32,362 bases of DNA from a virus, in the IMG/VR virus record IMGVR_UViG_3300033981_001523, positions 1 through 32,362 of that record; one strand, 5' to 3'. Below the pieces are notes generated by a model, which ran no database searches, was not told the origin of the DNA, and was given only the letters and a program-made list of their open reading frames with translations. Shown in pieces: positions 1 to 32,362 of the stretch (within the stretch, counting starts at the first letter, position 1; each line of letters begins with the position of its first letter). The translations under genes and the position numbers were made by a program.

Positions 1-1
1 T

Positions 2-214
2 GGGACGTGGTCGGGCGGTCGTTGGACGACAACGGCCGGTCAGGTGCCGACCCGTACCGAGTGGAACCGCCTGGCCGATCAGATGGTGATGGTGTTCCCG
101 TCGCTGGCTGTTGCGCAGTCGGTGATCACGTCGCCGACGGTCGGAATGCAGGTGCAGATTGTGACGCCGTTCGAGCGTCGCTACTGGAACGGTTCGTCAT
201 GGATCAAAGCATGA
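2..214 (+). CDS. C-terminal fragment of a tail/receptor-type structural protein (5' end outside window)
   Basis: An open frame runs from the window edge to a TGA at 212-214, leaving 70 residues with no start visible. The fragment contains LADQMVMVF, SPTVGMQ and RYWNGSSW. The next gene carries the same three elements as LADQSVMVF, SPSVGMQ and RYWDGAAW at about residues 21-67, so the two are related by a shared module. The W-N/D-G-x-x-W ending is frequent in phage tail-fibre and minor tail proteins. Position upstream of the endolysin agrees with a tail-tip or receptor-binding role. Function is inferred from position and the repeat; no enzymatic motif is seen. Confidence 0.75.
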   Translation, partial: GTWSGGRWTTTAGQVPTRTEWNRLADQMVMVFPSLAVAQSVITSPTVGMQVQIVTPFERRYWNGSSWIKA

Positions 215-230
215 CCACAGGGGGTCGATG

Positions 231-1157
231 ATGGGACGCAAACAGTGGGCAGCGTTTGAGAAGGTCACCGCCGCCGACGTGAACGCCAGCCTTGCCGATC
301 AGTCGGTGATGGTGTTCGCCACCACGACGGCCCGAGATGCTGCGATCCCGTCACCGTCGGTCGGGATGCAGTCGGCGGTGACGGCTTCACCCGACCTCGG
401 TGCGCCCCGCTACTGGGATGGAGCGGCGTGGACTCTGGTTCAGAACGGGTCGCCGTATGCGAACGTGTGGACGCTCGGAGATCAGACGCAACAGGCGAGC
501 GTGCAGCAGTACAACGTGACCACGACCTCAAACGTCTGGCTGCAGGTATCGGCTTCGCTCGGAACTGATGCGATCATTCACGGGTTCGAGGTCGCTGCGC
601 CAAGCGCAGGCGTCGCCACGACTATCGACATCGGCACCGGCGGGTCGGGCAGCGAGGTGGTGCGCTGGACGTCGCGCACGCCGAACACAACGATCAACCA
701 GTACGTCCCTGTCCCGTACGGCATCGGGGTGGCGAGCGGCACCCGCATCGCATACCGAACGACATCGGGTGCGGCAAACACCTCCGTCGCCGTTCATTAC
801 ACGCCGACGTCGAGCGTGCCCTCGCTGGTTCAAGCGGGCGTCACGGCGTCGGCTACACCGAGCGGCACGTCGTGGGTGCAGATCGCAGCGACGCCGCCCA
901 TCGCTGGCGGCTGCTACATCGTCGGCCTTCAAGGGAGCGCTTTCTCGGCATCGACATACCTCGGCGTGCAGCTCGGTTTCGGCGGGTCGGGCAGCGAGGT
1001 CGCTACGACTGGATACATGATCGGCATCACCGACAACTACGTGAACCAGTTGCGGTCGCCGATTCTGTGGGGTGCATCAACCCGCCTGGCTTTCCGATGT
1101 GATGCCGCGTCAATCGGCGGCAATGTTGCCGTCATCTGGAGGGAGACACTGACATGA
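231..1157 (+). CDS. Tail fibre / minor tail protein with tandem beta-rich repeat
   Basis: A 308-residue protein, probably a distal tail or receptor-binding component. ATG at 231 is chosen over ATG 228 because AGGGGG at 219-224 is then 6 bases upstream. Residues about 21-67 repeat the module seen at the end of the upstream gene. The rest holds two similar domains, about 99-191 and 212-305. Each has a central GGSGSEV followed by a stretch ending in an R-I/L-A-Y/F-R pattern and an N-x-x-V-A-V-x-Y/W strand. Composition is Ser/Thr/Gly/Ala-rich with few charges, as in phage fibre beta-structures. The gene overlaps the next by ATGA. No catalytic motif is apparent; assignment rests on composition, repeats and position before lysis genes. 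Confidence 0.7.
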   Translation: MGRKQWAAFEKVTAADVNASLADQSVMVFATTTARDAAIPSPSVGMQSAVTASPDLGAPRYWDGAAWTLVQNGSPYANVWTLGDQTQQASVQQYNVTTTSNVWLQVSASLGTDAIIHGFEVAAPSAGVATTIDIGTGGSGSEVVRWTSRTPNTTINQYVPVPYGIGVASGTRIAYRTTSGAANTSVAVHYTPTSSVPSLVQAGVTASATPSGTSWVQIAATPPIAGGCYIVGLQGSAFSASTYLGVQLGFGGSGSEVATTGYMIGITDNYVNQLRSPILWGASTRLAFRCDAASIGGNVAVIWRETLT

Positions 1158-1408
1158 GCACCACATGGTTCGCAGTTCTCGACGACACCGGCACCCTGGT
1201 GTCGACCGGCACCGTCATCGACGCCGACGACCTCGCCGCCAAGGGCTACACCTGGCATGAGTGCGAGGTGCCCGACGGCAAGGTGCCGGAGTGGACCGGC
1301 ACGGCGCTCGTCGCTGTCGATCCGCCTCCGCCGCCGCCGCCGCCGAAGACGCTCGAGGAACAGATCGCCGACGCCGTTGCGGCCGCACTGCAGGCGGTGA
1401 AGCAATGA
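1154..1408 (+). CDS. Small Pro-rich late protein of unknown function
   Basis: An 84-residue protein starting at ATG 1154, four bases inside the preceding gene, with GGAGGG just upstream. The N-terminal 55 residues are acidic and probably beta-rich. A run of eight or more prolines follows at about residues 57-64, then a short C-terminal amphipathic helix (EEQIADAVAAALQAV). The Pro hinge plus helix looks like a linker and oligomerisation tail. Its position between a tail-fibre gene and the endolysin suggests a tail accessory or fibre-assembly factor, but no family is recognised. Confidence 0.6.
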   Translation: MSTTWFAVLDDTGTLVSTGTVIDADDLAAKGYTWHECEVPDGKVPEWTGTALVAVDPPPPPPPPKTLEEQIADAVAAALQAVKQ

Positions 1409-1884
1409 CCGCCATCCTGTCCCGTTTCGACGTCGGCCTGCCCGGCCGCGTCACCAACATCGACCGGATCACGCCACGGCCGCTGCTGCGGCCACGGCTG
1501 GGCATGGTCATCGCCCACTACACCGGCGTCAAGCGGTCGTACGCGAACGCTGACCTGACCAAGACGATCGCATCGATTCACCGCTGGAAGGCCAACGAGT
1601 ACAATTACGTCATTCACATGGATGGGCGTATCGCCGAGTTCGCCGGCCGCCACCGGGCGGCGCACGCAGCGAAGTACAACGATCAGGCGTACGGCATCCT
1701 GTTTCTGAACGGCGAGACCGACCCGTGCACCGATGCGCAGGTCGCCTCGTTCCGGTGGCTCATCGACGTGCTCAAGTGGACGCAGGCGATCACGCCGACA
1801 GCGAAGATCGTGCAGCACGGCCAGGTGGCCGCCACCGCCTGCCCCGGCCGGATCAAAGAGCGCTGGTCGGAGTTGGTGGCATGA
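1405..1884 (+). CDS. Endolysin: N-acetylmuramoyl-L-alanine amidase (Amidase_2 / PGRP fold)
   Basis: A 159-residue single-domain enzyme predicted to cut the amide bond between MurNAc and L-alanine in host peptidoglycan. Visible zinc ligands are H38 (IAHYTG), H138 and C146 (HGQVAATACPG). The 8-residue spacing of the last pair equals that of T7 lysozyme H122/C130. Y66 in the EYNYVIHMDG segment fits the catalytic Tyr position, and H87 and N92 (HAAKYN) match the conserved substrate-side motif. The Lys two residues before the Cys in T7 lysozyme is Thr here, as in active PGRP amidases. There is no signal peptide and no separate wall-binding domain, so a holin is needed for release. ATG 1405 overlaps the upstream gene by ATGA and the downstream holin candidate by ATGA. 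Confidence 0.93.
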   Translation: MTAILSRFDVGLPGRVTNIDRITPRPLLRPRLGMVIAHYTGVKRSYANADLTKTIASIHRWKANEYNYVIHMDGRIAEFAGRHRAAHAAKYNDQAYGILFLNGETDPCTDAQVASFRWLIDVLKWTQAITPTAKIVQHGQVAATACPGRIKERWSELVA

Positions 1885-2165
1885 CCACCATCATCGTCGC
1901 CGTCATCGGCGGTGTGTTCGGCCTGGCCACGATCTGGCTGCAGGCACGGGTGCACAAGGACAACCGCAACGACCACGCCAAGACGGCCGCGACGGTGGAC
2001 ACCATCGCCGCTGTCGTCGGCGACATGCGTGCCGATCAGATCGAGATCAAGGCCGACCTCAGAGAGGTGAAGGCCGATCTCAGGGATCACTCGCAACGGC
2101 TGCGGCTCGTCGAAGCCGTCGAGCCCGTCGAACCGCCGAAGCGCCAACGGAGGAAACCAGCATGA
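1881..2165 (+). CDS. Holin-like membrane protein with coiled coil
   Basis: A 94-residue protein starting at ATG 1881, overlapping the endolysin by ATGA. It begins with one strong transmembrane segment (TIIVAVIGGVFGLATIWLQA, residues about 3-22). A charged helical region follows, with heptad-like repeats (IEIKADLREVKADLRDHSQRLRLVE), and then a basic Pro/Lys/Arg tail (PPKRQRRKPA). The N-out membrane anchor, cytoplasmic coiled coil and basic tail resemble single-span holins and holin-associated proteins of actinophages. Its place directly after the endolysin supports a lysis role, either holin or regulator of the next gene product. The family is not identified with certainty. Confidence 0.7.
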   Translation: MTTIIVAVIGGVFGLATIWLQARVHKDNRNDHAKTAATVDTIAAVVGDMRADQIEIKADLREVKADLRDHSQRLRLVEAVEPVEPPKRQRRKPA

Positions 2166-2323
2166 CCGCTGCCAAGTTCTACGCCGCCGCAGCCGCGGCG
2201 CTCGGCGTCGCCGTGACCCTCGCCAGCGATGGCGTCATCACCCTCGCCGACGGCCTGGCGATCGCCGCCGCCGCCGTCGGTGCGCTCGGCGTCTACGTCG
2301 CGCCCAACAAGCCGAAGCAGTGA
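2162..2323 (+). CDS. Small hydrophobic protein, second holin candidate
   Basis: A 53-residue protein starting at ATG 2162 with a 4-base overlap on the previous gene. It has two hydrophobic stretches, about residues 5-22 and 27-47, separated by a short polar turn (SDGV), and a basic C-terminus (PNKPKQ). This two-span hairpin is typical of class II and pinholin-like actinophage holins. Together with the preceding gene it forms an endolysin-membrane protein-membrane protein cassette, so one may be holin and the other antiholin. Which is which cannot be told from sequence. Confidence 0.65.
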   Translation: MTAAKFYAAAAAALGVAVTLASDGVITLADGLAIAAAAVGALGVYVAPNKPKQ

Positions 2324-2373
2324 AGCCGCTGCCCGGTGTGCGCCGGGCGACGAATGCCACCAGGGAGGCAACA

Positions 2374-2646
2374 GTGAGCAAGGCCAAGTCCACCGGCGTC
2401 GACATCGACGCCATCCTCGCCGACTCGCAACGCAAGCGGGTCGGCGGCAAGTGCAACGTCTGCACGGCGCTCGCCGCCATGCCTGACGACTGGCGCGACA
2501 AGTTCGAGGCGGCCCTCGCCGACACCGAACGGTTCTCGGCGTCGTCGCTGATCGGGGCGTTCGACCGGATCGACGTGACCCTGGCGCGAGGCTCGATCGA
2601 GCGGCACCGTCGGCGCGAGTGTGTGGGTAGTCGTGGCCACGCCTGA
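2374..2646 (+). CDS. Small HTH / Cys-containing DNA-binding-type protein
   Basis: A 90-residue protein. GTG 2374 is preferred over GTG 2320 because a strong GGGAGG at 2363-2368 lies just upstream. It shows a C-x-x-C pair (KCNVCTAL), a predicted helical middle, and a C-terminal GSIERHRRREC. This resembles a frequent actinophage small-protein layout: CxxC, then a segment describing an HTH, ending in an RH-R-R-basic signature. I infer a small DNA- or RNA-binding protein. Its stop lies 26 bases inside the next gene, so it is coupled to the phosphoesterase. A terminase-small-like or transcription role would both be possible. Confidence 0.5.
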   Translation: MSKAKSTGVDIDAILADSQRKRVGGKCNVCTALAAMPDDWRDKFEAALADTERFSASSLIGAFDRIDVTLARGSIERHRRRECVGSRGHA

Positions 2647-3703
2647 CATCGACGCCGTGCTGGCGGCGAGCACGGTCGACCGCCAGCAGGTCGACGACCT
2701 CAAGCGCAAGCACGCCGACGCCATGCACCAGCTCGAGGTCGCCAACGAGGCGCGCCGCCGGGCCGAGCAGGAACTGTCAGCGATGCTCCGGCTCGACAAG
2801 GCGCGCCCGGCCGAGCCGCCGAAGTGGATGCGCTCGCCTCGCAAGGCCAGCGCCCATAGCGGCACGCCGTGGCTGCTGCTGAGCGACCTGCACTTCGACG
2901 AGGTCGTCGACCCGGCGCAGATCGGTGGTGTGAACAAGTACGACCGCGCCATCGCCGAGATGCGGTTGCGCACCACGGTCGAGCACGCGGTGAAGGTCTG
3001 CCGGGACTACTGGACGGGCGTCGCCTACGACGGCATCGTCGTGCCGTTGGCCGGCGACCTGTACGCCGGTGACATCCACGAAGAACTGAAGCACACCAAC
3101 GCCGACACCATCATGGGTTCGGTGCTGCACTGGAGCGACCAACTCGCCGCTGCGCTGTCGCTGCTGGCCGACGAGTTCGGCAAGGTGCACGTCCCTGTCG
3201 TCGTCGGCAACCACGGCCGCACGACTCGCAAGCCGATGGCCAAGTTCCGGGCCCGGACGAACTGGGACTGGTTCACCGGCCACCTGCTCGCCCGAGAGTT
3301 CCGCAAGGATGCGCGGGTGACGTTCGACATCGTCGAGTCGGCCGATGCGCTGGTGCAGTCCTACGGCCACACGGTCTGCGTGACGCACGGCGACCAGGTG
3401 ACCGGCGGCTCTGGCATCGGTGGTATCTGGCCGCCGATCATGCGGCTCGACGCCCGCAAGCGTGCCCGCTACGCCGCCGTGCAGCAGCCGTACGACCTGC
3501 TCGTCATGGGGCACTGGCACCAGTTGACGTGGGGACCGAACTTCATCATCAACGGCTCACTCGTCGGCTACGACGAGTACGCAGCGGTGTCGAACTTCGG
3601 CTTTCAGGAACCGGCGCAGGCGCTGTGGCTGATGACGCCGGAGCGTGGCCGCACGTGGATGGCGCCGATCTACGCCCAGGACCGTGCGAAGGAGGGCTGG
3701 TGA
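2621..3703 (+). CDS. Calcineurin-like metallophosphoesterase (Mre11/SbcD-like fold)
   Basis: A 360-residue protein if GTG 2621 is used; GTG 2633 is an alternative, and neither has a clear ribosome site. Residues about 20-60 form a coiled coil. The metallophosphoesterase core then shows all five sequence blocks in order: D89-L-H91, G145-D146, G196-N197-H198, H256-G-D258 and G297-H-W-H300. This family binds two metal ions and hydrolyses phosphodiesters or phosphomonoesters. In phages such proteins are often annotated as Mre11-like nucleases, but the substrate cannot be read from sequence. It is co-transcribed with a small HTH/CxxC protein, which suggests a nucleic-acid substrate. The gene sits between the lysis genes and attP, far from the replication genes. 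Confidence 0.85.
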   Translation: MWVVVATPDIDAVLAASTVDRQQVDDLKRKHADAMHQLEVANEARRRAEQELSAMLRLDKARPAEPPKWMRSPRKASAHSGTPWLLLSDLHFDEVVDPAQIGGVNKYDRAIAEMRLRTTVEHAVKVCRDYWTGVAYDGIVVPLAGDLYAGDIHEELKHTNADTIMGSVLHWSDQLAAALSLLADEFGKVHVPVVVGNHGRTTRKPMAKFRARTNWDWFTGHLLAREFRKDARVTFDIVESADALVQSYGHTVCVTHGDQVTGGSGIGGIWPPIMRLDARKRARYAAVQQPYDLLVMGHWHQLTWGPNFIINGSLVGYDEYAAVSNFGFQEPAQALWLMTPERGRTWMAPIYAQDRAKEGW

Positions 3704-3933
3704 CCGGCACCGCCATCGCCGTCGTCTGGCACGACGCTCACGCTGACCGTGCGGGCGGCTGGGTGCTGCCCGCCGACATCGACGCCGAGCCCTATCGCGT
3801 CACCAGCGTCGGGTGGCGCATCGAGCCGAAGCCGGGCCACGTCTCGCTCGCCCAGTCGATCGGCGACGACGGTGCGCTCGACCACATCATCCACATCCCC
3901 GACGGCATGGTGATGGAGGTGACGGAACTGTGA
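3700..3933 (+). CDS. Hypothetical protein
   Basis: A 77-residue protein starting at GTG 3700, overlapping the phosphoesterase stop by GTGA. It is acidic, has Trp-containing beta-like segments (GGWVLPADIDAEPYRV, VGWRIEP) and ends in EVTEL. There is no signal peptide, membrane segment or catalytic motif. It is the third gene of the coupled group that ends at the terminator near 4139-4181. Function unknown. Confidence 0.55.
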   Translation: MTGTAIAVVWHDAHADRAGGWVLPADIDAEPYRVTSVGWRIEPKPGHVSLAQSIGDDGALDHIIHIPDGMVMEVTEL

Positions 3934-4109
3934 TCGACATCACCGCCGAGTTGGCCCGCCTCGTTGCTGACGCCCGCGGCCACGGCCTAAAGAGCATCGA
4001 CCTGTTGTCGCTCGAGCGGCTGCTGGTCCGTGCCGATGCCCAGCGCCGACACCTCGAGCAGCGCCGTCGTGACCTGATGGCCGTGCACGACCTGCTGCCA
4101 CCTGACTGA
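3930..4109 (+). CDS. Small helical hypothetical protein
   Basis: A 59-residue protein starting at GTG 3930 (GTGA overlap) and ending 29 bases before a strong terminator hairpin. It is almost entirely predicted helix, with Leu/Arg-rich heptads (LLSLERLLVRADAQRRHLEQRR). It is probably a small coiled-coil or DNA-associated protein. It is the last gene of the rightward late transcript. Function unknown. Confidence 0.5.
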   Translation: MIDITAELARLVADARGHGLKSIDLLSLERLLVRADAQRRHLEQRRRDLMAVHDLLPPD

Positions 4110-4138
4110 TTCGTTCGCTGCGCCCCCTGAGCAGTGCG

Positions 4139-4181
4139 ACGCCACGCCCCTCGCCGCAAGGCGGGGGGCTGTTGGCGTTTT
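4139..4181. terminator. Strong intrinsic terminator between convergent genes
   Basis: The 10-bp stem GCCCCTCGCC (4146-4155) / GGCGGGGGGC (4160-4169) closes a GCAA tetraloop. It is extended by an outer ACGCCA (4139-4144) / TGGCGT (4173-4178) pairing and followed by TTTT at 4178-4181. It ends the rightward transcript from the lysis/phosphoesterase genes. The stop codon of the reverse-strand lipoprotein gene lies at its right edge, so it may serve both directions. Confidence 0.85.
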
Positions 4182-4660
4182 CAGGCGGCGTACAGTTCGT
4201 CGAGCAACTCGCGCAACTTCGTCGACGTTTCCAGGTACTGCCCGTCGAACTCCTTGGTGTCCGCTTCGGTCGCCGTGCCCTGCAGGATCTTGAGAGCGAG
4301 CAGCGACGCATCCAACCCCCTGAACATCAGCGCCTCAGCCAGGGGAGTGTCGCCGAGCCTGTCGGCCTCCAACTGGTCGATGGCCGCGTCGCACGCCGCC
4401 TTCTCCTCGTCGATGCTGATCGGTCTGCCGTCCTGGCGGTCGAGGTTGGTGAGCAGGCTGAGCGAATCGATGCAGTTGTCGACAGCGATGTAGGTGTCGC
4501 GGCTCATCGTCACGGCCGCCGTGGTCGACGGCGCGGCCGGTGTGGTGGGCGCCACCGTGGTCGGCGGTGGCGTGGTGGTGGCAACCGTTGTCGGGGCTGT
4601 CTCGGTCGTCGACGAGCAGCCGGCGAGAAGGACGATGGCGATGATGGGGGTGATACGCAT
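4181..4660 (-). CDS. Secreted lipoprotein, possible lysogenic-conversion or exclusion gene
   Basis: A 159-residue reverse-strand protein. The N-terminus is a lipoprotein signal peptide, with hydrophobic IIAIVLLAGC giving a lipobox LAGC at residues 12-15, so the mature protein would be lipid-anchored outside the membrane. A Thr/Pro-rich linker (about 17-50) leads to a soluble helical domain (about 51-159) containing two Cys (in DNCIDS and AACDAA) that could pair. It lies alone, opposite to all flanking operons, between the lysis genes and attP. This is the classic place for genes expressed from a prophage that alter the host surface or block superinfection. That role is inferred from position; the domain itself is not recognised. 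Confidence 0.75.
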   Translation of the reverse strand: MRITPIIAIVLLAGCSSTTETAPTTVATTTPPPTTVAPTTPAAPSTTAAVTMSRDTYIAVDNCIDSLSLLTNLDRQDGRPISIDEEKAACDAAIDQLEADRLGDTPLAEALMFRGLDASLLALKILQGTATEADTKEFDGQYLETSTKLRELLDELYAA

Positions 4661-4779
4661 GTGCCCAGTGTGGCGTCCGTGTCAATGCCCCTACCGACAC
4701 CAGGCCATCCCACGTTCGCCCCACAATCCACCAGGGACACCGCAACGCCACCTGGCGAAATGCGGCGAGACGGAACGAG

Positions 4780-4884
4780 AAAGCCCAGGTCAGGGCACCT
4801 GTAGCGAGCTTGACACGGTGGAGGTCTCCGGTTCGAGTCCGGCTACGCCCACCGTAAAGCCCCAGGTCAGACGGGGTAGCGAGC
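4780..4884 (+). repeat. Direct repeats flanking the attP core
   Basis: AAAGCCCAGGTCAG (4780-4793) followed by GTAGCGAGC (4801-4809) recurs as AAAGCCCCAGGTCAG (4856-4870) followed by GTAGCGAGC (4876-4884). The copies are about 76 bases apart, one ending at the left edge of the tRNA-derived core and the other starting just after it. They may be binding sites for integrase, excisionase or a host factor, or the trace of an ancestral duplication during att-site capture. Confidence 0.7.
4809..4853 (+). other. attP: attP core: copy of the 3' half of a tRNA-Val(GAC) gene
   Basis: The segment reads like a tRNA from the anticodon loop to the 3' end. It has TTGACAC with anticodon GAC (4812-4814), GGTGG for the 3' anticodon-stem strand, variable loop AGGTC, a TTCGAGT T-loop, the acceptor strand TACGCCC, a discriminator A and CC. 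Bases left of 4809 do not continue a tRNA, so only the half needed to restore the host gene after integration is present. The outermost T-stem pair appears to be T-C, a mismatch that could be a phage/host difference. The integrase lies 87 bases to the right. Target identity is inferred from the anticodon loop. Confidence 0.75.
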
Positions 4885-4939
4885 GGGTCGGGACCTTCGG
4901 AACTTGACCGCCATCCCACAATCCCCCACAATCTGCGCC

Positions 4940-6022
4940 ATGACGAAGCGTGCATACGGGTCCGGGTCGAAGCGGGAGATCAGGCCGGGGGTGTGGGAGT
5001 TGCGAGCCGCCGGCCGTTCCAAGACGGTGCGAGGCTCGGCGAAGCAGGCCGAGCAGGCGTTGGCGCAGATGGTCGTCGGCACCGGTGGCCGCACCGGCTC
5101 ATCCGATGCGACGCTCGCCGAACTCGTCGAACACTGGTTGGCGTCGGCGCGCCTCGAGGCGTCGAGCGTGGCCACCTACCGTGTCGCCCTCGCCCACCTA
5201 CCTGCCTCGCTCGGCCGCAAGCGGGTCGACAGGCTGACGCTCGCCGACTTCGACCGGGGCTACGTCGACGCCGAGCGGGCCGGTGCACCGGTGCACCAGG
5301 TGCACAAGTTGCACACGGCGCTGTCGTCAGCGCTGACGCAGGCCGTGCGGTGGGGATGGATCGGTGCGCACCCGGCCCGCGGCGCACGTCTGCCGTCGCT
5401 GCCTGACCGCAAGGTGAAGCCGCCGTCGGCGGCGCAGGTGCAGCAGATCCTCGCCGAAGCAGCGAAGAACCTGCAGACGCACGCCTGGCTCCGTCTGGCC
5501 GTCACCACCGGTGCCCGGCGTGGCGAGGTGTTAGCACTTCGCTGGTCGGACATCGACCTCGATGCCGCAACGATGACCGTCGGCCGGTCGCTGAACGAGG
5601 ATCGCAGCACCAAGAGCACCAAGACGAACCGGGTGCGGGTGGTGCGCCTCGATGCCGTCACGGTGGCGCTGCTGCGCCAGTGGCGCAACGGCCAGCGCGA
5701 GCGCGCCCTGGCGTGCGGCGCGAGGCTCGCCCGTGATCCGTTCGTCCTCAGCAACTCGCCGGATTCGTCCGTGCCGTGGCGACCCGACGGCACGACGCAA
5801 CGGTTCCAGCGGCTCTGCGCCCGGGCCGGGGTGGAGGGTGTGCGGCTGCACGATCTGCGGCACGCGATGGCGTCGCAGCTGCTCGAGCGTGGCGTGTCGC
5901 CGGTGACCGTCGCCGGCCGTCTCGGCCACGCATCGACCACGACGACGCTGCGCACCTACGCGCATGTCGTCAGCGGCGCCGATGCTGCCGCTGCCGACGT
6001 GATCGCCGACGTGATCGGCTGA
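4940..6022 (+). CDS. int: Tyrosine-recombinase integrase
   Basis: A 360-residue integrase. ATG 4940 is chosen; an upstream in-frame TTG at 4904 would run through the arm sites. Residues about 1-45 (YGSGSKREIRPGVWELR) form an arm-binding domain, about 55-150 a SAM-like core-binding domain, and 160-360 the catalytic domain. The active site is complete: R193 (TTGARRGEV), K228 (STKTNRVRVV), H304-x-x-R307 (HDLRH), H330 (RLGH) and nucleophile Y340 (LRTYAHV). It recombines attP with a host tRNA-Val 3' end, judged from the adjacent core. Length and domain order are normal for actinophage integrases. Confidence 0.95.
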   Translation: MTKRAYGSGSKREIRPGVWELRAAGRSKTVRGSAKQAEQALAQMVVGTGGRTGSSDATLAELVEHWLASARLEASSVATYRVALAHLPASLGRKRVDRLTLADFDRGYVDAERAGAPVHQVHKLHTALSSALTQAVRWGWIGAHPARGARLPSLPDRKVKPPSAAQVQQILAEAAKNLQTHAWLRLAVTTGARRGEVLALRWSDIDLDAATMTVGRSLNEDRSTKSTKTNRVRVVRLDAVTVALLRQWRNGQRERALACGARLARDPFVLSNSPDSSVPWRPDGTTQRFQRLCARAGVEGVRLHDLRHAMASQLLERGVSPVTVAGRLGHASTTTTLRTYAHVVSGADAAAADVIADVIG

Positions 6023-6024
6023 GT

Positions 6025-6078
6025 GTCGCGCGCAACACGCGCGGCGTGGTCTGACATGGTGGTCATGTTGTGCGCGAC
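6025..6078. repeat. Inverted repeat downstream of integrase
   Basis: GTCGCGCGCAACA (6025-6037) and TGTTGTGCGCGAC (6066-6078) form a 13-base inverted repeat with one mismatch, starting 3 bases after the integrase stop. The 28-base centre contains a further TGAC/GTCA pair. It could end integrase or repressor-side transcription as a hairpin, but there is no T-run in either direction. A protein-binding site or a retroregulatory (sib-like) RNA hairpin is equally possible. Confidence 0.55.
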
Positions 6079-6186
6079 GCTAAGGCATGACCGACGATGC
6101 GCCCGAGCCTGTCCGTGGGGGGCACTTGCGCGCACCCTCGCTCTATGGTCTGGCCATGCCTGACGAGAGCGAAATCCTGACTGTCC

Positions 6187-6537
6187 TCACCGCTTTGCAG
6201 GAGCGAGCCGATCGACTGCTTGCTGCAGCTCGTCGATCTGTGTCTGCATCGCAGCCATCGTCGCCAGCATCGTCGACGCCAGACGCTCGAACGCCGCCAG
6301 CACCGCATCGTCACGCTGGCTGACGACCGGCGGGGCCGGTGGGTTCTCCGGCCAGTCGAGCGGCCAGCCGAACGCCTGGGCGACGGCCTCGCGCGCCTTG
6401 TCGTGGCGACGCTGAGCGCCGCGCTCGACGAGATCCCACCACGTATGCGACACCCCAGCAGCCTCGGCCGCTCGCCGCATCGACCAACCACGCCGAAGTC
6501 TCTCATTCCGCACGATCTCACCTGTTTCCGCATTCAC
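6187..6537 (-). CDS. Immunity repressor-like HTH (XRE/Cro-CI) protein
   Basis: A 116-residue reverse-strand protein starting at GTG 6537. Residues about 8-58 are an XRE-type helix-turn-helix (RNERLRRGWSMRRAAEAAGVS, with recognition helix HTWWDLVERGA). A Pro-rich linker (63-71) and a C-terminal coiled coil (about 77-112) follow, the coil probably for dimerisation. There is no LexA-like self-cleavage domain, so induction would not use the classical RecA route. It diverges from the excisionase-like gene across a 129-bp operator region. The start has no ribosome site, but a -10 hexamer ends 6 bases upstream, so the message looks leaderless, like lambda cI from PRM. Confidence 0.85.
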   Translation of the reverse strand: MNAETGEIVRNERLRRGWSMRRAAEAAGVSHTWWDLVERGAQRRHDKAREAVAQAFGWPLDWPENPPAPPVVSQRDDAVLAAFERLASTMLATMAAMQTQIDELQQAVDRLAPAKR

Positions 6538-6572
6538 GTTGCCAGTATGCGCCGATTGGCCATCTAGTGCAA
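6537..6572 (-). promoter_or_regulatory. Predicted leftward promoter giving a leaderless repressor mRNA
   Basis: On the reverse strand, TTGCAC (6572-6567) and CATACT (6549-6544) are separated by 17 bases. Transcription would begin at about 6537, the G of the repressor GTG start. The 17-base spacer contains ATGGCCAAT, one of the repeated GGCCA sites, so a bound protein would cover the promoter. Confidence 0.6.
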
Positions 6573-6647
6573 AGGGGCCAATGGTCCTAGTCCATCGACA
6601 CCAAATAAGGCCGAACGGCCCAAGACGTCTTGACGAATGGCCAAATC
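6554..6647. promoter_or_regulatory. Candidate repressor operators (GGCCA-type sites)
   Basis: Three related sites share an ATTGGCC-type core: GATTGGCCATC (6554-6564), GGGGCCAATGG (6574-6584, inverted) and GAATGGCCAAATC (6635-6647, inverted). Between them are two perfect short palindromes, GGCCG-AA-CGGCC (6609-6620) and AAGACGTCTT (6622-6631). The first site lies in the spacer of the leftward promoter and the third in the spacer of the rightward one. This is the expected geometry for a bistable immunity switch. Confidence 0.55.
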
Positions 6648-6658
6648 TGGTGTTGAGT
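6630..6658 (+). promoter_or_regulatory. Predicted rightward early promoter
   Basis: TTGACG (6630-6635) and TTGAGT (6653-6658) are 17 bases apart. The -35 is good and the -10 is weak. The spacer holds the GAATGGCCAAATC operator candidate. Transcription would start near 6665, at or just before GTG 6667 of the excisionase-like gene, and drive the long early operon. Confidence 0.45.
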
Positions 6659-6666
6659 CTCGCTCC

Positions 6667-6918
6667 GTGGGGAACACACACACCGGAGGGGCTGACGCTC
6701 TGACCGTCATCGTCCAGGCCGACACCGCCATCGTGGTCGGCGCCGCAGAGGCAGCCAAGCGGCTGAACACGTCCGAGCAACGGGTGCGCGAGTTCGTGCG
6801 GGCCGGGCTGCTGGCCACCGTGCCGCACCTGTCGACCGACGCCAAGTTGGCGATCGCCGTTCGCGAGCTCGAGCGGTTCGCCGCTCAGGGCACGACCCTG
6901 CGGGCGGTGGCGTCGTGA
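6667..6918 (+). CDS. Excisionase-like small HTH protein, first gene of early operon
   Basis: A small winged-helix/MerR-type DNA-binding protein. The fold runs from VGAAEAAKRLNTSEQRVREFV through RAGLLATVPHL to IAVRELERFAAQG, the usual helix-turn-helix_17 excisionase layout. The start is uncertain. ATG 6637 lies upstream of the predicted transcription start. GTG 6667 would be near-leaderless. CTG 6700 sits 9 bases after a clear GGAGGG (6685-6690). All give the same HTH. Next to the repressor and integrase, it may be Xis, a Cro-like repressor, or both. It overlaps the next gene by GTGA. Confidence 0.7.
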   Translation: MGNTHTGGADALTVIVQADTAIVVGAAEAAKRLNTSEQRVREFVRAGLLATVPHLSTDAKLAIAVRELERFAAQGTTLRAVAS

Positions 6919-7130
6919 GGTACGTCAACTCCACCGCTACCGAGCTGCCGGTGCGGGTCCGCCTCGTCGGACATCGCACGGTCAACGGCCAGCACCACGT
7001 CGCCATCGGTGACAGCCTGGCGCTCTTCGCCACCACCGACGAACTGTCGCAGCTGCTCGACCAACTGTCCGACGTGCTCGGCGAGGTGCGGGTGCGCGAC
7101 GTGCGAGTGATTCTCGGGGTGGCGCAGTGA
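6915..7130 (+). CDS. Hypothetical early protein
   Basis: A 71-residue protein starting at GTG 6915 with a GTGA overlap. Short beta-like segments (ELPVRVRLVGHR, HHVAIGD) are followed by a Leu-rich helix (ELSQLLDQLSDVLG) and a final strand. No motif is recognised. It is the second gene of the early operon, where phages often encode small host-takeover proteins. Confidence 0.5.
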   Translation: MRYVNSTATELPVRVRLVGHRTVNGQHHVAIGDSLALFATTDELSQLLDQLSDVLGEVRVRDVRVILGVAQ

Positions 7131-7222
7131 TCGCCGCTTGGTCCGACCGGCTGGCCGCTGTCGCCTGCCTCGCCGTGTGGGCCGCCGCCGCCTACGTGTG
7201 GCTGCGCTGGTGCGACCGATGA
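7127..7222 (+). CDS. 31-residue membrane microprotein
   Basis: A 31-residue frame from GTG 7127 to TGA 7222. It overlaps the preceding stop by GTGA and the next start by ATGA, so it fits exactly into the coupled operon. One transmembrane helix is evident (LAAVACLAVWAAAAYVWL), ending in RWCDR. It directly precedes an exported lytic-transglycosylase-like protein and could help its membrane passage or control. Its reality is supported mainly by the 4-base overlaps on both sides. Confidence 0.55.
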   Translation: MIAAWSDRLAAVACLAVWAAAAYVWLRWCDR

Positions 7223-7617
7223 AGGCCCTGGCCGCTCTCACCTTGCTGCTCGGCCACTGCTCGGCGCCGACCAGCACCACCGCCGACCGCTGCCCCGAGT
7301 TCCGTCAGACGGCGCTCGACGCCGGCTGGTCGGAGGCCGACTGGCCACGGCTCGACGCCATCATCTGGCGCGAATCCCGCTGCACGCCCACGGCGCACAA
7401 CGGCCGGGGCCGGGATGACAGTTACGGGCTGATGCAACTGAACATGCGTGCCCATCGCTCATGGGTGCGCCCGCTGGTCGACGGCGACTTCGACCGCCTG
7501 TTCGATCCGGCGACGAACCTGGCCGTCGCCCGGCAACTGTTCGACCGGGCCGAGCAGCAGATGGGCTGCGGCTGGCAGCCGTGGACGACGAAGCGCACGC
7601 GGTGGTGTGCATCGTGA
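7219..7617 (+). CDS. Exported lytic-transglycosylase/lysozyme-like protein
   Basis: A 132-residue protein starting at ATG 7219. A short hydrophobic signal (LAALTLLLGHC) is followed by an SLT-type domain. It has catalytic Glu E52 in IIWRESRC, the DDSYGLMQLN motif at 67-75, NLAVARQLFDRA at 100-111, and a final Gly/Trp segment (CGWQPW). This family cleaves the MurNAc-GlcNAc bond with formation of an anhydro-sugar. C25, C55, C117 and C130 could form disulfides outside the cell. The signal Cys is preceded by His, so a lipobox is unlikely. It sits in the early operon, not with the lysis genes, so roles in lysogeny or superinfection control are possible as well as lysis. Confidence 0.75.
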   Translation: MKALAALTLLLGHCSAPTSTTADRCPEFRQTALDAGWSEADWPRLDAIIWRESRCTPTAHNGRGRDDSYGLMQLNMRAHRSWVRPLVDGDFDRLFDPATNLAVARQLFDRAEQQMGCGWQPWTTKRTRWCAS

Positions 7618-7880
7618 GCCACGTTGTCAACCTCCGGCCCCGTCGCCGCCGACCCTACGATTGGTCGGTCGATGAACTGTCGCCGCTCGATGTGCGGCTG
7701 ATCCTGGCGGCACTCGCCGCCTCCGACGTGCAGTTCGTCCGTGACGCCGGCGACCGTCTCGACCACCACCTTCGCCGCACCGGCACATCCCCAGCCGGTG
7801 CAGGCCGCCAGGGCGTTCCCGGGAGTCCGTCCCGGTTGCAGCGCCCTGGCGTGATCGACCCTGACGGAGGTGTGGCGTGA
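7614..7880 (+). CDS. Hypothetical early protein
   Basis: An 88-residue protein starting at GTG 7614 (GTGA overlap). A basic N-terminus (RPRRRRPYDW) precedes a helical region (LDVRLILAALAASDVQFVRDAGDRLDHHLRR). The C-terminus is Gly/Pro/Ser-rich and looks disordered. No known motif is seen. The central helix with conserved-looking acidic and hydrophobic residues is similar in style to many small actinophage early proteins. Confidence 0.5.
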   Translation: MSHVVNLRPRRRRPYDWSVDELSPLDVRLILAALAASDVQFVRDAGDRLDHHLRRTGTSPAGAGRQGVPGSPSRLQRPGVIDPDGGVA

Positions 7881-8062
7881 TCTGGCACCTGCTGGCTTTC
7901 GCTGCCGGCGTGCAGCTCGGCCTTGCCCTCACCCTGTGGCGGCTCGGCCAGCAGCGCCAGGCGCTGCAGGACTGGTCCGACCAGCTCGACGAGCGTGCCG
8001 CCGACCTCGACCGGATGTGGAACATCGTCATCAGCGAGCGGCGTGGCGGGTGCGGGCGGTGA
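7877..8062 (+). CDS. Small single-span membrane protein with coiled coil
   Basis: A 61-residue protein from GTG 7877 (GTGA overlap). The N-terminal residues 3-21 form one transmembrane helix (WHLLAFAAGVQLGLALTLW). An amphipathic coiled-coil helix (QQRQALQDWSDQLDERAADLDRMW) and a basic end follow. Such proteins can be membrane anchors or small regulators; no family is recognised. Confidence 0.55.
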   Translation: MIWHLLAFAAGVQLGLALTLWRLGQQRQALQDWSDQLDERAADLDRMWNIVISERRGGCGR

Positions 8063-8757
8063 AGCGCTGTTACATCGCCGGGCCGATGACCGGCATCGCC
8101 CAGTTCAACTTCCCGATGTTCGACCGGGTCGCCCACCACTTGCGGGCAGACGGCTGGTACGTCATCTCGCCTGCCGAGATGGATCGCGAGGACGGCTTTG
8201 ACGAGATCGGCATGTCTGGGAACGAGCCACTGACCGATCAGCAGCGTCAGCGGTTTGCACGCAACGACATCGGAGCATTGCTCCGAGTCGACGCCATCAT
8301 CATGCTGCCCGGCTGGGAGCGGTCTACCGGCGCGACGAACGAGTCGAAGATTGCCGCATGGCTGGGCCTCGACGCGTTCGAGGTTGTCGGCACCCCGCTC
8401 GATCCCGTCGGCGGCGGCCTGCGCCGCCTGGCCCTCGATGGCAGGTGGTCATCGGTGCCACAGCCGTCGCAGCCGCAGTACGCGAACGCTCGCGCCGAGG
8501 TGTTGCTGGGCGCTGAGGCGCTCGTCAACGGCGACCGAAACGTGCAGTACGGCGACCCGCGGGCCGACTTCAAGCGCACCGCTGCGATGTGGGGCGCGTA
8601 CCTCGGCATCGAGGTTGCGCCGCACGACGTGGCAGCGCTCATGGCGCTGCTGAAGGTGAGCCGCATCCGCTGGTCGCCCCAGAAGCAGGACTCGTGGACC
8701 GACCTGGCCGGATACGCCGCCTGCGGGTGGGACTGCGCGTCAGAGGTGGCGTCGTGA
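8059..8757 (+). CDS. DUF4406 (nucleoside deoxyribosyltransferase-like) fused to DUF6378-like domain
   Basis: A 232-residue protein from GTG 8059. Residues about 3-125 match the DUF4406 pattern: YIAGPMTG start, HLRADGWYVISPAEMD, then VDAIIMLPGWERSTGATNES with a following AAWLGLDAFEV. This is a Rossmann-like fold related to nucleoside 2-deoxyribosyltransferases. Residues about 145-230 (RAEVLLGAEALVNGDRNVQYGDP, ALLKVSRI, DSWTDLAGYAACGWD) look like the phage DUF6378 domain, found alone or fused in other phages. A nucleotide-metabolism role is suggested by family relationship, but no reaction is demonstrated for DUF6378. It immediately precedes the PD-(D/E)XK nuclease. Confidence 0.75.
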   Translation: MKRCYIAGPMTGIAQFNFPMFDRVAHHLRADGWYVISPAEMDREDGFDEIGMSGNEPLTDQQRQRFARNDIGALLRVDAIIMLPGWERSTGATNESKIAAWLGLDAFEVVGTPLDPVGGGLRRLALDGRWSSVPQPSQPQYANARAEVLLGAEALVNGDRNVQYGDPRADFKRTAAMWGAYLGIEVAPHDVAALMALLKVSRIRWSPQKQDSWTDLAGYAACGWDCASEVAS

Positions 8758-10289
8758 AGCTCAAGTACAGCGCCAAGGCCCACGGCTACTGGCTGAACGG
8801 CAAGCGGTGCAAGTCGCCGTCGGCCATCGCCAAGGTGCCCGACGACTCGTCGGCGCTCGACTTCTGGCGTCGCCGTCAGACCGCCATCGGGCTCGCTCTG
8901 CAACCTCACCTGCTGACCGCTGTCGCCGCCAACGCTGACGACAAGAAGGCGCTCGACGCCATCTGCGAAGAGGCGATGACCGCCGCCGGTGCGTCGTCGG
9001 GCCGGGACTACGGCACCGCCGTACACAAGATCACCGACCTGCTCGACGGCGGCGTGTTCGTGTTGGAGACGCCCGAGGTCGTTGCGATCCGTGAGACGTG
9101 GCGCACGCTGCTCGACTCGCACGACCTAGAGATCATCGCCAGCGAGCAGGTCATCGTGCACCCCGACCTGATGGTCGCCGGCAGGTTCGACCGGGTGGTG
9201 CGGCACCGGGCGACCGGCGAGTGCTTCATCCTCGACACCAAGACCGGCAAGAGCGCCGCCGACTTCCTGCAGTCGCACGCCGTGCAACTGTGGCTGTACG
9301 CATCGGCGCCGTTGTGTGCCGATGGCCCGACCGGCGACGCCGACTTCGAGGTCGCCGAGTTCGTGCCGATGCACGCCGTCAGCCAGTCGGTGGCGCTGGT
9401 TGCGCACCTGCCGATGGAAGGCGAGGCGTCGATCATCGGCATCGACATCGCCGCCGGGCGGCAGTGCTTTGAGCGGGTCATCCAGCCGACGTGGGCGTGG
9501 CGCTCACGCTCCGACCTGCGGGTCGATAGTTGGAGCAACCCAACATTTACGACGCCATACGCCGCCCTGCCGGATCGTGCCGCCAACCTCGTCGACCGGT
9601 TGCGCACCGTCGCCGCACTGTCGCCCGATGTGGCGCAGCGGGTCCGCGAGGCGTGGCCCGCTGGCTGCCCGAAGTTGTCCGAAGGCGGCCACACCGACGA
9701 GCAGCTCGACCGGATTCAGCAGATCGTCGAGCAGGCCGAAACAATCACCTCGGCACCGTTCAGCGACATCCCCGCCGAACCGGCGCCGCTGCGCACCGTG
9801 AACGTCGCCGAGGTGCGTGCCCGGGTGGTGCCCGACGAGGGTGAGCCTGCGAGCGAGGGCCGCATGGTGCAGATGCGTGAGTTGCACGCTGCGCTCGACG
9901 ACGTGCAGCGGGCATGGATCGCTGCGCTCGCCGACCAGTCGCGCGCCGTGGCGTCGTTCCACCTCGCCGAACGCAAGACGACCCGCAGCACTTGCATCGT
10001 GCGGGGGCTGATCGGCCTGGCGCAGAACGACTGCATGGACGACGACCTGGTACGCGCCGCTGCGGCGTTCGCGCTCGACAGCGACGAACCACTGCAGGCG
10101 TCGACCCCGCCCGGTGCGGCGATTGCTGCGCTCGGGTGGACGGAAGCGCTGACCTTCCTCGGCGCCTGCGCAGCCTTCGTCAAGGGCGGGATGGACCTCG
10201 CCTTCGACGACAACGGAGTGATGCGGCTGGTTGACCGGCCGCTCACCGCAGACCAGGCCGCCGAGCGACTCGGCGGCACCTGGGCCTGA
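8754..10289 (+). CDS. PD-(D/E)XK (RecB/Cas4-like) nuclease
   Basis: A 511-residue protein from GTG 8754. The nuclease core lies within about 80-260. It contains GTAVHKITD with H91, AGRFDRVV with D146, the catalytic D161-x-K163 in FILDTKTGK, and the QLWLYA helix (Q178, Y182), an arrangement typical of RecB-family exonucleases. The C-terminal 200 residues are helical, with no recognised motif (HAALDDVQRAWIAALADQ). In phages such enzymes generate 3' single strands for recombination or remove host DNA. It is followed after a 71-base A-rich gap by a probable DNA-binding partner and, further on, a RuvC-like resolvase, which together make a recombination module. Confidence 0.85.
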   Translation: MKLKYSAKAHGYWLNGKRCKSPSAIAKVPDDSSALDFWRRRQTAIGLALQPHLLTAVAANADDKKALDAICEEAMTAAGASSGRDYGTAVHKITDLLDGGVFVLETPEVVAIRETWRTLLDSHDLEIIASEQVIVHPDLMVAGRFDRVVRHRATGECFILDTKTGKSAADFLQSHAVQLWLYASAPLCADGPTGDADFEVAEFVPMHAVSQSVALVAHLPMEGEASIIGIDIAAGRQCFERVIQPTWAWRSRSDLRVDSWSNPTFTTPYAALPDRAANLVDRLRTVAALSPDVAQRVREAWPAGCPKLSEGGHTDEQLDRIQQIVEQAETITSAPFSDIPAEPAPLRTVNVAEVRARVVPDEGEPASEGRMVQMRELHAALDDVQRAWIAALADQSRAVASFHLAERKTTRSTCIVRGLIGLAQNDCMDDDLVRAAAAFALDSDEPLQASTPPGAAIAALGWTEALTFLGACAAFVKGGMDLAFDDNGVMRLVDRPLTADQAAERLGGTWA

Positions 10290-10360
10290 CAACCACATCG
10301 CTGCCAGTTGAGCGAAATCCAACAACCAAACATCACAAACATGACAGGGAGATACCCACA

Positions 10361-10969
10361 ATGCCCATCGACATCCCCGAAGACCGGAACAACGCCCCGA
10401 CGACACCGGTAATGAAGCGCACGGCGATCGGCGAGCGCACCCGCCTCGCCATCGTCCGCTTCGAGCAGCGCCCGATCAAGAAGGACGGCGCCGACGTCAT
10501 CAACCCCAAGACCGGCAAGGCCCGCCAGGAGCTCGTCGTGCACGGCCTGGCAATGGAGGGCACGACCGCACCGTGCGGCAAAGGCGACGACCAGTGGGTG
10601 CCCGCCGTTGGCACGCCGGTGCGCGTCATCCTCAAGGGCGCCGGGTTCGGTGCCTGGATCGAGGCCCGCAAGACCCACCGCAACGGCTCGATCCGTGTCG
10701 GCGACGAACTGCGCCTGAGCGTCGAGTACGCGCAGGCATACGACAGCGAGGGTGGCTTGCGCGGTGGCCAGATCACCGACCAGGCCGACGTCGTGGCGCT
10801 GCGCATGAAGGGCGTCACCCTCGGCTTCTACGGCCCGCTGAAGTTGGTCGAGGGCAGCGACGCTGCGTCGATCGCTGCCGCCGAGAAGGCGTACCTCGAG
10901 GCCACGGCTATCACGCTCGACGCCCCGAAGGCGACCGTCGCTGCCGCACCCGCAGAGGAGCCGTGGTGA
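10361..10969 (+). CDS. Possible single-strand DNA-binding or recombination-partner protein
   Basis: A 202-residue protein from ATG 10361 with GGGAG at 10348-10352 in an A-rich 71-base leader, one of the few gaps in this operon. The middle has repeated beta-strand-like segments (ELVVHGLAMEG, VRVILKGAGFGAWIEA, GDELRLSVEYAQAYD, ADVVALRMKGVTLGFYGPL) compatible with an OB-fold. The tail is Ala/Pro-rich and acidic, ending EEPW. Such an acidic tail after a beta-rich core, directly after an exonuclease, suggests an SSB-like or annealing partner. This is contextual; no defining motif is seen. Strong initiation signals suggest it is needed in larger amounts than its neighbours. Confidence 0.5.
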   Translation: MPIDIPEDRNNAPTTPVMKRTAIGERTRLAIVRFEQRPIKKDGADVINPKTGKARQELVVHGLAMEGTTAPCGKGDDQWVPAVGTPVRVILKGAGFGAWIEARKTHRNGSIRVGDELRLSVEYAQAYDSEGGLRGGQITDQADVVALRMKGVTLGFYGPLKLVEGSDAASIAAAEKAYLEATAITLDAPKATVAAAPAEEPW

Positions 10970-11664
10970 GCGCCGTCGACCATCCCCTCCGGCTCGCCGT
11001 CGGCTCGCATCAGGCGGGCAGCGGCAAGGGCTGCGCCATGAACGTTGTGTCGTGGGAGTCCGGCGACAGCACGATCACCGACCTGCCGGCGTGCGCTGAC
11101 CGGGTGTTGGCACGGATCGTGCAGCGGGTGAACGACTCGATCTGCACGCACCGTGACGGCGACCTGTTGTGCCCGACATGCTCGGTGAAGGTGCTCGACC
11201 TGGCGCACCGCATCGTCGGCACCGGCACCCATCCGCTGACCGAGTTGGAGCGTCAGCGGGTGTGGGTGCGGGTTGCCGCCGATCAGGCCCGGCAGGTGCT
11301 GCATCTGACGTCAGCGCCTGAGGCGTTGGCAGCGATCGAAGCGGCAGAAGGTTGGTGCGATGGGACGGTGACCGCCAAGCAGTGCAGAATCGCCGCCGCC
11401 GCCTATGCCGCCGCCGACGCCGACGCCGCCGCCTATGCCGCCGCCGCCGCCGCCTACGCCGCCAACGCCTACGCCGCCGCCTACGCCGCCGCCTATGCCG
11501 CCGCCGCCTATGCCGCCGCCGACGCCGCCTACGCCGCCGAGCGCTTGCAGCTCGCCCACCGGGCCGTCGATGTGTGGTGCGAATGGGCAGGGTTCACGCC
11601 GACGACACCGGAGCCGGTGATCATCACCAAGGCGATCGAGCAGATGCTGCAGGTGGCCCAGTGA
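10966..11664 (+). CDS. Protein with Cys-rich head and extreme Ala/Tyr helical repeat
   Basis: A 232-residue protein from GTG 10966 (GTGA overlap). The N-terminal part has an ICTHRDGDLLCPTC segment that could bind zinc. Residues about 105-140 (LTSAPEALAAIEAAEGWCDG) are helical. Residues 143-191 consist only of Ala, Tyr, Asp and Asn, almost all Ala encoded by GCC, with Tyr at 147, 157, 164, 169, 173, 177, 182 and 189. A normal-looking C-terminus follows (VDVWCEWAGFTP). Ala-rich helical arrays of this style occur in bacterial proteins annotated as Imm5-type putative immunity proteins, but that assignment here is weak. Function unknown. Confidence 0.6.
   Translation: MSAVDHPLRLAVGSHQAGSGKGCAMNVVSWESGDSTITDLPACADRVLARIVQRVNDSICTHRDGDLLCPTCSVKVLDLAHRIVGTGTHPLTELERQRVWVRVAADQARQVLHLTSAPEALAAIEAAEGWCDGTVTAKQCRIAAAAYAAADADAAAYAAAAAAYAANAYAAAYAAAYAAAAYAAADAAYAAERLQLAHRAVDVWCEWAGFTPTTPEPVIITKAIEQMLQVAQ
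11392..11538 (+). repeat. GCC/TAY trinucleotide microsatellite inside a coding region
   Basis: These 147 bases, read in frame from 11392, are only GCC codons interrupted by TAC or TAT, GAC and AAC. Short blocks such as GCCGCCGCCTATGCC recur many times. The tract is prone to in-frame slippage, so its length may vary between isolates. Confidence 0.9.
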
Positions 11665-12140
11665 CCGCCGTCGAACACCTCGGCCAGGCGCTGCGCCTGC
11701 TCGAGGCCGAGGCGAGCGAGATCGAGCACCGCATGTCGTTCGTCCGTGCCGCCATCGAGGCGTTCGGCTTGGACGCCGACTCGCTACTGATGGACGTCAT
11801 CGCCGAGGAGGAGCGGACGGTGCTGCGCATCGACGTGCCCGAGGCTGTCGTGCTGCCGACGTCGTTCGTGTCGAGCAACGACGCTCCCGAGGACGACCCC
11901 GAACCGCCCTACGGCCGCACGCCGGAAGGCCGCTGGGACTGGCACATCGTCGCCCATGAGATCGGCAATGCTGACCTCGCTGGCGACCGGCGAGCTCCGT
12001 GGCTGGCCTGCGTGTTTGATGTGCACGCCACCACGGCTCAGTGGATGGTGAAGCGTTGCCGCGAACAGGGCCTCATCGACGCCGACCGGCCCGCCGTCAA
12101 CCACCAGGCCGCCCGAGACGCAGCGGCGGCAGCACTGTGA
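11661..12140 (+). CDS. Hypothetical protein with N-terminal coiled coil and possible HTH
   Basis: A 159-residue protein from GTG 11661 (GTGA overlap). Residues about 5-35 (HLGQALRLLEAEASEIEHRM) form a coiled coil. The middle is acidic and Pro-rich (DAPEDDPEPP). The C-terminal half has a DWHIVAHEIG helix and a helix-turn-helix-like segment (DVHATTAQWMVKRCREQGLID). The domain pattern suggests a small transcription regulator, with the HTH at about residues 120-150. No family is recognised. Confidence 0.5.
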   Translation: MTAVEHLGQALRLLEAEASEIEHRMSFVRAAIEAFGLDADSLLMDVIAEEERTVLRIDVPEAVVLPTSFVSSNDAPEDDPEPPYGRTPEGRWDWHIVAHEIGNADLAGDRRAPWLACVFDVHATTAQWMVKRCREQGLIDADRPAVNHQAARDAAAAAL

Positions 12141-12325
12141 CCGGCGACTACCCGGTGGCCTTCGCCCACTCCGTGCATCACGTCGGTGCATGGGTGGTCG
12201 TCGGCCCGACCGGTGTGATCGCCTGCCCCGACCGTGCGACCGCCAACCGGATCAACGACCTGCTCGCCGAGCACGGCTTGGTCGGCGTGCCCGACAGCCT
12301 CGAAGGCGTGGAGTGGGCGCAGTGA
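12137..12325 (+). CDS. Hypothetical protein
   Basis: A 62-residue protein from GTG 12137 (GTGA overlap at both ends). A compact beta-like N-terminus (VGAWVVVGPTGVIACP) precedes a helix (ATANRINDLLAEHGL). Small phage proteins of this kind usually have no assigned function. No motif is recognised. Confidence 0.5.
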   Translation: MTGDYPVAFAHSVHHVGAWVVVGPTGVIACPDRATANRINDLLAEHGLVGVPDSLEGVEWAQ

Positions 12326-12783
12326 CCCTCACCATCGGCATCGACCCCGGCGTCGCCGGCGCCATCGCTGTCGTCAACGCCGCCGGCGAGGTGCTCGTCT
12401 GGGACATGCCGACGATCGAGGTGCGCGGCAAGAAGCGCATCTCGGCCCGGCATCTGCGTGACCTGCTCGTCGACATCGGCCCGGCCGTCATGGTCGTCGT
12501 CGAGGACGTGCAGGGCGTGCAGGGTTCCGGCGCCACATCGGCGTTCTCGTTCGGCCGTGGCTGCGGCGTCATCGAAGGCGTGCTGGTCGGGCTCGACCGG
12601 CCCGTCACCTACGTCACGCCGCAACGGTGGACGAAAGACCTCGGCGTCGGCAGTGACAAGGGTGCGCACCGCCTGGCGGCGCAACGGCTGTGGCCGCTCG
12701 ACGACCTGTTCGACCGTGTCAAGGACGACGGGCGGGCCGACGCTGCGCTGCTCGCTCACTGGTGGATGAGGGGGCTGGGGTGA
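12322..12783 (+). CDS. RuvC-like Holliday-junction resolvase
   Basis: A 153-residue protein from GTG 12322. The RNase H-like fold of the RuvC family is visible: D8 in IGIDPGVAGA, E61 in VVVEDVQ, and the C-terminal DDGRADAALLAHW with D136 and D140. The SGATSAFSFGRGCG segment corresponds to the conserved RuvC central helix region. The enzyme would resolve four-way junctions formed during replication or recombination, or trim branches before packaging. Length is normal. It sits in the replication/recombination operon downstream of the PD-(D/E)XK nuclease. Confidence 0.88.
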   Translation: MTLTIGIDPGVAGAIAVVNAAGEVLVWDMPTIEVRGKKRISARHLRDLLVDIGPAVMVVVEDVQGVQGSGATSAFSFGRGCGVIEGVLVGLDRPVTYVTPQRWTKDLGVGSDKGAHRLAAQRLWPLDDLFDRVKDDGRADAALLAHWWMRGLG

Positions 12784-12947
12784 AGCGCAAGGACGTACAA
12801 CGCCTCGCCGCCGAACTCGTCGACGGCATCGAGCAGATGCGCCGCGACCTCGCCCTGCGGGATGCGCAGGTGCAGCAGTTGATTGCACAGCGGAACGAGT
12901 TATGGGCCGAGCTAGACGCCAAACGGCGAGCGGAGGGGCTGAAGTGA
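12780..12947 (+). CDS. Small coiled-coil protein
   Basis: A 55-residue protein from GTG 12780 (GTGA overlap). It is nearly all charged helix with heptads (LAAELVDGIEQMRRDLALRD, QVQQLIAQRNELWAELDAKR). It may be an oligomerising accessory of a neighbouring enzyme. No other feature is seen. Confidence 0.5.
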   Translation: MKRKDVQRLAAELVDGIEQMRRDLALRDAQVQQLIAQRNELWAELDAKRRAEGLK

Positions 12948-13156
12948 CCCCCGATCCGACACCGATCCCGGCGACCGGCATCACCAAGGACGAACACGAC
13001 GAACTCGTCGCCGCCAAGGGTCGGCCGCTCACCCAGGGACCGATCAGGCGGCGACGCCAGGTCGACGACGCCGCCGACCTCGGCGGCATGACCGTGCTCG
13101 ACGGCGTGCTGGCCGAGCACCTGAGAAACGAGAAGAACAAGGAGGTAGGGGAGTGA
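12944..13156 (+). CDS. Hypothetical protein
   Basis: A 70-residue protein from GTG 12944 (GTGA overlap). It has a Pro-rich start, a basic QGPIRRRRQVDD segment and a charged helical end (VLDGVLAEHLRNEKNKEV). It could be a small nucleic-acid-binding protein. No family is recognised. Confidence 0.45.
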   Translation: MTPDPTPIPATGITKDEHDELVAAKGRPLTQGPIRRRRQVDDAADLGGMTVLDGVLAEHLRNEKNKEVGE

Positions 13157-13371
13157 CGAAGGATGAGCTGTACCCGATCATCGACGAGGTGCTGCACGAG
13201 CGTTCCCACCCATACACCGATGGTGGTAGCGCGTGGCTCTATCGGAATTACGACGAAGTTGAGTTGCGCATCCACGAACTGGCCGAGGCGCTGTGCGACG
13301 CCATCGTCGCCCACGCCGCCGCCCGCACCAACGGTAGCGCCAGCGCTACACATGTGGGAGCCCAGCCGTGA
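13153..13371 (+). CDS. Hypothetical protein
   Basis: A 72-residue protein from GTG 13153, overlapping the previous stop. A strong AAGGAGG ribosome site at 13139-13145 lies inside the end of the previous gene, so translation may be high. The protein is acidic and helical (ELRIHELAEALCDAIVAHAAA), with an aromatic SAWLYRNYDE segment. Function unknown. Confidence 0.5.
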   Translation: MTKDELYPIIDEVLHERSHPYTDGGSAWLYRNYDEVELRIHELAEALCDAIVAHAAARTNGSASATHVGAQP

Positions 13372-13793
13372 GTGAACAGCACCAAATCGGGACTGTTCCC
13401 GCTGACTGGCGCACCCTCGCTGCCTGCCGTGGGCTCGACCCGGACCTGTTCTTCCCTGAGCGGGGCGACTCGTTCACCGCTCGCAACGCCCAGGCGGTGT
13501 GCGCCACCTGTCCGGTGGCCGAGCAGTGCCTGGAGTTCGCCATCGAGGTCGGCGAGACCGAGGGCATCTGGGGCGGTCTGTCCGGTCGGCAGATGCGGCA
13601 GGAGAGGCGCCGGCGGGCGGGTGGCCGCAAGGGGCCGAAGCCGGGCACGACGCTCAAGCCGATCAACCACGGCAGCAATGCTGGGGCCCAGGCGCATCGC
13701 CGTCGCGGCGAGCGGCCGTGCCAGTCGTGCCGTGAGGCGCACGCCTTCCATGTGAAGGTCGGCAAGGCGGCCAAGCGGGAGCGGGCGGCATGA
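13368..13793 (+). CDS. WhiB-family iron-sulfur transcription regulator
   Basis: A 141-residue protein from GTG 13368. It has the four WhiB cluster-binding Cys, C20, C45-x-x-C48 and C54, followed by the GIWGGLSG turn at 66-73 and a basic RRRRAGGRKG stretch. WhiB proteins hold a 4Fe-4S cluster and bind the principal sigma factor region 4; phage versions can redirect host transcription and influence superinfection. A C-terminal extension with HGSNAGAQAHRRRGERPCQSC (second CxxC, C118 and C121) is beyond the classical domain and is shared with the next gene. It probably regulates early-to-late switching or host genes. Confidence 0.92.
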   Translation: MSEQHQIGTVPADWRTLAACRGLDPDLFFPERGDSFTARNAQAVCATCPVAEQCLEFAIEVGETEGIWGGLSGRQMRQERRRRAGGRKGPKPGTTLKPINHGSNAGAQAHRRRGERPCQSCREAHAFHVKVGKAAKRERAA

Positions 13794-14176
13794 ACTGGGC
13801 CGAACTGCGTGCGCAGCTCGCCTGCACCGACCGTGGCGACGAGATGTGCATCGACCCGTGGCGGCCGCAACACAAGCGCGCCAGGCAGGAACGGGCCGGG
13901 CTCGCCATCTGCGCCGACTGCCAGCACCTCGACCGGTGCCGGGCGTGGGTGCTGCGCCAACCGGACGACCCGTCGCCGGTCATGGTCGTCGGCGGCATGA
14001 CACCGGGGCAGCGGCGCAAGTACCGCCACGGCGGCGACGCCTGCGGGACCGCCGCCGGGTACTGGCGGCACCACCGCAACGGCGAGGAGGCGTGCCAGCC
14101 GTGCAAGACAGCAGTGAACGAGGCGCGACGCGACTACCGGGCGCGACGGAAGAACGAGGGAAGGGGTGCGGCGTGA
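13790..14176 (+). CDS. Divergent WhiB-like protein, paralogue of the upstream gene
   Basis: A 128-residue protein from ATG 13790 (ATGA overlap). The Cys layout C12 (or C20), C41-x-x-C44 and C50 follows WhiB. The usual G-I/V-W-G-G turn is degenerate (VVGGMTPGQRR, 66-76), lacking Trp. The C-terminus HGGDACGTAAGYWRHHRNGE plus ACQPC (C102, C105) aligns with the tail of the preceding WhiB. This indicates duplication followed by divergence, or recruitment of the same zinc-type tail. Loss of the Trp could weaken sigma-factor contact, so it may be an antagonist or have a changed target. The cluster is predicted, not demonstrated. Confidence 0.75.
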   Translation: MNWAELRAQLACTDRGDEMCIDPWRPQHKRARQERAGLAICADCQHLDRCRAWVLRQPDDPSPVMVVGGMTPGQRRKYRHGGDACGTAAGYWRHHRNGEEACQPCKTAVNEARRDYRARRKNEGRGAA

Positions 14177-14222
14177 GTGAGCCGCTCCGCAGATCCCTGT
14201 CCGGTTTTGCCGACGCCGCCCT

Positions 14223-14287
14223 TAGGGTCACCAGTGCGTTACCCGAAAACCAGATGGCCCCCGCACCGCTTGCGACGGTCGGGGGCC
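14223..14287 (+). promoter_or_regulatory. Possible promoter -10 and leader hairpin before the CoiA-like gene
   Basis: A TAGGGT (14223-14228) could be a -10 element, but no good -35 is visible. Downstream, GGCCCCCG (14256-14263) pairs with CGGGGGCC (14280-14287). ACCG/CGGT continues the stem with one bulged C and a 7-base loop. There is no T-run after it. The ribosome site GGAAGGA and a 16-codon frame follow. The 14177-14315 stretch uses rare codons in every frame, so I read it as untranslated leader with an attenuator or RNA-stability element. Confidence 0.5.
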
Positions 14288-14315
14288 CGGATCACGTCAT
14301 GGAAGGACGTAACCA

Positions 14316-14366
14316 ATGAGCACTGTACCTGACGCTGTCGTCGACGACGAAGCGGTGGCCCGCTGA
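14316..14366 (+). CDS. 16-codon leader peptide coupled to the CoiA-like gene
   Basis: An ATG at 14316 preceded by GGAAGGA (7-base spacing) opens a 16-residue frame (MSTVPDAVVDDEAVAR). Its TGA overlaps the ATG of the next gene as TGATG. The downstream gene has no ribosome site of its own, so ribosomes finishing this mini-frame would restart there. The peptide itself may have no function. Confidence 0.5.
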   Translation: MSTVPDAVVDDEAVAR

Positions 14367-15541
14367 TGGCCCACTACGCACTCGTCGAGGGCGAGCTCGT
14401 CGCCGCAACGGAACTCGGGATGAGGGGCCGCTGCTACAAGGGCTGCCTGATGATCGCGAAGCCCGGCAACGGCCAGGTCGTTTCGCACTGGGCGCACGAG
14501 CCAGGCAGCGACTGCCCCGTCGCCGACACCGAGAACAGCGAAGGCGACTGGCACAAGGAAGTGAAGATGCTGTTCGAACACTTCGGCGCCCAGCCCGAGG
14601 TGCCCGGCTACATCGCCGCCAACGGCCGCTTGCATCGCGCCGACGTCGTCCTGGCCGACGGCCGGGTCGTCGAGGCGCAGACGAAGGTGATGTCCGAGGA
14701 GGCGATCACGTCACGCGAAGCGACCTACGGCGACATGTGCTGGATCTACGACGCCAGGTACGCGCACGAGTGGTTCAACATCACGAACCCGAGCGCGCCG
14801 CACGTGTTCCGCTGGGCGATGCCCCGGCGCGCCCTGCTGGCGCACCAGCGACCGATCTACCTGGACTGCGGCACCGACGGCGTGTGGCGTCTCGACGCGA
14901 TGAAGCGGGACTGCACCGAACGGCCGACGGCCTACTCGGGCTGGCGCACGCGCGTCGCCTCCGACCTGCTCGAGTTCGTGAAGGTGGTCAGTGCCGGTGC
15001 CGTGTTCGGCGCCCCGCCGCTGATGCAGACCGTCGGTGAACGTCACCAGGCCAAGCGGTTCGCTGCGCAACTGATGGACGTCGAAACGTGGATGAGTTTG
15101 CATCAGACGTGCCATCGGCCGGCGGTGGAGTGGGCCACCAAGGAACTGCACCAGGGTCGGCACGAGGAGCGTCTGCGTGACGCAAGGCTTGAGGTCGAAC
15201 AGGCTCAGCGCCTTGAGATGGAGATGCAGGCAGCAAGGCTTGAGGAAGAACAGGCCAGCCGCCTCAAGATGGAGGTCCGGGCAAGGCTCGAAGCCGCACA
15301 GCATCGCCGCCTGGAGATAGAGAGGCTGGCCAGGGTCGATCTGGTCGCAACGATCACGCCGCTTCCGGCGGCCGACTTCACCGACTGGTCGAAGCTGCAG
15401 GGAATGCGCTGCTCTTGCGGCGACTGCACGTCGACCCGCTGGGGCGACCGCGGTGGCTGCAAGTCCGACTGCGTCCCGTGCGCACTGATGAACGGAACGG
15501 TGCACACCTCGCACCGACAGAACAAGGCGAATGCAGCATGA
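14366..15541 (+). CDS. CoiA-like nuclease-domain protein with coiled coil and Cys-rich tail
   Basis: A 391-residue protein from ATG 14366. The N-terminus shows the CoiA pattern. A C23-x3-C27 / H41-x2-H44 zinc-type region comes first. A PD-(D/E)XK-like nuclease block follows, with E59, H63 and K67 (SEGDWHKEVK), R91-A-D93 (HRADVV) and E103-x-Q105-x-K107 (VEAQTK). Residues about 262-325 are a charged coiled coil of repeated RLE-rich units. The end holds a Cys cluster (CSCGDC, then CKSDCVPC). CoiA acts in DNA uptake and recombination in Gram-positives. Here, next to the primase, it probably processes DNA ends or host DNA. The nuclease assignment rests on motif order only. Confidence 0.7.
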   Translation: MAHYALVEGELVAATELGMRGRCYKGCLMIAKPGNGQVVSHWAHEPGSDCPVADTENSEGDWHKEVKMLFEHFGAQPEVPGYIAANGRLHRADVVLADGRVVEAQTKVMSEEAITSREATYGDMCWIYDARYAHEWFNITNPSAPHVFRWAMPRRALLAHQRPIYLDCGTDGVWRLDAMKRDCTERPTAYSGWRTRVASDLLEFVKVVSAGAVFGAPPLMQTVGERHQAKRFAAQLMDVETWMSLHQTCHRPAVEWATKELHQGRHEERLRDARLEVEQAQRLEMEMQAARLEEEQASRLKMEVRARLEAAQHRRLEIERLARVDLVATITPLPAADFTDWSKLQGMRCSCGDCTSTRWGDRGGCKSDCVPCALMNGTVHTSHRQNKANAA

Positions 15542-18294
15542 CCACACTCGATCACGCACTCTGGTACGCCGCCAACGGTTGGCGAGTCGTGCCGATCCCC
15601 ACCGGCTACAAGTACCCCAAGGGCATCGCCGAATGGGAGACGAAGGCCACCACCGACCCCGAGCGGATTCGGCGCTACTACGCCGCCAACCCGACCCACG
15701 GCGTCGGTATCGCCACCGGGCCAGCCTCGGGCCTGTTCGTCATCGACATCGACCCGCGCGACGGTGGCGACGATTCGCTGGTGGCGCTCGAGGCCCGGTA
15801 CGGCCGACTGCCCGACACCGTCGAAGCGATCACGGGTGGCAACGGTCGCCACATCTACCTTCGCTGGCCGGAGACGGGCGAGATCCACAACTCGGCGAGC
15901 GGCGTGCTCGGCGTCGGCATCGACGTGCGTGGCATCAACGGCCAGGTCTTGGCCGCCCCGACGATCCACCCCACCACCGGCCAGGCCTACCAGTGGGACA
16001 TCGAGCACGACCCGATGTCGGGCCAGGCCGTCGCCGACGCACCGCAGTGGCTGATCGACCTGCTGCAGGCCCCGGTCGGCAACAACGAAGCCCGGCGCGA
16101 GCGGATCGCCCGCATCGACGGCGAGATGAAGCCCGGCGACATCTGGGCGCAGAACACCACCTGGGCCGACGAACTCACCAGGTACGGGGCGACGCTGCAC
16201 TCGCAGCACACCGACAGCGGTGGCGGCTACTACGAGCTATGGACCCGGCCGGGCAAGAGCCCGAAGGACGGCGCATCGGCGAGCCTGTACTACGGCGGCA
16301 CCGAATGCCTCAAGGTGTTCTCGTCGAACTGGGCACCGTTCACCGCCACCGAGATGGTCACCCTGTGGGGCTTTCATGTGGCGATGGAGCACGGCGGCGA
16401 CTTCTACCAGGCCGCCAAGGAGCACGGCGAGAAGCAGCGCATCGACCTCGGCGACCCGTTCACCGACCCCAGGGCCGAAGTCGAGGGCCGACGCCCGCGG
16501 CGCGGGATCGTGCACAACGGCCGCCAGCACGACGAGGTCGTCGCCGAAGCGATGCTCGCCCTGCAGGAAGCCAACGACCCGCCGGCCGTGTTCGTTCGCG
16601 CCGGGCAGTTGTGCCGGCTGCGCCAAGACGAAGATGACCGGCCGCTCATCGAAGCGTTGCGCCCCGAGCACGTCAGGCTGCAACTCGCCCACGCCGCCAA
16701 CTGGTACCGGGTCAACAAGGACGGCGACCATTCGAGCACGTCACCGCCGGGCGATGTGGCGGCGTCCATCGTTGCCTCGGGCGCGTGGGACATGCCTGCC
16801 CTTGCCGGTGTCGTCGAACTGCCGGTGCTACGCCCCGACGGCACGTTCCAGATCGGCCACGGCTACGACGGCTCGACCCGGCTGTTCCACTGGCACCGAG
16901 GCAAGCCGTACCCGGGCGTGAGCGACGAACCGACGGCCGCGGAACTCGCCGCGGCAGTGGCGCTGATCGACGAGACGCTGTGCGACTTCCCGTGGGACTC
17001 GACCGCCGACCGGGCCAATGCTTGGGCGCTGTTCCTGACGCCGCTGGTGCGAGCCATCGTCGGCCAGGTGCCGATGGCGCTCGTCGACGCACCAGAGCCG
17101 GGCACCGGCAAGGGGCTGCTGGTCAAGGTGGCGGCGATCATCACCATCGGCCGGGCCGCTGCGCTGATGGCGTGGCCGACCGGCGACGAAGAGCTGGAGA
17201 AGAAGGTCACGGCTGCACTCATGGCGGGATCGACGATGCTGATCTTCGACAACGTCGAGGGCGTCATCAAGAGCCCCACGCTCGCCGCGGTGCTCACCGC
17301 GGACTCATGGCAGGGCCGAGTGCTCGGCCGATCCGAGATGGTGACCGTGCCGAACCGGGCGACCTGGGCCTGCACGGGCAACAACATCGACGTCGGCGGC
17401 GACCTCGCACGACGCTGCTACCGCATCCGGCTCGACGCCCGCCAGGCGTCGCCGTGGCTGCGTACCGGCTTCAAGCACGCCGACCTCGGTGGCTGGGTGA
17501 GCGACAACCGTGGCGAACTGCTGCATGCGCTGTGCACCATCATCCGGTCATGGTGGGTGGCTGGTCGGCCGATGGCGACCAACGCACCAGCGATGGGCGA
17601 CTACTCGCGCTGGGTGCGCACCGTCGGCGGCATCCTCGATCACGCCGGGGTGAAGGACTTCCTCGGCAACCTTGCCGACTTCCACGCATCGGCCGACCGT
17701 GAAGCGGGGGCATGGGAAGCGTTCCTCGGCGCCTGGTTCGATCAGGTCGGCGAGGAGTCGCTCAGCGTCGGCGACCTGGTGGCCAAGATGCGCGACCCGT
17801 ACACCGGGGACCGCATCCTCGAGTCGCTTCCCGACGAACTCGCGGGGGAGTGGGGCAAGGGATCGTTCACTCAGCGGCTCGGCCAGGCGCTCCGCAAGCG
17901 CACCGGACGGCACTACGGGGCGAGCGGGATGCACCTTGTCGAGATGCCTCGCGACCGGCGACGAGTCGTCATCTACTCGGTGACGAAGCGTTCGGTCGCC
18001 ATGCAGAGCGCGGGGCTTGCTGAAGCCCCGCGCGAGGGCGACGCTGTGAGCAGGGATGACGCGAAAGACGCGGGGCTTGCGGGGCTTGAACCCCCTACCC
18101 CACGCGAAAAAAGTTATCCACAGGGTGGCGTGAGCGCTGCGCCAGAAATTGTCGGCCAGCGTGGCGAAACAGCCCCGCAAGCCCCGCAGCCCCGCGCGGA
18201 CGACCTCGGTCGCGAAACGGTCGGCCAGCGAGGCGAAACAGCCCCGCAGCCCCGCGCAGCCGCCTCGCCCGTCCCATCGATGGATCACTTCTGA
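15538..18294 (+). CDS. Primase-polymerase / helicase fusion (replication initiator)
   Basis: A 918-residue protein from ATG 15538 (ATGA overlap). Residues 1-190 are a bifunctional primase-polymerase domain, with metal-binding D70-x-D72 in LFVIDIDPRDG and H105 in GGNGRHIYL. A middle region leads to an ATPase module. Its Walker A is EPGTGKG (K525) and its Walker B LIFDNVEG (D571), with CTGNN downstream as sensor 1. The fusion is like plasmid and phage primase-helicases that start replication. A winged-helix-type region (LVAKMRDPYTGDRIL) precedes a low-complexity C-terminus (about 820-918) with repeated VGQRGETAPQ and many Pro. That last part overlaps origin-like DNA elements, so its sequence may be shaped by DNA function. 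Confidence 0.9.
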   Translation: MTTLDHALWYAANGWRVVPIPTGYKYPKGIAEWETKATTDPERIRRYYAANPTHGVGIATGPASGLFVIDIDPRDGGDDSLVALEARYGRLPDTVEAITGGNGRHIYLRWPETGEIHNSASGVLGVGIDVRGINGQVLAAPTIHPTTGQAYQWDIEHDPMSGQAVADAPQWLIDLLQAPVGNNEARRERIARIDGEMKPGDIWAQNTTWADELTRYGATLHSQHTDSGGGYYELWTRPGKSPKDGASASLYYGGTECLKVFSSNWAPFTATEMVTLWGFHVAMEHGGDFYQAAKEHGEKQRIDLGDPFTDPRAEVEGRRPRRGIVHNGRQHDEVVAEAMLALQEANDPPAVFVRAGQLCRLRQDEDDRPLIEALRPEHVRLQLAHAANWYRVNKDGDHSSTSPPGDVAASIVASGAWDMPALAGVVELPVLRPDGTFQIGHGYDGSTRLFHWHRGKPYPGVSDEPTAAELAAAVALIDETLCDFPWDSTADRANAWALFLTPLVRAIVGQVPMALVDAPEPGTGKGLLVKVAAIITIGRAAALMAWPTGDEELEKKVTAALMAGSTMLIFDNVEGVIKSPTLAAVLTADSWQGRVLGRSEMVTVPNRATWACTGNNIDVGGDLARRCYRIRLDARQASPWLRTGFKHADLGGWVSDNRGELLHALCTIIRSWWVAGRPMATNAPAMGDYSRWVRTVGGILDHAGVKDFLGNLADFHASADREAGAWEAFLGAWFDQVGEESLSVGDLVAKMRDPYTGDRILESLPDELAGEWGKGSFTQRLGQALRKRTGRHYGASGMHLVEMPRDRRRVVIYSVTKRSVAMQSAGLAEAPREGDAVSRDDAKDAGLAGLEPPTPREKSYPQGGVSAAPEIVGQRGETAPQAPQPRADDLGRETVGQRGETAPQPRAAASPVPSMDHF
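18008..18257. other. Candidate replication origin inside the 3' end of the primase gene
   Basis: A perfect 11-bp hairpin, GCGCGGGGCTT (18008-18018) / AAGCCCCGCGC (18023-18033), has a 4-base loop. CGGGGCTTGC recurs at 18071-18080. Next come a short A-tract and TTATCCACA (18114-18122), an exact match to the DnaA-box consensus. Direct repeats beginning TCGGCCAGCG and including GGCGAAACAGCCCCGCA lie at 18151-18197 and 18220-18257. Hairpin, A-rich patch, DnaA box and iteron-like repeats next to the initiator gene are the normal parts of a theta origin. Function is inferred. Confidence 0.55.
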
Positions 18295-18344
18295 CGATGA
18301 ACCGCTTACCGCTGTCCCCACCTCTGACGATGAAAGGCCAACCC

Positions 18345-18848
18345 ATGACCCGCACCCGTATCGACGTCCAACTCGCTGCAGCCGCCACCCTGCTCGACCG
18401 CCTGGCGTCGTCGTACCCGTCGGCGCTCGGCCACCTCGCCCGCGAGCTGCTCGTGCTTGACGGTATGCCCGACCACACTAGCGGCGCCGGTATCACCCGT
18501 GGCGCCGGCAGCGACGTCGAGGCGCTCACCGCCGTCGAGCGGGTCGCCGCCAGCCGGGTGCACTTCTCGACCGAGCTTGACACGTTGCGCGAGGACGCCC
18601 AAGCGGTCATTGAGATGATCGGCGCCTTGGCGCACATGATCGACCGGGCCATCGGCCTGCGTGCGCCGATCGCTGTGTCACGGTGTCGCGATTCGCTGCC
18701 CGGCCGTGACGGCGGCATGGAGTGGGGCGACCCGACCTGCGAGGAGATCCCGGCGAAGGCTGGGCTGTGCTCGGCGTGCTACCAGCGTGAGCGGCGCTGG
18801 CGCATCGGTGAGGGGCTGGCGGTTCGGGATGTCGTCGATGCTCGATGA
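18345..18848 (+). CDS. Hypothetical protein with C-terminal Cys4 zinc-finger-like motif
   Basis: A 167-residue protein. ATG 18345 is preferred over ATG 18297, with AAAGG 7 bases upstream. Residues about 8-110 are helical (LAAAATLLDRLASSYPSALG, HFSTELDTLREDAQAVIEMI). The C-terminus has C114, C132 and C142-x-x-C145 (LCSACYQRERRWR), a pattern seen in small zinc-binding phage proteins. It is the last gene of the early operon, before the hairpin near 18915. A DNA- or RNA-related role is plausible; the family is not recognised. Confidence 0.55.
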   Translation: MTRTRIDVQLAAAATLLDRLASSYPSALGHLARELLVLDGMPDHTSGAGITRGAGSDVEALTAVERVAASRVHFSTELDTLREDAQAVIEMIGALAHMIDRAIGLRAPIAVSRCRDSLPGRDGGMEWGDPTCEEIPAKAGLCSACYQRERRWRIGEGLAVRDVVDAR

Positions 18849-18875
18849 AACCTGGTCGCTGACCTGCGTCGATGT

Positions 18876-18904
18876 TGGACAATGAAACCAGAAACCTGTA
18901 GTCT
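18876..18904 (+). promoter_or_regulatory. Predicted promoter for the late operon or a leader RNA
   Basis: TGGACA (18876-18881) and TAGTCT (18899-18904) are 17 bases apart, with a TG just before the -10. Transcription would start near 18911, four bases before a strong hairpin. The next gene is the HNH/terminase block about 240 bases on, so this is the best late-promoter candidate seen. Confidence 0.5.
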
Positions 18905-18914
18905 TGGTGTAAGT

Positions 18915-18945
18915 CGCCCGTCGTGTGCAGCAGCACCGGCGGGCG
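18915..18945 (+). terminator. Hairpin: early-operon terminator or 5' leader attenuator
   Basis: CGCCCGTCG (18915-18923) pairs with CGGCGGGCG (18937-18945) with one G-T pair. The inner stem GTGC/GCAC closes an AGCA loop. TTGCCGTTGT follows, only modestly T-rich. It could end the early transcript from 18848. Because a predicted promoter starts just before it, it could also be a 5' attenuator or the body of a short RNA. Confidence 0.6.
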
Positions 18946-18962
18946 TTGCCGTTGTCGGGGCC

Positions 18963-19151
18963 ATGCATCGGTCTTGCATGCATATATGCATGACCATGCA
19001 GTCGCCATGCATGAAGGGGAGGGGGCGGGGCGTTCACGTACGCGAAACGCCTGCTAGAGCACCCCGCCGCTTCTCGTCTCTCTCTCCGAGGCTCACCGGG
19101 GGTGCATGATCGGTGCATGAACATGCATGAATGCATGCATGGAGGTGCATG
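18963..19151. repeat. Two clusters of TGCATG/ATGCAT sites flanking a GC-rich inverted repeat
   Basis: The left cluster has ATGCAT at 18963, 18978, 18986 and 19007, and includes the 16-bp perfect palindrome CATGCATATATGCATG (18977-18992). The right cluster has TGCATG starting at 19103, 19114, 19124, 19132, 19136 and 19146, mostly 8-11 bases apart. Between them are nested inverted repeats GGCGGGG (19024-19030) / CCCCGCC (19062-19068) and GGCGTT / AACGCC. The 306 bases 18849-19154 hold no credible gene. Position directly before HNH and terminase genes suggests a cos/pac packaging site or late-control array. Confidence 0.7.
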
Positions 19152-19154
19152 ACG

Positions 19155-19442
19155 ATGCCCGCAAAGGACCGCATCCACTACGCCGGGTCGTACGACAAGC
19201 GCGCCCGCCTGGTTCGCGAGCGGGCCTACGCCGATCTCGGCACCCGCTGTTGGCGGTGCGGTCGCACGCTGGCCGAGGAGCAGCGCCTGGTGCCGTGGAA
19301 GCGGGTCACCTGGCACGCCGGCCACACGGTCGACGGTGACAACTCGGCGCCACTGATGCCTGAGCACTCGACCTGCAACCAGCGGGCCGGTGCGATGGCT
19401 GGCAATCTGGCCCGCAACCCGAAGGGAACTCGCTGGTGGTGA
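19155..19442 (+). CDS. HNH endonuclease of the packaging module
   Basis: A 95-residue protein. ATG 19155 is preferred (GGAGG at 19141-19145, 9-base spacing); ATG 19149 is also in frame. The beta-beta-alpha-metal HNH motif is clear: C32-x-x-C35, H54-A-G-H57, N63 in DGDNSAPL, and H71/C74 in PEHSTCNQRAGA. Small HNH proteins next to terminase are required for DNA cleavage at packaging in several HK97-like phages with cohesive ends, and act with the large terminase. Its position directly before the terminase genes and after the TGCATG clusters fits this. Length is typical. Confidence 0.9.
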   Translation: MPAKDRIHYAGSYDKRARLVRERAYADLGTRCWRCGRTLAEEQRLVPWKRVTWHAGHTVDGDNSAPLMPEHSTCNQRAGAMAGNLARNPKGTRWW

Positions 19443-19687
19443 CCGACGACGATCGCCGCCTACGCCTGGAGCGGCTGCGTGACCAGCTCACCGCTGCGAT
19501 CGAGGCGTGCAGCGACAACATGCTCCCGCAACTGGCAGGGCAGTTGCGGGCGACGCTGGCCGATCTGGCGGCGTTGCCGGAGCCCGTCGAGAGGCAGTCA
19601 CTCACCGATGAGCTCAAGCAGCGTCGTGCAGCGCGTCGGCGCTCAGCGGCCGAGACTCCAGCACCTGCCTCCGGGTCAGGTCAGTAG
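19439..19687 (+). CDS. Small terminase subunit candidate
   Basis: An 82-residue protein from GTG 19439 (GTGA overlap; an adjacent in-frame GTG at 19436 is possible). It is helical and charged (RLRLERLRDQLTAAIEACSD, LPQLAGQLRATLADLAALPE), ending in a basic DELKQRRAARRRSAAE. Actinophages commonly encode such a short protein between HNH and large terminase; it is taken as the small terminase that recognises the packaging site. Its last 80 bases overlap the large-terminase gene in another frame. Identification is from position and style only. Confidence 0.55.
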   Translation: MTDDDRRLRLERLRDQLTAAIEACSDNMLPQLAGQLRATLADLAALPEPVERQSLTDELKQRRAARRRSAAETPAPASGSGQ

Positions 19688-21044
19688 CGCCGGACAGGAC
19701 GCCGTCGACTTCGCCGCTGCGTGCGGCCTGGTGCTCGACGACTGGCAGGCGTGGTGCCTGGACAAGATGCTCGGCGAGGACGCAGCGGGTCGGGCGTTGG
19801 CCACGACGGTGCTGCTGATCCTGCCCCGCCAGAACGGCAAGAACGCCGTGCTCGAGGCGCTGGAACTCTACGCCTTCTACGTGCTCGACGAGCCTCGCAT
19901 CCTGCACACGGCTCACCTGGCCAAGACGGCCGCCGATCACATGCAGCGCATGGTGGCGCTGGTGCGATCGAACCCCGACCTCGACGAAGTCACGCACGCC
20001 TACTTCGCCAACGGCAAAGAGGCGTTGCAGCGTCGGGACACCGGCGCCCGGTTGGAGTTCATCACCCGCGGCCGCAAGACGGCCCGTGGTGGTTCGCCGA
20101 CCCGGGTGGTGTTCGACGAGGCGCTGTTCCTGCTCGACGAGCAGGTGCAGTCGATCCTCCCGGCGATGTCTGCGCAGTCGATGCGTGCCGACCCGCCGCA
20201 ACTGATCTACACGTCGTCTGGTCCGTTGCCGGAGTCGGTGGTGCTACACCGCCTGCGCCGTCAGGGCATGGCCGGCGAGTCGCCCCGGATGTTCTTCGCC
20301 GAGTGGTCGTGCGAGGTCGGCACCGACCTGCGTGACCGTGACGCGTGGTACGAAGCGAATCCCGGTCTCGGTATCCGCATCAGCGAGGACTGGATCGCCG
20401 GTACCGAGCTGGTGCAGATGTCGCCCGAAGGGTTCGCTCTCGAGCGGCTCGGCATCGTGGTCGCCGACGACGGTGCGCACGCACACCTTCCCGGCTGGGA
20501 GGCGTGTCGTGCAACGAAGTCGAAGTTGGACAAGCCGCCGACGTCGGTGGCGGTGGCGGTCGGGCCTGGCGGCCAGTGGTCGTCGGTGGCTGCTGTCGGT
20601 GCGTGCGCCGACGGTCTGCCGTACGTCGAGCTGATCCGGCGGGAGCCGGGCACTGCGTGGCTCGTTGCCGAGGTGCAGGCCGCTCACCAGGCGGTCGGCG
20701 TGCCGATCGTGATCGACCCTCGTTCGCCGTCGGTGGGCGTGATCGACGAGATCAAGCGTGCCGGTGTGCCGGTCACCGAGTCGACCACGGCCGACTATCT
20801 GCGCTCATGCGCTGCTCTGCAGGACGCCGTCGGCAACGCCAAGGTGCGCCACTTCGGCGACCAACCACTCGACGCTGCCGTGGTCGGCGCCGACATCCGC
20901 TCCGTCGGTGAGGCGTGGGCCTGGTCGCAGAAGGCGTCGACGGTGGACATCACACCACTCGTCGCCGCGACACTCGCTCTCGGCGCATGGAACGCACCGG
21001 CTGCCCCCGAATCCGAGGCTTGGGCCTCGCTGATCGACCTGTGA
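19608..21044 (+). CDS. terL: Large terminase subunit (packaging ATPase-nuclease)
   Basis: A 478-residue protein from ATG 19608, within the previous gene. The ATPase domain has an adenine-binding start (DDWQAWCLDKML), Walker A PRQNGKN (73-79), Walker B VVFDEA (D170, E171) and the TSSG coupling motif (202-205). The nuclease domain keeps D370 (IVIDPRS) and D447 (VDITPLVAATLAL). The first acidic position, usually an Asp in AVDVSPD-type segments, reads VAVAVGPGG here, with Ala317. The protein drives DNA into the prohead and cuts it, probably with the HNH partner. Confidence 0.93.
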   Translation: MSSSSVVQRVGAQRPRLQHLPPGQVSSAGQDAVDFAAACGLVLDDWQAWCLDKMLGEDAAGRALATTVLLILPRQNGKNAVLEALELYAFYVLDEPRILHTAHLAKTAADHMQRMVALVRSNPDLDEVTHAYFANGKEALQRRDTGARLEFITRGRKTARGGSPTRVVFDEALFLLDEQVQSILPAMSAQSMRADPPQLIYTSSGPLPESVVLHRLRRQGMAGESPRMFFAEWSCEVGTDLRDRDAWYEANPGLGIRISEDWIAGTELVQMSPEGFALERLGIVVADDGAHAHLPGWEACRATKSKLDKPPTSVAVAVGPGGQWSSVAAVGACADGLPYVELIRREPGTAWLVAEVQAAHQAVGVPIVIDPRSPSVGVIDEIKRAGVPVTESTTADYLRSCAALQDAVGNAKVRHFGDQPLDAAVVGADIRSVGEAWAWSQKASTVDITPLVAATLALGAWNAPAAPESEAWASLIDL

Positions 21045-21051
21045 GGTGACG

Positions 21052-21192
21052 ATGGACAAGCGCATCACCTCGGCAGTGGAGATCGCTTCGGCGGCCGCGC
21101 TGGTCATCGGCGCTGCGATGGTTGCCGGTGCTGCCGGCTGGATCGTCGGCGGTCTGCTCGGCATGGTGTTCGCTTGGCGGGCCGGGCTGTGA
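21052..21192 (+). CDS. 46-residue hydrophobic protein
   Basis: A 46-residue frame from ATG 21052, preceded by GAGGTGA and overlapping the portal start by GTGA. After a short polar start (MDKRITSAVEI) it is almost all hydrophobic (AAALVIGAAMVAGAAGWIVGGLLGMVFAW), one long or two short membrane spans. Very small membrane proteins are seen between terminase and portal in some actinophages; their role is not known. Reality is supported by the ribosome site and the overlap. Confidence 0.6.
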   Translation: MDKRITSAVEIASAAALVIGAAMVAGAAGWIVGGLLGMVFAWRAGL

Positions 21193-22862
21193 GTCTGCTG
21201 TTCCGCACCCGCAAGCCTGCCGAGGTCGAGGCCGAGCGCAGCCAGATCAGTTTCGCCGAGTACACCAAGCTCATCGAGCCGTGGCTGCCGTGGTTCTCGC
21301 AGCAGCCGAAGTCTCGCGAGCACACCGAGCGCACCCTGGCAGGCATGACCCGCCAGGCGTACGGCACCTCGGGTGTGGCGTTCGCGTGCGCAGCGGTGCG
21401 CATGCAGGTGTTCAGCGAGGTCACCTTCCGCTGGCAGGATCTGGCCAGCCGCCGACTGTTCGGCAACGCCGACCTGTCGCCGCTGGAGTCGCCGTGGCCC
21501 GGTGCTGCGACCGACGACCTGCTGGCCCGCATGGAGCAGGACGCGACGATCTGCGGCAACTCGTACTGGATCAGCGCCGGTTCACTGGTGCGCACGGACG
21601 GCTTGCAGTTGCAGCGCCTGCGCCCGGAGTGCGTGACGATCATGCTCGAGCCGGTCGAGCACCGCTTCGGCGGTGTGATCGGGATGCGCAAGGCCGGGTA
21701 CGTCTACACCGAGGACGACAAGAGCGAGCCGGTGCTGCTCGACCTGGAGGAGGTGGCGCACTTCGCGCCGCTGCCCGATCCTCGGGCCCAGTTCCGGGGC
21801 ATGTCGTGGCTGTCGGCGGTGCTGCCCGACGTGGACATCGACACGTCGATCCAAGACTTCAAGCAGTCATTCCTCGACAACCAGGCGACGCCGAACCTCG
21901 TCATTTCGTTCGATCCGTCGGTGTCGCCGGAGACGTTCAAGCGGCTCACCGAGGTGATCCGGTCGAAGGCTGCAGGCACGGCGAACGCTGGCAAGACGCT
22001 CGCCCTCGGCGGCGGTGCCGACGTGAAGGTCGTCGGCTCCAACTTCGAGCAGCTCGCTATCAAGGCGGTGCAGGGTGCGGGCGAGACCCGCATCGCCGCC
22101 GCTGCTGGCGTGCCGCCGGTGATCGTCGGCCTCAGCGAAGGCCTGTCCGGTTCGTCGCTGAACGAGGGCAACTACGGCCAGGCGCGCCGCCGGTTCGCTG
22201 ATGGAACGATGCGCCCGAACTGGCGCAGTGCTGCGACCGCTCTGGCGACACTGGTGCGCCCGCCTGCGGGTGCACGGCTGTGGTTCGACGCTTCCGACGT
22301 GGCGTTCTTGCAGGAGGACGTCGCCGACGATGCTGCGATTCGTGAGGCGCATGCCCGCACGATTCGCCAACTGGTCGACGCCGGGTTCACGCCGTCGGCG
22401 GCGGTGTCGGCGGCGGTCGACGGCAACTTCGACGGTCTCGCTGCGGCTCATTCGGGCCTGTTCAGTGTGCAGTTGCAGCCGCCCGGGTCGGGCGATCAGC
22501 CCGCCCGTTCGGAGATGCTGGTGCCGCTCGTCGAGGAGCGCACCACGGCGCCGGAGATGCATTTCCATCTACCCGACTCAATCGACGTGCAGATGCGCCA
22601 GGAGCCGATCATCATCCCGGCTCCGGTGGTCAATGTGCCTGCCCCGATAGTGAACGTCACGGTCGATCCGACGCCGGTGCAGGTCGACGTCGCTGCCCCG
22701 GTGGTGAATGTCGCCCCGGCCGAGGTCGTCGTGAATGTGCCCCCGGTGCAACTCGAGCTGCTGCCCGCTGCCGAGTCCGACGGGCCCGAGCGCAAGAAGG
22801 TCACCTTCAAGCGCGACAAGGACGGCCGCATCATCTCGGCTGAGATGGTCGAGGAGGACTGA
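21189..22862 (+). CDS. Portal protein (HK97-like) with repetitive C-terminal tail
   Basis: A 557-residue protein from GTG 21189. Residues about 50-430 match HK97-type portals: SGVAFACAAVRMQVFSEV, DLLARMEQDATICGNSYWI, then QDFKQSFLDNQATPNLVISF and the EGLSGSSLNEGNYGQARRRF segment near the crown. The ring forms the DNA entry channel at one capsid vertex and docks the terminase and the connector. The tail (about 474-530) has repeated PVVNV/PIVNV units, followed by KKVTFKRDKDGRIISAEMVEE, a charged ending seen in phage structural proteins. The extra tail could interact with the internal capsid or the scaffold. Confidence 0.92.
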   Translation: MSLLFRTRKPAEVEAERSQISFAEYTKLIEPWLPWFSQQPKSREHTERTLAGMTRQAYGTSGVAFACAAVRMQVFSEVTFRWQDLASRRLFGNADLSPLESPWPGAATDDLLARMEQDATICGNSYWISAGSLVRTDGLQLQRLRPECVTIMLEPVEHRFGGVIGMRKAGYVYTEDDKSEPVLLDLEEVAHFAPLPDPRAQFRGMSWLSAVLPDVDIDTSIQDFKQSFLDNQATPNLVISFDPSVSPETFKRLTEVIRSKAAGTANAGKTLALGGGADVKVVGSNFEQLAIKAVQGAGETRIAAAAGVPPVIVGLSEGLSGSSLNEGNYGQARRRFADGTMRPNWRSAATALATLVRPPAGARLWFDASDVAFLQEDVADDAAIREAHARTIRQLVDAGFTPSAAVSAAVDGNFDGLAAAHSGLFSVQLQPPGSGDQPARSEMLVPLVEERTTAPEMHFHLPDSIDVQMRQEPIIIPAPVVNVPAPIVNVTVDPTPVQVDVAAPVVNVAPAEVVVNVPPVQLELLPAAESDGPERKKVTFKRDKDGRIISAEMVEED

Positions 22863-23281
22863 TGACCGACTTCGTCGGCTACACCCCGGGCACCGGGGAG
22901 AACGTCGCCGTCGACCGGATCGACGGCCTGCTGCACCAGCGCGTCAAGCTCGGCATCGGCGACGACGGCACCGCCGTCGATGTGTCCGAGGCCAACCCGA
23001 TGCCGATCAACGCCGTCGGTGAACTGATCGAAGCGGTCGAGGCGATGCGTCTGGCGATCCAGTCGCTGACCCGTTCGATGGGTCAGGCGATGCCCGACAC
23101 CGCCGGCCGTCTGCGCGTGAACGTCGAGACGGGCGCACTGACGGCGTCGCTGGCTGCGGCGCAGACGTTGGCGACGCTCACAAACCAGACGCAGGTCGGC
23201 GGCAACCCGGCCTTCGAACAGATCCCCGCCCTGATGCGCCTCGGTGCCGACTCCCTGCGACGAAACGTGAGCGTGACCTGA
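22862..23281 (+). CDS. Head or virion structural protein, unknown
   Basis: A 139-residue protein from ATG 22862 (TGATG overlap). Early beta-like segments include ENVAVDRIDG and VSEANPMPIN. A helix (GELIEAVEAMRLAIQSLTRS) and a last part (AGRLRVNVETGALTASL) follow. The AVDVSEANPMPIN and GRLRVNVETG type of phrases recur in phage virion proteins with a helical core and beta ends. Its place between portal and the large beta-rich protein suggests a head-associated or decoration role. Confidence 0.55.
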   Translation: MTDFVGYTPGTGENVAVDRIDGLLHQRVKLGIGDDGTAVDVSEANPMPINAVGELIEAVEAMRLAIQSLTRSMGQAMPDTAGRLRVNVETGALTASLAAAQTLATLTNQTQVGGNPAFEQIPALMRLGADSLRRNVSVT

Positions 23282-24723
23282 TGCCCACCACCAACGGCAA
23301 CCGCAAGATCCTCGACCTGAAGCGATGGGAGTTCTGCACGCCCGCCCCAGCGGCAACGGCGGCAGGCGCGTTCATCTCGTCGAGCCGCCACTTCCGCCAG
23401 CAGCAGCTCTACGTCACCAGCGCAACCGTGCACCACCTGTACAACCCGCAAGAGGATGCGTGGGTGCAGATCCCGTCGGGCGCGCTGGCTGGCACGTTCG
23501 CCGCTGGTGCGTGCGGCACGGCCACGGCGATCGGCCCGTCGGGCACCGCCACGGGTGGCAGCACGTCGACGATCAACACGAACCTGACGCTGGCCCGCGA
23601 CCTGCGCGGGTACAGCATCCACATCACCGGCGGCCCGAACGCTGGCGTGACGCTGCAGATCAGCAGCAACGCGATCGGCACGAACTCGGTCATCACGGTG
23701 CCGACCCAGGCGTCGGCGTTCACGGCCTCTACGACCTACCGCCTCATCACGCCGAGGTGGTACGTGCTGAACGCCATCACGGCCGCAGGCACCACCACCG
23801 CAGCCGTGTTCCGCTTCTACGATTTCGCGACGAACACCTGGGCCTCGGCTGAGACCGGCGCCACGGACGGCATCGCCCCAGCGGCAGTAATCGGGACCGA
23901 CTCCAAGCTCATCGCCACCCCGTCGTGGCAGGGCACCGGCTACAAGGCTTTCGCCACCGGCACCGCCACGGCTGGCGGCGCATCGACGCTGACGAACTCG
24001 GCGAAGACCTGGACCGTGAACCAGTGGTCGAACTACCAGGTCAGGATCGTGTCGGGCACCGGTGCCGGGCAGATCCGCACCATTGCCAGCAACACGGCGA
24101 CGGCGCTGACCACCTCGGCGGCGTGGACGACGAACCCGGACGCTACCTCGGTCTACAACATCGAGGGCAACGACGACTTCATCTACTACATGGGTAGCAA
24201 CGCCGTCACGCTGTTCCGCTATTCGATCAGCGCTGGCACCTGGACGACGATCACGCCGGGCGTCGCCCGCGCTGCCGCGCCGGGCGCCGGCATGTCGGGG
24301 CACTGGGCGTGGGAGTCGACCGACTCGGCGTGGACGAACGAGTCGGCGATCATCTCCGGTCGCCGCATCTACTCGTTCCGTGGTGGCGCTTCGGCGGTGC
24401 TCGACTACTACGACATCGCCGCCAACACCTGGGTCAACGGCGTGACCTACGCCCCGGCGGCAGAGACGTACACGACCGGCAGCAAGTACGTGTACCTCAA
24501 CGATGCCATCTACGTCCAGAAGGAAGCGACCGGCCGCTGGCTAAGGCTGAACCTGGTCACCTCCGAGCAGGACGGCTGGTCGACGATGACCTACACCCAG
24601 GGTGCTGCGGTGCTCGGCGACACGGCGTTCGACGTTCACTACGTGGACGGCGCCACCGAGATCGACTACGTCTACATGGTGCTCAACACCAGCACGGTCA
24701 TGCTCCGGGCGATGGTGATCTGA
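23281..24723 (+). CDS. Beta-propeller-like head fibre or decoration protein
   Basis: A 480-residue protein from ATG 23281. Kelch-like units recur: LYNPQEDAWVQI, FYDFATNTWASA, RYSISAGTWTTI and YYDIAANTWVNG. These are inter-strand signatures of a beta-propeller. Two inserted related blocks, at about residues 89-157 and 227-297, share the order G-T-A-T, S-T-x-N, then G-x-x-A-G-x-x-x-x-I-x-S-N. They look like a repeated beta-domain. It is Ser/Thr/Ala-rich with little charge, as in virion surface proteins. It is unusually placed between portal and protease, so it may be a head-surface fibre or decoration protein. No enzyme motif is seen. Confidence 0.65.
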   Translation: MPTTNGNRKILDLKRWEFCTPAPAATAAGAFISSSRHFRQQQLYVTSATVHHLYNPQEDAWVQIPSGALAGTFAAGACGTATAIGPSGTATGGSTSTINTNLTLARDLRGYSIHITGGPNAGVTLQISSNAIGTNSVITVPTQASAFTASTTYRLITPRWYVLNAITAAGTTTAAVFRFYDFATNTWASAETGATDGIAPAAVIGTDSKLIATPSWQGTGYKAFATGTATAGGASTLTNSAKTWTVNQWSNYQVRIVSGTGAGQIRTIASNTATALTTSAAWTTNPDATSVYNIEGNDDFIYYMGSNAVTLFRYSISAGTWTTITPGVARAAAPGAGMSGHWAWESTDSAWTNESAIISGRRIYSFRGGASAVLDYYDIAANTWVNGVTYAPAAETYTTGSKYVYLNDAIYVQKEATGRWLRLNLVTSEQDGWSTMTYTQGAAVLGDTAFDVHYVDGATEIDYVYMVLNTSTVMLRAMVI

Positions 24724-24884
24724 TGACCGTCGACGACCTGATCCGTCAGGCCCGCACATGGGTCGCTCGTCAGACGGTGCTACGGGCCGAAGCGGTGCGC
24801 CTCGGCGACACGGCCGCCATCGCCGCTGCCGACGCCGAGATCGCCACCACCGAGGACACCATCGCCACGCTCGAGGCGCTGTAG
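24723..24884 (+). CDS. Small helical protein
   Basis: A 53-residue protein from ATG 24723 (TGATG overlap with the upstream stop). It is all helix, with heptad-like LIRQARTWVARQTVLRAEAV and AADAEIATTEDTIATLEAL. It could be a coiled-coil trimerisation partner of the preceding fibre-like protein. No family is recognised. Confidence 0.55.
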   Translation: MTVDDLIRQARTWVARQTVLRAEAVRLGDTAAIAAADAEIATTEDTIATLEAL

Positions 24885-24899
24885 CCGAAGGGAGCGGCC

Positions 24900-25064
24900 G
24901 TGCTGCTCACACTGCTGCAGTCACAGGGATCGACACCGCCCGAGCCGCCCCCGTCGCCGGGTGGTGGCCCTGGCAACAAGTTCCGGCTGCTCACCGAGCG
25001 ACTGCCGGACCTGAACGACGACGACGAGGCAATCGCCCTCGCTCTCGTCCTGCTCGCCGCCTGA
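24900..25064 (+). CDS. Small Pro/Gly-linker protein
   Basis: A 54-residue frame from GTG 24900 after GGGAG (24889-24893). A short hydrophobic start (MLLTLLQSQ) is followed by a PPEPPPSPGGGPGN linker and a C-terminal acidic-hydrophobic helix (DLNDDDEAIALALVLLAA). Coding is suggested by the ribosome site and clean codon pattern, but length makes it uncertain. Function unknown. Confidence 0.45.
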   Translation: MLLTLLQSQGSTPPEPPPSPGGGPGNKFRLLTERLPDLNDDDEAIALALVLLAA

Positions 25065-25093
25065 CGGCGGCCGACCCTCACAGAGGAGGCCCC

Positions 25094-25837
25094 ATGCTCG
25101 CCTTCGAGCGTTACGCGCCCCTGGACGACCTCGAGGTGCGCTCGACGGCCACCGGCCGCCAGTTGCTCGCCTACGCGGCCGTGTTCGGTCGCGATCAGGA
25201 GATCCGTGACCGGGAAGGTCACTACCTCGAGCGGATCGCCCCGACGGCGTTCGATCGTACGATCGGCCAGCGCGGCACGAACTTCCAGGTGCTGTTCAAC
25301 CACGGCCGCACCATCCACGGCGACTCCAGCGAGCGGTACTCCATGCCGATCGGTGTGCCCGCCGAGGTGCGCGCCGACGGGCGTGGCCTGTGGACGGTAA
25401 CCGACATCGCTGCCACCCCGCTCGGCGATGAGGTGCTCGCCCTCGCTGAGGGCGGTGCGCTGCGTGGCATGTCGTTCTCGGGCCAGTTCCGGGCCACGAA
25501 GTCTGCCGGCAAGGTCGACGGCCTGGCGGTCAAGGAACGCACCGAGATCGCGATGATCGAGTACGGGCCGACGCCGTTCCCGGCCTACTCGGATGCCGCC
25601 ATCGTGGCGGTGCGCTCGGAGTTCTCGTCGCTCAGCGACGACGAGCTCGCCCTGATTCTCGGCGAGGACGACGCCATGCGCGCCCGTCTCGCCGACCTGC
25701 TCGCCTCGCTCACGCCCGTCACCGGGCCCAGCGAGTCGTCCCCCACTTCCTCGCCCGACACCGGGCACGTCGTGGTCCTCACCCCATCCCAGCGTCGCTT
25801 ACGCGACCTGATCCTCACGAAGGAGACCGCACGATGA
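25094..25837 (+). CDS. Capsid maturation (HK97-type prohead) protease
   Basis: A 247-residue protein from ATG 25094 with GAGGAGG at 25083-25089. The U35-type serine protease fold is seen: the LLAYAAVFGR and HYLERIAPTAFD start, H70 in LFNHGRT, and S127 in GGALRGMSFSGQF as the catalytic nucleophile. ERTEIAMIEYGPTPFPAY follows as the usual conserved end. It removes the N-terminal scaffold part of the major capsid protein. The C-terminal 80 residues are acidic and Ser/Pro-rich and may be self-cleaved. It overlaps the capsid gene by ATGA. Confidence 0.93.
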   Translation: MLAFERYAPLDDLEVRSTATGRQLLAYAAVFGRDQEIRDREGHYLERIAPTAFDRTIGQRGTNFQVLFNHGRTIHGDSSERYSMPIGVPAEVRADGRGLWTVTDIAATPLGDEVLALAEGGALRGMSFSGQFRATKSAGKVDGLAVKERTEIAMIEYGPTPFPAYSDAAIVAVRSEFSSLSDDELALILGEDDAMRARLADLLASLTPVTGPSESSPTSSPDTGHVVVLTPSQRRLRDLILTKETAR

Positions 25838-27234
25838 ACCGTGCAGCACTCGTCGCCGAGGCCGAGGCCATCCGTGCCCGACTCGCCGACATCGACCCCG
25901 ACAACCTGACCACCGAGCAGGCCGACGCCTTCGAGGCCGACGCCGCCCGCTACTCCGAGATCGAGGCCGACGTGGCCAAGCTCGACGAGCGCGCCGCCAA
26001 GATCGAAGCGATCCGCAGCGGCGAGATCAAGACCATCACCGGCGACAGCCGCGACGTGGTCGCCCCGACGGTGCTGAAGCGCAGCGCCGACCGTGACCTG
26101 TACGACATCGAGGGTGCGGGCCGTTCGGCCAACGCCCACGACATCGTCGAGCGGGCCATCACCGCCGTGGAGCGCAACGCCGAGCGGAGCTACTCCGACG
26201 AGCAGCGCGACGCCACGACCCGTCTGCTGGAGCGCAGCACCAAGCACACGCCGAAGATCGCCGAGTACATCCTGCTGACCGGTTCGCCGCAGTACCAGCA
26301 GGAGTTCGAGACCTTCGTCAAGACGCAGGGCCGCTCGTTCGGTCCGCTGCTCGAGCGTGCGGCGATGAGCCTGACGACTGCCAATGGCGGCGCAATGGTC
26401 CCATATATCCTCGACCCGAGCGTCATGCTGACCAACTCCGGCGTGAACAACCCGGTGCGCCAGGCGGCCCGCGTCGAGACCATCGCCGGCTCCAACGAGT
26501 GGCGTGGCGTGACCTCGGCCGGCGTCACGGCTGAGTGGCTGGCGGAAGGCGCCGAGGCGGCCGATGCGTCGCCGACGTTCGCCCAGCCGGCGATCCCCAC
26601 CTTCAAGGGTGCGGCCTACCTGTTCGGCTCGTACGAGGTGCTCGCCGACAGCGGTTTCGCCTCGCAGGTGCAGACGCTGATCGGTGACGCCAAGGACCGC
26701 CTCGAGGGCACCGCCTTCACGACCGGCAACGGCACCTCGGCCCCGCAGGGCTTCATCACCGGCAAGGTTGCCGCCGGTTCGCTGGTGGCCTCGGCCACGA
26801 CCGACACCTTCGCCGTCGCCGACGTGTACAACACGCAGGCCGGTCTCGCTCCCCGCTTCCGCAACTCGCGGTCGGCGTGGATGGCGAACGTGTCCATCAT
26901 GAACCGCATCCGTCAGTTCGACACGAACGGCGGCTCGGCACTGTGGGCGCAGCTCGCTGCGGCCGCACCGGCCAACCTGCTCGGCCAGCCGATCTACGAG
27001 ACCAGCGACATGGACGGCACCATCACCGCCCTGGCCGACAACTACGTCTTGGCCTACGGCGACTGGCAGCAGGCGTACGTCATCGTCGACCGCGTCGGCG
27101 TCGAGGTCTACTACGACAACCTCGTGCTCGGCGCCAACCGCCGTCCCACGGGCCAGGCCGGGTTCTTCGCCTTCTGGCGTACCGGTGGTGAGGTCGTGGT
27201 TCCCGAGGCGATCAGCCTCCTCAACGTCACCTGA
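25834..27234 (+). CDS. Major capsid protein (HK97 fold) with N-terminal delta domain
   Basis: A 466-residue protein from ATG 25834. The N-terminal ~100 residues are an acidic coiled coil (LVAEAEAIRARLADIDPDNL, YSEIEADVAKLDERAAKIEA), the delta or scaffold domain. The HK97 fold begins near 165-185 (GPLLERAAMSLTTANGGAMV). It continues through SNEWRGVTSAG, PAIPTFKGAAYLFGSYEVLAD, TTGNGTSAPQGF, and the late QPIYETSDMD and YGDWQQAYVIVDRVGVEVYYDNL strands. It is cleaved by the upstream protease and forms the icosahedral shell. Directly downstream lies an oxygenase-like gene, an uncommon neighbour. Confidence 0.94.
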   Translation: MNRAALVAEAEAIRARLADIDPDNLTTEQADAFEADAARYSEIEADVAKLDERAAKIEAIRSGEIKTITGDSRDVVAPTVLKRSADRDLYDIEGAGRSANAHDIVERAITAVERNAERSYSDEQRDATTRLLERSTKHTPKIAEYILLTGSPQYQQEFETFVKTQGRSFGPLLERAAMSLTTANGGAMVPYILDPSVMLTNSGVNNPVRQAARVETIAGSNEWRGVTSAGVTAEWLAEGAEAADASPTFAQPAIPTFKGAAYLFGSYEVLADSGFASQVQTLIGDAKDRLEGTAFTTGNGTSAPQGFITGKVAAGSLVASATTDTFAVADVYNTQAGLAPRFRNSRSAWMANVSIMNRIRQFDTNGGSALWAQLAAAAPANLLGQPIYETSDMDGTITALADNYVLAYGDWQQAYVIVDRVGVEVYYDNLVLGANRRPTGQAGFFAFWRTGGEVVVPEAISLLNVT

Positions 27235-27725
27235 TGACCCCTCAGCGAGTCGGCACCGACCAACTCGCTGCTCTGCTCGACCTCGTCGGCCCGTTGTGGT
27301 CGGCGAGGTCGAGCGCCACCGAGACCGGTGTGCACGACGGCTACCGCCAGGTGACCATCGTGCACGCCGGTCGCCTGGCGGTGCCCGGCTTCGCCGAGGT
27401 GCTCGCCCAGTTCGCTCCGGTGCATGGGGCGTGGCTGTCGGGCCTTGCGCCTGGCGGCTTCATCGCCGAACACATCGACGCGGGCCCGCACTGGGAGCGG
27501 TGGCAGTTGCCGTTCACGACGGCCGGCTGCCTGTTGCAGTGCGGCGCCCCGGTGCACCACGAGGTCGGCGTGCCGTTCCGGGTGGCGCACCACGACTGGC
27601 ACAGCGTGATCAACACCGACGACACCGAACGGGTGGCGCTGGTGATCGACCGTGCCGTGCCGCTGTCCATTCCGTCCGCACCGCTGCAGGTGCGCAACAT
27701 CGAGGAGGGGCGATGCCTCGTCTGA
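27234..27725 (+). CDS. Asp/Asn beta-hydroxylase-like Fe(II)/2-oxoglutarate oxygenase
   Basis: A 163-residue protein from ATG 27234 (overlapping the capsid stop). The iron-binding facial triad is H80-x-D82 (FIAEHIDAGPHWERW) and H123 (HHDWHSVINTD). R133, exactly 10 residues after the distal His, would bind the 2-oxoglutarate carboxylate (TDDTERVALVID). The N-T-D-D-T-x-R-V-A-L-V-I-D ending is characteristic of the aspartyl/asparaginyl hydroxylase family. These enzymes hydroxylate Asp/Asn or related residues on proteins. Coupling to the capsid gene suggests the target may be a virion protein, or that it modifies a host factor. All triad residues are present, so it should be active. Confidence 0.78.
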   Translation: MTPQRVGTDQLAALLDLVGPLWSARSSATETGVHDGYRQVTIVHAGRLAVPGFAEVLAQFAPVHGAWLSGLAPGGFIAEHIDAGPHWERWQLPFTTAGCLLQCGAPVHHEVGVPFRVAHHDWHSVINTDDTERVALVIDRAVPLSIPSAPLQVRNIEEGRCLV

Positions 27726-27883
27726 CCGAGACCGTGCATCACGCATCGGGCACCTACGAGGCGGGCGCGGTGCTCGCCGCCGATCACCCGCTGGTGAAGG
27801 CCGGGCCGCACCTGTTCGTCGCCGACGAGCCGGTCGTCGCTGCTAAGCCTGCCAAGCCTGCCAAGGTGAAGGCCGAGGGCTGA
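27713..27883 (+). CDS. Small virion-region protein
   Basis: A 56-residue protein from ATG 27713 with GAGGAGGGG upstream, overlapping the oxygenase end by 13 bases. The pattern TVHHASGTYEAGAVLAADHPLVKAGPHLFV followed by a Lys/Ala/Pro tail (AAKPAKPAKVKAEG) matches a very common type of small protein after capsid genes in actinophages. It is probably a head-tail joining accessory. The basic Ala/Pro/Lys tail might contact DNA or capsid. Confidence 0.6.
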   Translation: MPRLTETVHHASGTYEAGAVLAADHPLVKAGPHLFVADEPVVAAKPAKPAKVKAEG

Positions 27884-27884
27884 C

Positions 27885-28484
27885 GTGGCCTACGTCTCGC
27901 TCACCGACTTCAAGTCGTGGGTGCGCAACGAGCTCGGTACTGCCGAGGACTCGATCCTGCAGGCTGGCATCGACGCCGCCGTCATCGCCGTGAACGAGCA
28001 TTGCGGGCGCAGCTTCGACATTGCCGGTTCGCCCTCGGCGCGCTCGTTCGTGCCCGAGTCGTACCGCCTGGTCATCATCGACGACTGCACCAGTGTCACG
28101 TCGGTCGTCGAGAACGGCGACACGATCGCTGCCAGCGGCTACCAGTTGGAGCCGCTGAACGGTCGTCGGCCGAGCGGCCTGGCGGTGCCGTACGACCAGA
28201 TCCGACGCATCCACGGCGACTGGTACATCGACGCCACCGATGAGGGCCGTGCGACGATCGTCGTGACGGCGGCGTGGGGCTGGGCAGTCAGGCCCGCCCC
28301 GGTGATCGAGGCGACCAAGATCCTCGCCAAGGACATCCTCATGCAGCGCGACACCCGTAACGGTGTCGCTGCGTTCGGCGAGTTCGGCTCGCTGCGGGTG
28401 CGGCTCAACCCGTACGTCGAGGAGCTGCTGAAGCCGTTCGTGAAGGAATCAGCCACGCCGGTCGACGCCATCGGAGTGTTCTGA
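27885..28484 (+). CDS. Head-tail connector (adaptor) protein
   Basis: A 199-residue protein from GTG 27885, one base after the previous stop. It starts with a helical LTDFKSWVRNELGTAEDSIL and ALDAAVIAVNEHCGRSF-like segment typical of gp6/gp15-type adaptors. A beta part follows (RLVIIDDCTSVTSVVENGDT) and then a helical end (IEATKILAKDILMQRDTRNG). This protein sits below the portal ring and joins head to tail. The assignment is by pattern and position after the capsid gene. It overlaps the next gene by TGATG. Confidence 0.75.
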   Translation: MAYVSLTDFKSWVRNELGTAEDSILQAGIDAAVIAVNEHCGRSFDIAGSPSARSFVPESYRLVIIDDCTSVTSVVENGDTIAASGYQLEPLNGRRPSGLAVPYDQIRRIHGDWYIDATDEGRATIVVTAAWGWAVRPAPVIEATKILAKDILMQRDTRNGVAAFGEFGSLRVRLNPYVEELLKPFVKESATPVDAIGVF

Positions 28485-28927
28485 TGGCGACGCTCAACCT
28501 GCGCGCCGTGATGACGGCGCTCGCCAACCAGATCGACGCCAACACGTCTCGGGCGCTCGCCTGCTACGACCTGCAGCCCGCAACGTTGCCGCAGTTCCCG
28601 TGCGCCATCGTGCGCCCCGCTGACCAGTTCGTCGCCTATCACGAATCGTTCGGTGCTGCGCCGCTCGTCGATGTGCAGCTCGAGGTCGCAGTGATGGCGC
28701 AAGGGACGAGCGACATCGACAGCCAGATCGCCGTTCTCGACATGCTCTCGGCGGGTGCCGGGATGTCGAACTCGATCGTCGACGCCATCAGCGCCGACCG
28801 CACGCTCGGCGGCGCCGTCCACGACACCATCGTCCGCACTGCGTCGGGCCTGTCACGCGCTGGAGCCGATGACGGCTCGGCGGCGGTGATGGCCGTGCTC
28901 GTTGTCGGCATCAAGCTCCGGAGGTAG
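28484..28927 (+). CDS. Tail-terminator / tail-completion protein candidate
   Basis: A 147-residue protein from ATG 28484. It has an alpha/beta layout with a start helix (LRAVMTALANQIDANTS), strands (PCAIVRPAD, VDVQLEVAVMAQG) and an end strand (AAVMAVLVVGIKLRR). This fits tail-terminator folds (lambda gpU type), which cap the tail tube and join it to the head. It is directly followed by the tail-tube genes. The assignment is mainly by position. Confidence 0.6.
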   Translation: MATLNLRAVMTALANQIDANTSRALACYDLQPATLPQFPCAIVRPADQFVAYHESFGAAPLVDVQLEVAVMAQGTSDIDSQIAVLDMLSAGAGMSNSIVDAISADRTLGGAVHDTIVRTASGLSRAGADDGSAAVMAVLVVGIKLRR

Positions 28928-28930
28928 GGC

Positions 28931-29662
28931 ATGCCTGTCTACGCCAACACGCGCGTCTCGGCGATCGTCGACACGCTCGAGATCGCCACCTTCGCCACAA
29001 CCGTGACGATGGAAGCGACCGCCGACGAGATCGACGTCACGACCCTCAACAGCGGAGGTTGGCGCCAGAAGATCGCCGGGCTGCGCACCTTCTCGGTCGG
29101 CATCGACGGCTACCAGGACTTCGACTTGATCGGCGTCGATCCGCTGTTCGGTACCAGCGGCCTCACCGTGCTCGACACGTTCACCGTGGCGCCGGTCTCG
29201 ACCGCAACGGCCGGCGATGTGGCCTTCATCGGCCAGGGCCGACTGCTCGGCAACACGCCGCTCAGTGGCGCTGTCGGCGACGCCGCCGGGTTCTCGATGA
29301 ACTGGGCGGGCACCGATGTCGTCGCCCGCGGCCAGGTGCTGCACCCGTCGGCGGCTCGCACCACCTCGAGCACCGGCACCGCTCTGGCGTTCACGTTCCC
29401 GACCGCGACGCAGCGGCTCTACGCCACGTTCCACGTGTTGAGCGTGACAGGCACCGGCTCGATCGTATTCACGGTGCAGTCGGACGACGCCGTCGGCTTT
29501 CCGTCGGCAACGACTCGGATCACCTCGCAGACCTTCACCGGGATCGGGCACCAGTTGGCGAGCGTCGCTGGCCCGATCACCGCAGAGACGCATGCCCGCC
29601 TCGGCTGGACGATCACCGGCTTCACGTCGGTGACCTTCGTCGCCGCTGCGGCCGTGGCCTGA
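28931..29662 (+). CDS. Major tail tube protein
   Basis: A 243-residue protein from ATG 28931. The motif GWRQKIAGL at residues 43-51 and the QDFD at 62-65 mark a tail-tube beta-sandwich. Early strands (EIATFATTVTMEATADEIDVTTLNSGGW-like region, about 17-44) and later beta segments complete the fold. A C-terminal Ser/Thr/Ala-rich extension (about 140-243) could be an Ig-like or decoration domain on the tail surface. It polymerises into the hollow tail. The paralogous gene lies directly after it. Confidence 0.82.
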   Translation: MPVYANTRVSAIVDTLEIATFATTVTMEATADEIDVTTLNSGGWRQKIAGLRTFSVGIDGYQDFDLIGVDPLFGTSGLTVLDTFTVAPVSTATAGDVAFIGQGRLLGNTPLSGAVGDAAGFSMNWAGTDVVARGQVLHPSAARTTSSTGTALAFTFPTATQRLYATFHVLSVTGTGSIVFTVQSDDAVGFPSATTRITSQTFTGIGHQLASVAGPITAETHARLGWTITGFTSVTFVAAAAVA

Positions 29663-29696
29663 CCTCCCCACCACCCCCAGCACAGAAGGAGCCGTC

Positions 29697-30185
29697 ATGG
29701 CCGTCTTCGCATTGACTTCAGCAACCATCCAAGTCGGCACCGCATGGACCGGCACCGCTCCCGGCGGCGTCGCCGCTGCATCGGGCACGATCACCTCGGC
29801 CGTCAACATCAGCGCCCTGGTGAGCCAGGTCGAACTGAGCCTCGAGGCCGAAGAGCTCGACTTCACCAACTTTGCCAGCGCCGGTTGGCGTCAGAAGATC
29901 GGTGGCCTGCAGATGGGCACCGTGGCGCTGACCCTCAACCAGGACTTCGACGCCAGCGTGACCGACGCGATCTTCGGTCTCGGTGGCACGCTCGGCTTCG
30001 GTTCGGCGTCGTCGCTGTTCATGGACATCCGGCCCACCTCGGCGGTGCGGTCAGCGACGAACCCGTCGTACGTGCTGCGCTTCCTGAACCTCGGCTACTC
30101 GCCGATCAGCAACGGCGTCGGCGAGTTGGCGACGGTGTCGCTGTCGTTCCCGACGACCGGCGTGGTCACCCGCCTCACGGCCTGA
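29697..30185 (+). CDS. Second tail tube protein (paralogue)
   Basis: A 162-residue protein from ATG 29697 after AGAAGGAG (29683-29690). GWRQKIGGL at 63-71 and QDFD at 82-85 keep the same 19-residue spacing as in the upstream gene, and the preceding strand (ELSLEAEELDFTNFASA) is similar too. It lacks the C-terminal extension. The two genes arose by duplication. One may form the main tube and the other a minor ring, or the tube may be mixed. Confidence 0.78.
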   Translation: MAVFALTSATIQVGTAWTGTAPGGVAAASGTITSAVNISALVSQVELSLEAEELDFTNFASAGWRQKIGGLQMGTVALTLNQDFDASVTDAIFGLGGTLGFGSASSLFMDIRPTSAVRSATNPSYVLRFLNLGYSPISNGVGELATVSLSFPTTGVVTRLTA

Positions 30186-30187
30186 CC

Positions 30188-30700
30188 GTGGCAGGCAGCG
30201 GTGTCGGCTTCGAGGCGTCGGCCATCTCGGCGTACTTGCGCAAGTTGGAATCGACGCTCGACGACGACGCCCGGCGGCGCATCATGCGTGCGGCTGGTGG
30301 CGACGCCAAGAAGGGCGGCCTGTCGGCAGCAGAGGACACCCTCGGCGCTGACCGGGCCATGTCGAACTTCAAGGGTGGCCGAGTGCCGCTGCGGCTCGGC
30401 TACGACGAGGCCGGTTGGCAGTTGTCGATGAATCACCGCCCGTCGGGCGTGTGGTTCCTCGCCGAGCGGGGTCGCAAGGCGTCGGGGTCGATCTACCCAC
30501 GAGCGAACGGCCGCAAGGCTCGCCGCCCGACCGCTGGCCGGGTGGTGACGACACCGCAAGGCCCGAGGGCGTCGTCGTCGTACGGGCCGTCCCGTGGCCT
30601 GCGGACTTTCACGATCGCCGCTGCGCGTGAGCGCAAGGGCGGCACCGATGGCGCTTGGCGTGCATTGCAGGCCGAGTTCCGACGCATCACCAGGGGGTGA
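30188..30700 (+). CDS. Basic tail protein (HK97 gp10-like / minor tail) between tube and tape measure
   Basis: A 170-residue protein from GTG 30188. It has an N-terminal helix (AISAYLRKLESTLDDDARRRI) and a Gly/Arg-rich middle (SGVWFLAERGRKASG, RANGRKARRPTAGRV). The end is basic (RALQAEFRRITRG). HK97-gp10-type tail-completion proteins have a similar helix then basic loop. It occupies the place where tail-assembly chaperones (lambda G/GT type) are normally found, but is not like them. It ends three bases before the tape-measure start. Confidence 0.5.
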   Translation: MAGSGVGFEASAISAYLRKLESTLDDDARRRIMRAAGGDAKKGGLSAAEDTLGADRAMSNFKGGRVPLRLGYDEAGWQLSMNHRPSGVWFLAERGRKASGSIYPRANGRKARRPTAGRVVTTPQGPRASSSYGPSRGLRTFTIAAARERKGGTDGAWRALQAEFRRITRG

Positions 30701-30703
30701 CCG

Positions 30704-32347
30704 ATGGCGTTCAGCGACAAGCTCACAGTCGTCATCGACTTCGTCACCGGCCCGGCCCAGTCGGGCCTCGGCAAGATGCGCGGCGAGGTGGCCAAGGCCG
30801 AAGGCGCGTTCGGCAAGATGAAGGCCGCAGGCGGCGTGGCGTTCGACTCGGTGAAGGCGAACGCCGCCGAGTTCGCCCTCGCCGCCGGCGGCGCACTGAT
30901 CGCCTTCGGCGTGAAGTCGGTCAAGGCGTTCCAAGACACGGCGCTGGCCGCCGGTCAGTTCAGCGACGCCACCGGCCTGGCCGTCGATGAGGCCAGCCGC
31001 CTCATCGAGGTGGCGGGCGACATCGGCATCGAAGCCGGGACCGTCGAATCGGCGCTCGGCAAGATGAACAAGACGCTCGGCGCTTCGCCGCAGTTGTTCA
31101 CTGACCTCGGCGTCGAGATCGCCAAGACCGACACCGGCGCCACCGACGTGAACGGCACCTTCCTGAACGTCGTCGACCGGCTCAACGCCATCGAAGACCC
31201 GGCCGAGCGGGCGCGTGTTGCGTCGCAGTTGCTCGGCAAGGGCTGGCAGGGCATGGCCGAGCTGATCGGCCAGGGGTCCGCCGAGTTGAAGGCGTCGCTC
31301 GCTGGCGTCGCCGACGCCCAGGTGATCGACGAAGACGAACTGGCGAAGGCTCGCGAGTTCCGCGACCGGATGGACGAGGTGCGCGACCGGCTCGACGCCG
31401 TCGCGCTTGCCGTCGGTGAGGCTGTCGTGCCGGTGCTCGGCAACCTTGCTGACGCCGCCGGGGTCGCGGCCGATGCGTTCGGGGTTCTGAACACGACGCT
31501 TGTAGAAGATGGTGAAGCCAGCGTCAGCCTGACTTCCGGGTACGGCGACTTCATCGACCTCTTCAAGACCAAGTGGAACAAGGTATTTGGCGATGAAGCC
31601 CCCGCGGCGATGGAAGCCACCATCACTTCGATGAAGTACGGCACCGAGGCCGCCGACGAGATGGCGGCCATGTATGCCGAGCGGTTGGTGCCGTCCGCTG
31701 ACGCTGTAGCCACGTCGATCGGGCAGGTCGATCGTTCGGCGCAGGACTTCACCGACGAGGCGCGTCGAGCCGAAGAGGCCACCCGTGACCTCGACGACGC
31801 CTACAAGACGTTCCTCGGCAGCCTTGACCAGCAGGACGCATGGGACGGCTTCTTCGAGAAGATGTACGTCTACCATTCCGAGACGGGCCGCAGCGCCCAG
31901 GAGACTCGCGACTACACCCGAGACATCGCCGAGATGGTGATGGCGCTAGAGAACGTGCCGCCCGAGACGAAGGCGCAGATGATCGCCACGCTCGACGCCG
32001 GGAACATCGCCGCCATCGAGAGCCGCCTGAACCAGTTGGCCCGCAACCGTGTCGTGTCGATCGGCGGCCAGCTCGTCGGCGGCGGTCTGCGTAACGAGAT
32101 GGAAGGGCGCATGCAAGAGCGCGCCGCCGGCGGCCCGGTCACAGCCGGTACGCCGTACATCGTCGGCGAGCGTGGCCCGGAGATCGTGGTGCCCGGCCGG
32201 AGCGGCACCGTCATCCCGAACAACCGGATCGGTGTCGGCGGCGGCGTGAACGTCACCATCAACATGCCGCCGGGCAGCAACGGCCATGACGTCGTGGCAG
32301 CGATCCAGCAGTACGAGAAGCGCAACGGGAAGTCGTGGCGCTCGTGA
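30704..32347 (+). CDS. Tape measure protein (short)
   Basis: A 547-residue protein from ATG 30704 after AGGGGG (30693-30698). It begins with the typical MAFSDKLTVVIDFVTGPAQS, followed by helical Ala-rich repeats and a hydrophobic segment (FALAAGGALIAFGVKS). The C-terminus has the characteristic AAGGPVTAGTPYIVGERGPE plus IVVPGRSGTVIPN motif of tape measures. Using roughly 1.5 angstrom per residue, it would set a tail of about 80 nm, short for a siphovirus. A GGGAGGGG ribosome site right after its stop shows that another gene begins beyond the window. Confidence 0.93.
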   Translation: MAFSDKLTVVIDFVTGPAQSGLGKMRGEVAKAEGAFGKMKAAGGVAFDSVKANAAEFALAAGGALIAFGVKSVKAFQDTALAAGQFSDATGLAVDEASRLIEVAGDIGIEAGTVESALGKMNKTLGASPQLFTDLGVEIAKTDTGATDVNGTFLNVVDRLNAIEDPAERARVASQLLGKGWQGMAELIGQGSAELKASLAGVADAQVIDEDELAKAREFRDRMDEVRDRLDAVALAVGEAVVPVLGNLADAAGVAADAFGVLNTTLVEDGEASVSLTSGYGDFIDLFKTKWNKVFGDEAPAAMEATITSMKYGTEAADEMAAMYAERLVPSADAVATSIGQVDRSAQDFTDEARRAEEATRDLDDAYKTFLGSLDQQDAWDGFFEKMYVYHSETGRSAQETRDYTRDIAEMVMALENVPPETKAQMIATLDAGNIAAIESRLNQLARNRVVSIGGQLVGGGLRNEMEGRMQERAAGGPVTAGTPYIVGERGPEIVVPGRSGTVIPNNRIGVGGGVNVTINMPPGSNGHDVVAAIQQYEKRNGKSWRS

Positions 32348-32362
32348 ACAGGGAGGGGCCGA

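What the first reader, a model, noticed from the sequence alone, without database searches (positions are those of the whole stretch)
27234..27725. A complete 2-oxoglutarate oxygenase gene coupled to the major capsid gene
The gene overlaps the capsid stop codon and carries an intact H80-x-D82...H123 iron triad and R133 at the usual spacing, as in Asp/Asn beta-hydroxylases. Such an enzyme inside the head operon, not among metabolic genes, suggests protein hydroxylation in virion assembly. The likely targets are the capsid, the protease or the connector. I know of 2OG oxygenases in other phages, but not of a defined capsid-hydroxylating one.
Basis: partly seen in the sequence, partly recalled or inferred. 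Interest (0 to 1): 0.78.

Follow-up and report, generated by a model that had tools for sequence, protein, structure and literature searches.

The report
Phage capsid-linked oxygenase gene family
A bacterial virus carries, directly behind its shell-protein gene, a gene for an oxygen- and iron-using hydroxylase that has stayed with the shell gene through long evolution, which suggests that some phages chemically modify their own particles; the modification itself still has to be shown.

Summary
ORF 27234-27725 (163 aa) overlaps the stop codon of a PF05065 major capsid gene (MCP) by 1 nt and is a PF05118-type Fe(II)/2-oxoglutarate oxygenase. Its predicted fold matches AspH and proline hydroxylases. 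H80, D82, H123 and R89 are kept in 17 of 17 dereplicated relatives. One detail is off: human AspH binds iron with two histidines and has no HxD carboxylate, so the likeness covers fold and 2OG pocket, not the triad.

The gene pair is conserved. Of 37 viral contigs with sequence upstream of the oxygenase, 36 have the MCP within 1.25 kb, across two MCP clades only 16-24% identical and including M. abscessus prophages ("oxidoreductase"). The exception (L050) follows a presumed tail-tube gene. Many MCP relatives lack the enzyme, so it is dispensable, and it co-varies with the whole head module, not the MCP alone.

Most likely it hydroxylates the MCP or another virion protein during assembly. No substrate is shown: no MCP residue tracks the enzyme. 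Five literature searches listed no paper that I recognised as describing such a pair. It is a new variant of a known kind, and directly testable.

The parts
25834..27234 (+). Major capsid protein (466 aa), HK97-type Phage_capsid
   Evidence: PF05065 E 7.5e-45; phrog_10 major head protein 4e-44
27232..27236 (+). TGATG: stop of MCP overlaps start of oxygenase by 1 nt (translational coupling inferred)
   Evidence: sequence
27234..27725 (+). Capsid-linked Fe(II)/2OG oxygenase, 163 aa
   Evidence: PF05118 at cutoff; AF2 and structure matches; 17 dereplicated relatives, the window included
27471..27479 (+). H80-I81-D82: first part of the predicted iron triad
   Evidence: 17 of 17 keep H and D
27498..27506 (+). 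R89-W90-Q91: counterpart by spacing of AspH R688 and H690, which bind the 2OG analogue; Q in 11 and H in 6 of 17
   Evidence: AspH roles from passages of PMC6817910 and PMC10947486; correspondence by spacing is inference
27600..27602 (+). H123: second predicted iron histidine
   Evidence: 17 of 17
27630..27632 (+). R133: predicted 2OG C5-carboxylate arginine, 10 residues after H123 as AspH R735 after H725
   Evidence: 16 of 17, one gap
27713..27883 (+). Small 56-aa ORF overlapping the oxygenase end; related-looking small genes follow the MCP or oxygenase in many relatives
   Evidence: gene caller; no Pfam or PHROG hit for 27707-27883
25094..25837 (+). Prohead protease upstream of MCP
   Evidence: Peptidase_S78 E 4.1e-16, found in the longer ORF 24758-25837; start
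27885..28484 (+). Head-tail adaptor downstream
   Evidence: phrog_442 E 1.6e-16
21174..22862 (+). Portal protein
   Evidence: PF04860 E 3.1e-31

Best explanation
The gene encodes a minimal single-domain Fe(II)/2-oxoglutarate oxygenase made together with the major capsid protein. Shown: gene, fold prediction, conserved iron and 2OG residues, purifying selection, and conserved linkage to the MCP. Inferred: the enzyme is active; being translated directly behind the MCP, it meets the fresh capsid subunit (or another virion protein made from the same operon) and uses O2 and 2OG to hydroxylate one or a few side chains (Asp/Asn, Pro or His) before or during prohead assembly; the hydroxyl group then tunes capsid stability or subunit contacts. 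It is an accessory trait, since related phages build the same kind of capsid without it. My odds: active 2OG oxygenase about 0.9; substrate is a virion protein about 0.65; substrate is the MCP itself about 0.45.
For: Found by oxygenase sequence alone, 36 of 37 contigs with upstream sequence have an MCP gene within 1.25 kb upstream (7 of 44 contigs start inside or just before the oxygenase). Dereplicated: 16 of 17, directly abutting (-1 to 39 nt) in 10 of the 18 gaps measured. Linkage spans two MCP clades only 16-24% identical, while the oxygenases across them are 34-50% identical. Known phages: M. abscessus prophages prophiGD02-2 and GD90-1 have it right behind the MCP. The other close genes vary: a decoration-type gene in L019, L033, L035, L036, L045, L046 and L049 but not in the window, L034 or L044; no small ORF called after the oxygenase in L044; HNH endonuclease between the two in L006, L008, L031, L033, L035 and L036. 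So the MCP is the constant nearby gene. Oxygenase and MCP distances correlate (r 0.73, 14 rows, permutation p about 0.0002), and the oxygenase tree recovers the second MCP clade as one group (66% of bootstrap trees). Catalytic residues are invariant. No separate promoter- or terminator-like site was found around it (a simple scan that expects few anyway).
Against: No substrate shown. In 57 dereplicated MCPs (13 with, 44 without oxygenase) no residue tracks the enzyme after phylogeny; only 3 independent pairs exist, so the test is weak. Correlation is not specific to the MCP: oxygenase-portal r 0.68 and oxygenase-protease r 0.72, and within the first clade oxygenase-portal (0.71) and oxygenase-protease (0.70) exceed oxygenase-MCP (0.66). 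L050 carries it behind a presumed tail-tube gene, with no such MCP within 4 kb upstream. Window and L125 have MCPs 89% identical but oxygenases only 52% identical, so over the short term the enzyme diverges much faster than its supposed target, or was swapped. Free-proline hydroxylases (4p7w, 1e5r) are among the best fold matches.
Confidence: 0.45

Rival explanations
1. It hydroxylates a virion protein other than the MCP (head-tail adaptor, portal, protease, small connector-like protein, or tail tube), and sits behind the MCP only because that is a good slot in the late operon.
For: L050 has it behind a presumed tail-tube gene; oxygenase distances correlate with portal and protease as well as with MCP; portal and protease genes lie upstream in the operons that reach that far.
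Against: The MCP is the gene that is near in 36 of 37 contigs; decoration gene and small ORF are not constant.
Confidence: 0.2
2. It is a small-molecule enzyme (for example a free proline or other amino-acid hydroxylase) carried as late-expressed cargo.
For: L-proline cis-4-hydroxylase 4p7w is the top Foldseek match (E 2.2e-8); 7v4m, a hydroxylase of a nucleoside-antibiotic pathway, has the lowest rmsd among the top matches (2.1).
Against: AspH, a protein hydroxylase, matches at least as well by Z (14.4 against 14.3 and 12.9; differences under 1 are ties); a cargo gene need not stay behind the MCP across two capsid clades; the genes called around it belong to the head and tail modules.
Confidence: 0.17
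3. It modifies a host protein or counters a host defence; the capsid link is only about timing of expression.
For: Patchy presence: 5 gains or losses on the MCP tree, at least 3 forced, and fast divergence between window and L125 resemble an arms-race gene.
Against: Accessory defence genes usually move around; this one keeps its place. Late expression behind the MCP is a poor time to disarm a host (both inference).
Confidence: 0.13
4. A catalytically dead cupin that acts as a structural or chaperone protein of the head.
For: Its size and place are like those of small head proteins (inference).
Against: H80, D82, H123 and R89 in 17 of 17 and R133 in 16 of 17 relatives that differ elsewhere by up to about two thirds of residues.
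Confidence: 0.05

Closest known systems
prophiGD02-2 / prophiGD90-1 gene 86 'oxidoreductase' (Mycobacterium abscessus prophages, subcluster MabA2; GenBank MW584199, MW584176)
   Same: Same family (38% identity), same place right behind a related MCP (47%)
   Different: Followed by a 76-aa gene and an annotated capsid decoration protein, absent in the window; protease annotated as a MuF fusion; function not stated in the passages of PMC8092301 that I saw
[quoted passage not shown]
   Same: Fold (Z 14.4, rmsd 2.8 over 142 residues); spacing of both histidines and of the 2OG arginines
   Different: AspH has no HxD carboxylate and uses H679 and H725 only; it has a TPR domain and EGF-domain substrates; 14% identity
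L-proline cis-4-hydroxylase (4p7w) and proline 3-hydroxylase (1e5r)
   Same: DSBH fold, Z 12.9 and 13.7
   Different: Longer proteins (280 and 260 residues) with proline as substrate; 14 and 13% identity
Aspartyl/asparaginyl beta-hydroxylases annotated in other phages (Limnohabitans phage DC33 ORF8, cyanomyoviruses, pelagimyophages)
   Same: Same annotation; DC33 ORF8 (PF05118, E 6e-14) lies in the packaging region between terminase and a head-tail connector gene
   Different: DC33 is distant (36.7% over 45% of the query); in the passages seen the papers do not link these genes to the virion (PMC12195039, PMC3037559, PMC7029224)
Virion glycosylation enzymes of actinobacteriophages
   Same: Works-like parallel: virion-modifying enzyme genes carried by phages; glycosyltransferase-like genes follow the MCP in relatives L056 and L070
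   Different: Sugar transfer, not hydroxylation; unrelated fold (recalled). Known here from one sentence and the reference list of PMC13313380; the primary paper was not held

Membership tests
Fe(II)/2OG oxygenase superfamily (DSBH) | Double-stranded beta-helix fold | tested here: met
   Best AF2 model and its PDB matches, AspH Z 14.4; the other four AF2 models were poor
Fe(II)/2OG oxygenase superfamily (DSBH) | HxD/E...H iron triad | tested here: met
   17 of 17
Fe(II)/2OG oxygenase superfamily (DSBH) | Basic residue for the 2OG C5 carboxylate | tested here: met
   R133 in 16 of 17, one gap; its role is by analogy with AspH R735
Fe(II)/2OG oxygenase superfamily (DSBH) | 2OG-, Fe- and O2-dependent turnover | not testable with these tools
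   needs an enzyme assay
PF05118 Asp_Arg_Hydrox | Score at or above the curated cutoff of 22.6 bits | tested here: inconclusive
   window 22.6 (at cutoff), L125 25.3, but L019 21.7, L050 15.3, L044 12.9, L129 14.0 and L130 13.9 fall below
AspH (protein Asp/Asn beta-hydroxylase) | Two-histidine iron site without carboxylate | tested here: not met
   D82 present in 17 of 17; AspH lacks such a ligand
AspH (protein Asp/Asn beta-hydroxylase) | TPR domain | tested here: not met
   163-aa single domain
AspH (protein Asp/Asn beta-hydroxylase) | Hydroxylates Asp/Asn in proteins | not testable with these tools
   needs mass spectrometry
L-proline cis-hydroxylases | Free proline as substrate | not testable with these tools
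   fold match only
Capsid-linked oxygenase family (proposed here) | Gene within 1.25 kb behind an MCP gene | tested here: met
   the window, and 36 of 37 contigs with upstream sequence; L050 is the exception

The most novel reading that the evidence does not exclude
These phages run a dedicated capsid hydroxylase: an oxygen-dependent step of head assembly in which the MCP is hydroxylated by an enzyme translated from the overlapping next gene, inherited as a pair through at least two deeply separated capsid clades. Capsid maturation would then be tied to O2, iron and 2OG in the host cell.
Probability: 0.4. Interest if true: 0.85.

Novelty: new variant of a known kind. Interest (0 to 1): 0.6.

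Why it matters
Known covalent changes of phage capsids are mostly proteolysis, cross-linking and glycosylation (recalled). A capsid-linked 2OG oxygenase would add an O2-, iron- and metabolite-dependent hydroxylation, could couple particle quality to the metabolic state of the host, and would give a small single-domain protein hydroxylase with a large, symmetric and easily purified substrate. It would also give a function to a gene carried by prophages of the M. abscessus MabA2 group (a passage of PMC10654092 counts 44 prophages in the MabA2-3 cluster; how many of these carry the gene was not tested). Even if the target is another virion protein, the question is now narrow and testable.

Tried and rejected
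C-terminal NVT signature of the MCP: first seen in the 8 oxygenase-bearing MCPs of A4 ([ND]VT end) against 3 without, then rejected, because many MCPs without the enzyme also end in NVT (for example L078, L097, L102, L105, L116, L117) and L044-L047 with the enzyme do not.

MCP residue that tracks the enzyme: D324 is Asp in 12 of 12 oxygenase-bearing MCPs (L044 set aside; it has V there) and in 11 of 44 others, but several near relatives without the enzyme share it, and with 3 independent pairs no test can reach 0.05. N357, N464, D71, N403, N206 and D410 were no better. No site is claimed.

Decoration protein or small downstream protein as the constant partner: rejected as a general rule, since the window, L034 and L044 lack the decoration gene and L044 lacks the small ORF in a simple codon-based gene caller.

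Host-genome copies: two scans of genome contigs matched patterns but no relatives; these scans need exact short patterns, so absence is weak. Tail-tube identity of the L050 neighbour: AF2 model unusable (pLDDT 40.1), no Pfam family and only phrog_19985 at 0.035, so the label rests on its place before the tape measure (phrog_167). Two of its relatives with sequence further downstream (L132, L134) have no oxygenase; L133 ends too early.

Rows dropped before counts: MCP ORFs under 420 aa or cut by an end, and oxygenase-free loci with under 1,800 nt behind the MCP; 90 sequences were left and 57 kept at 95%. The MCP scan kept the best 80 of 484 hits, so the 13 to 44 ratio is no frequency. L125-L130 came later and are not in the MCP tree. 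The 17 rows are one per group of near-identical contigs, chosen by hand. L128's start codon is uncertain. One paper search of 10 and one viral scan of 8 were left unused.

Full report
What is there. The window is an IMG/VR virus record of 32,362 bases, 65-70% G+C, with a tyrosine integrase (4940-6022, PF00589) and a Prim-Pol protein (15538-18294), so most likely a temperate phage. The head operon reads terminase, portal, Kelch-like protein, protease, major capsid protein (MCP), then the ORF in question, a small ORF, adaptor, tail terminator, two tail-tube-like genes and tape measure. The ORF at 27234-27725 overlaps the MCP stop by one base as TGATG, an arrangement in which termination and re-initiation usually couple translation (established knowledge; not measured here).

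What the protein is. PF05118 (Asp_Arg_Hydrox) is met exactly at its cutoff (22.6 bits), and several relatives fall below it. The fold settles the matter better: the best AF2 model, from nine aligned sequences, has pLDDT 87.1 and pTM 0.84, although the other four models were poor, at 39 to 63. Its best matches are the AspH oxygenase domain (Z 14.4), a nucleoside-antibiotic hydroxylase (7v4m, Z 14.3) and proline 3- and cis-4-hydroxylases (13.7, 12.9); by Foldseek the top match is proline cis-4-hydroxylase (2.2e-8). Sequence search of the PDB with the profile found nothing significant (best E 0.14; the nucleoside hydroxylase 7v4f at 0.83).

Active site. H80, D82, H123 and R89 are present in 17 of 17 dereplicated relatives and R133 in 16, with one gap that I take to be L043, cut by its contig end. 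Spacing matches AspH: H80 to R89 is 9 as H679 to R688, H80 to Q91 is 11 as H679 to H690, and H123 to R133 is 10 as H725 to R735. In AspH R688, H690 and R735 bind the 2OG analogue (passages of PMC6817910 and PMC10947486). Position 91 is Gln in 11 and His in 6 of 17.

Conserved linkage. Relatives were sought by oxygenase sequence alone and gave 44 contigs. Seven start inside or just before the gene. Of the other 37, 36 have an MCP gene upstream, at most 1.25 kb away. Many contigs are near-copies; dereplicated, it is 16 of 17. In 10 of 18 measured cases the two genes abut (-1 to 39 nt). Elsewhere an HNH endonuclease (PF13392 tested in L006 and L033; alike in L008, L031, L035, L036), a decoration-type gene (L045, L046) or small genes (L031, L043) lie between. 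Named phages with the pair are two M. abscessus prophages, where the gene is annotated 'oxidoreductase'. The MCPs fall into two clades with 16-24% identity between them in the 13 rows compared, whereas the oxygenases across the same split are 34-50% identical.

History. On a tree of 57 dereplicated MCPs (13 with, 44 without the enzyme) the trait needs 5 changes, at least 3 forced by well supported branches. Brujita, Kita, Eyre, Sbash, Shagrat and Mcklovin have related MCPs and no such gene in the stretches read. So the enzyme is an accessory that is gained or lost, but keeps its place. Oxygenase distances correlate with those of the MCP (r 0.73), portal (0.68) and protease (0.72) over 14 rows (over 9 rows r was 0.81, 0.72 and 0.71). 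That shows co-inheritance with the head module, not with the MCP in particular; within the first clade portal (0.71) and protease (0.70) correlate slightly better than the MCP (0.66). Against simple co-evolution, the window and L125 have MCPs 89% and oxygenases 52% identical. The oxygenase tree still pairs them (98/99) and groups the second capsid clade in 66% of bootstrap trees.

Likely mechanism. The steady neighbour is the MCP; decoration protein and small downstream protein come and go. An enzyme translated behind the MCP would meet fresh subunits at the right time. I therefore think hydroxylation of the MCP most likely (0.45), another virion protein next (0.2). L050, whose gene follows a presumed tail-tube gene, fits the wider idea that the enzyme sits beside an abundant virion protein, but speaks against a capsid-only role. 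Limnohabitans phage DC33 has a distant PF05118 protein between terminase and a connector gene. Free-amino-acid hydroxylation stays open because of the proline hydroxylase matches.

What failed. No MCP residue tracks the enzyme once relatedness is allowed for; the C-terminal NVT idea was refuted. The only substrate evidence is therefore genomic position.

Print. Five searches in a library of open-licence PMC papers gave 5, 2, 15, 1 and, for, 147 papers of which 8 were listed; from titles, abstract starts and a few passages, none that I saw describes a capsid-linked 2OG oxygenase. Phage aspartyl/asparaginyl hydroxylases are mentioned in PMC12195039, PMC3037559 and PMC7029224 (passages) without such a link. 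PMC8092301 and PMC10654092 (passages) cover the M. abscessus prophages and do not discuss this gene in the passages seen. PMC7824862 (passages) speaks of 2OG oxygenases of jumbo phages in DNA modification and small-molecule clusters. Most subscription papers and preprints are not in the library.

Verdict. Real, conserved and under-described; mechanism inferred. New variant of a known kind; interest 0.6.

Noticed in passing
window 23281-24723: A 480-aa Kelch-like protein (Kelch_3 E 9.5e-5) sits between portal and protease in the head operon; L125 has a 497-aa protein of different start and end sequence in the same place.
   Followed up: no
window 28931-29662 and 29697-30185: Two adjacent genes that look like tail-tube paralogues; the first meets PF06199 at its cutoff, the second had no Pfam hit at 0.01 but looks alike by eye.
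   Followed up: no
L006, L008, L031, L033, L035, L036 between MCP and oxygenase: HNH_3 endonuclease genes inserted between capsid gene and oxygenase (Pfam tested in L006 and L033), present or absent among closely related phages of the window group, as expected of homing-type elements.
   Followed up: partly
L127 3349-4880 against L126; L130 6723-8709: L126 and L127 share a near-identical MCP-oxygenase pair, but L127 carries a methyltransferase-like gene (below cutoffs) and a glycosyltransferase gene (PF13524) and a different tail-tube-like gene; L130 has a similar cassette.
   Followed up: partly
L056 7546-8292, L070 6983-7735: Family-2 glycosyltransferase-like genes behind the MCP in relatives without the oxygenase (L056 above the PF13632 cutoff, L070 below), a possible parallel case of capsid modification.
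   Followed up: partly
window 27234-27725 against L125 7033-7500: Oxygenases 52% identical while the MCPs are 89% identical: unusually fast divergence or replacement of the enzyme.
   Followed up: no
L020 5683-6755 (Limnohabitans phage DC33): A PF05118 hydroxylase gene and an acetyltransferase-like gene lie together between terminase and head-tail connector; the record is classed as Inoviridae although it has tailed-phage genes.
   Followed up: no
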